DNA from: Erysipelotrichaceae bacterium
GTDB lineage: Bacteria; Bacillota_I; Bacilli_A; Erysipelotrichales; Erysipelotrichaceae
DNA: 35,305 nt
Assembly (NCBI GenBank): GCA_030694975.1
Contig: JAUYTU010000002.1
Span: 1 to 35,305, forward strand
Direction: 5' to 3'
Translations under genes and position numbers: made by a program
The notes under the pieces: generated by a model
Databases searched by the model: none
The model's input: the letters and a program-made list of their open reading frames with translations, nothing else
What the model was told of the DNA's origin: nothing
Shown here: positions 1 to 35,305 of the stretch, one piece after another
How the letters are laid out: each line of letters opens with the position of its first letter
Numbering within the stretch: position 1 is the first letter of the stretch

Positions 1-124
1 AGGAGAAATTAACTATTATAAATCAAGAGAAAAATGAGATAAAACGAAAAGAATAATTCTATCCATGACAAAATCCAGTCAGTTCGACTGCTTTGTCGAT
101 TGCGTAATCCCGGATTTCAAAACG

Positions 125-1300
125 CTACCTCATTTTGGAAAGATCGAAATTACAGTTATTTTTTTCGAGATGAAAGATGATTCTAACCAAGCGTTTTGCT
201 ACATGAGAGAGCGCAACACGATGGTGTTTGCCTTCATTGCGTTTCTTAAGATAAAAATCGTAAAGAACCGGGTTATGAATAAGCAAAGACACGGCAACAT
301 TCATGAGTGCTTGTCGAAGATAAGGAGAGCCATATTTAACCATGTACCCCTTAGTTTCAACGCTACCGGACTGATGCCGTGAAGGTTCGAGACCTGCGAA
401 GGCCAAAAGTTGATCCGCTGAATCGAATCGTTCGAAAGGAGCATATTCGGCGAAAATACAGGCTGCGGATTGAATGCCAATCCCCTTGATTGAGTGGATG
501 TGGGTGTGAACTTGAAGGAATTCATCCGTAATACAGTTCTCAACGGTTTCAACTTGAGTTTGAGCAAAATGATAAGCATCCAAAGCGAGTTGTAATTGAA
601 GAGTCAGGATAGAATCCTCGAAACCAACCGTGTTTTTGGCTAATTGCTTGAGCTCAATAAATTTCGCATAGGATAAGGTCCTTCTAAGCTGCGAACTAAT
701 CTTTGTGTAAGACTCTTGGTTCATGCGTGCCATCTTCGATGGGGTTCCATAGTGATCCAGAAAATACATACAGGTCTTAGAAGTCAGAGAGTTTTTAAAA
801 AAAGGCTTGAATTCAGGGAATATCCGGTCAAGAACGTTTGTGAGTGTAACCAATTGAAGCGAACGATGCTTCACGAGCGAATCACGGGACCGGGTTAGTG
901 ATTTTAGATTCTTAATGTGATAGGATTTGTTTGGATAGGGTTTGAACTCCACGGAAGCTGTATACCCGGCAAGGCGTTTGGCATCTACTTTGTCGGTCTT
1001 GGTTTTACGAAGTGTGGTAGCTTGAGAGAACCGTTTGACCAACATTGGATTGAATTCCATGAATGAAAATCCATGAGATTCAAGAAAGACCTTGAGATTC
1101 ATGCCGTAGTGGCCCGTCGCTTCAAACCCTATCCTTATTGCTTGAGCAAGTTCGAGCTGGCTGAGAACCTCGAGTAAGAATGTGAATCCTGATCGATCGT
1201 TGGCGAACGAAAAGGAATCGCGGATGACCTCACCATGATGATCCATGATGAAGCAGTCGTGTTTGCGTTTGGCAATATCAATGCCAACAAAATATGTCAT
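125..1300 (-). CDS. IS110-family transposase (DEDD)
   Basis: Recombinase that moves an IS110-type insertion sequence. The N-terminal RuvC-like domain shows the four acidic residues at the expected spacing: D8 in VGIDIAK, E60 in GFEATGHYG, then D103 and D106 in KTDKVDAKRLA. The C-terminal half holds the Transposase_20 region (IKGIGIQSAA, then FAGLEPSRHQSGS, then GSPYLRQALMNVA), which carries the nucleophilic serine in this family. At 391 aa the gene looks complete. I chose the ATG at 1300, not an in-frame one 14 codons upstream, because a GGAGGTG ribosome binding site sits just before it and the family begins at MxxxVGIDI. The exact IS ends cannot be fixed because IS110 elements lack long terminal inverted repeats. 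Confidence 0.93.
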   Translation of the reverse strand: MTYFVGIDIAKRKHDCFIMDHHGEVIRDSFSFANDRSGFTFLLEVLSQLELAQAIRIGFEATGHYGMNLKVFLESHGFSFMEFNPMLVKRFSQATTLRKTKTDKVDAKRLAGYTASVEFKPYPNKSYHIKNLKSLTRSRDSLVKHRSLQLVTLTNVLDRIFPEFKPFFKNSLTSKTCMYFLDHYGTPSKMARMNQESYTKISSQLRRTLSYAKFIELKQLAKNTVGFEDSILTLQLQLALDAYHFAQTQVETVENCITDEFLQVHTHIHSIKGIGIQSAACIFAEYAPFERFDSADQLLAFAGLEPSRHQSGSVETKGYMVKYGSPYLRQALMNVAVSLLIHNPVLYDFYLKKRNEGKHHRVALSHVAKRLVRIIFHLEKNNCNFDLSKMR

Positions 1301-1540
1301 GCGACACCTCCGAAAGTAGTGCACTGTTTGTTTAAACCACAACGTGTTCTCTTGATGTCATTTCGCTGTTTATCAAACGTCAAGCGTTCATCAACTTTAT
1401 CAACATTTAAAAAGAACTGTGGTAGGCATTTCTCCTCAACAGTCAAGCTGTACAAATGAAACACAAATCCACAGTGCATAGTTTAAGCATAACGCATTGG
1501 CCGTGCAGTATGCTCAAAAAAGATTAGGCTAGAAAGGAAT
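1301..1540 (-). ncRNA. Candidate IS110 bridge RNA / left-end noncoding region
   Basis: This roughly 240-base gene-free stretch lies upstream of the transposase, between it and the ROK kinase promoter. In IS110-group elements the noncoding segment 5' of the transposase encodes the bridge RNA that pairs with donor and target DNA. I see an 8-base inverted repeat, TGCACTGT at 1320-1327 against ACAGTGCA at 1471-1478, which could close a structured RNA. I could not define the loops or the element end. The call rests on family knowledge and position, not on a recognised fold. Confidence 0.4.
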
Positions 1541-1569
1541 TTATCAATTTACTAACCTAAATTGATAAT
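1541..1569 (+). promoter_or_regulatory. Promoter for ROK kinase operon with overlapping 10-bp inverted repeat
   Basis: TTATCA at 1541-1546 and GATAAT at 1564-1569 are spaced by 17 bases. The ATG follows the -10 by nine bases and no ribosome binding site is visible, so the transcript may be leaderless. TTATCAATTT (1541-1550) and AAATTGATAA (1559-1568) form a perfect inverted repeat with an 8-base spacer covering both promoter elements. That is the layout of a repressor operator. Confidence 0.5.
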
Positions 1570-1578
1570 ACGAACCCT

Positions 1579-2478
1579 ATGAAAAAATATATCGGTATCG
1601 ATTTAGGCGGTACAAACGTTCGTGTCGCCAAAGTTACGGCTGATGGTGAGATATTGGCTGAAGTAAAGAGCCCATCCTACGCACAGGATGGTCCTAGCAA
1701 AGTCATGGAGAATCTCATTCGCTGTATTAAGGAGATTGATGGTTGGCAGGATTGTGCCGGGATTGGTGTGGGTGTTCCCGGACCGGTCGATACCGGCAGA
1801 GGTGAAATGCTGATGGCCACCAATTTACCGGGTTTCGTGCATTTCCCTCTGGCAAAAACCTTAGAAGATGAGTTTGATCTTCCGACCTTTGTTGATAATG
1901 ATGCCAATGTTGCCGGTTTAGCCGAAGCACTGGTCGGAGCGGGTAAGGGATTGCCGATTGTTTACTACGTCACCCATTCTACCGGGATTGGCGGTGCACT
2001 GATCGTTGATGGTAAGGTTGTTTCCGGTAAACATGGTCATGCCGGGGAAATCGGAAATATCATCATTGACAGGGCTCGCAAGAAATACAATCATTTGAAT
2101 GTCGGTGCGGTAGAAAATGAAGTTTCCGGAACAGCCCTGATTCGTATCGCGAAGGAAATTGTGGATGAAAACATTACTTCTGCCGGAGAATTGTTTGCTT
2201 TGGCGAAATCCGGTAGTCCGCAAGCGCTGGATATCGTTGACACGATGGCCTTCGATTTTGCGATGATGTTCTCGGCGATTGCCCATGTGTGTGATCCCTT
2301 TGCCTTTATCGTCGGTGGTGGTGTTATGAAGTCCAAAGATTTGTATTTTGATAAAATGATTGAGTATTACAAACAACATGTTCATACCGGTATGCGTACG
2401 GTGGAGTTTAAACCGGCCATGTTGGCAGAACCAGGATTGATCGGTGCGGCCATGTTGCCTGTATCGTTTGGAAAGTAG
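1579..2478 (+). CDS. ROK-family sugar kinase
   Basis: ATP-dependent cytosolic sugar kinase of the ROK family (glucokinase, fructokinase or N-acyl-hexosamine kinase). The N-terminus has the phosphate-1 loop GIDLGGTNVRV; then come GVGVPGPVD, the catalytic-base segment FVDNDANVAGLAEA and the glycine-rich STGIGGALI. The HAGEIGN segment is present, but the usual CxCGxxGCxE zinc motif after it is absent, with no cysteines there. Length (299 aa) is normal. The M29 peptidase gene follows 6 bases later, so the two are probably cotranscribed. The sugar cannot be told from sequence alone. Confidence 0.88.
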   Translation: MKKYIGIDLGGTNVRVAKVTADGEILAEVKSPSYAQDGPSKVMENLIRCIKEIDGWQDCAGIGVGVPGPVDTGRGEMLMATNLPGFVHFPLAKTLEDEFDLPTFVDNDANVAGLAEALVGAGKGLPIVYYVTHSTGIGGALIVDGKVVSGKHGHAGEIGNIIIDRARKKYNHLNVGAVENEVSGTALIRIAKEIVDENITSAGELFALAKSGSPQALDIVDTMAFDFAMMFSAIAHVCDPFAFIVGGGVMKSKDLYFDKMIEYYKQHVHTGMRTVEFKPAMLAEPGLIGAAMLPVSFGK

Positions 2479-2484
2479 GAAAAA

Positions 2485-3714
2485 ATGATTGAAAAATTAA
2501 GGAAGTATGCGCAGTTGGCGGTTTGTACGGGAGTCAATGTGCAAAAAGGGCAAACCCTGGTCATTCAAACCACAACCGACTGCCGCGAGTTTGCGCGTTT
2601 ATGTGTAGAAGAGGCCTATAAAGCCGGAGCCGGTTATGTATTTATGCGTTGGAATGATGATCCGATCAGTAAAATCACATACACCTATGCCGATGTGGAG
2701 CGTTTAGAAAAAATTCCGACATGGTTGGTCGATCAGTATCAAAGTTTTATGAACGAAGGTGCCTGTGCACTCAGTATCTATGCACCGACCCCCGGATTGT
2801 TGGCGGATATCGATCCGATGAAAATCCAACGGGTTTCCATCGCATCACAAAAAGCATTGAAAAGCTATCGTGAGTATATGATGGGTAACAAAGCGCAGTG
2901 GTCGTTGGTTTCGGTTCCGACCGTGGCTTGGGCGAAGAAAGTATTTCCTTTGTTGAGTGAAGACGAAGCTGTCGAAAAACTTTGGGAAGCGATATTTGCG
3001 GCCGTGCGCGTCGATGAAGCGAATGATGCGGTGGCTGATTGGGCTGCACACAATGCCCGTTTGGCCGGATATAACAAAAAATTGAATGATTTGAATTTCA
3101 AATCATTGCACTTCAAAAATGATTTGGGTACTGATTTGGTGGTCGAGCTTGTCGAACATCATCATTGGGCCGGTGGCGCTGAAGTCGGTCAAAACGGGGT
3201 CGTTTTCAATCCGAACATTCCAACCGAAGAAGCTTTTACGATGCCTAAGAAAACCGGTGTCAACGGGACTGTCGTATCAACAAAACCATTAAATTATCAA
3301 GGTCGATTGGTTGAAAACTTTAAGTTAACCTTTAAGGGTGGAGCTGTTGTTGATTTCAGTGCCGAAAAAGAAGAGGCAGCACTAAAGAATCTGTTGAATG
3401 TTGATGAGGGTAGTAAATATTTGGGTGAAGTTGCCCTTATTTCGCATAATTCGCCGATATCGAACAGCGGTGTGCTTTTCTTAAATACCTTGTTTGATGA
3501 AAATGCTTCCTGTCACTTGGCATTGGGTCGGGCCTATCCGATGAATGTTGAAGGTGGCAATGATATGAATGAAGAAGAGTTATTGGCGGCCGGAGCAAAT
3601 ATGTCGATGGAACATGTTGACTTCATGTTTGGCAGTGCAGACATGAAAATTGTCGGTACCGGTTTTGACGGAAGTGAAGTTGTCGTATTTGATCAAGGGA
3701 ATTTTGTAATTTAA
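2485..3714 (+). CDS. M29-family aminopeptidase
   Basis: Cytosolic two-metal aminopeptidase of family M29 (AmpS/PepS/aminopeptidase T type) that removes N-terminal residues from peptides. The 409-aa length is typical. The C-terminal half carries the family's metal-ligand segments: NIPTEEAFTMPKK, DEGSKYLGEVALI, the histidine in CHLALGRAYP, and HVDFMFGSADMKI near the end. The N-terminal half (EKLRKYAQLAVCTGVNVQKGQ) fits the family start. It follows the ROK kinase by 6 bases with no separate promoter seen. No intrinsic terminator is visible before the next promoter. Confidence 0.9.
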   Translation: MIEKLRKYAQLAVCTGVNVQKGQTLVIQTTTDCREFARLCVEEAYKAGAGYVFMRWNDDPISKITYTYADVERLEKIPTWLVDQYQSFMNEGACALSIYAPTPGLLADIDPMKIQRVSIASQKALKSYREYMMGNKAQWSLVSVPTVAWAKKVFPLLSEDEAVEKLWEAIFAAVRVDEANDAVADWAAHNARLAGYNKKLNDLNFKSLHFKNDLGTDLVVELVEHHHWAGGAEVGQNGVVFNPNIPTEEAFTMPKKTGVNGTVVSTKPLNYQGRLVENFKLTFKGGAVVDFSAEKEEAALKNLLNVDEGSKYLGEVALISHNSPISNSGVLFLNTLFDENASCHLALGRAYPMNVEGGNDMNEEELLAAGANMSMEHVDFMFGSADMKIVGTGFDGSEVVVFDQGNFVI

Positions 3715-3724
3715 GTTAATGTTA

Positions 3725-3753
3725 TTGACAAATGTCGAACTTATTTGTATAAC
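3725..3753 (+). promoter_or_regulatory. Promoter of thrS T-box leader
   Basis: A perfect -35 TTGACA (3725-3730), a 17-base spacer and TATAAC (3748-3753) predict transcription starting near 3760, just ahead of the T-box leader. Confidence 0.7.
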
Positions 3754-3757
3754 TAAA

Positions 3758-3965
3758 GAGTAAATACGATGAAGAGGACAACAACATACATTTCTGATAA
3801 GAGAGGGAAGCGGTCGGTGAAAGCTTTCTGATGAATGTACTGTTTACCGCCTTGGAGTAGGTTTTTAGAAAAAAACCCGTTTTCCGCGTTAAGGAATTAA
3901 GAGCACAGCAATGTGAACTAAGGTGGTACCGCGAGACTCTCGTCCTTTGGATGAGAGTCTTTTTA
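3758..3965 (+). promoter_or_regulatory. T-box riboswitch, threonine-specific
   Basis: Leader that senses uncharged tRNA-Thr and permits thrS transcription when charging is low. The conserved T-box AAGGTGGTACCGCG is at 3920-3933. The terminator hairpin pairs 3934-3945 with about 3949-3960, followed by a T run. The 3' side of Stem I reads TTTACCGCCTTGGAGTAG, placing the specifier codon ACC (Thr) at 3846-3848 followed by a purine. The TGGT bulge (3924-3927) would pair with a tRNA ending ACCA, implying discriminator base A. A Stem III-like hairpin lies around 3859-3880. Confidence 0.95.
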
Positions 3966-3987
3966 TTACAATAAGGAGCGTGAAGGT

Positions 3988-5724
3988 ATGATCAATATTA
4001 AAGAAAATGAACGTTTAAACGTCATGAACCACTCATGTGCCCACTTAATGGCTCATGCAGTGAAGAATTTGTATCCCCAAGCGATGTTTTGGGTCGGACC
4101 GGTCATTACCGATGGTTTTTACTATGACATTGATTTAAGCGGTGATGCCATTCGTGAAGAGGACTTGCCGAAAATCGAGGCTGAAATGAAAAAACTTTCG
4201 AAAGACGGGAAGCGGATCGTTCGGGTGGAAGTCAGTAAAGTCGAAGCGTTGGACATGTTTAAGGATGACAAGTACAAAATCGATTTGATCTCTCAGATGA
4301 ATGAGGATGACACCATCATCTCTGTTTACAAGCAAGGTGATTGGATGGATCTTTGTCGCGGACCGCATGTCGAATCTTTAAAAGAGCTGAAGAATTTTAA
4401 GTTGCTCAAGGTTTCCGGTGCGTACTGGAAAGGGGATTCGGACAACGAGATGTTACAGCGGATTTACGGTGTCTGCTTTGAATCCAAAGAAGAACTCGAT
4501 GAGCATTTGCGTTTGATTGAAGAAGCGAAAAAACGTGATCATAAAAAACTCGGTAAAGAACTCGAACTGTTTATGATCAGTGAATATGGACCGGGATTTC
4601 CGTTCTGGCTACCCAATGGCATGACGTTGCGTCATCTGTTGGAAAATTTCTGGTGGAAAGAACATGTCAAAGAAGGTTATCAGTTTATTCAGACACCGAT
4701 CATGCTGTCCCAAGAACTGTGGCAGATTTCAGGTCACTGGGAGAACTATCGTGAGAACATGTACACTTCGACGTTGGATGAGCGTACTTTTGCCATTAAA
4801 CCGATGAATTGTCCGGGTGGCTTGCTTGTTTATAAAAATTCATTGCATTCCTATAAAGATTTACCATTACGAGTCGGTGAGTTGGGATTGGTTCATCGCC
4901 ATGAAGCTTCCGGAGCTTTAAACGGTTTGTTTAGAGTGCGTAACTTTACTCAAGATGATGCTCATATCTTTATGACGGAAGATCAGATCGAGAGTGAAGT
5001 TGTCCGACTGATTAACTTCATCGATCGGATTTACAAAGTATTTGGCTTAACGTATTCAATCGAACTATCAACGCGTCCGGAAAAGAAGTATATCGGTGAA
5101 ATCGAGGTCTGGGATCGCAGCGAAGCAGCCTTGGAAAAGGCTTGTCACTCAGCCGGGAAAGCATGCAAGATCAATCCGGGCGATGGCGCTTTCTACGGGC
5201 CGAAGCTTGACTTCCATATTCGCGATTCTTTAGGAAGAGTATGGCAGTGCGGTACGATTCAATTGGATATGAACTTGCCGGAACGATTTGATTTGACATA
5301 TATTGCACCGGATGGCACTAAAAAGCGTCCGATCATGTTGCATAGAGTTATTTACGGTTCGGTTGAGCGGTTTATCGGTATCTTGATTGAGCACTATGGC
5401 GGGGCATTTCCGATGTGGTTGGCTCCGGTTCAAGCGGTGATTGTTCCTGTTAATCCGGATTTACACAATGAAGCCTCTTATGCGTTGGCGAAGCGTTTGG
5501 AAGAGTTGGAAATTCGGGTCAAAGTCGATGATCGCAATGAGAAACTCGGCTATCGCATTCGGGAAGCCCAAATCACCAAAATTCCGGTGCAGTTGGTGTT
5601 GGGTGATGGTGAAGTGGCTAACAACAGTATCAATATCCGTCGTTATGGACAACAAAACAGTGAGACACTGCCGGTGGATGAATTCATCGCTAAGTTGCTG
5701 TTGGAAATCGGCGAAAAGAGTTAA
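3988..5724 (+). CDS. thrS: Threonyl-tRNA synthetase lacking the TGS domain
   Basis: Charges tRNA-Thr. The protein begins directly in the editing (SAD) domain: HSCAH gives H15 and H19, and the second half of the editing site is C123-RGP-H127. The class II core follows, with zinc ligands in MNCPGG, DDAHIF and LHRVIYGS, motif 2 around FRVRNFTQDD and motif 3 GSVERFIGI. The C-terminal anticodon-binding domain (APVQAVIVPVN onwards) is intact. At 578 aa it is about 60 residues shorter than usual because the N-terminal TGS domain is missing. The leader and the AAGGAG site 9 bases before this ATG leave no room for one. Controlled by the T-box upstream. Confidence 0.97.
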   Translation: MINIKENERLNVMNHSCAHLMAHAVKNLYPQAMFWVGPVITDGFYYDIDLSGDAIREEDLPKIEAEMKKLSKDGKRIVRVEVSKVEALDMFKDDKYKIDLISQMNEDDTIISVYKQGDWMDLCRGPHVESLKELKNFKLLKVSGAYWKGDSDNEMLQRIYGVCFESKEELDEHLRLIEEAKKRDHKKLGKELELFMISEYGPGFPFWLPNGMTLRHLLENFWWKEHVKEGYQFIQTPIMLSQELWQISGHWENYRENMYTSTLDERTFAIKPMNCPGGLLVYKNSLHSYKDLPLRVGELGLVHRHEASGALNGLFRVRNFTQDDAHIFMTEDQIESEVVRLINFIDRIYKVFGLTYSIELSTRPEKKYIGEIEVWDRSEAALEKACHSAGKACKINPGDGAFYGPKLDFHIRDSLGRVWQCGTIQLDMNLPERFDLTYIAPDGTKKRPIMLHRVIYGSVERFIGILIEHYGGAFPMWLAPVQAVIVPVNPDLHNEASYALAKRLEELEIRVKVDDRNEKLGYRIREAQITKIPVQLVLGDGEVANNSINIRRYGQQNSETLPVDEFIAKLLLEIGEKS

Positions 5725-5727
5725 TTG

Positions 5728-5755
5728 AAGAGCAAGGAAAACTTGCTCTTTTTTT
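5728..5755 (+). terminator. Rho-independent terminator of thrS
   Basis: AAGAGCAAG and CTTGCTCTT form a perfect 9-bp stem around a GAAAA loop, followed by five further T, four bases after the thrS stop. Confidence 0.92.
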
Positions 5756-5821
5756 GTCGAATTTTGTCGGAAAAGATGAAAGTAAGTTCATGAAATGTTT
5801 CACAAAATCGTTTAAATCATG

Positions 5822-5850
5822 TGAACAAACTATCATGCTTATGCTATAAT
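5822..5850 (+). promoter_or_regulatory. Promoter of the ABC transporter-hydrogenase operon
   Basis: A perfect extended -10, TGCTATAAT (5842-5850), with a weaker -35 TGAACA (5822-5827) at 17-base spacing. No terminator is visible between here and 15607, so it may drive the whole hydrogenase operon. Confidence 0.7.
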
Positions 5851-5889
5851 AGTTGAGTCAGATGAATACTGATTGAAAAAGGATGGACT

Positions 5890-6804
5890 ATGAAAATAAA
5901 AATCATGTTGTTTTTATTGTTAACGTTGTTAATCACAGGTTGTACCGTAAAAGAAGAAACCAAATTAAGTATCCTGGTTCCAATGGGAGCACCGTCCATT
6001 GCGGTGATACCTATTTTAAAAGACGATGTACACTCAATCAATCTTGTCAGCGGAACTGATCCACTCCAAGCTGCTTTGATCAGTCCAAATCCACAGTATG
6101 ATATCATCATCGCTCCGGTAAACTTAGGAGCAACGTTAATCAGTAAAAATTCATCGCAGTATCGCCTTTGGGGTGTTGTCACTTGGGGTAACTTGTATAT
6201 CGTGGGGGAAAATGAAAGTGTTTTAAAGGAAGAGGGGATCTTGGCATTGTTTGGGGAAAATGCGGTCCCTCAGAAGATTTTTGATTCTGTTAAAAGTAAA
6301 ATCGAATTGACGTTAACGCCGGCCTATTTTCCATCGGTCAATGATGCTCAAGCGCAACTTTTGACGCAAAAAGTGCGTGCTGCGATGTTGGCACAGCCAC
6401 TTGCGGCTGCGACCATTGCGAAAGCAAAAGAGAGTGGTAAGGATCTGAAAATCATTGCTAATCTTCAGGATCTATGGAAAGAGTCAACCGGTACTGAAAA
6501 TTATCCGCAGGCTGCGATTTTCGTGCTTGAGAGTTCGTACAAGAGTGATAAAATTGCGATTGAGAATACAATTGAGTTAATGAAATCGTATGTGGATACT
6601 TCTTGGACACAGAGTTCAACCTTGGAAGCGGACATCGTTGAACTGACTGCGGAAAAACTGGGTTTGCCAAGTGCAAAGCTGGTTGCAGGTGTTTTTAAAG
6701 GTATGAATGTAAAGATTCAGCCGGCACTTGAGGTCGAATCGGAACTTACAGCATTCTTGAAGCTATTTGGCTTAACAAATATTCGTGAACTAATTATCAA
6801 CTAG
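5890..6804 (+). CDS. ABC transporter substrate-binding lipoprotein
   Basis: Extracellular solute-binding protein anchored by lipid. A short hydrophobic signal peptide ends in the lipobox ITGC with C18 as the predicted lipidated residue. The rest resembles the NitT/TauA/SsuA class: a two-lobed binder with YDIIIAPVNLGATLI in the first lobe and an AAMLAQPLAAATIAKAKE segment. Length is 304 aa. The permease of the same class follows 49 bases downstream, so they should form one importer. The substrate is unknown; this class takes up nitrate, sulfonates, thiamine precursors and other small molecules. Cotranscription with the hydrogenase operon hints at a link to redox metabolism or cofactor supply, which is inference. 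Confidence 0.8.
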   Translation: MKIKIMLFLLLTLLITGCTVKEETKLSILVPMGAPSIAVIPILKDDVHSINLVSGTDPLQAALISPNPQYDIIIAPVNLGATLISKNSSQYRLWGVVTWGNLYIVGENESVLKEEGILALFGENAVPQKIFDSVKSKIELTLTPAYFPSVNDAQAQLLTQKVRAAMLAQPLAAATIAKAKESGKDLKIIANLQDLWKESTGTENYPQAAIFVLESSYKSDKIAIENTIELMKSYVDTSWTQSSTLEADIVELTAEKLGLPSAKLVAGVFKGMNVKIQPALEVESELTAFLKLFGLTNIRELIIN

Positions 6805-6806
6805 TG

Positions 6807-6815
6807 TGATATAAT
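6807..6815 (+). promoter_or_regulatory. Possible secondary extended -10
   Basis: TGATATAAT matches an extended -10 element just after the lipoprotein stop, but no good -35 precedes it. It could give extra transcription of the permease and hydrogenase genes. Confidence 0.3.
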
Positions 6816-6853
6816 TTTACTGTAGTAGTTTACATATTATAAGGGGTGATGGA

Positions 6854-7591
6854 ATGAAGAAAAGACGACTGATAACGGTTGTCATCCTGGCGTTGACATG
6901 GTGGTTTGCGGCCAACTCAATTGCTAATAATATTCTGCTTCCATATCCATGGGATGTTGCTTTGACGATGTTTGCGCAATTACAGCAAACGGATTTCTAT
7001 ATGAGTGTTCTGCATACGTTGTCTCGACTGTTTCAAGGGTTAACACTGGCTATGTTCCTTGGAGTTTTGTTGGGATATGTCTGCGCGTTGAGAAATAAAA
7101 TAGATGATTACTTTATGCCCGTGATTACTGCGATGAAAACGATTCCGAATATCTCGTTTATCATTATTGCCTTGATTTGGTTGGGTAGTGAGAAAAGTGT
7201 TCTGTTAATTACGTTTCTGATACTGTTTCCGATATTCTTTGAAGCAGCGAAGATGGGTGTGACATCCGTTGATCAGCGTCTTCTTGATGTGTTGGCCATG
7301 TATCCGGAGACAAGGGCGAATAAGTTCAAAAACGTGTATGGACCCAACATGCTGCCGTATGTACTTTCTTCTTTAAAAGCTGGGGTTTCCTTGGGTTTCA
7401 AGGTTGCCATCATGTCGGAAGTATTGGGTCAGGTTCAGGTTGGAATCGGTAAGTCCATGTTTCTTGGTAAACTTTATCTTGATACTACATCCATCTTTGC
7501 GTGGACCGTGTGGATCATCCTGATTGGGTACAGTTTCGATGTTTTATTGGATATGGGAATTAAAATCATTCGTAAAAAGTTTGATTTTTAA
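6854..7591 (+). CDS. ABC transporter permease (TauC/SsuC type)
   Basis: Membrane subunit of a BPD_transp_1-family importer, 245 aa. Hydrophobic segments lie near residues 5-22, 52-78, 93-125, 175-200 and 210-235. The cytoplasmic EAA-like loop is FFEAAKMGVTSVDQRLLDVLAMYP, in two parts separated by the usual glycine. It partners the lipoprotein upstream. The ATPase that should energise it is not in this window; the next gene, 23 bases later, is hndA. The ATPase must be encoded elsewhere or shared. Start chosen from the AAGGGGTGATGG site directly upstream. Confidence 0.85.
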   Translation: MKKRRLITVVILALTWWFAANSIANNILLPYPWDVALTMFAQLQQTDFYMSVLHTLSRLFQGLTLAMFLGVLLGYVCALRNKIDDYFMPVITAMKTIPNISFIIIALIWLGSEKSVLLITFLILFPIFFEAAKMGVTSVDQRLLDVLAMYPETRANKFKNVYGPNMLPYVLSSLKAGVSLGFKVAIMSEVLGQVQVGIGKSMFLGKLYLDTTSIFAWTVWIILIGYSFDVLLDMGIKIIRKKFDF

Positions 7592-7614
7592 TAAATTAGA
7601 AGGAGGTGAAAGAT

Positions 7615-8139
7615 ATGGAGCGATTAAATCAGAAAGCATTGGATACCATTACCGATATCGTTGCCCGTCATAACGGTCGTTTAGGACCGGTCAAACTGAT
7701 GTTGCACGATGTTCAGCACGAATTGGGGTATATTCCTTTTGAAGCGATGGAAAAGATTTCGCAAGCCACCGGAGCATCGGTTGCGGAAGTTTATGGAGTC
7801 GTAACTTTTTATACCCAATTTACCCTCGAGCCGAAAGGTAAGCATGTTATCAACATTTGTATGGGTACGGCTTGCTATGTAAAAGGTGCACAAGAACTGT
7901 TGAACCGCGTCGTCGAACTGACGAAAGCACCGGTCAACGGAACCAGTGAAGACAAAGTGTTTTCCGTGGATGCAACCCGTTGTTTAGGAGCCTGCGGTTT
8001 AGCGCCGGTTGCGATCATTGACGGTCGTGTTTACGGTAATGCCACACAATCAAAAATGGTAGAAGAGTTCATCCGGTTTGTTGTCGAGCAAGAAACCAAA
8101 ACCAAACGTGAAGAGCGTTTAAGCGAGGTGGTGTCATGA
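7615..8139 (+). CDS. hndA: NAD(P)-dependent hydrogenase subunit HndA (NuoE-like, [2Fe-2S])
   Basis: Thioredoxin-fold [2Fe-2S] subunit that relays electrons in the multimeric hydrogenase, related to the 24-kDa subunit of complex I. Cluster ligands are C82 and C87 (CMGTAC) and C123 and C127 (CLGAC). The N-terminal helical part (LMLHDVQHELGYIP, then VYGVVTFYTQF) is typical. I chose ATG 7615 over an in-frame GTG at 7606, because that GTG overlaps the AGGAGGTG ribosome binding site. The next gene overlaps by ATGA. Its partner subunits hndB, hndC and hndD lie 3.5 kb downstream beyond six accessory genes, an unusual split. Confidence 0.93.
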   Translation: MERLNQKALDTITDIVARHNGRLGPVKLMLHDVQHELGYIPFEAMEKISQATGASVAEVYGVVTFYTQFTLEPKGKHVINICMGTACYVKGAQELLNRVVELTKAPVNGTSEDKVFSVDATRCLGACGLAPVAIIDGRVYGNATQSKMVEEFIRFVVEQETKTKREERLSEVVS

Positions 8140-8498
8140 CATTAAAGAAAATTTTGGAGTTATTGAAGGCGGATTCTTTGTGTATCAGTGATTCTCAATG
8201 CATGGAACGGAACTTTGAACACATTTCCGCGACTGATTTGATGAGCGATGCTTTGGCACTGGTTCAAAGTGACAGTGAAAAAACCATATTGGTTACCGGT
8301 TTGGTTCATGCACAATCGTTACGGACGGCTGAGATGCTTGACATCAATGTGGTGATTTATGTGCGGGGTAAGACCATGAGTGAGACGGATTATAACCTGG
8401 CAAAAGAAATGGGTATGAACGTATTTACGACCAAATCATCGATGTATGATACGTGCGGTATTCTTTACAGCAATGGTCTGCTTACGGCCGTCGTATAG
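8136..8498 (+). CDS. DRTGG-domain protein, first copy
   Basis: Small (120 aa) cytosolic protein resembling the DRTGG domain (PF07085), a regulatory fold also found attached to phosphotransacetylase-type and CBS-domain proteins. Recognisable stretches are SATDLMSDALALV, ILVTGLVHAQSLRTAEMLDI and VIYVRGK. It overlaps hndA by 4 bases (ATGA), so the two are probably translationally coupled. A second, shorter DRTGG protein lies three genes on. Ligand binding is plausible; the true function is unknown. Two cysteines near the N-terminus (C16 and C22) may be worth noting in this Fe-S-rich setting. Confidence 0.7.
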   Translation: MTLKKILELLKADSLCISDSQCMERNFEHISATDLMSDALALVQSDSEKTILVTGLVHAQSLRTAEMLDINVVIYVRGKTMSETDYNLAKEMGMNVFTTKSSMYDTCGILYSNGLLTAVV

Positions 8499-8500
8499 CC

Positions 8501-8917
8501 ATGATTCACCAGCATTTTAACGTAGAAAAAGAAGATTATGCCAATGCCGGACGTATTTCCAGTCAAATCAAGCAAATGCTTAAGCAGTTGGGAGTTTCCT
8601 CAGAAGTTCTTCGTCGCATCGCCATTTCGTGCTATGAAGCGGAGATTAATATGATCATACATTCGTATGGAGGTGAGGTCGTGTTAACATTATCAGCCGA
8701 AGGTAAGTGTGAATTACGGTTCTCGGACATGGGACCAGGTATTGATGACATCGAAAAAGCGATGACTCCGGGGTGGTCGACGGCGAAAGCATCAGCCCGT
8801 GAGTTTGGTTTCGGTGCCGGAATGGGACTGCCAAATATCAAACGTAATTGCGATGAATTTGATCTTGTCACATCACCGGCGGGAACGACGTTGGTCATTG
8901 GGTTTAAAGTCTTATGA
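8501..8917 (+). CDS. RsbW-like GHKL ATPase (anti-sigma-type histidine kinase fold)
   Basis: A 138-aa single-domain ATPase of the HATPase_c family, closest in style to the serine kinases RsbW and SpoIIAB. The N box is YEAEINMIIH (E46, N50), the G1 box DMGPGID (D76) and the G2 box GFGAGMGLPNIK. There is no dimerisation/histidine phosphoacceptor domain, so it is not a classical sensor kinase. I start it at the ATG two bases after the previous stop; an upstream in-frame ATG at 8453 would overlap the DRTGG gene deeply and does not match the family. The ribosome binding site is weak, so coupling to the upstream gene is likely. It overlaps the next gene by ATGA. Confidence 0.8.
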   Translation: MIHQHFNVEKEDYANAGRISSQIKQMLKQLGVSSEVLRRIAISCYEAEINMIIHSYGGEVVLTLSAEGKCELRFSDMGPGIDDIEKAMTPGWSTAKASAREFGFGAGMGLPNIKRNCDEFDLVTSPAGTTLVIGFKVL

Positions 8918-10092
8918 GTGTCATTTCTTATACATTGGAAAAATGTCAGAAGTGCATGGCTTGCATTCGGATTTGTCCGACCGAGGCACTGTCTATGCAA
9001 CAGCAACGTATTCAGATTAACCGTGAAAAGTGTATAAACTGCGGTCAATGTCTTGATGCCTGTGTGCATCAGGGCTTGCAGGCAAAAGGCAGTACGCTTG
9101 ATGATTTATTGCATTATGAGAGAAAAATCGCTATGCTTCCGCCGTCTGCCTTTGGTGAATGCCATAATCACGCGGAAATCGAGCAACTGATGCATACATT
9201 TATCGAAATGGGATTCGATGAAGTGGTGGAGCTCAGTGCGTATGAAGGGGCGATTTACGATCATGTTCAGCAGTACCGCAAGGAAAATCCGGGCGGCTAC
9301 TTAATTTCATCGTTTTGTCCGGTGGTTAACCGGCTGATCCAAATGAAATATCCCATGTTGTTATCCAATATGATTCCGTTTGAATTAACAGCGGAAATAG
9401 CGGCTAAGCGTATTCGACAACAATATGAAAATGAAAATGTAGGTATCTTTTATCTTTGTGAGTGTATTGCTAAACTGCCGTTAGGTAAGTTTCCTTATGG
9501 TAATAAACGTTCGGAAATCGATCACTGTGTTTCATTGGTTGACTTGTTTCCGAAGATTGCACGCATGCGAAATACCAATCGGTTAACGACCGACATTTGT
9601 GCAAAAGGTATATGTGCAGTTGCCTCTGAGTTGTTTGTGCAAGATGAAATGCTATCTTCGACGATTGTCGCTGACGGTTTAAAGAAGGTTCAGCTGGTCT
9701 TGGATTTAGCGGAGTTTGGTCAGTTGAAAGGTGAGCATCTGTTGTGGCTTTCCAACTGTATCAACGGTTGCATTGGCGGTAATCTGCTTTGGGGTAATCC
9801 CTTTGAAGCATCAATCAACAGTCGCAGACATTATGTGTCTGCAACTGGAGAATCCATCGCATTATCACATGAGGAGATCATTCAGGAAACGGTGATGTTC
9901 AACCGTGCCAACATGAAATCCTTGAAAGATCGAATGGCAGAGTTTACCAAAATCAATGAACAACTGGAAAAACTGCCGGGTTATGACTGTGGCGCTTGCG
10001 GCTATCCATCCTGTCGGGTCATGGCTGAAGAAATCGTCGCCGGACACTCAGTGATTGCGGATTGCAGGATCATCCACGTGAGGGAGATATAA
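8914..10092 (+). CDS. [FeFe]-hydrogenase-like Fe-S protein with degenerate H-cluster motifs
   Basis: 392-aa iron-sulfur protein. Two [4Fe-4S] ferredoxin motifs lie at the N-terminus (CQKCMACIRICP and CINCGQCLDAC). A hydrogenase large-subunit-like domain fills the middle, and a C-terminal Fe-S domain shows C-x2-C-x4-C (CGACGYPSC) plus a later cysteine. In the middle domain the four cysteines that hold the H-cluster cubane in true hydrogenases appear kept: C135 in SSFCP, C184 in CIAK, and C282 and C286 in CINGC. The proton-transfer cysteine position is F134 and the GGGQ tail of the third motif is lost. It is therefore probably not an H2-producing enzyme but a redox or H2 sensor or electron carrier. 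It sits between two DRTGG/ATPase genes. Confidence 0.85.
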   Translation: MSVISYTLEKCQKCMACIRICPTEALSMQQQRIQINREKCINCGQCLDACVHQGLQAKGSTLDDLLHYERKIAMLPPSAFGECHNHAEIEQLMHTFIEMGFDEVVELSAYEGAIYDHVQQYRKENPGGYLISSFCPVVNRLIQMKYPMLLSNMIPFELTAEIAAKRIRQQYENENVGIFYLCECIAKLPLGKFPYGNKRSEIDHCVSLVDLFPKIARMRNTNRLTTDICAKGICAVASELFVQDEMLSSTIVADGLKKVQLVLDLAEFGQLKGEHLLWLSNCINGCIGGNLLWGNPFEASINSRRHYVSATGESIALSHEEIIQETVMFNRANMKSLKDRMAEFTKINEQLEKLPGYDCGACGYPSCRVMAEEIVAGHSVIADCRIIHVREI

Positions 10093-10093
10093 A

Positions 10094-10423
10094 ATGAAAG
10101 CATCTCTTTTAATTGAAAAATACGGATTTGAAAAGTTAACGGAAGCATCGGCTGATTTTGAAATCAAACATGCTTTTATGGGTGACTTATTGAGTTGGGT
10201 CATGGGTCATGCGAAAAGTGAGGATGCCTGGATCACGATACTAGGTCATCCAAACATCATTGCGGTTGCACTTTTGCGCGAGCTGTCTTGTGTCGTGATT
10301 GCACATGGCGCACAAATCCAGCCGGAAACGATTGAAAAGGCGAATGAAGAGGATTTTTTGATCCTTAAGTCGCCGCTTTCAGCATTTGAAATTGCAAAAA
10401 TTCTGATTAGCGAAGGCGTATAA
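10094..10423 (+). CDS. DRTGG-domain protein, second copy
   Basis: 109-aa cytosolic protein like the short DRTGG proteins found beside clostridial hydrogenases. Typical stretches are FMGDLLSWVMGHAKSEDAWI, GHPNIIAVALLRELSCVVIA and the closing SAFEIAKILI. It starts two bases after the Fe-S protein stop and ends two bases before the PHP gene, so it is part of the same message. Compared with the first copy it is shorter and more conserved around DLLSxVMG. The specific ligand and role are unknown; regulation by a nucleotide or small molecule is a guess from the domain name only. Confidence 0.7.
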   Translation: MKASLLIEKYGFEKLTEASADFEIKHAFMGDLLSWVMGHAKSEDAWITILGHPNIIAVALLRELSCVVIAHGAQIQPETIEKANEEDFLILKSPLSAFEIAKILISEGV

Positions 10424-10424
10424 C

Positions 10425-11120
10425 ATGTTTGCAGACTTACATATTCATTCAGCCCTCTCGGCCTGTGCCGATGATGATATGACGCCCAACAATATTTTGA
10501 ACATGGCCATCATCAAAGGTTTGGATGTAATTGCCATCTGCGACCATAATAGCTGTAAACAGCAGCCAGCCATCGCAAAAGCTGCATTGGATAAGCCGAT
10601 TCAAGTGGTTTTCGGTGTTGAGGTGACCAGCAGCGAGGAAGTGCATGTCCTTTGTTATTTTAGCCGGTTGGCTGATTGCATGGCTTTTGACCAGTGGTTA
10701 GAATCCGTTTTGATGCCTATCGATAACAATGAAAAGTTTTTTGGAAAGCAGTTAGTCTTTGATGAGAATGATGAGATTATTGATAAAGTGAGCGTTTGTC
10801 TGTCATTTGCTACGAGTGCTTCGTTGAAAGAAGTCATCGATAATGCAGTTCAGTTGGGCGGACGCTGTGTATTTGCTCATGCAATAGGCAAAAGTCACGG
10901 AGTTATCCGTCAATTGGGATTTATTCCTGAGGATATATACGTCAGCGGTATTGAAATCATGGAGCAAAAGCATCAGATCGAACTCTCGAGGACTCATCCT
11001 CGCTTTGAAAACACGTTGTGGTTTTCAAATTCCGATGCTCATCAGCTCTTCGATATCAATGAAAAGGATTTTTATATAACAAACAATCAATGGAAAGATT
11101 TTTGGGGTGAAAAATCATGA
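10425..11120 (+). CDS. PHP-domain phosphoesterase
   Basis: 231-aa metal-dependent hydrolase of the PHP family, cytosolic. The metal-binding residues are visible in order: H6 and H8 in DLHIHSALS, D40 and H41 in CDHNS, E66 in GVEVTSS, H74 in EVHVLCYF, then the histidine of FAHAIG and the NSDAH motif near the C-terminus. PHP enzymes cleave phosphomonoesters or phosphodiesters; in this operon the substrate could be a phosphoprotein or a signalling nucleotide, which is inference. It starts one base after the DRTGG stop and overlaps the next ATPase gene by 4 bases. Confidence 0.85.
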   Translation: MFADLHIHSALSACADDDMTPNNILNMAIIKGLDVIAICDHNSCKQQPAIAKAALDKPIQVVFGVEVTSSEEVHVLCYFSRLADCMAFDQWLESVLMPIDNNEKFFGKQLVFDENDEIIDKVSVCLSFATSASLKEVIDNAVQLGGRCVFAHAIGKSHGVIRQLGFIPEDIYVSGIEIMEQKHQIELSRTHPRFENTLWFSNSDAHQLFDINEKDFYITNNQWKDFWGEKS

Positions 11121-11707
11121 TGCAAGAACTAGCTATGCATATATTAGACATCGTACACAACTCCATCCGGGCTGAAGCAAATTTGATTACGGTCAATGTG
11201 TTTTGTAAGAAAAGTGAAGATATTTGCGGATTTTCGGTCATTGATAATGGAATTGGGATGCGCGCCGATGTATTGGATAAGGTCTTGGACCCATTCTTCA
11301 CTACGCGCACGACTCGAAAGTTCGGTTTGGGGCTGCCTCTGTTAAAAATGACATGTACGATGTGTGACGGAGAATTCTCAATCACATCCTCACCATGGCA
11401 AAAGACTGAGGTCATTGCCAAAATGAAGCGAAGTCATTTGGATACGCCGCCTTGGGGAGATTTGGCACAAACGTGGATGGAATGTTTCCACGGATTTCCC
11501 GCGGGGCGTTTGATATTTAATTTCGACTTTGATGATCACAAAGTTGTCGTTGACAGTGATGAGATCATCAATACCATCGGAGATCGTGAGCTATGCTACG
11601 ATTCTGCGGTGCTGATTCAATTAAGAGATTATGTAGCTGATCAAATAACACCATATTTAAGGGAGGAAAGTTATGAAATCATTGAGCGATTTACAGCGCA
11701 TTCGTGA
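11117..11707 (+). CDS. GHKL ATPase, second copy
   Basis: 196-aa protein with an N-terminal HATPase_c domain: N box HILDIVHNSIRAEA (N15), G1 box VIDNGIGM (D43), an FFTTR segment and G2-like FGLGLPLLK. As with the first ATPase there is no phosphoaccepting histidine domain. The C-terminal 80 residues (from about PPWGDLAQTW) are an extra domain I do not recognise, possibly for dimerisation or partner binding. Two adjacent ATGs could serve as start; GGGGTGA precedes both. The coding end overlaps the start of hndB by 35 bases, linking this regulatory gene to the hydrogenase subunit genes. Confidence 0.8.
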   Translation: MMQELAMHILDIVHNSIRAEANLITVNVFCKKSEDICGFSVIDNGIGMRADVLDKVLDPFFTTRTTRKFGLGLPLLKMTCTMCDGEFSITSSPWQKTEVIAKMKRSHLDTPPWGDLAQTWMECFHGFPAGRLIFNFDFDDHKVVVDSDEIINTIGDRELCYDSAVLIQLRDYVADQITPYLREESYEIIERFTAHS

Positions 11708-12044
11708 TGAAGCAAAAAAACGCGTAAGCATGCGCGAAGGGAATCAAGAATATCGTATCGTCGTCGGTATGGCTACCTGTGGGATTGCCGCGGGTGCACG
11801 TCCGGTATTAACAACGCTGGTTGAAGAAGCAGCGAAAAACAATTATCCGGTGACTGTTACACAGACCGGATGTATCGGTATGTGCACACTGGAACCGATC
11901 GTAGAAGTTTTTGGTCCGCAAGGCGATAAAACAACGTATGTTTTGGTTGACTCGAAGAAGGCCGTTGAAATTTTAGAAGAGCACATTGGTAAAGGCAAAG
12001 TTAAATCTGAGTACACCGTCGGCGCTTCGGGCGTGGCTTTATGA
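11673..12044 (+). CDS. hndB: NAD(P)-dependent hydrogenase subunit HndB ([2Fe-2S] thioredoxin-like)
   Basis: 123-aa ferredoxin of the thioredoxin-like [2Fe-2S] family, the small subunit of Hnd-type hydrogenases. Cysteines are at VGMATCGIAAGA and TGCIGMC, matching the family; only three are visible, which is my reading of the usual HndB pattern. A strong GGGAGGAAAG site sets the start, inside the end of the preceding ATPase gene. It overlaps hndC by ATGA. It should pass electrons between the flavin subunit and the hydrogenase subunit. Confidence 0.88.
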   Translation: MKSLSDLQRIRDEAKKRVSMREGNQEYRIVVGMATCGIAAGARPVLTTLVEEAAKNNYPVTVTQTGCIGMCTLEPIVEVFGPQGDKTTYVLVDSKKAVEILEEHIGKGKVKSEYTVGASGVAL

Positions 12045-13840
12045 TGGAACGTGTCCACGTTTTAGTCTGTGCGGGTACAGGGTGTACCTCATCTCAGTCC
12101 GATGTCATTGTTGAAAAGTTTCGCAGTTACGTCCGTCAGTTTGATCTTCAAGAAGAAGTAAAGGTCATCAAGACCGGATGTTTCGGTTTGTGTCAAAAAG
12201 GACCGATCGTCGCCATTCATCCGGATAAGACATTTTACTGTCACGTAACACCTGCGGATGTTGAAGAAATCGTAGTTGAACATTTATATAAAGGCCGGCC
12301 GGTCAAGCGTCTGGAACTTTCGGATATCGATGAAGAGACGAAGGAAAAAGTATTTGATATCGATAAAATTCGTTTCTATGCCAAGCAAATGCGTATTGCA
12401 CTCAAAAACTGTGGTGTCATAAATCCTGAAGATATCGATGAATACATAGCTCAGGACGGTTATATGGCCTTGGGTAAAGTTCTGGAATCGATGTCGCCTC
12501 AACAAGTCATAGATGAAATCAAGAAGTCCGGATTACGCGGTCGTGGCGGCGGTGGTTTTCCGACGGGATTGAAGTGGCAATTTGCCGCAAATCAGCCCAA
12601 AGGCCAAAAATATGTTATCTGTAATGCGGACGAAGGTGATCCGGGTGCATTTATGGACCGTTCCATCTTGGAAGGTGATCCGCACGCCGTCTTGGAAGCG
12701 ATGTCGATTGCCGGATATGCCATCGGTGCCAATCATGGCTATGTTTACATTCGTGCAGAGTATCCGATTGCGGTTGAACGATTAGAAATCGCCATTGGAC
12801 AAGCTAAGAATTATGGTTTGTTAGGCAAAAAGATCCTTGGTTCTAAATTTGATTTTGATATTGAAATCCGCTTGGGTGCCGGAGCTTTTGTATGCGGTGA
12901 AGAAACCGCATTGATTGCTTCGATTGAAGGTAAGCGCGGCATGCCCATGCCGAAACCGCCGTTTCCGGCGATTAGCGGTGTATGGGGCAAACCGACGATC
13001 ATTAACAATGTCGAAACGTTTGCCAATGTACCGATCATATTGTTAAAAGGTTCGGATTGGTTTGCGTCCATTGGTACGGAGAAGTCCAAGGGTACCAAAG
13101 TATTTGCCTTGGGTGGAAAAATTGTTAATACCGGATTAGTAGAAATCCCGATGGGAACGACACTTCGCGAAGTTATTTATGAAATCGGCGGCGGTTGTCC
13201 GGGGAATAAGAATTTTAAAGCAGTACAAACCGGCGGTCCATCCGGGGGTTGTCTGACAGAAAACGATTTGGACACACCGATCGATTTTGATAGTCTGGTT
13301 GCACTAGGCTCAATGATGGGCTCAGGTGGGATGATCGTTTTAGATGAAGATAACTGTATCGTTGACGTTGCCCGATTCTACATGGACTTTATCGTAGATG
13401 AATCTTGTGGTAAATGTACGCCTTGTCGGGTGGGTACGAAACGCCTTCTTGAAATGTTGAATGATGTTTGTGAGGGTAGGGGTTCGTTACAGACATTGCA
13501 CGACATGGAAGATTTGGCTCATAAGATTAAGGATACATCGCTTTGTGGCTTGGGTCAGACGGCACCAAACCCGGTTCTGTCAACCTTACGTTTGTTTAGA
13601 GATGAGTATTTGGCACACGTAGTCAAAAAGAAATGTCCTTCAGGTGTATGTAAATCCTTATTGACGTATTCTATTATTACCGATAAGTGCCGCAAATGTT
13701 CACTTTGTGCAAAACAATGTCCGACCGGCGCAATTTCCGGGGTACCTGGAAAAGAACCGTATGTCATCGATGCGAGCAAGTGTATAAAATGCGGTGCCTG
13801 TATGACGGCTTGTCGTTTTGACGCTGTTGTACGGGTTTAG
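12041..13840 (+). CDS. hndC: NAD(P)-dependent hydrogenase flavoprotein subunit HndC (NuoF-like)
   Basis: 599-aa NAD(H)/FMN-binding subunit and the presumed electron-bifurcating centre. Domains in order: N-terminal thioredoxin-like [2Fe-2S] domain (CAGTGCTSS and TGCFGLC), FMN/NADH-binding NuoF core (GLRGRGGGGFPTGLKW, CNADEGDPGAFMDR, GAGAFVCGEETAL), SLBB region (NTGLVEIPMGTTLREVI), [4Fe-4S] domain (ESCGKCTPCRVGTKRLLEM), and a C-terminal ferredoxin domain with two [4Fe-4S] motifs (CRKCSLCAKQCP and CIKCGACMTAC). This is the full HymB/HndC layout. Start overlaps hndB by 4 bases. Confidence 0.95.
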   Translation: MMERVHVLVCAGTGCTSSQSDVIVEKFRSYVRQFDLQEEVKVIKTGCFGLCQKGPIVAIHPDKTFYCHVTPADVEEIVVEHLYKGRPVKRLELSDIDEETKEKVFDIDKIRFYAKQMRIALKNCGVINPEDIDEYIAQDGYMALGKVLESMSPQQVIDEIKKSGLRGRGGGGFPTGLKWQFAANQPKGQKYVICNADEGDPGAFMDRSILEGDPHAVLEAMSIAGYAIGANHGYVYIRAEYPIAVERLEIAIGQAKNYGLLGKKILGSKFDFDIEIRLGAGAFVCGEETALIASIEGKRGMPMPKPPFPAISGVWGKPTIINNVETFANVPIILLKGSDWFASIGTEKSKGTKVFALGGKIVNTGLVEIPMGTTLREVIYEIGGGCPGNKNFKAVQTGGPSGGCLTENDLDTPIDFDSLVALGSMMGSGGMIVLDEDNCIVDVARFYMDFIVDESCGKCTPCRVGTKRLLEMLNDVCEGRGSLQTLHDMEDLAHKIKDTSLCGLGQTAPNPVLSTLRLFRDEYLAHVVKKKCPSGVCKSLLTYSIITDKCRKCSLCAKQCPTGAISGVPGKEPYVIDASKCIKCGACMTACRFDAVVRV

Positions 13841-13851
13841 GAGGTAAGACA

Positions 13852-15600
13852 ATGATTAACTTAAAAATTAACAATATTCCGGTAACTGTCGATCCGGGGG
13901 CAACCATACTAACGGCGGCGGCAAAAGCCGGGATCAATATTCCGACCTTGTGCTATTTAAAGGACTGCACAGAAACCGGTGCATGCCGTGTCTGTACAGT
14001 CGAAGTCAAAGGTTCTCGTACGTTGGGGGCAGCCTGTGTCTATCCGGTTACCGAAGGTATGGAAGTCTATACGCACTCTGCACGGGCCATTGAAGCAAGA
14101 AAGAACACTGTGAGCCTGATTCTGTCGAATCACTCCAAGGACTGCTTGTCTTGTATCCGTAATCAAAACTGTGAATTACAGTCACTTTCGGACAGTTTAG
14201 GTATTCGTGATGTGAAGTATCAAGGTGAAAAAACCGCAATCACCTACGATGATGTCGCTTTCGGAATCGTCCGTGACACTTCGAAATGTATTTTGTGCGG
14301 TCGATGCATTGAAACATGCAAAAACGTACAGGGTCTGGGAATTTTGGGGTATATGGACCGTGGTTTTAAAACCAAAGTCGGACCGGTTTTGGATAAGAGC
14401 TTTGCGAATGTTAATTGTATGCAATGCGGTCAGTGTATCAATGTGTGTCCGGTCGGTGCATTATCTGAAAAAGAAGAAATTCATGAAGTCGTTCAGGCGT
14501 TGAGCGATCCGAAAAAGCATGTGGTCGTTCAAACAGCGCCGGCCATTCGGGCGTCATTAGGGGAAGAGTTTGGAATGCCGATCGGTTCAAGAGTGACCGG
14601 TAAGATGGTTGCGGCCTTGCGTCGGATCGGTTTTGCGAAAGTATATGATACCAACTATGCGGCGGATTTGACGATCATGGAAGAAGGAACGGAATTCTTG
14701 CATCGCTTTGCGCAAAAGGGGACCTTACCGATGATTACCTCGTGTTCACCGGGTTGGGTACGCTATCTGGAATTTGAATATCCAGATCTGATACCGAATT
14801 TATCTACCTGTAAATCTCCGCACATGATGTTTGGGGCGATTTTGAAATCGTATTATGCTCAAACCAAAAACATCAATCCGAAGGATATCTATGTCGTATC
14901 GATTATGCCTTGTATTGCGAAAAAAGAAGAAAAAGAACGCAGGGAAATGATTAAGAATGAAATTAAAGATGTTGATGCTGTATTAACAACGCGCGAGCTT
15001 GGTCGTTTGATCAAATTGTACGGTATTGATTTTGCTTATCTTGAGGATGAAGAGTACGATCAGGACATGTTTGGCGAGTACTCCGGTGCCGGTGCGATCT
15101 TCGGTGTTACCGGAGGCGTTATGGAAGCCGCGTTACGTACCGTTTATGTCAAATTGACTAACAAGGAATTGGATGATGTGAAGTTTGAAGCGGTTCGTGG
15201 GATTCATGGTCTGAAAGAAGCAACCATCACCATTGATAATGTTGATATTAGAGTAGCCGTTGCCCACAGTATGACCATAGCTAAACCATTGCTTGATGAT
15301 ATCCGTAACGGAAAATCACCATATCATTTCATTGAAATCATGGGCTGCCCGGGTGGTTGTATCAATGGCGGTGGTCAATCAATTGTCAATGCAAGCATCC
15401 GTAATAAGTTTCCTAACAATCAATGGCTCAAACTGCGTGCGAAAGCTATCTATGCTGAAGATGAAGCGCGTCCGGTTCGTCAATCCCACAAGAACACTCA
15501 GATCTTAGCCCTGTATGAGAATTTCTTGCACGAACCATGCGGTCATGTTTCACATAAGCTGTTACACACGCATTACACACCAAGAAAAAGATTTAAATAA
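13852..15600 (+). CDS. hndD: [FeFe] hydrogenase catalytic subunit HndD/HydA
   Basis: 582-aa catalytic subunit making or oxidising H2. Domains: N-terminal [2Fe-2S] (CYLKDCTETGACRVC), His-ligated [4Fe-4S] (HSKDCLSCIRNQNC), two [4Fe-4S] (CILCGRCIETC and CMQCGQCINVC), then the H-cluster domain with L1 ITSCSPGW (C298), L2 MPCIAKKEE (C354) and L3 MGCPGGCINGGGQ (C499, C503), and a small-subunit-like C-terminus. L1 has serine S299 where clostridial CpI has a cubane-ligating cysteine; an extra cysteine, C320, lies in NLSTCKSP. Ribosome binding site AGGAGG precedes the ATG. Maturases are not in the window. Confidence 0.96.
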   Translation: MINLKINNIPVTVDPGATILTAAAKAGINIPTLCYLKDCTETGACRVCTVEVKGSRTLGAACVYPVTEGMEVYTHSARAIEARKNTVSLILSNHSKDCLSCIRNQNCELQSLSDSLGIRDVKYQGEKTAITYDDVAFGIVRDTSKCILCGRCIETCKNVQGLGILGYMDRGFKTKVGPVLDKSFANVNCMQCGQCINVCPVGALSEKEEIHEVVQALSDPKKHVVVQTAPAIRASLGEEFGMPIGSRVTGKMVAALRRIGFAKVYDTNYAADLTIMEEGTEFLHRFAQKGTLPMITSCSPGWVRYLEFEYPDLIPNLSTCKSPHMMFGAILKSYYAQTKNINPKDIYVVSIMPCIAKKEEKERREMIKNEIKDVDAVLTTRELGRLIKLYGIDFAYLEDEEYDQDMFGEYSGAGAIFGVTGGVMEAALRTVYVKLTNKELDDVKFEAVRGIHGLKEATITIDNVDIRVAVAHSMTIAKPLLDDIRNGKSPYHFIEIMGCPGGCINGGGQSIVNASIRNKFPNNQWLKLRAKAIYAEDEARPVRQSHKNTQILALYENFLHEPCGHVSHKLLHTHYTPRKRFK

Positions 15601-15606
15601 TTAAAA

Positions 15607-15632
15607 AAAGAGCCGGAATCAACCGGCTCTTT
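15607..15632. terminator. Bidirectional terminator after hndD and the beta-propeller gene
   Basis: AAAGAGCCGG and CCGGCTCTTT make a perfect 10-bp stem around AATCAA, with A-rich sequence on the left and T on the right. It lies between convergent genes and can serve both strands. Confidence 0.92.
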
Positions 15633-15649
15633 CAATTATATTCGTAGTG

Positions 15650-17539
15650 TTATTTGTTGATTTGTTTGACAATGCCTAGCGTATCGATATCAAGTACCGT
15701 AAACATTTTATCGGATAACAGGTAAACATAGTTATCAATGTGAACGATGCGTTGAATCGCGTAATCACTGTCTTTTTCATTTGGTATTTGTTGAACTTTG
15801 CCTTTTAAAACCAAATCGCCATTTGGATCGATGGTAACGAAGATCGCCTGATTGATGTAATTGTACTTTTGATCTGAACTTACGGTGAAATTATAGTCAT
15901 TTACCGTGAAAGCAAGCAGGTTTTTACTTTTAACATAAAGGACACCTTTATGGTCATATAACGCTTCGGAGTACGTATACTCTGAACCGATTTTAAGATT
16001 TTTCACTTCCTTTGGATTCAACTCATCTTTGACATCGAACAATGAAATTTTTATCGCTCCGGTCACAAGACGTCCATCCGATTCGACTTTAACATCTTTT
16101 CCGATACCAAACACCAGATTGCCTTCAATCGGTTGAAGATAATTGGAGAAGCCCGGGATTTTCAATTCGCCCAGAATCTTTGGCTGATTAGCGCTCAGGT
16201 CGATGACGAAGAAGGGGTCGACTTGTTCAAAGGTGACCATATAGACGCGATCTTGCGTAAAGCGAACGGAATAAATGGTTTCGCCCGATGCAATCTTACC
16301 AAGATGTCCGATTTCTTTCATGTTGGAATCGAGTACATAAATATGATTTTCCAGTTCCCATTCTTGATTGTTTTTATATTTTTGAGTCGTTGTTGCGACG
16401 CGCAGTTTTCCATCATGTTCATCAATGGCAAACTGATTGATCAGATAACCTTCAACCTTACCACTGGAAAGAAGTTTGATACCATTGGTAATGTTTAATT
16501 TATATATTTCGGTAACGACCGAACCATCATACGTTCCGGTCAGTTCATTGTATTGGGGCCACAACTGATGAGCAATGTATAGGTTTTCACGAGTCATCGT
16601 TACGGTTCCGGCTCCGGCCATGATAGCTTCCATTTCAGTATCGAAACCATCCGCAAGTGTCAGGGTAGTTACTGTGGTCATATCGGTTGTATTCGGTATA
16701 CCAATGACTCTAACGCTGGTTGCTTCGATCAGTTTTGCCTTTTCATCATCAATACGGTAAGAAGGCAATATATCGGACAGATTAATATCATCGGCGCTGC
16801 CATCGGTTGAACCTTCGGCGAAGCCACGGTACATACCCCAGTAACCGCCTTTATTGGTTACCAACACGATTTTATTATCAATCTTGCGCGCTGCCATACC
16901 ATAGCCTTCAACTTCCAGTGATTTGACTTTCTTAACTTGAGTGCGATCTGAGATATCATAAACAACGATCCGCTGATATGATTTTCCCCACCAAATCATG
17001 CTTCTGCCACCGATGGGTTCATCGGCCTTGGGTTCACCGTCATCCGGTTTCTCATCGCCTTCGGGTTCTTCCGGCTGATAGGTTTCCCAACGGTTGCCAA
17101 GCAAGACTAAGTAGTCATCATGCAAGAACATTTGATAATAATTAGCGTTTTCTTCAAATGTCTTCTCCATAACTAATCCGGCATCCTCCAATGGAAAAGC
17201 CCGAATGACACGTAAGCGGTTGTTAGTCAGCTGATAGATGTAAAAGCCATCAGTCTTTACGATATCGGCTTCATCGACCCCTGAGATCTGATTGTTTGTG
17301 CCGGTGAAATCCGGCTTTGCGGCTGAACGGTCGTCTTGAGCAAACTCCGGCATACCAGGCAGATTGTTAAATCCGCTATTCAGCCGTGTTCGTATGCTTC
17401 GCACGATTTGTTTTAAATGGGTCTCACTCGTGACGGCCGTAATTTTTGCGTCAGTGACTAACGATTTTTTGTTTTCAATGTGTGCTAAAGGAAGAATGAG
17501 TAAAATAGCGATAAACAGTATCCAGTATCTTTTTTTCAT
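15650..17539 (-). CDS. Secreted beta-propeller domain protein
   Basis: 629-aa exported protein matching the Beta_propel family (PF09826). The N-terminus has a hydrophobic signal or anchor (residues about 4-20). The family hallmark, NNQISGVDEADIVKTDG, occurs around residue 83 and is followed by repeated beta-rich blades such as QRIVVYDISDRTQVKKV and FFVIDLSANQPKILGEL. An acidic, proline-rich linker lies in the first third (about residues 165-180). I start at the ATG at 17539, with GAGGAGG eight bases upstream, because the 30 codons before it are not signal-like. The function of the family is unknown. It lies 100 bases downstream of proS on the same strand. Confidence 0.85.
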   Translation of the reverse strand: MKKRYWILFIAILLILPLAHIENKKSLVTDAKITAVTSETHLKQIVRSIRTRLNSGFNNLPGMPEFAQDDRSAAKPDFTGTNNQISGVDEADIVKTDGFYIYQLTNNRLRVIRAFPLEDAGLVMEKTFEENANYYQMFLHDDYLVLLGNRWETYQPEEPEGDEKPDDGEPKADEPIGGRSMIWWGKSYQRIVVYDISDRTQVKKVKSLEVEGYGMAARKIDNKIVLVTNKGGYWGMYRGFAEGSTDGSADDINLSDILPSYRIDDEKAKLIEATSVRVIGIPNTTDMTTVTTLTLADGFDTEMEAIMAGAGTVTMTRENLYIAHQLWPQYNELTGTYDGSVVTEIYKLNITNGIKLLSSGKVEGYLINQFAIDEHDGKLRVATTTQKYKNNQEWELENHIYVLDSNMKEIGHLGKIASGETIYSVRFTQDRVYMVTFEQVDPFFVIDLSANQPKILGELKIPGFSNYLQPIEGNLVFGIGKDVKVESDGRLVTGAIKISLFDVKDELNPKEVKNLKIGSEYTYSEALYDHKGVLYVKSKNLLAFTVNDYNFTVSSDQKYNYINQAIFVTIDPNGDLVLKGKVQQIPNEKDSDYAIQRIVHIDNYVYLLSDKMFTVLDIDTLGIVKQINK

Positions 17540-17634
17540 AAGGGGTCCTCCTCGATTTAAGAATAGCATACACGACTTTACTTGTTGTTTTTCTTGGACA
17601 AGATGCATAGAAAATCGGCTAACTTGCATAAGAA

Positions 17635-17653
17635 AACTGTCATTTCGACAGTT
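17635..17653 (-). terminator. Weak terminator overlapping the proS stop codon
   Basis: Reading the minus strand, AACTGTC and GACAGTT pair around GAAAT and are followed by TTCTTATG, a poor T run. The proS stop (17640-17642) is inside the hairpin. Partial read-through into the beta-propeller gene is possible. Confidence 0.5.
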
Positions 17654-19346
17654 GTTCTTTAATCATTGTTTTTACTTGAGTCAATACATCGCTCAGAGGT
17701 ATTAATTTACTCTCTTTTTCACCACGGACCTTTAATTCAATCATGTCTTGTTCTACCGTTTTTCCCACGGTGATACGAAGCGGAACACCGAGCAAATCCA
17801 TGTCGTTGAATTTGACGCCAGCTCTTTCATCGCGATCGTCCAATACGACATCGATACCTGAATTTTTGAAGAGTTGATACAACTCATTGCCGATTTCAAC
17901 TTGTTTTTCAAGTTTTAAATTGATAATCACAATGGCAACTTCAAAAGGTGCAACCGCCATCGGCCATTTAACCCCATATTCATCGTGGTTTTGTTCGACC
18001 AATGCAGCCAGACAACGCCCAGGACCGATTCCATAAGATCCCATGACGACCGGATGCAACTGATTATTGGCATCAAGGTATTCAAGATTCATAACCTTGG
18101 AATATTTGTCGCCGAGTTTAAACGTATTGCCGATTTCGATGCCATGCTTGAAGTGTACGTGGCTGTTACAGTTTGGACAGCGATCACCGTCTTTGATCTG
18201 ACGGATATCACCCATGACTTTGATATTGAAATCGGTGAGATTGACATTTTTGAAATGATAATCGGTCTGGTTGGCTCCGACAATAAAATTGCGAAGTTTA
18301 ACGACTTCATTATCCGCAATGACATCAACGGTCAATCCGATCGGACCGGCGAATCCCACGACCGCTTTGGTTACATCTTCAACAATCGCCGCCGGGGCCA
18401 ACTCAATCGAAGTGCCGCCAAACAGTTTCCGTACTTTGGTCTCATTGACTTCATGATCGCCGCGCACCATCACGGCGACCGGTTTTCTATCGATTACATA
18501 GATCAGCGTTTTGACAAATTGGGTGACCGGTAATCCGAAGAATCCGGACACTTCTTCAATTGTTTTTGCTTTTGGGGTAAATACAAGTTGCTTGATCTCA
18601 AATTCTGCACTTGACATCGGCTCTTTGCTTACACAAGCCGCAACTTCTAAGTTCGATGCGTAGCCGCAATTATCACACAGAACCAGAATATCTTCGCCGA
18701 TGTCGGTCACTGCCTGAAACTCTTCCGAAAGCATACCGCCCATGACGCCGGTGTCGGCGGTTACGATTTTATAATCAATTTTCATTTTATCAAATGAATT
18801 CTTATAAGCATCAAACATCAGCTGATACGATCTGTTCAATCCTTCGATATCCGTATCAAAGGAGTAGGCATCTTTCATAATGAACTCGCGTACACGAATC
18901 AAACCAAAGCGCGGACGTGGCTCGTCGCGGAACTTCGTCTGAAACTGATATAAATTGATGGGCATATCTTTGTATGATTTGATATGCATGGCAGCTGCAG
19001 CCGCAAACAGTTCTTCATGTGTCGGTCCAAGGACAAAGGGTTTATTAAAGCGGTCTTTTAAGGCGAACATGCTTGAGCCAAAACCATCGCGCCTTCCGGA
19101 TGCGATGTATACTTCCTCAGCAATCAAGGATGGCATCAGGACTTCCTGTGCGCCGGTCGCATTCATTTCTATCCGAATGATATTTTCTATTTTCTTCAGT
19201 ACTTTATAGCCCAAAGGCAAATACATGTAAACACCGGAAGAACTCTTTTTGACCATGCCGCTGCGAACCAACAGGTTGCCGCTGGTCGAGTCTTCGTCCT
19301 TTACATTCTCTCTCAATGTGTAAAAATAGCTTTTGTTAAGTTTCAT
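17640..19346 (-). CDS. proS: Prolyl-tRNA synthetase (bacterial type with INS editing domain)
   Basis: Charges tRNA-Pro; 568 aa, normal for the bacterial form. The class II core shows LPLGYKVLKKIENIIR (motif 1 region), FQTKFRDEPRPRFGLIRVRE (motif 2) and GSYGIGPGRCLAALVEQ (motif 3). A YbaK-like INS editing domain is inserted between them, around residues 225-390 (VTQFVKTLIYVIDRKPVAVM, then GFAGPIGL). A putative zinc-ligand pair CPNCNSH and the earlier CDNCGY are present. The C-terminal anticodon-binding domain begins near PFEVAIVIINL. Start chosen at the ATG with a GAGGTAA site upstream. No T-box is seen ahead of it. Confidence 0.96.
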   Translation of the reverse strand: MKLNKSYFYTLRENVKDEDSTSGNLLVRSGMVKKSSSGVYMYLPLGYKVLKKIENIIRIEMNATGAQEVLMPSLIAEEVYIASGRRDGFGSSMFALKDRFNKPFVLGPTHEELFAAAAAMHIKSYKDMPINLYQFQTKFRDEPRPRFGLIRVREFIMKDAYSFDTDIEGLNRSYQLMFDAYKNSFDKMKIDYKIVTADTGVMGGMLSEEFQAVTDIGEDILVLCDNCGYASNLEVAACVSKEPMSSAEFEIKQLVFTPKAKTIEEVSGFFGLPVTQFVKTLIYVIDRKPVAVMVRGDHEVNETKVRKLFGGTSIELAPAAIVEDVTKAVVGFAGPIGLTVDVIADNEVVKLRNFIVGANQTDYHFKNVNLTDFNIKVMGDIRQIKDGDRCPNCNSHVHFKHGIEIGNTFKLGDKYSKVMNLEYLDANNQLHPVVMGSYGIGPGRCLAALVEQNHDEYGVKWPMAVAPFEVAIVIINLKLEKQVEIGNELYQLFKNSGIDVVLDDRDERAGVKFNDMDLLGVPLRITVGKTVEQDMIELKVRGEKESKLIPLSDVLTQVKTMIKEQLSK

Positions 19347-19373
19347 CGTTCATTACCTCAGTTAATCTCATTG

Positions 19374-19382
19374 ATTATAACA
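19374..19382 (-). promoter_or_regulatory. Extended -10 promoter of proS
   Basis: On the minus strand TGTTATAAT is a perfect extended -10 about 28 bases before the proS ATG. The -35 region is C-rich and poor. Confidence 0.55.
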
Positions 19383-19675
19383 TATTGATTACGGATGTGG
19401 GTAGAGGGTTGGTAGGTGAGGAGGAAAGAGATTGGTGAAAGACAGCACTGTGAAATCAAGATGCAAATGAACACTTGAATAATCTAACAACATTTTTTTA
19501 GGGAAGTGTTTCAGATCTTCGAAGTTTTCATAAATTTAAATAAGAAATCGTTCAAGAGTAAGTCATCCTTTTGACAACTTTCCGTTCATGCAACCAACAG
19601 TTGACACAAATCCACCAATGAAGGTAGACAACACACATGTTTTTTAATAGTATGGTATAGAGAGTGGGTGAACCT
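19383..19675. other. Intergenic region between divergent proS and XRE gene
   Basis: No coding region or clear RNA is visible. There is a G-rich stretch on the plus strand at 19397-19425 and a weak inverted repeat ACACTT (19471-19476) with AAGTGT (19504-19509). Two TTGACA words (19571-19576 and 19601-19606) lie 30 bases apart. The best promoter guess for the XRE gene is TAGACA (19625-19630) with TAGTAT (19648-19653), spacing 17, which is only fair. Confidence 0.4.
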
Positions 19676-20161
19676 ATGTCGGATAAAATTTATAAACTTA
19701 GAAAAGGATTGAATTTATCTCAAGATGAGTTTGGTGCAATGCTATCCGTTTCAAGACAAGCAGTTTCAAAATGGGAGTTAGGTCAAAGCATGCCTGATAT
19801 TGAAATTTTGCGTAAGATCAAGCAATTGTTTAATGTTTCCTATGACGAGCTAATAGACAATGATCAACCTGTTGAACACAACAATGATATAATATTCACT
19901 TTAAGACGTAAGCAACAATTTTTCTATTATAGTGTTCTTTTTATAATTGTGGGACTTGCGCTATTCTTGTTTTATGTTTTCATTCGTCTTAACGGTTACT
20001 ATGATGCTTTTATTTTCAATTCTGAACTTAAATCTATTCATTTTCAAGAAGGCTATGACTGGTTTTATTATTTTATAAAGTTAGGATTGTTAGTGTTTTC
20101 CGGACTCTCAATCTTGTTTGGATCGTGGTTCGTTTATTTATCTCAAAAAGACCACAGATAA
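19676..20161 (+). CDS. Membrane-anchored XRE-family transcriptional regulator
   Basis: 161-aa protein. The N-terminal Cro/C1 helix-turn-helix (residues about 3-60) is clear: RKGLNLSQDEFGAMLSVSR, then QAVSKWELGQSMPDIEIL and FNVSYDELI. Two hydrophobic segments follow, near residues 80-102 and 128-152, so the DNA-binding domain would sit on the inner face of the membrane. I prefer ATG 19676 over an in-frame GTG 12 bases upstream, which lies in the GGGTGA ribosome-binding region. It stands alone, divergent from proS. Target genes and signal are unknown; the membrane part suggests sensing of an envelope condition. Confidence 0.85.
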   Translation: MSDKIYKLRKGLNLSQDEFGAMLSVSRQAVSKWELGQSMPDIEILRKIKQLFNVSYDELIDNDQPVEHNNDIIFTLRRKQQFFYYSVLFIIVGLALFLFYVFIRLNGYYDAFIFNSELKSIHFQEGYDWFYYFIKLGLLVFSGLSILFGSWFVYLSQKDHR

Positions 20162-20263
20162 GTAACTTAAATTGACGTTGTAATCTGTGTAGTGCAATTT
20201 TCAATAGTAACGTATTGATGATTACGTATCGATTTTGAAGATATTCATGGCGATAATTCATCG

Positions 20264-20292
20264 TTGACGGAATGTCAGCATTATGTTATTAT
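20264..20292 (+). promoter_or_regulatory. Promoter of infC-rpmI-rplT operon
   Basis: TTGACG (20264-20269), a 17-base spacer and TATTAT (20287-20292) with an upstream TG making an extended -10. Transcription should start near 20299, ahead of the attenuator leader. Confidence 0.75.
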
Positions 20293-20299
20293 AAACAAG

Positions 20300-20423
20300 C
20301 AATAAGATGTTAGAAAGTAGAAGCACTCTTCTCACCTGATTTCCTTCGGAAGTAGGTCAATGCTGCATCACCATTATTTTTAACGGTGAAAAAGTATGCT
20401 GGGTGCTCTATGAGTACCTTTTT
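20300..20423 (+). promoter_or_regulatory. L20-type leader / transcription attenuator of infC operon
   Basis: The leader contains AAGCACTCTTCTCACCTG and a TTCC/GGAA hairpin followed by AGGTC, like the Bacillus L20 leader family. AGCACTC (20322-20328) can pair with GGGTGCT (20401-20407). The latter is also the left arm of a terminator, GGTGCTC/GAGTACC (20402-20418) followed by five T. These are mutually exclusive. In Bacillus subtilis L20 protein binds such a leader and promotes early termination; the same feedback is inferred here. Confidence 0.82.
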
Positions 20424-20444
20424 ATATGTCACGGAGGTGAAATT

Positions 20445-20969
20445 ATTACTAAAAAAATTACAACAGACGAGTTAGTCAATGAGAGCATTCGTTTCAAAGA
20501 AGTATTATTGATTGGAGCCAATGGCGAGCAATTGGGAATCTTCATGCGCCGTGAAGCGCTTGAAAAAGCCTATGAGCAAAACCTGGATCTGCTGTGTGTA
20601 GCACCCAATGCCGTACCGCCGGTATGCAAAATATTGGACTACGGACGTTATCGCTTTGAAATGCAAAAGAAGCTCAAAGAAGCAAAAAGAAATCAGCACG
20701 TAACTGAACTTAAACCGCTGCGCTTATCACCGGTTATCGACACTCATGATTTTGAGACCAAACTGAAACATGCACGCGAGTGGATTGAAGATGGCATGAA
20801 AGTCAAAGTAGACATGCGTTTCCGCGGTCGGTTAATCACCCGTCTTGAAGTCGGGAAAAAGGTTATGAATAGTTTTATTGAAAGTATTTCCGATATTGCG
20901 AATATTGAAAAATCTCCTTCCATGGAAGGTAATACAATGTACGTGATACTGGCACCCAAACGCAAGTAA
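20445..20969 (+). CDS. infC: Translation initiation factor IF-3
   Basis: 174-aa initiation factor that binds the 30S subunit and checks start codons. The N domain shows VNESIRFKEVLLIGANGEQLGI; the C domain shows TELKPLRLSPVIDTHDFETK and MRFRGRLITRLEVG. No ATG, GTG or TTG is placed correctly for its start. The GGAGGTG site at 20433-20439 is followed at 7-base spacing by ATT (20445), so AUU is the likely start, as in other infC genes. A GTG at 20403 lies in the attenuator hairpin with no ribosome binding site and gives an atypical extension. First gene of the infC-rpmI-rplT operon. Confidence 0.93.
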   Translation: MTKKITTDELVNESIRFKEVLLIGANGEQLGIFMRREALEKAYEQNLDLLCVAPNAVPPVCKILDYGRYRFEMQKKLKEAKRNQHVTELKPLRLSPVIDTHDFETKLKHAREWIEDGMKVKVDMRFRGRLITRLEVGKKVMNSFIESISDIANIEKSPSMEGNTMYVILAPKRK

Positions 20970-20987
20970 TACAGGAGGACGTGTACT

Positions 20988-21182
20988 ATGCCAAAAATGA
21001 AAACAAAAAAGGCGCTGGCCAAACGTGTAAAACGTACGGGTAGCGGCAAATTGAAAAGATCCCATGCATACATCTCTCACTTTGCGGCTAATAAATCGCA
21101 AAAGCAAAAACGTAAATTGAGAAAGGGCACATTGGTTTCGAAGAGCGATTACAAACGCATCAAACTGATGTTGCAAGACTAG
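20988..21182 (+). CDS. rpmI: 50S ribosomal protein L35
   Basis: 64-aa, very basic ribosomal protein. It has the family pattern [20 protein letters not shown] at the N-terminus, then [18 protein letters not shown]. Ribosome binding site AGGAGG upstream. It lies 18 bases after infC and 9 bases before rplT in the standard infC-rpmI-rplT order. Confidence 0.97.
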
Positions 21183-21191
21183 GAGGATAGA

Positions 21192-21551
21192 ATGCCAAGA
21201 ACTAGAAACAGCGTTGCAACTCGCAACCGTCGTAAAAAAATATTAAAATTAGCTAAGGGTTATTTCGGTTCGAAACATACATTGTACCGTACAGCCCATG
21301 AGCAAGTTATGCACTCCTTGAAGTATGCTTATCGGGATCGCAGAACACTCAAACGCGAAATGCGCAAATTATGGATCGCTCGTATCAATGCGGCAGCCCG
21401 CATGAATGATATCAGCTATTCACAGTTGATGTTTGGTTTGAAAATAGCCAAAATCGAAGTTAACCGCAAAATGCTTTCGGAAATCGCAATTGCTGATCCG
21501 AAGGGCTTTACAGGAATCGTTGACAAAGCCAAGAAAGCTTTGGAAAAGTAA
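21192..21551 (+). CDS. rplT: 50S ribosomal protein L20
   Basis: 119-aa ribosomal protein with the family start [19 protein letters not shown], then [20 protein letters not shown] and [13 protein letters not shown]. It organises 23S rRNA during 50S assembly and, by analogy with Bacillus, represses its own operon through the leader at 20300-20423. AGGAGG lies just before the ATG. No terminator separates it from the MarR gene 25 bases downstream, so that gene is probably cotranscribed. Confidence 0.98.
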
Positions 21552-21576
21552 AAATGAAAGTACCAGAGGACGATGA

Positions 21577-22023
21577 GTGGAAAATGTAAAAGAGACTCTC
21601 AATGAACTTCTGGTCGACCTTTTTAACCATATCCTGGTACTGGAAGAGAAAAATTTGCAAGATCGCGGAATTTCGCTTTCGATGACCGAGGTGCATACCT
21701 TGGAAAATATTCAAAAGAGTAAAACCAAAACCATGTCCGATGTTGCCCGCTTACAGCTGATAACACAGGGAACATTAACGGTTGCGGTCAACCGTTTGCA
21801 AGAAAAAGGCTATGTCAGCCGACTTCAAGATGCTCAGGATAAACGGATTATCCGGCTATCCTTAACCGCTAAGGCTTTGGATGTGTTGGCGATTCACGAT
21901 AAGTTTCATGAAGAGATGATTGACAGCTTTATCAGCGACCTGAAAATCGATCAGGATGTCGCACTGATCACCAGTTTACGCCGGATAATGGAATATTTCA
22001 GACAAAACTATGAGGACCGCTAG
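21577..22023 (+). CDS. MarR-family transcriptional regulator
   Basis: 148-aa winged-helix regulator. The DNA-binding region spans about residues 35-100, with TEVHTLENIQ, the recognition-helix region LITQGTLTVAVNRLQEKGYV and the wing SRLQDAQDKRIIRLSLT. The start is GTG with AGAGGA upstream. It rides on the ribosomal protein operon 25 bases after rplT. The terminator hairpin overlaps its stop. It is similar in style to FabT-like regulators, but no fatty-acid genes are nearby. The flavin reductase and MhqD-like genes just downstream are possible targets, which is speculative. Confidence 0.85.
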   Translation: MENVKETLNELLVDLFNHILVLEEKNLQDRGISLSMTEVHTLENIQKSKTKTMSDVARLQLITQGTLTVAVNRLQEKGYVSRLQDAQDKRIIRLSLTAKALDVLAIHDKFHEEMIDSFISDLKIDQDVALITSLRRIMEYFRQNYEDR

Positions 22024-22038
22024 GTCTTCATTTTTTTT
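22011..22038 (+). terminator. Terminator of infC-rpmI-rplT-marR operon, containing the stop codon
   Basis: TGAGGACC pairs with GGTCTTCA (one G-U) around GCTA, followed by eight T. The MarR stop codon spans the loop and arm. Confidence 0.88.
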
Positions 22039-22133
22039 ACAGTCAATTCGGTTGCATACAATTTAATAAAAGGGTTAAGATAGTAAAGAGAAATAAGTAA
22101 TATCCAATCATTTGGGAATATAGGAGGAAAATT

Positions 22134-22745
22134 ATGGCAAGTTTTGATACAAGCATTACAGAATCCAAAGTAATAGGTAAACTGTTAAATGGGGCTATTA
22201 TCCCACGGCCGATCGCATTTGTACTATCAATTTCACCCCAAGGCATCGTCAATGCATCACCCTTCAGCTATTTTAATGCGATTTCATCCAATCCGCCGAT
22301 GCTGATGATTTCAGTCAATCGAAAAAACGGACTGATGAAAGATACGGCTCGCAACATCTTAGCAACCAAGCAGTTTGTTGTTCATATTGTCGATCCGACG
22401 ATTATCCATCAGGTCAATGAAACATCCGCTTCACTACCGTATGGAGACAGTGAATTAGACAACAGCACACTTACTCTTAAAGACAGTGAAATGGTGGCTG
22501 TGCCGTCCGTTATAGAAGCGAGGGTGACCTTTGAGGTTCAATTTGAAGATCATCAGGTGTACGGCAATGAAAAGGGAACGGGAACCGACGTATTTATCGG
22601 TCGCGTGGTTAATATTGTGATTGATGATGATCTGATTGATGAGAATCATTATGTCGATTTCGAAAAACTTAATCCGGTCGGACGACTCAGTGGAACAAAT
22701 TATACTGTCCTGGGTGAACACTTCTCACTGGAGCGTCCACGATGA
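22134..22745 (+). CDS. Flavin reductase-like FMN-binding protein
   Basis: 203-aa flavoprotein of the split-barrel flavin-reductase family. Family signs include the opening IIPRPIAFVLSISPQGIVNA, SPFSYFNAISSNPPMLMIS, KDTARNILATKQFVVHIV and the closing NPVGRLSGTNYTVLGE. AGGAGG precedes the ATG. The stop overlaps the start of the MhqD-like hydrolase by 4 bases, so the two products probably act in one pathway. Such pairs are associated with quinone or aromatic-electrophile handling in Bacillota. NAD(P)H use and the exact substrate are not visible in the sequence. Confidence 0.85.
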   Translation: MASFDTSITESKVIGKLLNGAIIPRPIAFVLSISPQGIVNASPFSYFNAISSNPPMLMISVNRKNGLMKDTARNILATKQFVVHIVDPTIIHQVNETSASLPYGDSELDNSTLTLKDSEMVAVPSVIEARVTFEVQFEDHQVYGNEKGTGTDVFIGRVVNIVIDDDLIDENHYVDFEKLNPVGRLSGTNYTVLGEHFSLERPR

Positions 22746-23338
22746 TCCATATTTATAAAGAAAAAAATCGGAAAGGTCCGACGCTATTGTTGTTGCACGG
22801 CACCGGGGGCGATGAAAAGGATCTGCTACCCTTAGCCGATATCATCGATCCAAGTGCCAATATTCTCAGTGTCCGCGGTCAGGTGTTGGAAAATGGCAGT
22901 AACCGCTTTTTCAAACGGTTGGCCATGGGCGTATTCGATTTGGAAGATTTGGTCCATCGCACGAAACAGTTAAAAGAATTTGTTGATTGGGCCGCCGATC
23001 ACTATGATTTCGATCGACTTCAAGTGATTGCGATCGGATATTCCAACGGTGCCAACATTGCCGGAAGCATCCTGTTTCACTATAAAGATGCCTTGAAAAA
23101 GGCAATGCTGTTTCATCCGATGGTACCCATCCGAAAAGAATTGCCGGACCTGACGGGTGTCGGTGTATTCATATCGGCTGGCAAGAGTGATTCAATTTGT
23201 CCCCCGGAAGAATCTGAAGAACTTCTCGAATTACTTTCATTGGCAAAGGCCGATGTTACGTTGTCCTGGCAGCCCGGCGGACATCGTTTATTGATGGAAG
23301 AAATCGTTGAAGCAAAAACATGGTATGAAAAAAAGTGA
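22742..23338 (+). CDS. mhqD: MhqD-like phospholipase/carboxylesterase (alpha/beta hydrolase)
   Basis: 198-aa cytosolic serine hydrolase. The oxyanion-region motif LLLHGTGGDEKDLLPLA, the nucleophile elbow GYSNGAN, an acid in SAGKSDSICP and the histidine of GGHRL make the catalytic triad. ILSVRGQVLENGSNRFFKR is characteristic of the MhqD subfamily, part of the quinone-stress response in Bacillus subtilis. It overlaps the flavin reductase gene by ATGA. Its stop codon is inside a terminator hairpin shared with the convergent choline-kinase-like gene. The natural substrate is unknown. Confidence 0.8.
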   Translation: MIHIYKEKNRKGPTLLLLHGTGGDEKDLLPLADIIDPSANILSVRGQVLENGSNRFFKRLAMGVFDLEDLVHRTKQLKEFVDWAADHYDFDRLQVIAIGYSNGANIAGSILFHYKDALKKAMLFHPMVPIRKELPDLTGVGVFISAGKSDSICPPEESEELLELLSLAKADVTLSWQPGGHRLLMEEIVEAKTWYEKK

Positions 23339-23357
23339 GAAATTAATCTCACTTTTT
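23330..23357. terminator. Bidirectional terminator containing two stop codons
   Basis: AAAAAGTGAGA and TCTCACTTTTT make a perfect 11-bp stem around AATTAA. The stops of the esterase (23336-23338, plus) and of the kinase-like gene (23349-23351, minus) each lie in one arm. Confidence 0.9.
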
Positions 23358-24176
23358 ATGTCCTTGTTGGTACATGTTAAACTTGTCCTGAGCAATCTTG
23401 CGATAGATATCTTCATTTCGAAACTCAAACATCAGCATGGCCCAGTGACACCAGAGAATGTGATGAAACATCTCGAAATGATGGAGTCGATCGAGTATTT
23501 CTTGATCCGGTAACTTCGAGAAATAGGCAATGTAGAAATCATTGCGGGCTGCTTCATCAAAAATCTGATTCTCACTTAGAAATGAGGTTACATCAAAGTA
23601 CGGATGATTGTCACCGGCATACTCATAATCGATCAGATAATCGCGTGTCGACGCAAACCCGATATTCCCCGCAACCCAATCGTTATGGCACAAGGTGAAG
23701 TTATCGGTTTGATTGTAAATAAAATGTAAGTACTTATCTTCATCTTCAAAAATGAAGATTTTATTTTTGATTTGTGCTTTATATTGATTCAAGCGCTGAA
23801 TAGGATCAAACAGAAATCCGCTGATGACATTTAAAGAGTGGAATTTTTTCATCAAACGTCCGACGCGATAGTACTTGTCCTTGCCGGTGTACTCATCAAA
23901 AGTCAATAAATCATCCACATATTTGGTGATCTTAATCCCGGTTTTTTCATTGAAATAAACGGTCTCAACATCCAGTGATTGTCGATAAACAATGTCAATG
24001 GCAGCTTTCTCGTGTTGCCTGGACACAATATGTTCACTGTTGTGATAAGGAATGCGCACCATAAAAAACTCATCCTTTGATTCGACCAGCCAATTCTGAT
24101 TCGTCAGGCCTTTATTGGTAAACTTTACGGATGTGACCTCATTATTAAATAATTGTCGAATAAGCAGTTCAGACAT
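23349..24176 (-). CDS. Choline/ethanolamine kinase-like phosphotransferase (LicA type)
   Basis: 275-aa kinase of the APH/choline-kinase superfamily. Key motifs are the ATP-loop region FTNKGLTNQNWLV, the Brenner motif LCHNDWVAGNIGF with the catalytic aspartate and metal-binding asparagine, and the following LIDYEYAGDNHPYFD. A typical LicA protein phosphorylates choline for teichoic-acid or lipid decoration; other licABCD genes are not in the window, so the substrate is unproven. Start at 24176 is supported by GGAGGG just upstream rather than an ATG six codons earlier. Convergent with mhqD, divergent from the radical-SAM gene. Confidence 0.83.
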   Translation of the reverse strand: MSELLIRQLFNNEVTSVKFTNKGLTNQNWLVESKDEFFMVRIPYHNSEHIVSRQHEKAAIDIVYRQSLDVETVYFNEKTGIKITKYVDDLLTFDEYTGKDKYYRVGRLMKKFHSLNVISGFLFDPIQRLNQYKAQIKNKIFIFEDEDKYLHFIYNQTDNFTLCHNDWVAGNIGFASTRDYLIDYEYAGDNHPYFDVTSFLSENQIFDEAARNDFYIAYFSKLPDQEILDRLHHFEMFHHILWCHWAMLMFEFRNEDIYRKIAQDKFNMYQQGHKK

Positions 24177-24208
24177 AAATACCCTCCATAGCATAGTTTA
24201 CACTTTTT

Positions 24209-24217
24209 TGGTAAAAT
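24209..24217 (+). promoter_or_regulatory. Extended -10 for the radical-SAM operon
   Basis: TGGTAAAAT is a near-consensus extended -10 about 20 bases before the radical-SAM ATG; no convincing -35 is seen. Confidence 0.45.
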
Positions 24218-24235
24218 AATAAACAGGGTGAACGC

Positions 24236-25870
24236 ATGAACATACTGCTAACAACATGTAACGCATCGTATATTCATAAAAATCTGGCTTTGCGATGGCT
24301 GTATGTCATGCGACCGCCAGAAGTTTTGGTGTCGATTAAAGAGTTTACGATCAACGAAGAAGAGCAACACATTTTGAACTATATGGATCGATCGTGGGAT
24401 GTCATTGCCTTCAGTGTCTATATTTGGAACAGTGAGATCATTTCGCGATTGATTGAAAGCATCCGAAAATTTAATAAAATATCACGGATCATTGTTGGTG
24501 GTCCGGAAGTCACCTACACGGCCCAGCACTGGTTGGACATCGGGGCGGATATTGTTATTCGCGGCGAAGGGGAGGAAGCTTTTTGGCAGGCTATCAAAGG
24601 AAGCGTAGATTTTGATGGTGTATGCACAAAAGAGCATATTTCCCCAAATGTCGCAATCTTGGATTTAGCTGAACTTGAGCAAGTAGAAAGTCCCTATTTT
24701 CTGGATTTTGATTTACCAACCCTCCATAAACAATATCTATATGTAGAATCATCGCGGGGATGCGCTTTTGAATGTACCTACTGCCTGTCTTCGATTGAGA
24801 AGGGATTAAGAACGTTTAGCGAGTCATACATGCAACGGCTGATTGAAGATATTGAGAATAGCAGCGTTACTCAAGTCAAATTTCTTGATCGGACCTTCAA
24901 CCTGTTTCCGAAAAGAGCGTTGAAAATAGCGAAAGCACTTAATAATATAAATCGAGATGTAATCGTTCAGTTTGAGTGTGAAGTCACATCCCTATCGAAA
25001 GAACTGGAAGATTATTTTGCCTGTGAAGCAGATAAAAACCGCTTCCGCTTTGAAATCGGTGTACAGTCCTTTTATCCACCCACCTTACAAGCGGTCAAAC
25101 GCTATCAAAACAATCATGAAGTCAAGCGAATCATAGAACGATGGTCACAGGCGGGATTAACCGTTCACGCGGATTTAATTGCCGGATTACCGTTGGAAGG
25201 TCTTGAGCAGTTCAAAGACAGCTTTATCCAATTGTTTCGTACCCAACCCCAGGAAATACAGGTGGGTGTGTTGAAATGTCTGCCGGGTACACTGATGAGT
25301 GTTCAAGCTCAAGCGATGAAATACAGATACAATACTGTAGCTCCATACACAGTGATATCAACTCCTTGGTTAACGTTGGAAGAAATGAATGACATCCATG
25401 CTTTGGCATTGTGTACCGATAAGACGTATAATCTTCCTAAAGCTAAGACATGCTGGCAACTGCTCGAACATTTGGGATATGATATTGCTTCGTTGATGAT
25501 CGACGGTGGTAAAATGATTCAGCAACTGATCCATCCGTATCAGTTGAAAGATGTCATCGATTGTGTCGTTAAAATCGCGGGTCATTGTTTAGATTTGAAA
25601 TTGGTTGAAGCCGCAATTATGACCGATATTGCCAAAGTGAGTAAAGTCACACCGCAACGCTGGTTCGAATTTGATCTAAGCGATGAGATTCGACAGATTA
25701 TACTTCAGCGCGCATCGGCTTCATTTAACGTTCCTTACGACGTTTTACGTCGTAAAGGATGGATGCACTATGCCATCATTAATCATGCGCTATGCGTGCA
25801 GTGTTGGCTTTATACACCCCAACATTTCGGAAATGTCGGATACTATTCATTGGAGGGAGAAAACCTATGA
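24236..25870 (+). CDS. B12-binding radical SAM protein (DUF4080)
   Basis: 544-aa enzyme. An N-terminal B12-binding-like Rossmann domain (residues about 1-135; TTCNASYIHKNLALRWL, then IIVGGPEVTYT and ADIVIRGEGEEAF) is followed by a radical SAM core with the cluster motif C-x3-C-x2-C in SSRGCAFECTYCLSS. IGVQSFYPPTLQAVKR and DLIAGLPLEG follow. The last third matches the DUF4080 region. The reaction is unknown; B12-radical-SAM enzymes often methylate or rearrange. It heads an operon with rdgB, whose start overlaps its stop by ATGA. Confidence 0.87.
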   Translation: MNILLTTCNASYIHKNLALRWLYVMRPPEVLVSIKEFTINEEEQHILNYMDRSWDVIAFSVYIWNSEIISRLIESIRKFNKISRIIVGGPEVTYTAQHWLDIGADIVIRGEGEEAFWQAIKGSVDFDGVCTKEHISPNVAILDLAELEQVESPYFLDFDLPTLHKQYLYVESSRGCAFECTYCLSSIEKGLRTFSESYMQRLIEDIENSSVTQVKFLDRTFNLFPKRALKIAKALNNINRDVIVQFECEVTSLSKELEDYFACEADKNRFRFEIGVQSFYPPTLQAVKRYQNNHEVKRIIERWSQAGLTVHADLIAGLPLEGLEQFKDSFIQLFRTQPQEIQVGVLKCLPGTLMSVQAQAMKYRYNTVAPYTVISTPWLTLEEMNDIHALALCTDKTYNLPKAKTCWQLLEHLGYDIASLMIDGGKMIQQLIHPYQLKDVIDCVVKIAGHCLDLKLVEAAIMTDIAKVSKVTPQRWFEFDLSDEIRQIILQRASASFNVPYDVLRRKGWMHYAIINHALCVQCWLYTPQHFGNVGYYSLEGENL

Positions 25871-26472
25871 AACAACGGCTGGTCGTTGCGACCAATAATA
25901 AGCATAAAGCAGAGGAAATCAAGGATATGCTCCTCGATTTTGATTTTGAAGTACTATCACTTGCGGATTTGAATATTGATATAGAAGTCGAGGAGAACGG
26001 TTCGACCTATGCGGAAAATGCACTGATTAAAGCAATGGCACTGCGCGATCTGACGGAGGGTTGGATTTTGGCGGATGATTCCGGCTTGGAAATCGATGCA
26101 CTGGATCGGGCACCGGGCATATATTCGGCTCGCTATCTGGGTGAAGAAACGCCGTATCTTATCAAAAACTCCATGATTCTGGATAAACTGGAAGATGTTG
26201 AAGACCGATCTGCCCGATTTGTGTGTTCGATTGCTTTAGTGTTTGATGATGGTTCGTATTGGATTACGGTCAATAAATGTGAAGGGTCGATCAGTGAATC
26301 GATTCAAGGCATTCATGGTTTTGGTTATGATCCCATCTTCATTCCTCAGGGACATTCATCGACGTTTGGGGTACTGTCGGTAGAAATTAAAAATTCGATC
26401 AGTCATCGTGCGAAAGCCTTACAAGCCGTGGTACAATACTGTAAACTATTAACGGAGGAATCTTATGTTTAA
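25867..26472 (+). CDS. rdgB: XTP/dITP pyrophosphatase (RdgB/HAM1)
   Basis: 201-aa house-cleaning enzyme that hydrolyses non-canonical purine triphosphates (ITP, dITP, XTP) to monophosphates. Motifs: VVATNNKHKAEEI at the N-terminus, the metal/base-site ADDSGLEIDALDRAPGIYSA, GFGYDPIFIP and SHRAKAL. The ATG at 25867 fits the family start and follows GGAGGGAG. An upstream in-frame ATG lies deep in the radical-SAM gene and is rejected. It overlaps the next gene by 8 bases. Confidence 0.95.
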   Translation: MKQRLVVATNNKHKAEEIKDMLLDFDFEVLSLADLNIDIEVEENGSTYAENALIKAMALRDLTEGWILADDSGLEIDALDRAPGIYSARYLGEETPYLIKNSMILDKLEDVEDRSARFVCSIALVFDDGSYWITVNKCEGSISESIQGIHGFGYDPIFIPQGHSSTFGVLSVEIKNSISHRAKALQAVVQYCKLLTEESYV

Positions 26473-27139
26473 ACTTTTACGAACCCTTGCCTATATTGCC
26501 ATCTTTGTGGCAACCATCATCACAGCCGTGGATGTGATGTCATTTGATGTAAACTTTTTTAAAGATTTTTATTCAAAAAATGATTCAGCTACGGAGATCG
26601 GAGTGTCTTTTTCAGATTTGATGCTCTCAACCGAAGTATTGCTTGATTATACTCAAGGAAAATATGATTCACTGGATGTGACGGTCACAGTGGATGGACG
26701 CCGGGAAATGATGTTTAACAAGCGGGAAGTTGATCACATGGTCGATGTGAAAAACTTATATTTAGGTGCGATTCTGATTCGTAATCTGGCAGCCGTATTT
26801 TTTGTTTCAGTCATACTTTTTGATGTATTGAGAAAACGATTCTCTTTCGAACAACATTGGCATGCGGTCAAAAATGCCGGCGTCATCATGTTCGCACTTA
26901 TTGCTTTCATTGTTATGGCCGCAGTCATAGATTTTAACACGTTTTGGACAAATTTCCATTTGATATTTTTTAGAAATGACTTATGGCTGCTCAATCCAAA
27001 CACCGATCGGTTAATCAATATGGTACCTTTAAACTTCTTCATATCCTTGGTTACCCGCATCATCATTGCTTCCGTAACGGGTTTATCTGTGATCATCGGA
27101 TGTGTGTATATCTTTGTTCGTAAGGAAAGAAATGCATGA
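26465..27139 (+). CDS. TIGR01906/DUF1461 family membrane protein
   Basis: 224-aa membrane protein with hydrophobic segments near residues 6-25, 97-118, 132-155 and 192-217. The stretch NTFWTNFHLIFFRNDLWLLN, followed by NPNTDRLINMVPLNFF, is the family signature. The extracytoplasmic loop after the first helix contains a DYTQGKYDS stretch. Function is unknown. A GGAGG site precedes the ATG, which overlaps the end of rdgB by 8 bases; trmL overlaps its stop by 4 bases. Confidence 0.82.
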   Translation: MFKLLRTLAYIAIFVATIITAVDVMSFDVNFFKDFYSKNDSATEIGVSFSDLMLSTEVLLDYTQGKYDSLDVTVTVDGRREMMFNKREVDHMVDVKNLYLGAILIRNLAAVFFVSVILFDVLRKRFSFEQHWHAVKNAGVIMFALIAFIVMAAVIDFNTFWTNFHLIFFRNDLWLLNPNTDRLINMVPLNFFISLVTRIIIASVTGLSVIIGCVYIFVRKERNA

Positions 27140-27648
27140 TTCACATCGTTTTGTATCAGCCGGAGATCCCTCAGAATACCGGTAACATCATGCGTACCTG
27201 CACTGCTACAGGAGCCATGTTACATCTGATTGAGCCGCTGGGTTTTTCTTTGGATGAAAAGCATTTGCGTCGCAGCGGGTTGGATTATCGTGATTTATGT
27301 GTTCACCAGATTCATCCCAACTGGGAGGATTTTACTGAGAAATATCCGGGTAACTATTACTTTGTGACGCGCTATGGAAAGAAGCCCCATTCGGATATGA
27401 ATTTCTCAGAATCGGCCGCAGATATATTTTTGGTTTTCGGAAGAGAAAGTACCGGTATTCCTAAGTCTATCTTGCGAGACAGTCTTGATACTTGCATGCG
27501 CATCCCCATGGTTGCGGATGCCCGCAGTCTGAATCTTTCCAACTCCGTGGCCATCGTTATTTATGAAGTGCTGCGTCAATTGGATTATCCTGAGTTATCA
27601 AAGAGTGAAGTTCTTAAAGGTGAGGATTGGTTGGAGCGTGATGTATGA
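27136..27648 (+). CDS. trmL: tRNA (cytidine(34)-2'-O)-methyltransferase TrmL
   Basis: 170-aa SPOUT methyltransferase that 2'-O-methylates the wobble base of certain leucine tRNAs using SAM. It shows the family start HIVLYQPEIPQNTGNIMRTC, LRRSGLDY, the SAM-loop segment FGRESTGIP and the knot motif IPMVADARSLNLSNSVAIVI. Overlaps both neighbours by 4 bases, so it is embedded in the operon from the radical-SAM gene to the next membrane protein. Confidence 0.95.
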   Translation: MIHIVLYQPEIPQNTGNIMRTCTATGAMLHLIEPLGFSLDEKHLRRSGLDYRDLCVHQIHPNWEDFTEKYPGNYYFVTRYGKKPHSDMNFSESAADIFLVFGRESTGIPKSILRDSLDTCMRIPMVADARSLNLSNSVAIVIYEVLRQLDYPELSKSEVLKGEDWLERDV

Positions 27649-28220
27649 AACGTTTTGATAAGTTTGTGGATACATTTGTAAAACGCTTTTATATTCTGCT
27701 TTTTGCGGTGTTGATATGCGTAGGATATGTAAGTTTTTTAAACGCCTGGTTTGGCATATCCATGCTATCCATCGAATCGCCCAATGACATCTTGAATTTG
27801 GCAACGTTTTCCGGTGTTCAGTCACTTTGGCTGACACGTTGGCTTACAATGACGTTAAATACCCCCTGGCAGCCCCTTCGGCTGGCGATGGGATTTTTAT
27901 CGACCTTGCGAGTTGAACAGTGGATATTGATTCTCGGCGGTGGCATAATCATGTTTTCAAAAACCATGAACCAAGAACACAAACGAATTCACCAGGCTGC
28001 GAAAGTTCTGATTATGTTGCTATGTGTGCAACTGGTTGCTGTTATTTATTCGATTGCGAATGCGTTGTGGTCATCTACCGGACTTGAAGCGGCCTTATCG
28101 TTACAAGTGGGCGGCTGGGTCTTGTTGATTGGCGGAACGGTTGGGTTGCTCTTTTCTTTGATGCTATTGGTTGCTTCATTGATTTTTGGGTATATTCCGC
28201 TGTTTATTGATAATAATTGA
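27645..28220 (+). CDS. Predicted integral membrane protein, unknown family
   Basis: I do not recognise this 191-aa protein. The N-terminus is basic (MKRFDKFVDTFVKRF) and four hydrophobic segments are visible, near residues 15-38, 90-106, 117-137 and 152-185. No cysteine cluster or catalytic motif is seen. It overlaps trmL by ATGA and is the last gene of the operon; no clear terminator follows before the next promoter. Confidence 0.7.
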   Translation: MKRFDKFVDTFVKRFYILLFAVLICVGYVSFLNAWFGISMLSIESPNDILNLATFSGVQSLWLTRWLTMTLNTPWQPLRLAMGFLSTLRVEQWILILGGGIIMFSKTMNQEHKRIHQAAKVLIMLLCVQLVAVIYSIANALWSSTGLEAALSLQVGGWVLLIGGTVGLLFSLMLLVASLIFGYIPLFIDNN

Positions 28221-28233
28221 TATTGCGATTGGA

Positions 28234-28262
28234 TTGTAAAGTTGTGACTTGTGTTTTATAAT
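28234..28262 (+). promoter_or_regulatory. Promoter of the small membrane protein / ridA unit
   Basis: TTGTAA (28234-28239), a 17-base spacer and a perfect TATAAT (28257-28262), 19 bases before the small ORF. Confidence 0.65.
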
Positions 28263-28281
28263 AGACAACGAGGTGAATCGG

Positions 28282-28428
28282 ATGGTCAGCAGTATTAACG
28301 ATTTTATTTCTTTAGCACTTGTCGGAATTATCGTTGTTGCTGCTCTGTTTTTAGTTTTGCGCAGTTTTTATTTACGTCGGCGCAAACGTTTGACTGAAGA
28401 GGAAATCGAGTATTATAAAGAATGGTAA
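28282..28428 (+). CDS. 48-aa single-span membrane protein
   Basis: A short gene starting at ATG 28282 with a GAGGTGA site upstream and its own promoter. The product has a hydrophobic helix (residues about 9-26, ISLALVGIIVVAALFLVL), then a basic patch LRRRKR and an acidic tail TEEEIEYYKEW, giving an N-out/C-in topology by the positive-inside rule. I do not recognise the family. It is followed at 36 bases by ridA and may be cotranscribed with it. The stop codon is in a small hairpin. Confidence 0.7.
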   Translation: MVSSINDFISLALVGIIVVAALFLVLRSFYLRRRKRLTEEEIEYYKEW

Positions 28429-28440
28429 TGATTATTACCA
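28423..28440 (+). other. Hairpin over the small-ORF stop codon
   Basis: TGGTAAT and ATTACCA form a perfect 7-bp stem around GATT, with no T run after it. It may be an RNA stability or processing element between the small ORF and ridA rather than a terminator. Confidence 0.45.
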
Positions 28441-28464
28441 TGTCTGAAAATAGGAGGAAAGAAC

Positions 28465-29001
28465 ATGTTTACAACGATTACATCACCCAATGCCCCGAAG
28501 GCAATCGGGCCGTATTCTCCAGCTGTTAAGTTAGGCGATTTTGTTTATATGTCCGGCCAGTTACCGCTTGATCCTGAGTCAAACGAAATTGTTGCCGGTG
28601 GTATACAGGAACAAACCTATCAAGTATTGAAGAATATGGAAGCTATCTTGGCAGAAATGGGACTGGAAACCCGTCACATTGTGAAAACAACTGTATTTAT
28701 GACTGATTTGGCAGATTTTGATTCAATGAATCAAATATATGCTACGTACTTTATGCAGCCATATCCGGCTCGTACAACCGTGCAAGTTGCCGCGTTACCC
28801 AAAGGAGCAAAGATTGAAATCGAGTGTTTAGTTATCGACACGTTAGCCTATGAAGCACACATGCACCAACATAATCATGAAGGTTGCGGATGTGGGGATG
28901 GAGGATGTGACTGTGAAGGTGAAGAAGGTTGTGATTGCGGTGGGGATCATGATCATACACACGGTGAAGAAACTTGTGAGAATGGAAGTTGCTGCGGATA
29001 A
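28465..29001 (+). CDS. RidA-family imine deaminase with Cys/His-rich C-terminal tail
   Basis: 178 aa. The first 128 or so residues are a complete RidA/YjgF/TdcF domain (APKAIGPYSPAVKLGDFVY, VYMSGQLPLDP, then PYPARTTVQVAALPKGAKIE with the conserved arginine and the later glutamate), which hydrolyses reactive enamines/imines released by PLP enzymes. The extra 48-50 residues hold seven histidines and nine cysteines among Gly, Asp and Glu (AHMHQHNH, GCGCGDGGCDC, GCDCGGDHDHTH, GSCCG), like a metal-binding tail. The reading frame is open throughout and ends in its own terminator, so the tail is real. AGGAGG precedes the ATG. Confidence 0.9.
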   Translation: MFTTITSPNAPKAIGPYSPAVKLGDFVYMSGQLPLDPESNEIVAGGIQEQTYQVLKNMEAILAEMGLETRHIVKTTVFMTDLADFDSMNQIYATYFMQPYPARTTVQVAALPKGAKIEIECLVIDTLAYEAHMHQHNHEGCGCGDGGCDCEGEEGCDCGGDHDHTHGEETCENGSCCG

Positions 29002-29016
29002 TCGCAGCTTTTTTTT
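28991..29016 (+). terminator. ridA terminator overlapping its stop codon
   Basis: GCTGCG pairs with CGCAGC around GATAAT, followed by eight T. The stop TAA is within the loop, so the last codons (Cys-Cys-Gly) are part of the hairpin. Confidence 0.88.
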
Positions 29017-29082
29017 GCGAAAAATTCGAAAATATGTAGGGGAAAAGAATTTTGTTGCATAGTAATTTATGAGGAGAAAATT

Positions 29083-29556
29083 ATGCGACTTTTTGATAAC
29101 ATGGTAGTGTTCTACAAAAGTGGAGCCGATCAGACAACCGTGATTGACATTTATGGTGATCGCACCGATGTAGAAGTTTCCATCAACGCTTTGTTAGAGA
29201 GTTTATGTGCAGCAAACGGATTAAGTCTGGACGCTGCCCTAATGAACTCAAAGAAAATTATGAAAGCCAAGAAGTATCCGCCCATTAATTTATGTTACAG
29301 ATCTAAGATCTCATATTTTAGAGTGGCATCGGTTAACAAGGATGAACAGATATGGATTAAGTTCAGTCCGCATCTGAAATTTAAAGTAGATAAAAATGGT
29401 CAGAAAACGCTTGTTTATCAAGAAAGATTTTTGATGAATGTTGATTTTGACCAGCGTCGATTTAAGTATCAGTTTAGAAGAATTAAGAAATATTATCACA
29501 ATGACAAAAAATGTCCGATCCAGGAAATATTGTTGAAAGCTCTGAAAATTAAGTAA
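29083..29556 (+). CDS. ComK-like protein
   Basis: 157-aa cytosolic, basic protein. The pattern ESLCAANGLSLDAAL, then KYPPINLCY and EQIWIKFSPHLKFK, followed by LVYQERFLMNVDF, recalls the ComK family of competence activators (sequence feel only, not a full match). A GAGGAG site precedes the ATG. The gene stands alone between the ridA terminator and yitT. If it is ComK-like it would bind AT-rich DNA and activate DNA-uptake genes, none of which are in this window. Alternatively it is an unrelated small protein of unknown role. Confidence 0.5.
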   Translation: MRLFDNMVVFYKSGADQTTVIDIYGDRTDVEVSINALLESLCAANGLSLDAALMNSKKIMKAKKYPPINLCYRSKISYFRVASVNKDEQIWIKFSPHLKFKVDKNGQKTLVYQERFLMNVDFDQRRFKYQFRRIKKYYHNDKKCPIQEILLKALKIK

Positions 29557-29586
29557 ACAATCCCTGCATTGGTATTTAAAACTGTG

Positions 29587-29592
29587 TATAAT
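29587..29592 (+). promoter_or_regulatory. -10 element for yitT
   Basis: A perfect TATAAT 24 bases before the yitT start; the -35 (around 29564) is weak. Confidence 0.45.
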
Positions 29593-29615
29593 AAAGTGTA
29601 ATCAAGGAGTCTGCA

Positions 29616-30473
29616 ATGATTTTTAACAACAAACACTTCAAAACCACCATTATGATCATCGTCAGTGCGGTAATATCTGCACTTGCTTTGAAAGTCTTCA
29701 TCAGTGCCGGCGGTTTATTTCCGGGTGGTTTTGGCGGTCTTGCCGTTTTGACCTCGAGATTGGTCTATCGGGAGTTTGGTATCGACATTCCCTTTGGAAT
29801 TCTTTACATCTCATTTAACATCATCCCGACCTATTTGGTGTACAAGTATGTCGGTAAGTGGTTTACCCGTTATTCGGTTTTGCAGTATGCCTTGGTCAGT
29901 ATTTTGGTCGCCATCATTCCGGAGTTTGATATTACGTATGATATTGTTCTAATCTCGATTTTTGGCGGTATCCTTTCCGGAATCAGTGCTTCTCTGTCGT
30001 TAGCGGCGAATGCCAGTGGTGGCGGAACGGATTTTATTGCAATCTATATATCGAATAGAATAAATGCTCCGGCGTGGCAATACATTCTTTATGGTAACAG
30101 TGTACTGCTTATCATTGCCGGTCTTTTGTTTGGTTGGGAAAAAGCATTATACTCGATCATTTATCAGTATGTTTCCACCCAAGTCGTCAATTCGATGCAT
30201 CAACGCTATAAACTGATGAGTTTGCGCTTATTTACGGATAAACCGGATGAGATTATTGCGGCGGTATTGAAGACAACCCGACACGGCATAACCAAACTTT
30301 GGGGAGAGGGTGGTTATTCAAAACAACCCAAATGTATGTTGTATATGGTGGTCAATGCCTTTGAGGTTGAAGAGATCGTTTTGATTGCTCAAAGTGTCGA
30401 TTCTAAGGTATTTATTGACATAAGTAAAACGGAGCGTGTGCTTGGTAACTATTATCGTAAGCCCATGGAATAA
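29616..30473 (+). CDS. YitT-family membrane protein
   Basis: 285-aa membrane protein of the YitT/DUF161 family with a DUF2179 C-terminal domain. About five to six hydrophobic helices span residues 10-30, 38-56 (weak), 60-80, 88-105, 108-135 and 150-190. GGLFPGGFGGLAVL and ASGGGTDFIAIYISNR are the conserved glycine-rich segments. The soluble C-terminus (about 205-285, RLFTDKPDEIIAAVLK, then VFIDISKTERVLGNYYRKP) is the regulatory domain. Transport substrate is unknown. AAGGAG precedes the ATG. Confidence 0.88.
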   Translation: MIFNNKHFKTTIMIIVSAVISALALKVFISAGGLFPGGFGGLAVLTSRLVYREFGIDIPFGILYISFNIIPTYLVYKYVGKWFTRYSVLQYALVSILVAIIPEFDITYDIVLISIFGGILSGISASLSLAANASGGGTDFIAIYISNRINAPAWQYILYGNSVLLIIAGLLFGWEKALYSIIYQYVSTQVVNSMHQRYKLMSLRLFTDKPDEIIAAVLKTTRHGITKLWGEGGYSKQPKCMLYMVVNAFEVEEIVLIAQSVDSKVFIDISKTERVLGNYYRKPME

Positions 30474-30499
30474 AAAGTTTAGTATTTATAAAAAAATCC

Positions 30500-30528
30500 T
30501 TGCATATTTGTAAACAATATGTTTAAAT
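30500..30528 (+). promoter_or_regulatory. Candidate promoter of metK leader
   Basis: TTGCAT (30500-30505), a 17-base spacer and TTAAAT (30523-30528). Weak match, but placed correctly ahead of the riboswitch. Confidence 0.35.
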
Positions 30529-30537
30529 GACTATGGT

Positions 30538-30635
30538 CTTTTTATCAAGAGATGGGGTAGAGAGTTAGCTCGTTGACCCCACGCCAACCTCCATGAATAA
30601 AACATGAAAGGTGGTTCCGCTAACAACGATAAGGG
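30538..30635 (+). promoter_or_regulatory. SAM riboswitch (S-box/SAM-I-like, no visible P4)
   Basis: Senses S-adenosylmethionine and turns off metK. P1 pairs ATC-rich 5' sequence (30541-30546) with GATAAG (30628-30633). P2 is TGGGG/CCCCA (30553-30557, 30577-30581) with a kink-turn-like internal loop. The P2 loop TTAG (30565-30568) can pair with CTAA (30620-30623) as the pseudoknot. P3 uses ACCT/AGGT and CATG/CATG. The GCCAACC and GGTGGTTCCGC segments match the S-box core. Only three bases lie between the pseudoknot strand and P1, so P4 is absent, like SAM-IV or SAM-I/IV variants. Confidence 0.8.
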
Positions 30636-30652
30636 AAATCGAGCGTAATCGT

Positions 30653-30682
30653 GTCTTCTCTTATGTTTGAGAAGACTTTTTT
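30653..30682 (+). terminator. SAM-riboswitch-controlled terminator
   Basis: GTCTTCTC pairs with GAGAAGAC around TTATGTTT, followed by six T. It lies between the aptamer and metK and would form when SAM is bound. Confidence 0.9.
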
Positions 30683-30715
30683 ATATAAACAGTTGAAATA
30701 TAGGAGGAATGAACT

Positions 30716-31801
30716 ATGGAAAGATTTTTATTTACATCGGAAAGTGTAACGGACGGTCATCCGGACAAAATGTGCGATCAGATTGCGGATGCAATTTTAG
30801 ATGCGGCTTTAAGCCAAGATCCTCATTCAAAAATGGCGGTCGAAACTACGATCAAAGACGAATTAGTTTTGGTTTATGGTGAAGCAAATACCAAGGCCGT
30901 GATCGATTATGCTGCGATTGCCAAAGGCGTTATCAAAGATATCGGCTATACCGAAGACTATGATGTTGTCGTTAAGGTTAACGGTCAATCGAAAGAGATT
31001 TATAACGCAGTTGCACAAGATGTTACCTGTGCCGGGGATCAAGGATTGATGTTTGGTTATGCGAGCAATGAAACAGAAGAACTCATGCCGTTGGCGATCA
31101 TTACGGCTCATCAACTGTCCCGTGCACTGAGTGAAGCAAAGAAGCGCTTCGATTGGTTAAGACCGGACGGTAAGACCCAAGTAACCGTTGAATATATCAA
31201 TCACAAGCCGGTTCGCATTACGGCAGTCGTCGTGTCGACGCAGCACACAGCAGATGTCACTCACGAAGAAATCTGCGATGTCGTGCTGAATGAAATCATT
31301 TTGAAAACAATTGATCCGAAGTGGCTCGATGACAATACCAAATACTTCATTAATCCAAGTGGTTCGTTCATTGTCGGTGGTTCATTCGGTGATTCCGGCA
31401 CGACCGGCCGTAAGATTGTTGTTGACACTTATGGCGGTATGGGAAGAATTGGCGGCGGTTGCTTCAGCTCAAAAGATCCGAGCAAAGTTGACCGTTCAGC
31501 TGCTTATTATGCGCGTTATGTCGCAAAAAGCGTGGTCGCAGCCGGATTAGCAGACCGTTTGGAAATTCAATTGGCTTATGCCATCGGTCACAGTCATCCG
31601 TTATCGGTTTACATTGAAACCTTTGGATCTGAGAAAATTGATAAGGAAGATATCTATCGTCTGATTCATGCCAACTTTGATTTCAGCGTTCAAAACATTA
31701 TCAGTGAGCTAAACTTGTTGCGTCCTATTTACCGTCAGACGGCAGTATTTGGACACTTTGGCCGCCCAGAATTCCCTTGGGAACAAGTCAAACAATTATA
31801 A
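30716..31801 (+). CDS. metK: S-adenosylmethionine synthetase
   Basis: 361-aa enzyme making SAM from methionine and ATP. Motifs: GHPDKMCDQIADA (ATP/metal), CAGDQGLMFGYASNET, INPSGSFIVGGSFGDSG and the ATP-loop GGGCFSSKDPSKVDRSAAY. The last differs from the usual GGGAFSGKDPTKVDRS at two positions (A to C and G to S). The C-terminal FGRPEFPWEQVKQL ends early, so the protein is shorter than the usual 380-400 aa. AGGAGG precedes the ATG. Controlled by the SAM riboswitch upstream. Confidence 0.95.
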   Translation: MERFLFTSESVTDGHPDKMCDQIADAILDAALSQDPHSKMAVETTIKDELVLVYGEANTKAVIDYAAIAKGVIKDIGYTEDYDVVVKVNGQSKEIYNAVAQDVTCAGDQGLMFGYASNETEELMPLAIITAHQLSRALSEAKKRFDWLRPDGKTQVTVEYINHKPVRITAVVVSTQHTADVTHEEICDVVLNEIILKTIDPKWLDDNTKYFINPSGSFIVGGSFGDSGTTGRKIVVDTYGGMGRIGGGCFSSKDPSKVDRSAAYYARYVAKSVVAAGLADRLEIQLAYAIGHSHPLSVYIETFGSEKIDKEDIYRLIHANFDFSVQNIISELNLLRPIYRQTAVFGHFGRPEFPWEQVKQL

Positions 31802-31806
31802 GACAT

Positions 31807-31829
31807 AAAGGAAGAGCAATCTTCCTTTT
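31807..31829 (+). terminator. metK terminator
   Basis: AAAGGAAGA and TCTTCCTTT pair (9 bp) around GCAA, followed by a T and then ATTTT. A moderate intrinsic terminator. Confidence 0.7.
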
Positions 31830-31837
31830 CATTTTGC

Positions 31838-31866
31838 TTGAAATACCGACTTGTTTCGTATATTAT
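31838..31866 (+). promoter_or_regulatory. Promoter of marR-efflux operon
   Basis: TTGAAA (31838-31843) and TATTAT (31861-31866) with a 17-base spacer, each a 5/6 match to consensus. Confidence 0.75.
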
Positions 31867-31868
31867 GT

Positions 31869-31881
31869 TTAAGTAACTTAA
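31869..31881. promoter_or_regulatory. Palindromic operator candidate (MarR)
   Basis: TTAAGT-A-ACTTAA is a perfect 6+1+6 palindrome two bases after the -10, covering the predicted transcription start. MarR dimers typically bind sites of this form to repress their own operon. Confidence 0.55.
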
Positions 31882-31900
31882 TTAATATCGAGGTGATCGT

Positions 31901-32356
31901 GTGAATAGAGAAATAGAGAATAAGTTAACAGAAGAATTATTTTCGACATTGGAGCAGTTTCGCTGTGTTGATAAAGGGGTTAATCGCAAATCTGGTCTTG
32001 GAGGCAAACCGATAAGTATGCTCATGATGATCGGGCAATTGACCAAAGATGGACCGGTATCCGTAACGGATTTGAAAAAGTACATGTTCATTTCTGCACC
32101 AGCCATCACGCAGTTTATCAATATCCTTCATTTCAAGGGATATATCGAAAAGATCAGTGATCCTTTAGATAAGCGAAAGTCATGGATTGCCTTATCTGAA
32201 AAAGGAAAAAAAGAATTGAAAAGATCCAAAGAGAAACTCAAAGAACATATGAGTCTGATGGTTCGCCATTTGGGTGAAGCGGATACGCGCACTTTAAATG
32301 AAATATTAACAAAAATAGTGGTGTTCTATATGGAACAAGGAGAAAATAATGAGTAA
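31901..32356 (+). CDS. MarR-family regulator of efflux operon
   Basis: 151-aa winged-helix repressor. Its central DNA-binding region shows KPISMLMMIGQLTKDGPVSV, LKKYMFISAPAITQFINILH (recognition helix) and the wing ISDPLDKRKSWIALSEKG. The start is GTG with GAGGTGATC ahead. It is the first gene of an operon with the adaptor and the MacB-type ABC exporter; each junction has an 8-base overlap. It probably represses the operon through the palindrome at 31869-31881 and is released by a drug-like ligand, which is inference. Confidence 0.9.
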   Translation: MNREIENKLTEELFSTLEQFRCVDKGVNRKSGLGGKPISMLMMIGQLTKDGPVSVTDLKKYMFISAPAITQFINILHFKGYIEKISDPLDKRKSWIALSEKGKKELKRSKEKLKEHMSLMVRHLGEADTRTLNEILTKIVVFYMEQGENNE

Positions 32357-33227
32357 GCGAAAAAATAAAAAATTTAAAGGGTGGCTGATTGCCGGTGCCG
32401 TCGTTGTGGTTTTGGGATTAATTGGATATCAAATCGTGCAAAATGCCAATAAGCGTATGATTGACAGCATGGAAACTTTTGTCATTGAGCCGGGTACAAT
32501 TATTCTGGAAGCTTTAGCATCCGGGAAAATTACATCCGCAGATTCAGAAGATGTTACATTCAATGGAACATTCCGCAGAACCACGGTTGAATTGGGAGAT
32601 ACGGTTGCCAAAGATGACAAAATCGGTGAATATGTTAATAATTTGGGTCAGTTGATTGCGATTCGTGCTAACAGGGATGGTTTGATTACGCAAGTTCCTT
32701 CAGCAGTTATGTCTAAGTTTGAAATTTCCAATCCTGACAAATTTCAATTGGATATTCAAATCACGGAGAGAGATATTTATAAGATTGCGCTTGGACAATC
32801 GGCGACCATTTATGTAGAAGCTGTAAATGAATCTTACATCGGTGAAGTAACAAAGATCAGTTCGCTGGGAAATACCAGTGGTGATTTTACAACGTATACG
32901 GTAACGGTTGGTTTTGACCATGGGGAAACATCGGTTTACCTGGGTATGAGCGGCAGCGCAAAAATTGTATTAGAAACATTTAAAAACATCGCGGTCGTGC
33001 CGGTAGAAGCATTGATTACATCGGATGGTAAGCGCTACTTATTATCGGCGGATTGGTTGGATAACGCCAATTTACCGCAGAGTGATTATTACATTCCGGT
33101 AACAACGGGAGTTGCGGATATCTATGATATCGAAGTCATCGCGGATGATTTGATTGGTAAAACGATCATCATACTTCCTGAGACCGGCGATAATTTCCCG
33201 TTTTTCCAAGGAAATCGTAATGATTAA
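32349..33227 (+). CDS. MacA-like efflux adaptor (HlyD family), short form
   Basis: 292-aa membrane-fusion-like adaptor. One N-terminal membrane anchor (residues about 9-27, WLIAGAVVVVLGLIGYQIV) precedes an extracytoplasmic part with the lipoyl-like pieces GDTVAKDDKIGEY and IRANRDGLITQV, a beta-barrel region (QLDIQITERDIYKIALGQSA, then YLGMSGSAKIVLE) and a membrane-proximal domain. The alpha-helical hairpin normally between the two lipoyl halves seems missing, so it is shorter than MacA. As the organism seems to have one membrane, it may serve only to gate the exporter. It overlaps both neighbours by 8 bases. Confidence 0.85.
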   Translation: MSKRKNKKFKGWLIAGAVVVVLGLIGYQIVQNANKRMIDSMETFVIEPGTIILEALASGKITSADSEDVTFNGTFRRTTVELGDTVAKDDKIGEYVNNLGQLIAIRANRDGLITQVPSAVMSKFEISNPDKFQLDIQITERDIYKIALGQSATIYVEAVNESYIGEVTKISSLGNTSGDFTTYTVTVGFDHGETSVYLGMSGSAKIVLETFKNIAVVPVEALITSDGKRYLLSADWLDNANLPQSDYYIPVTTGVADIYDIEVIADDLIGKTIIILPETGDNFPFFQGNRND

Positions 33228-33909
33228 CATTAAAGAAATCACCAAACGCTATGAAATGGGTTCCAATATTGTTATGGCCCTTGATGGAATATCGATCGAT
33301 ATCCAAGAAGGTGAGTTTGTGGCAATTGTTGGGCCTTCTGGCAGCGGTAAATCAACGCTGATGAACATCATCGGCTGTCTGGATATCGTAACATCCGGCA
33401 CATATGTTCTAAATCAGATCCCTATTCAGGAATATGATCAAGACGAACTTGCCGATATCCGTAATCAGCAAATCGGTTTCATCTTTCAGCAGTTCAATTT
33501 GCTGCCAAGTTTTACAGCCATTGAAAACGTCATGATGCCCATGACGTATGCGAAAGTCGCTAAAAAGCAACGGGAACTTAAAGCGGCATCGCTTTTGCAA
33601 ACGGTTGGACTTGGCGATCGAATGGATCACAAACCGACTGAACTTTCCGGTGGTCAGCAACAGCGGGTGTCCATCGCCCGTGCCTTGGCAAATGATCCGG
33701 CCATCATCCTTGCGGATGAACCGACGGGAGCCCTTGACTCAAAAACCGGCAAAGAAGTACTTACTTTATTAAAAACGCTAAACAACAACGGCAAGACGGT
33801 CATCGTAATTACGCATGACCACGAGGTTGCCCGTTTTGCAAATCGTGTCATCACCTTAAAAGACGGAAAAGTCGCATCGGACGAAGCGAAGGAGGAAGCT
33901 TATGTATAA
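33220..33909 (+). CDS. MacB-type ABC transporter ATP-binding protein
   Basis: 229-aa ATPase of the LolD/MacB class. Walker A is GPSGSGKST, Q-loop FQQFNLLPS, signature LSGGQQQRVSIARAL, Walker B IILADEPTGALD and H-loop ITHDHEVA. Unlike Gram-negative MacB, the ATPase and permease are separate genes. I use the ATG at 33220, with AAGGAAAT upstream, because the family starts with MINIKEITKRYEMG. It overlaps the adaptor gene by 8 bases. Confidence 0.95.
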   Translation: MINIKEITKRYEMGSNIVMALDGISIDIQEGEFVAIVGPSGSGKSTLMNIIGCLDIVTSGTYVLNQIPIQEYDQDELADIRNQQIGFIFQQFNLLPSFTAIENVMMPMTYAKVAKKQRELKAASLLQTVGLGDRMDHKPTELSGGQQQRVSIARALANDPAIILADEPTGALDSKTGKEVLTLLKTLNNNGKTVIVITHDHEVARFANRVITLKDGKVASDEAKEEAYV

Positions 33910-35065
33910 AGAATATTTTGCTATCGCTTTTCGCTCGGTCGTAGCCCATAAAATTCGGGCACTGCTGACAACCTTAGGTGTTGTCATCGGAGTAGCATCC
34001 GTTATTTTGTTAATGTCATTGGGCAACAGTGCCCGTACGGAAGCTGCTAATCAAATCCGCAGCATCGGCTCTAATCTGATTTTTGTCAGTGTTTCCGACC
34101 GACAAGGTGCTTTACCGGACACTTGGCTGAGTGAAATTCAGGAAAAGGCTCAAATATCCGCGTTTTCAGAGATGGTTTCCGGAACGACCGCATATCTTGT
34201 CGATGGTTCCAATGTGGAAGTTTCCATCAGTGGGGTCAATCAGTATTATGGTTTTGTATCCAACTTAGGGATGACCAGTGGACGCTTTCTCAATGAGTTT
34301 GATGTCGACAACAATCTTCCGGCGGTTGTATTGGGTTCTAAAATCCCGGATCTGCTGTTTCCCAATCAGGACATTTTAGGGAATACTTTGTTCATTAAAG
34401 GAATGCCATTTACGGTGGTCGGTATTGTTGAAGAGCGCGGAACCAATTTCAGTGGTGACAACGATATGATGATTTATATTCCGATTGATTATACACGTAC
34501 GATGTTTCCGTTGGGCGGGCGGTTTAAAACATATTATATTACGGCTGAATCAGAGGAGAATATTGATCTGACGATGAGCCGCGTGACTTCGTATTTATCG
34601 AGTTATTTACCTTCCTCTAATCAGTACAGCATCTTCTCACAGTCACAAATCTTAGGTGTACTTGATACACTGATGGCTCTGTTAACTACGCTTTTGTCAG
34701 GAATCGCTTCGATTTCACTGATTGTCGGTGGCATTGGTATTATGAATATCATGTTGGTAACGGTGCGAGAACGTACCCGAGAAATTGGCATACGAAAAGC
34801 ACTGGGTGCCAGACGCCAACAGATTTTGATTCAGTTTTTAATTGAAGCAGTCATTATTACCACGTTGGGTGGTGTCATCGGTTTGACGGTGAGTTATATC
34901 GGGGCACAGATCATCACTTCCATCACAGACTTTAATGTTGTCTTGGGCTGGGATGCAGTAATTTTATCTCTCGTATTCTCGATTACCATCGGTGTCATCT
35001 TCGGGATTTATCCGGCGATGCAAGCCAGCAAGCTTGAACCGGTTGAAGCCTTGCGATTTGAATAA
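33902..35065 (+). CDS. MacB-type ABC transporter permease
   Basis: 387-aa permease of the FtsX/MacB family. The N-terminal helix (KIRALLTTLGVVIGVASVIL) is followed by a large MacB periplasmic-core-like domain (residues about 45-245) outside the membrane and then three C-terminal helices, including IASISLIVGGIGIMNIMLVT. VRERTREIGIRKALGARRQQ is the conserved cytoplasmic coupling motif, and PAMQASKLEPVEALRFE the family C-terminus. With the ATPase and adaptor it forms an exporter or mechanotransducer for an unknown substrate, possibly an antibiotic or peptide. The start overlaps the ATPase gene by 8 bases. Confidence 0.95.
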   Translation: MYKEYFAIAFRSVVAHKIRALLTTLGVVIGVASVILLMSLGNSARTEAANQIRSIGSNLIFVSVSDRQGALPDTWLSEIQEKAQISAFSEMVSGTTAYLVDGSNVEVSISGVNQYYGFVSNLGMTSGRFLNEFDVDNNLPAVVLGSKIPDLLFPNQDILGNTLFIKGMPFTVVGIVEERGTNFSGDNDMMIYIPIDYTRTMFPLGGRFKTYYITAESEENIDLTMSRVTSYLSSYLPSSNQYSIFSQSQILGVLDTLMALLTTLLSGIASISLIVGGIGIMNIMLVTVRERTREIGIRKALGARRQQILIQFLIEAVIITTLGGVIGLTVSYIGAQIITSITDFNVVLGWDAVILSLVFSITIGVIFGIYPAMQASKLEPVEALRFE

Positions 35066-35071
35066 AAACAA

Positions 35072-35093
35072 AGGAGAATCAAGCGATTCTCCT
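35072..35093 (-). terminator. Terminator reading out of the right-edge transposase
   Basis: AGGAGAATC and GATTCTCCT form a perfect 9-bp stem around a 4-base loop. On the minus strand it is followed by TTTGTTTTTA, a good T run; on the plus strand there is none. Confidence 0.6.
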
Positions 35094-35105
35094 CAGACTG
35101 ATGAC

Positions 35106-35135
35106 AAGTGCACCTTTTAACAGGGTGCACTTTTT
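35106..35135 (+). terminator. Terminator of the efflux operon
   Basis: AAGTGCACC and GGTGCACTT form a perfect 9-bp stem around TTTTAACAG, followed by TTT on the plus strand. Its T run reaches the stop codon of the minus-strand transposase. Confidence 0.75.
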
Positions 35136-35304
35136 AATACTTCAAAAATAAACAGCGTTGATGACGCTGTAGGTGTGAACGGATGAAATTCTTGAGGTTT
35201 GAGTAAGAAAAACAAGACTGTTGATGGAGCAGTAATGCCATCTTTTTCATGTTTTGGGCAGCGCAAGACAGCCAAGCGTAACTTTGTACTTTGGCTAACC
35301 CTCG
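35134..35304 (-). CDS. IS1182-type transposase, C-terminal fragment cut by the window edge
   Basis: An open minus-strand frame runs from the right edge to a TAA at 35134-35136. The 56 visible residues include GLAKVQSYAWLSCAAQNMKK followed by MALLL, which matches the C-terminal end of DDE transposases of the IS1182 group, where a KxxxxxAAxNMKK-like motif is typical. The rest lies outside the window, so it cannot be told whether the element is intact. It converges on the macB permease gene. Confidence 0.72.
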   Translation of the reverse strand, partial: RGLAKVQSYAWLSCAAQNMKKMALLLHQQSCFSYSNLKNFIRSHLQRHQRCLFLKY

Positions 35305-35305
35305 A

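Follow-up and report, generated by a model that had tools for sequence, protein, structure and literature searches.

A derived group D [FeFe]-hydrogenase-like protein in a HydABCD operon of Erysipelotrichaceae, probably a non-turnover sensor

The window analysed here is a stretch of 35,305 nucleotides from an Erysipelotrichaceae bacterium (GCA_030694975.1, contig JAUYTU010000002.1, positions 1 to 35,305 of the forward strand). It carries ten genes in the order hydC, a gene of 120 aa, a SpoIIAB-like HATPase gene, hydS, a DRTGG gene, a PHP gene, a kinase-type HATPase gene, hydD, hydB, and hydA (Table 1). Several start/stop overlaps were observed among these genes, and the ATG of the hydS-like gene overlaps the stop of the gene preceding it. 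The product of the 8136 gene gave no BLAST match to that of the 10094 gene; hence, its designation as a DRTGG gene is by position only. HydA and its relatives carry the L1 motif TSCSPGW, in which Ser replaces the cubane ligand C300 of CpI. This natural variant is known, as the motif also occurs in HydA1 of Acetobacterium woodii, a hydrogenase of solved structure (7q4v). At 125-1342 (-), an ORF resembles an IS110-family transposase by reading only.

Table 1 Genes of the hyd operon and features of the HydS-like protein.
Feature	Position	Strand	Basis
HydC / NuoE-like thioredoxin-fold [2Fe-2S] subunit	7606..8139	+	PF01257 8e-41
Cassette gene 1, 120 aa, "DRTGG1" by position only	8136..8498	+	no Pfam match; conserved beside HATPase1
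Cassette gene 2, SpoIIAB/RsbW-like HATPase (anti-sigma-kinase type)	8501..8917	+	PF13581 1.6e-10; TIGR01925 4e-12, below cut-off
HydS-like protein, 392 aa: two [4Fe-4S] ferredoxin motifs, H-domain, C-terminal Fe-S domain	8914..10092	+	Pfam, translation, AF2 model
Two N-terminal [4Fe-4S] motifs: C11, C14, C17, C21 and C40, C43, C46, C50	8944..9063	+	Pfam Fer4; invariant in 28 relatives
F134 at CpI C299 position; C135 at CpI ligand C300 position	9313..9318	+	alignment to CpI
C182-E183-C184-I-A-K187 at CpI M353, P354, ligand C355, K358 positions	9457..9474	+	alignment to CpI
F241 at TamHydS proton relay E252 position	9634..9636	+	alignment, needs gaps here
W278 (TamHydS E289), S280 (CpI M497), ligands C282/C286 (C499, C503)	9745..9771	+	alignments
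C-terminal D-C-x2-C-x4-C-x16-C; Asp precedes first and last Cys (D358/C359, D383/C384)	9985..10065	+	PF04060; published M2e motif
Cassette gene 4, DRTGG-domain protein	10094..10423	+	PF07085 4.6e-5, just under Pfam cut-off
Cassette gene 5, PHP-domain phosphoesterase-like protein	10425..11120	+	PF02811 2.2e-9
Cassette gene 6, histidine-kinase-type HATPase without kinase phospho-acceptor domain	11117..11707	+	PF02518 4.8e-13
HydD, 2Fe-2S ferredoxin-like	11673..12044	+	profile matches
HydB / NuoF-like flavin subunit	12041..13840	+	PF01512 4e-48
HydA, group A6 NADH-dependent [FeFe]-hydrogenase catalytic subunit	13852..15600	+	NF040763 877 bits vs cut-off 765; intact active site

In the HydS-like protein, Pfam matched Fe_hyd_lg_C to residues 81-289 (E 4.2e-13), two Fer4 motifs to the N-terminal part, and PF04060 to residues 354-385, in agreement with the two ferredoxin motifs and the C-terminal Fe-S domain that an earlier note on this DNA had described. 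The last Cys is located 8 residues before the C-terminus, and no PAS domain follows the C-terminal cluster. Structure prediction, which the same note had proposed as a check, gave a hydrogenase fold. The AF2 model built from 28 sequences showed a pLDDT of 89.6 and a pTM of 0.85, superseding a weaker model from 13 rows (pLDDT 77). Residues 1-333 of the model were superposed on CpI (4xdc) with a Z of 29.5 over 324 residues, and the comparison with apo CbA5H gave a Z of 31.5 over 320 residues. Furthermore, the best 50 Foldseek matches of the model were [FeFe]-hydrogenase chains, one of which was from a CO2 reductase hydrogenase subunit.

The alignment to CpI bore out the assignment of C135, C184, C282, and C286 as the four cubane ligands, which correspond to C300, C355, C499, and C503, respectively. 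These four cysteines were invariant among the 28 aligned relatives, as were the eight ferredoxin cysteines. The replacement of the proton-transfer cysteine by F134 (C299 of CpI), the missing glutamate of the second motif (L2; no equivalent of E361), and the loss of the GGGQ tail had likewise been recognized correctly. These losses, which had prompted the note, are ordinary features of group D, because the canonical group D sequence L070, taken from a plasmid record, also has no L2 glutamate and no GGGQ, with Ala at the C299 position. Sensing, one of the options raised in the note, is what published work leads one to expect of this lineage (PMC8163306). The listed departures themselves do not set the protein apart.

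A maximum-likelihood tree of 79 H-domains placed the HydS-like protein with canonical group D (support 100/100) and outside groups A, B, and C. Group D was represented in the tree by two canonical rows, L070 and L071 (Parabacteroides distasonis), which stood in for TamHydS of Thermoanaerobacter mathranii, the latter sequence being left out. In 2020, Land et al. reported TamHydS as M2e/group D (PMC8163306). They describe two [4Fe-4S] motifs at its N-terminus, an H-domain that lacks C299, the motif Cx2Cx4Cx16C at its C-terminus, and the absence of a PAS domain; its gene lies together with that of a bifurcating hydrogenase of group A. An Asp precedes the first and the last C-terminal Cys of TamHydS (PMC13104023). 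The window protein has all of these motifs together with the four cubane cysteines of the H-domain, and it resembles TamHydS (PMC8163306, PMC10407848, PMC13104023) in domain order, in the lack of C299 (Phe in place of the Ala usual in group D) and of a PAS domain, in the Asp residues flanking the C-terminal cysteines, and in having both an HATPase gene and a bifurcating hydrogenase of group A encoded alongside. Judged from its sequence, the HydS-like protein belongs to the putatively sensory [FeFe]-hydrogenases of group D (M2e), within a branch specific to Bacilli. Since it departs from group D in features reported to be conserved, as described below, we regard it as a derived variant rather than a canonical member.

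Membership in group C (M2f) was rejected. The TmHydS-type proteins of that group share the two N-terminal clusters, the H-domain, the C-terminal Cys motif, and the lack of GGGQ, whereas the window protein has no PAS domain after the C-terminal cluster and lies on a separate branch of the tree. Two group C-like, PAS-containing hydrogenases of relatives (L061 2278-3948 and L059 376-2049) carry a CC pair in L1 (ETCCP), which gives Cys at the C299 position, unlike TmHydS. Group A was also rejected, as the tree separates the protein from it and C299, E279, S319, and GGGQ are all missing. HydA from this operon, a group A6 protein of the A. woodii HydA1 type, shares the H-domain and the cubane-binding frame; unlike the HydS-like protein, it retains C299, the proton path, M353, K358, and GGGQ.

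The proton path of group D has been reported as E252-E289-S249-D265, and the E252V variant of TamHydS retains <0.01% of H2 oxidation (PMC10407848). The window protein has neither E252 nor E289, the corresponding residues being F241 and W278. At the E252 position, where the alignment needs gaps, Glu was found in none of the 26 Bacilli relatives and was present in both L070 and L071. Glu at the E289 position was kept by five relatives of the families f12 and f19 and by one of f1, as well as by L070 and L071. Thus, by its aligned residues, the HydS-like protein has lost both known proton routes, that through C299 and that through E252/E289. The L071 protein keeps the equivalents of E252 and E289, with Phe at the C299 position. 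The P354 position was occupied by Glu (E183) in all aligned Bacilli relatives (n = 28), whereas CpI, L070, and L071 have Pro. The M353 position, Ser or Thr in group D, was mostly Cys in the Bacilli relatives (C182 here, in place of S191 of TamHydS), Ser in some, including G002 of the same genus and those of f12/f19, and Ala in one. Further differences from TamHydS were Phe for A137, S280 for L291, and S27/Q29 for the conserved R30/R32, the last assigned by analogy with L070. K187, at the K358 position, was conserved throughout the subclade of the window. The tree supports the Bacilli subclade at 100/97 and the part containing the window at 98/99. In the sister subclade (L050-L054, f12 and f19), Asn was found for K358 and His or Gln for C299, with E289 kept.

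The HydS-like gene is clearly under purifying selection, with a dN/dS of approximately 0.03-0.06 within the genus. This value and the invariance of all cluster cysteines led us to reject a decaying pseudogene; they also indicate that the four-cysteine pattern, invariant in the 28 aligned relatives, is not due to chance. For the same pair of genomes, non-synonymous change was 0.086 in HydS vs 0.037 in HydA. This approximately twofold faster change would fit relaxed constraint as well. No relatives of the HydS-like protein were found in viral contigs.

The six cassette genes and HydABCD recurred together, with little or no change of order, at nearly every one of the 31 loci examined, given sufficient flanking sequence. 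The locus of L070 also has all six cassette genes, with the second HATPase gene on the hydABC side. In P. distasonis (L071 5167-8938), the six-gene cassette is present and hydABC is absent within the 13 kb examined; the cassette thus forms a separate unit, which accompanies group D proteins. For the surroundings of TamHydS, Land et al. name no more than an HATPase and an AraC regulator (PMC8163306), and our literature search, with most subscription papers outside its range, found no paper linking a hydrogenase with DRTGG and PHP proteins. Cassette gene 2 is similar to the partner-switching kinases SpoIIAB/RsbW, and the likeness extends to this one partner only; unlike those systems, the cassette has no gene for an anti-anti-sigma or sigma factor, and no response regulator was found among its genes.

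The maturation proteins HydE, HydF, and HydG are encoded in one cluster in the genome of the window, all scoring above the NCBIfam cut-offs. A second A-type HydA (~594 aa; G000:C24:118642-119544) is encoded in this genome away from the operon. Among the 34 genomes with the hydS-like gene, HydF and HydG were found together in six, and HydF with a HydE-like gene in G055 alone. Both HydF and HydG were absent from the remaining 27 by the NCBIfam models and by profiles built from Bacilli (for example, G002, G008, G011, G029, G048, G139, G196, and G201). The completeness of 23 of these 27 genomes was at least 90%, and one is a single contig of 3.0 Mb. The sensitivity of the search seems adequate, since the NCBIfam model for HydG recovers this protein from families of the class that are only distantly related; divergent HydG or HydF was found neither with the Bacilli-specific profiles nor at the operon loci. 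The HydA proteins examined from genomes without HydEFG keep C299, the proton path, M353, K358, M497, and GGGQ (GGGM in one), and several of these genomes hold further group A, B, or C genes, some having up to five [FeFe] genes. With HydA complete at its active site in these genomes, the absence of HydEFG becomes a weaker argument that HydS lacks an H-cluster. No statement of [FeFe]-hydrogenases without HydEFG was found in our literature search with the phrasings used, most subscription papers lying outside it.

Taken together, the retention of the four cluster sites, the loss of both proton routes, and the attached regulatory cassette best support the reading that this derived group D protein is a non-turnover H2 or redox sensor regulating the adjacent HydABCD through the cassette partners, to which we assign a probability of about 0.68. 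Because neither known route by which protons reach the active site is left, the protein probably regulates the neighbouring hydrogenase rather than acting as an enzyme. We infer the sensing role, the signal, the roles of the partners, and the output as follows. H2 or the redox state of the ferredoxin/HydABC pool would alter the state of the cluster chain of HydS, which comprises the H-site and the two N-terminal [4Fe-4S] clusters. The resulting change in shape would be passed to the SpoIIAB-like and kinase-type ATPases, the DRTGG protein, and the PHP protein, and these partners may then adjust the expression or activity of the bifurcating HydABCD from the same operon. The electron exchange through the C-terminal cluster proposed in the earlier note is weakened by data on TamHydS, in which H2 does not reduce this cluster and activity hardly changes when it is disrupted; a part of the cluster in signalling was likewise not supported for TamHydS (PMC13104023).

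The choice posed by that note, between a cubane alone and an H-cluster used for sensing, proved to be the right question, and we give the two similar weight. Both are finer versions of the non-turnover sensor and compatible with it. For the first, C135, C184, C282, and C286 would hold a plain [4Fe-4S] cluster without a [2Fe] unit, and the protein would sense the cellular redox state and not H2. The lost relay of either known type, the change of P354 to Glu in all Bacilli relatives, the Asn for K358 in the sister f12/f19, and the lack of HydF and HydG in 27 of 34 genomes, found with two different profiles for each, argue against an H-cluster and for this version. K187 of the window's own subclade and the HydE, HydF, and HydG of its genome favour the H-cluster, and the complete [2Fe] pocket and proton path of HydA in the HydEFG-less genomes also count against the cubane alone; we consider this version plausible at somewhat less than even odds. 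The second, a TamHydS-like H-cluster sensing H2, would have its proton path re-routed through E183 and/or C182, which adjoin the ligand C184 and would take over from E252 the part of first proton acceptor, with very slow turnover serving sensing only. The invariance of E183 in the 28 relatives although E252 and mostly E289 are lost points to this version, as do K187 and HydEFG, whereas some relatives have Ser or Ala in place of C182 and an onward proton path from E183 is not known; its chances appear comparable, a little short of one in two.

A non-sensory structural or electron-transfer subunit of HydABCD, retained for its ferredoxin clusters, would account for the invariant eight cysteines and for the constant co-occurrence with HydABCD in the Bacilli loci, but the P. 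distasonis cassette, with hydABC absent in the flanks examined, makes it improbable. Moreover, to our knowledge, the solved HydABC complexes (7P5H, 8A6T, and 7Q4V) contain no such subunit. A catalytic hydrogenase with useful H2 turnover, to which the H-domain fold and all four cubane ligands might point, is very improbable, as both known proton pathways are missing and even TamHydS, which is better equipped, evolves H2 about a thousand-fold more slowly than group A enzymes (PMC11803613).

A further possibility, which we regard as unlikely, is that in this Bacilli subclade the hydrogenase fold has become a cubane-only redox sensor never carrying the di-iron unit, while the wider operon, including the intact HydA, persists without recognizable HydEFG. 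If true, HydABCD would have a non-hydrogenase role, or a maturation route not known to date would exist. A distinct and more pointed question comes from the maturases, namely how an intact HydA would be matured without HydEFG. Most of what is known of group D comes from one enzyme; the conserved six-gene cassette names likely signalling partners of the kind sought by the authors of the TamHydS studies. With the published relay gone and the cluster cysteines kept, the Bacilli subclade is a natural experiment that can separate H2 turnover from sensing.
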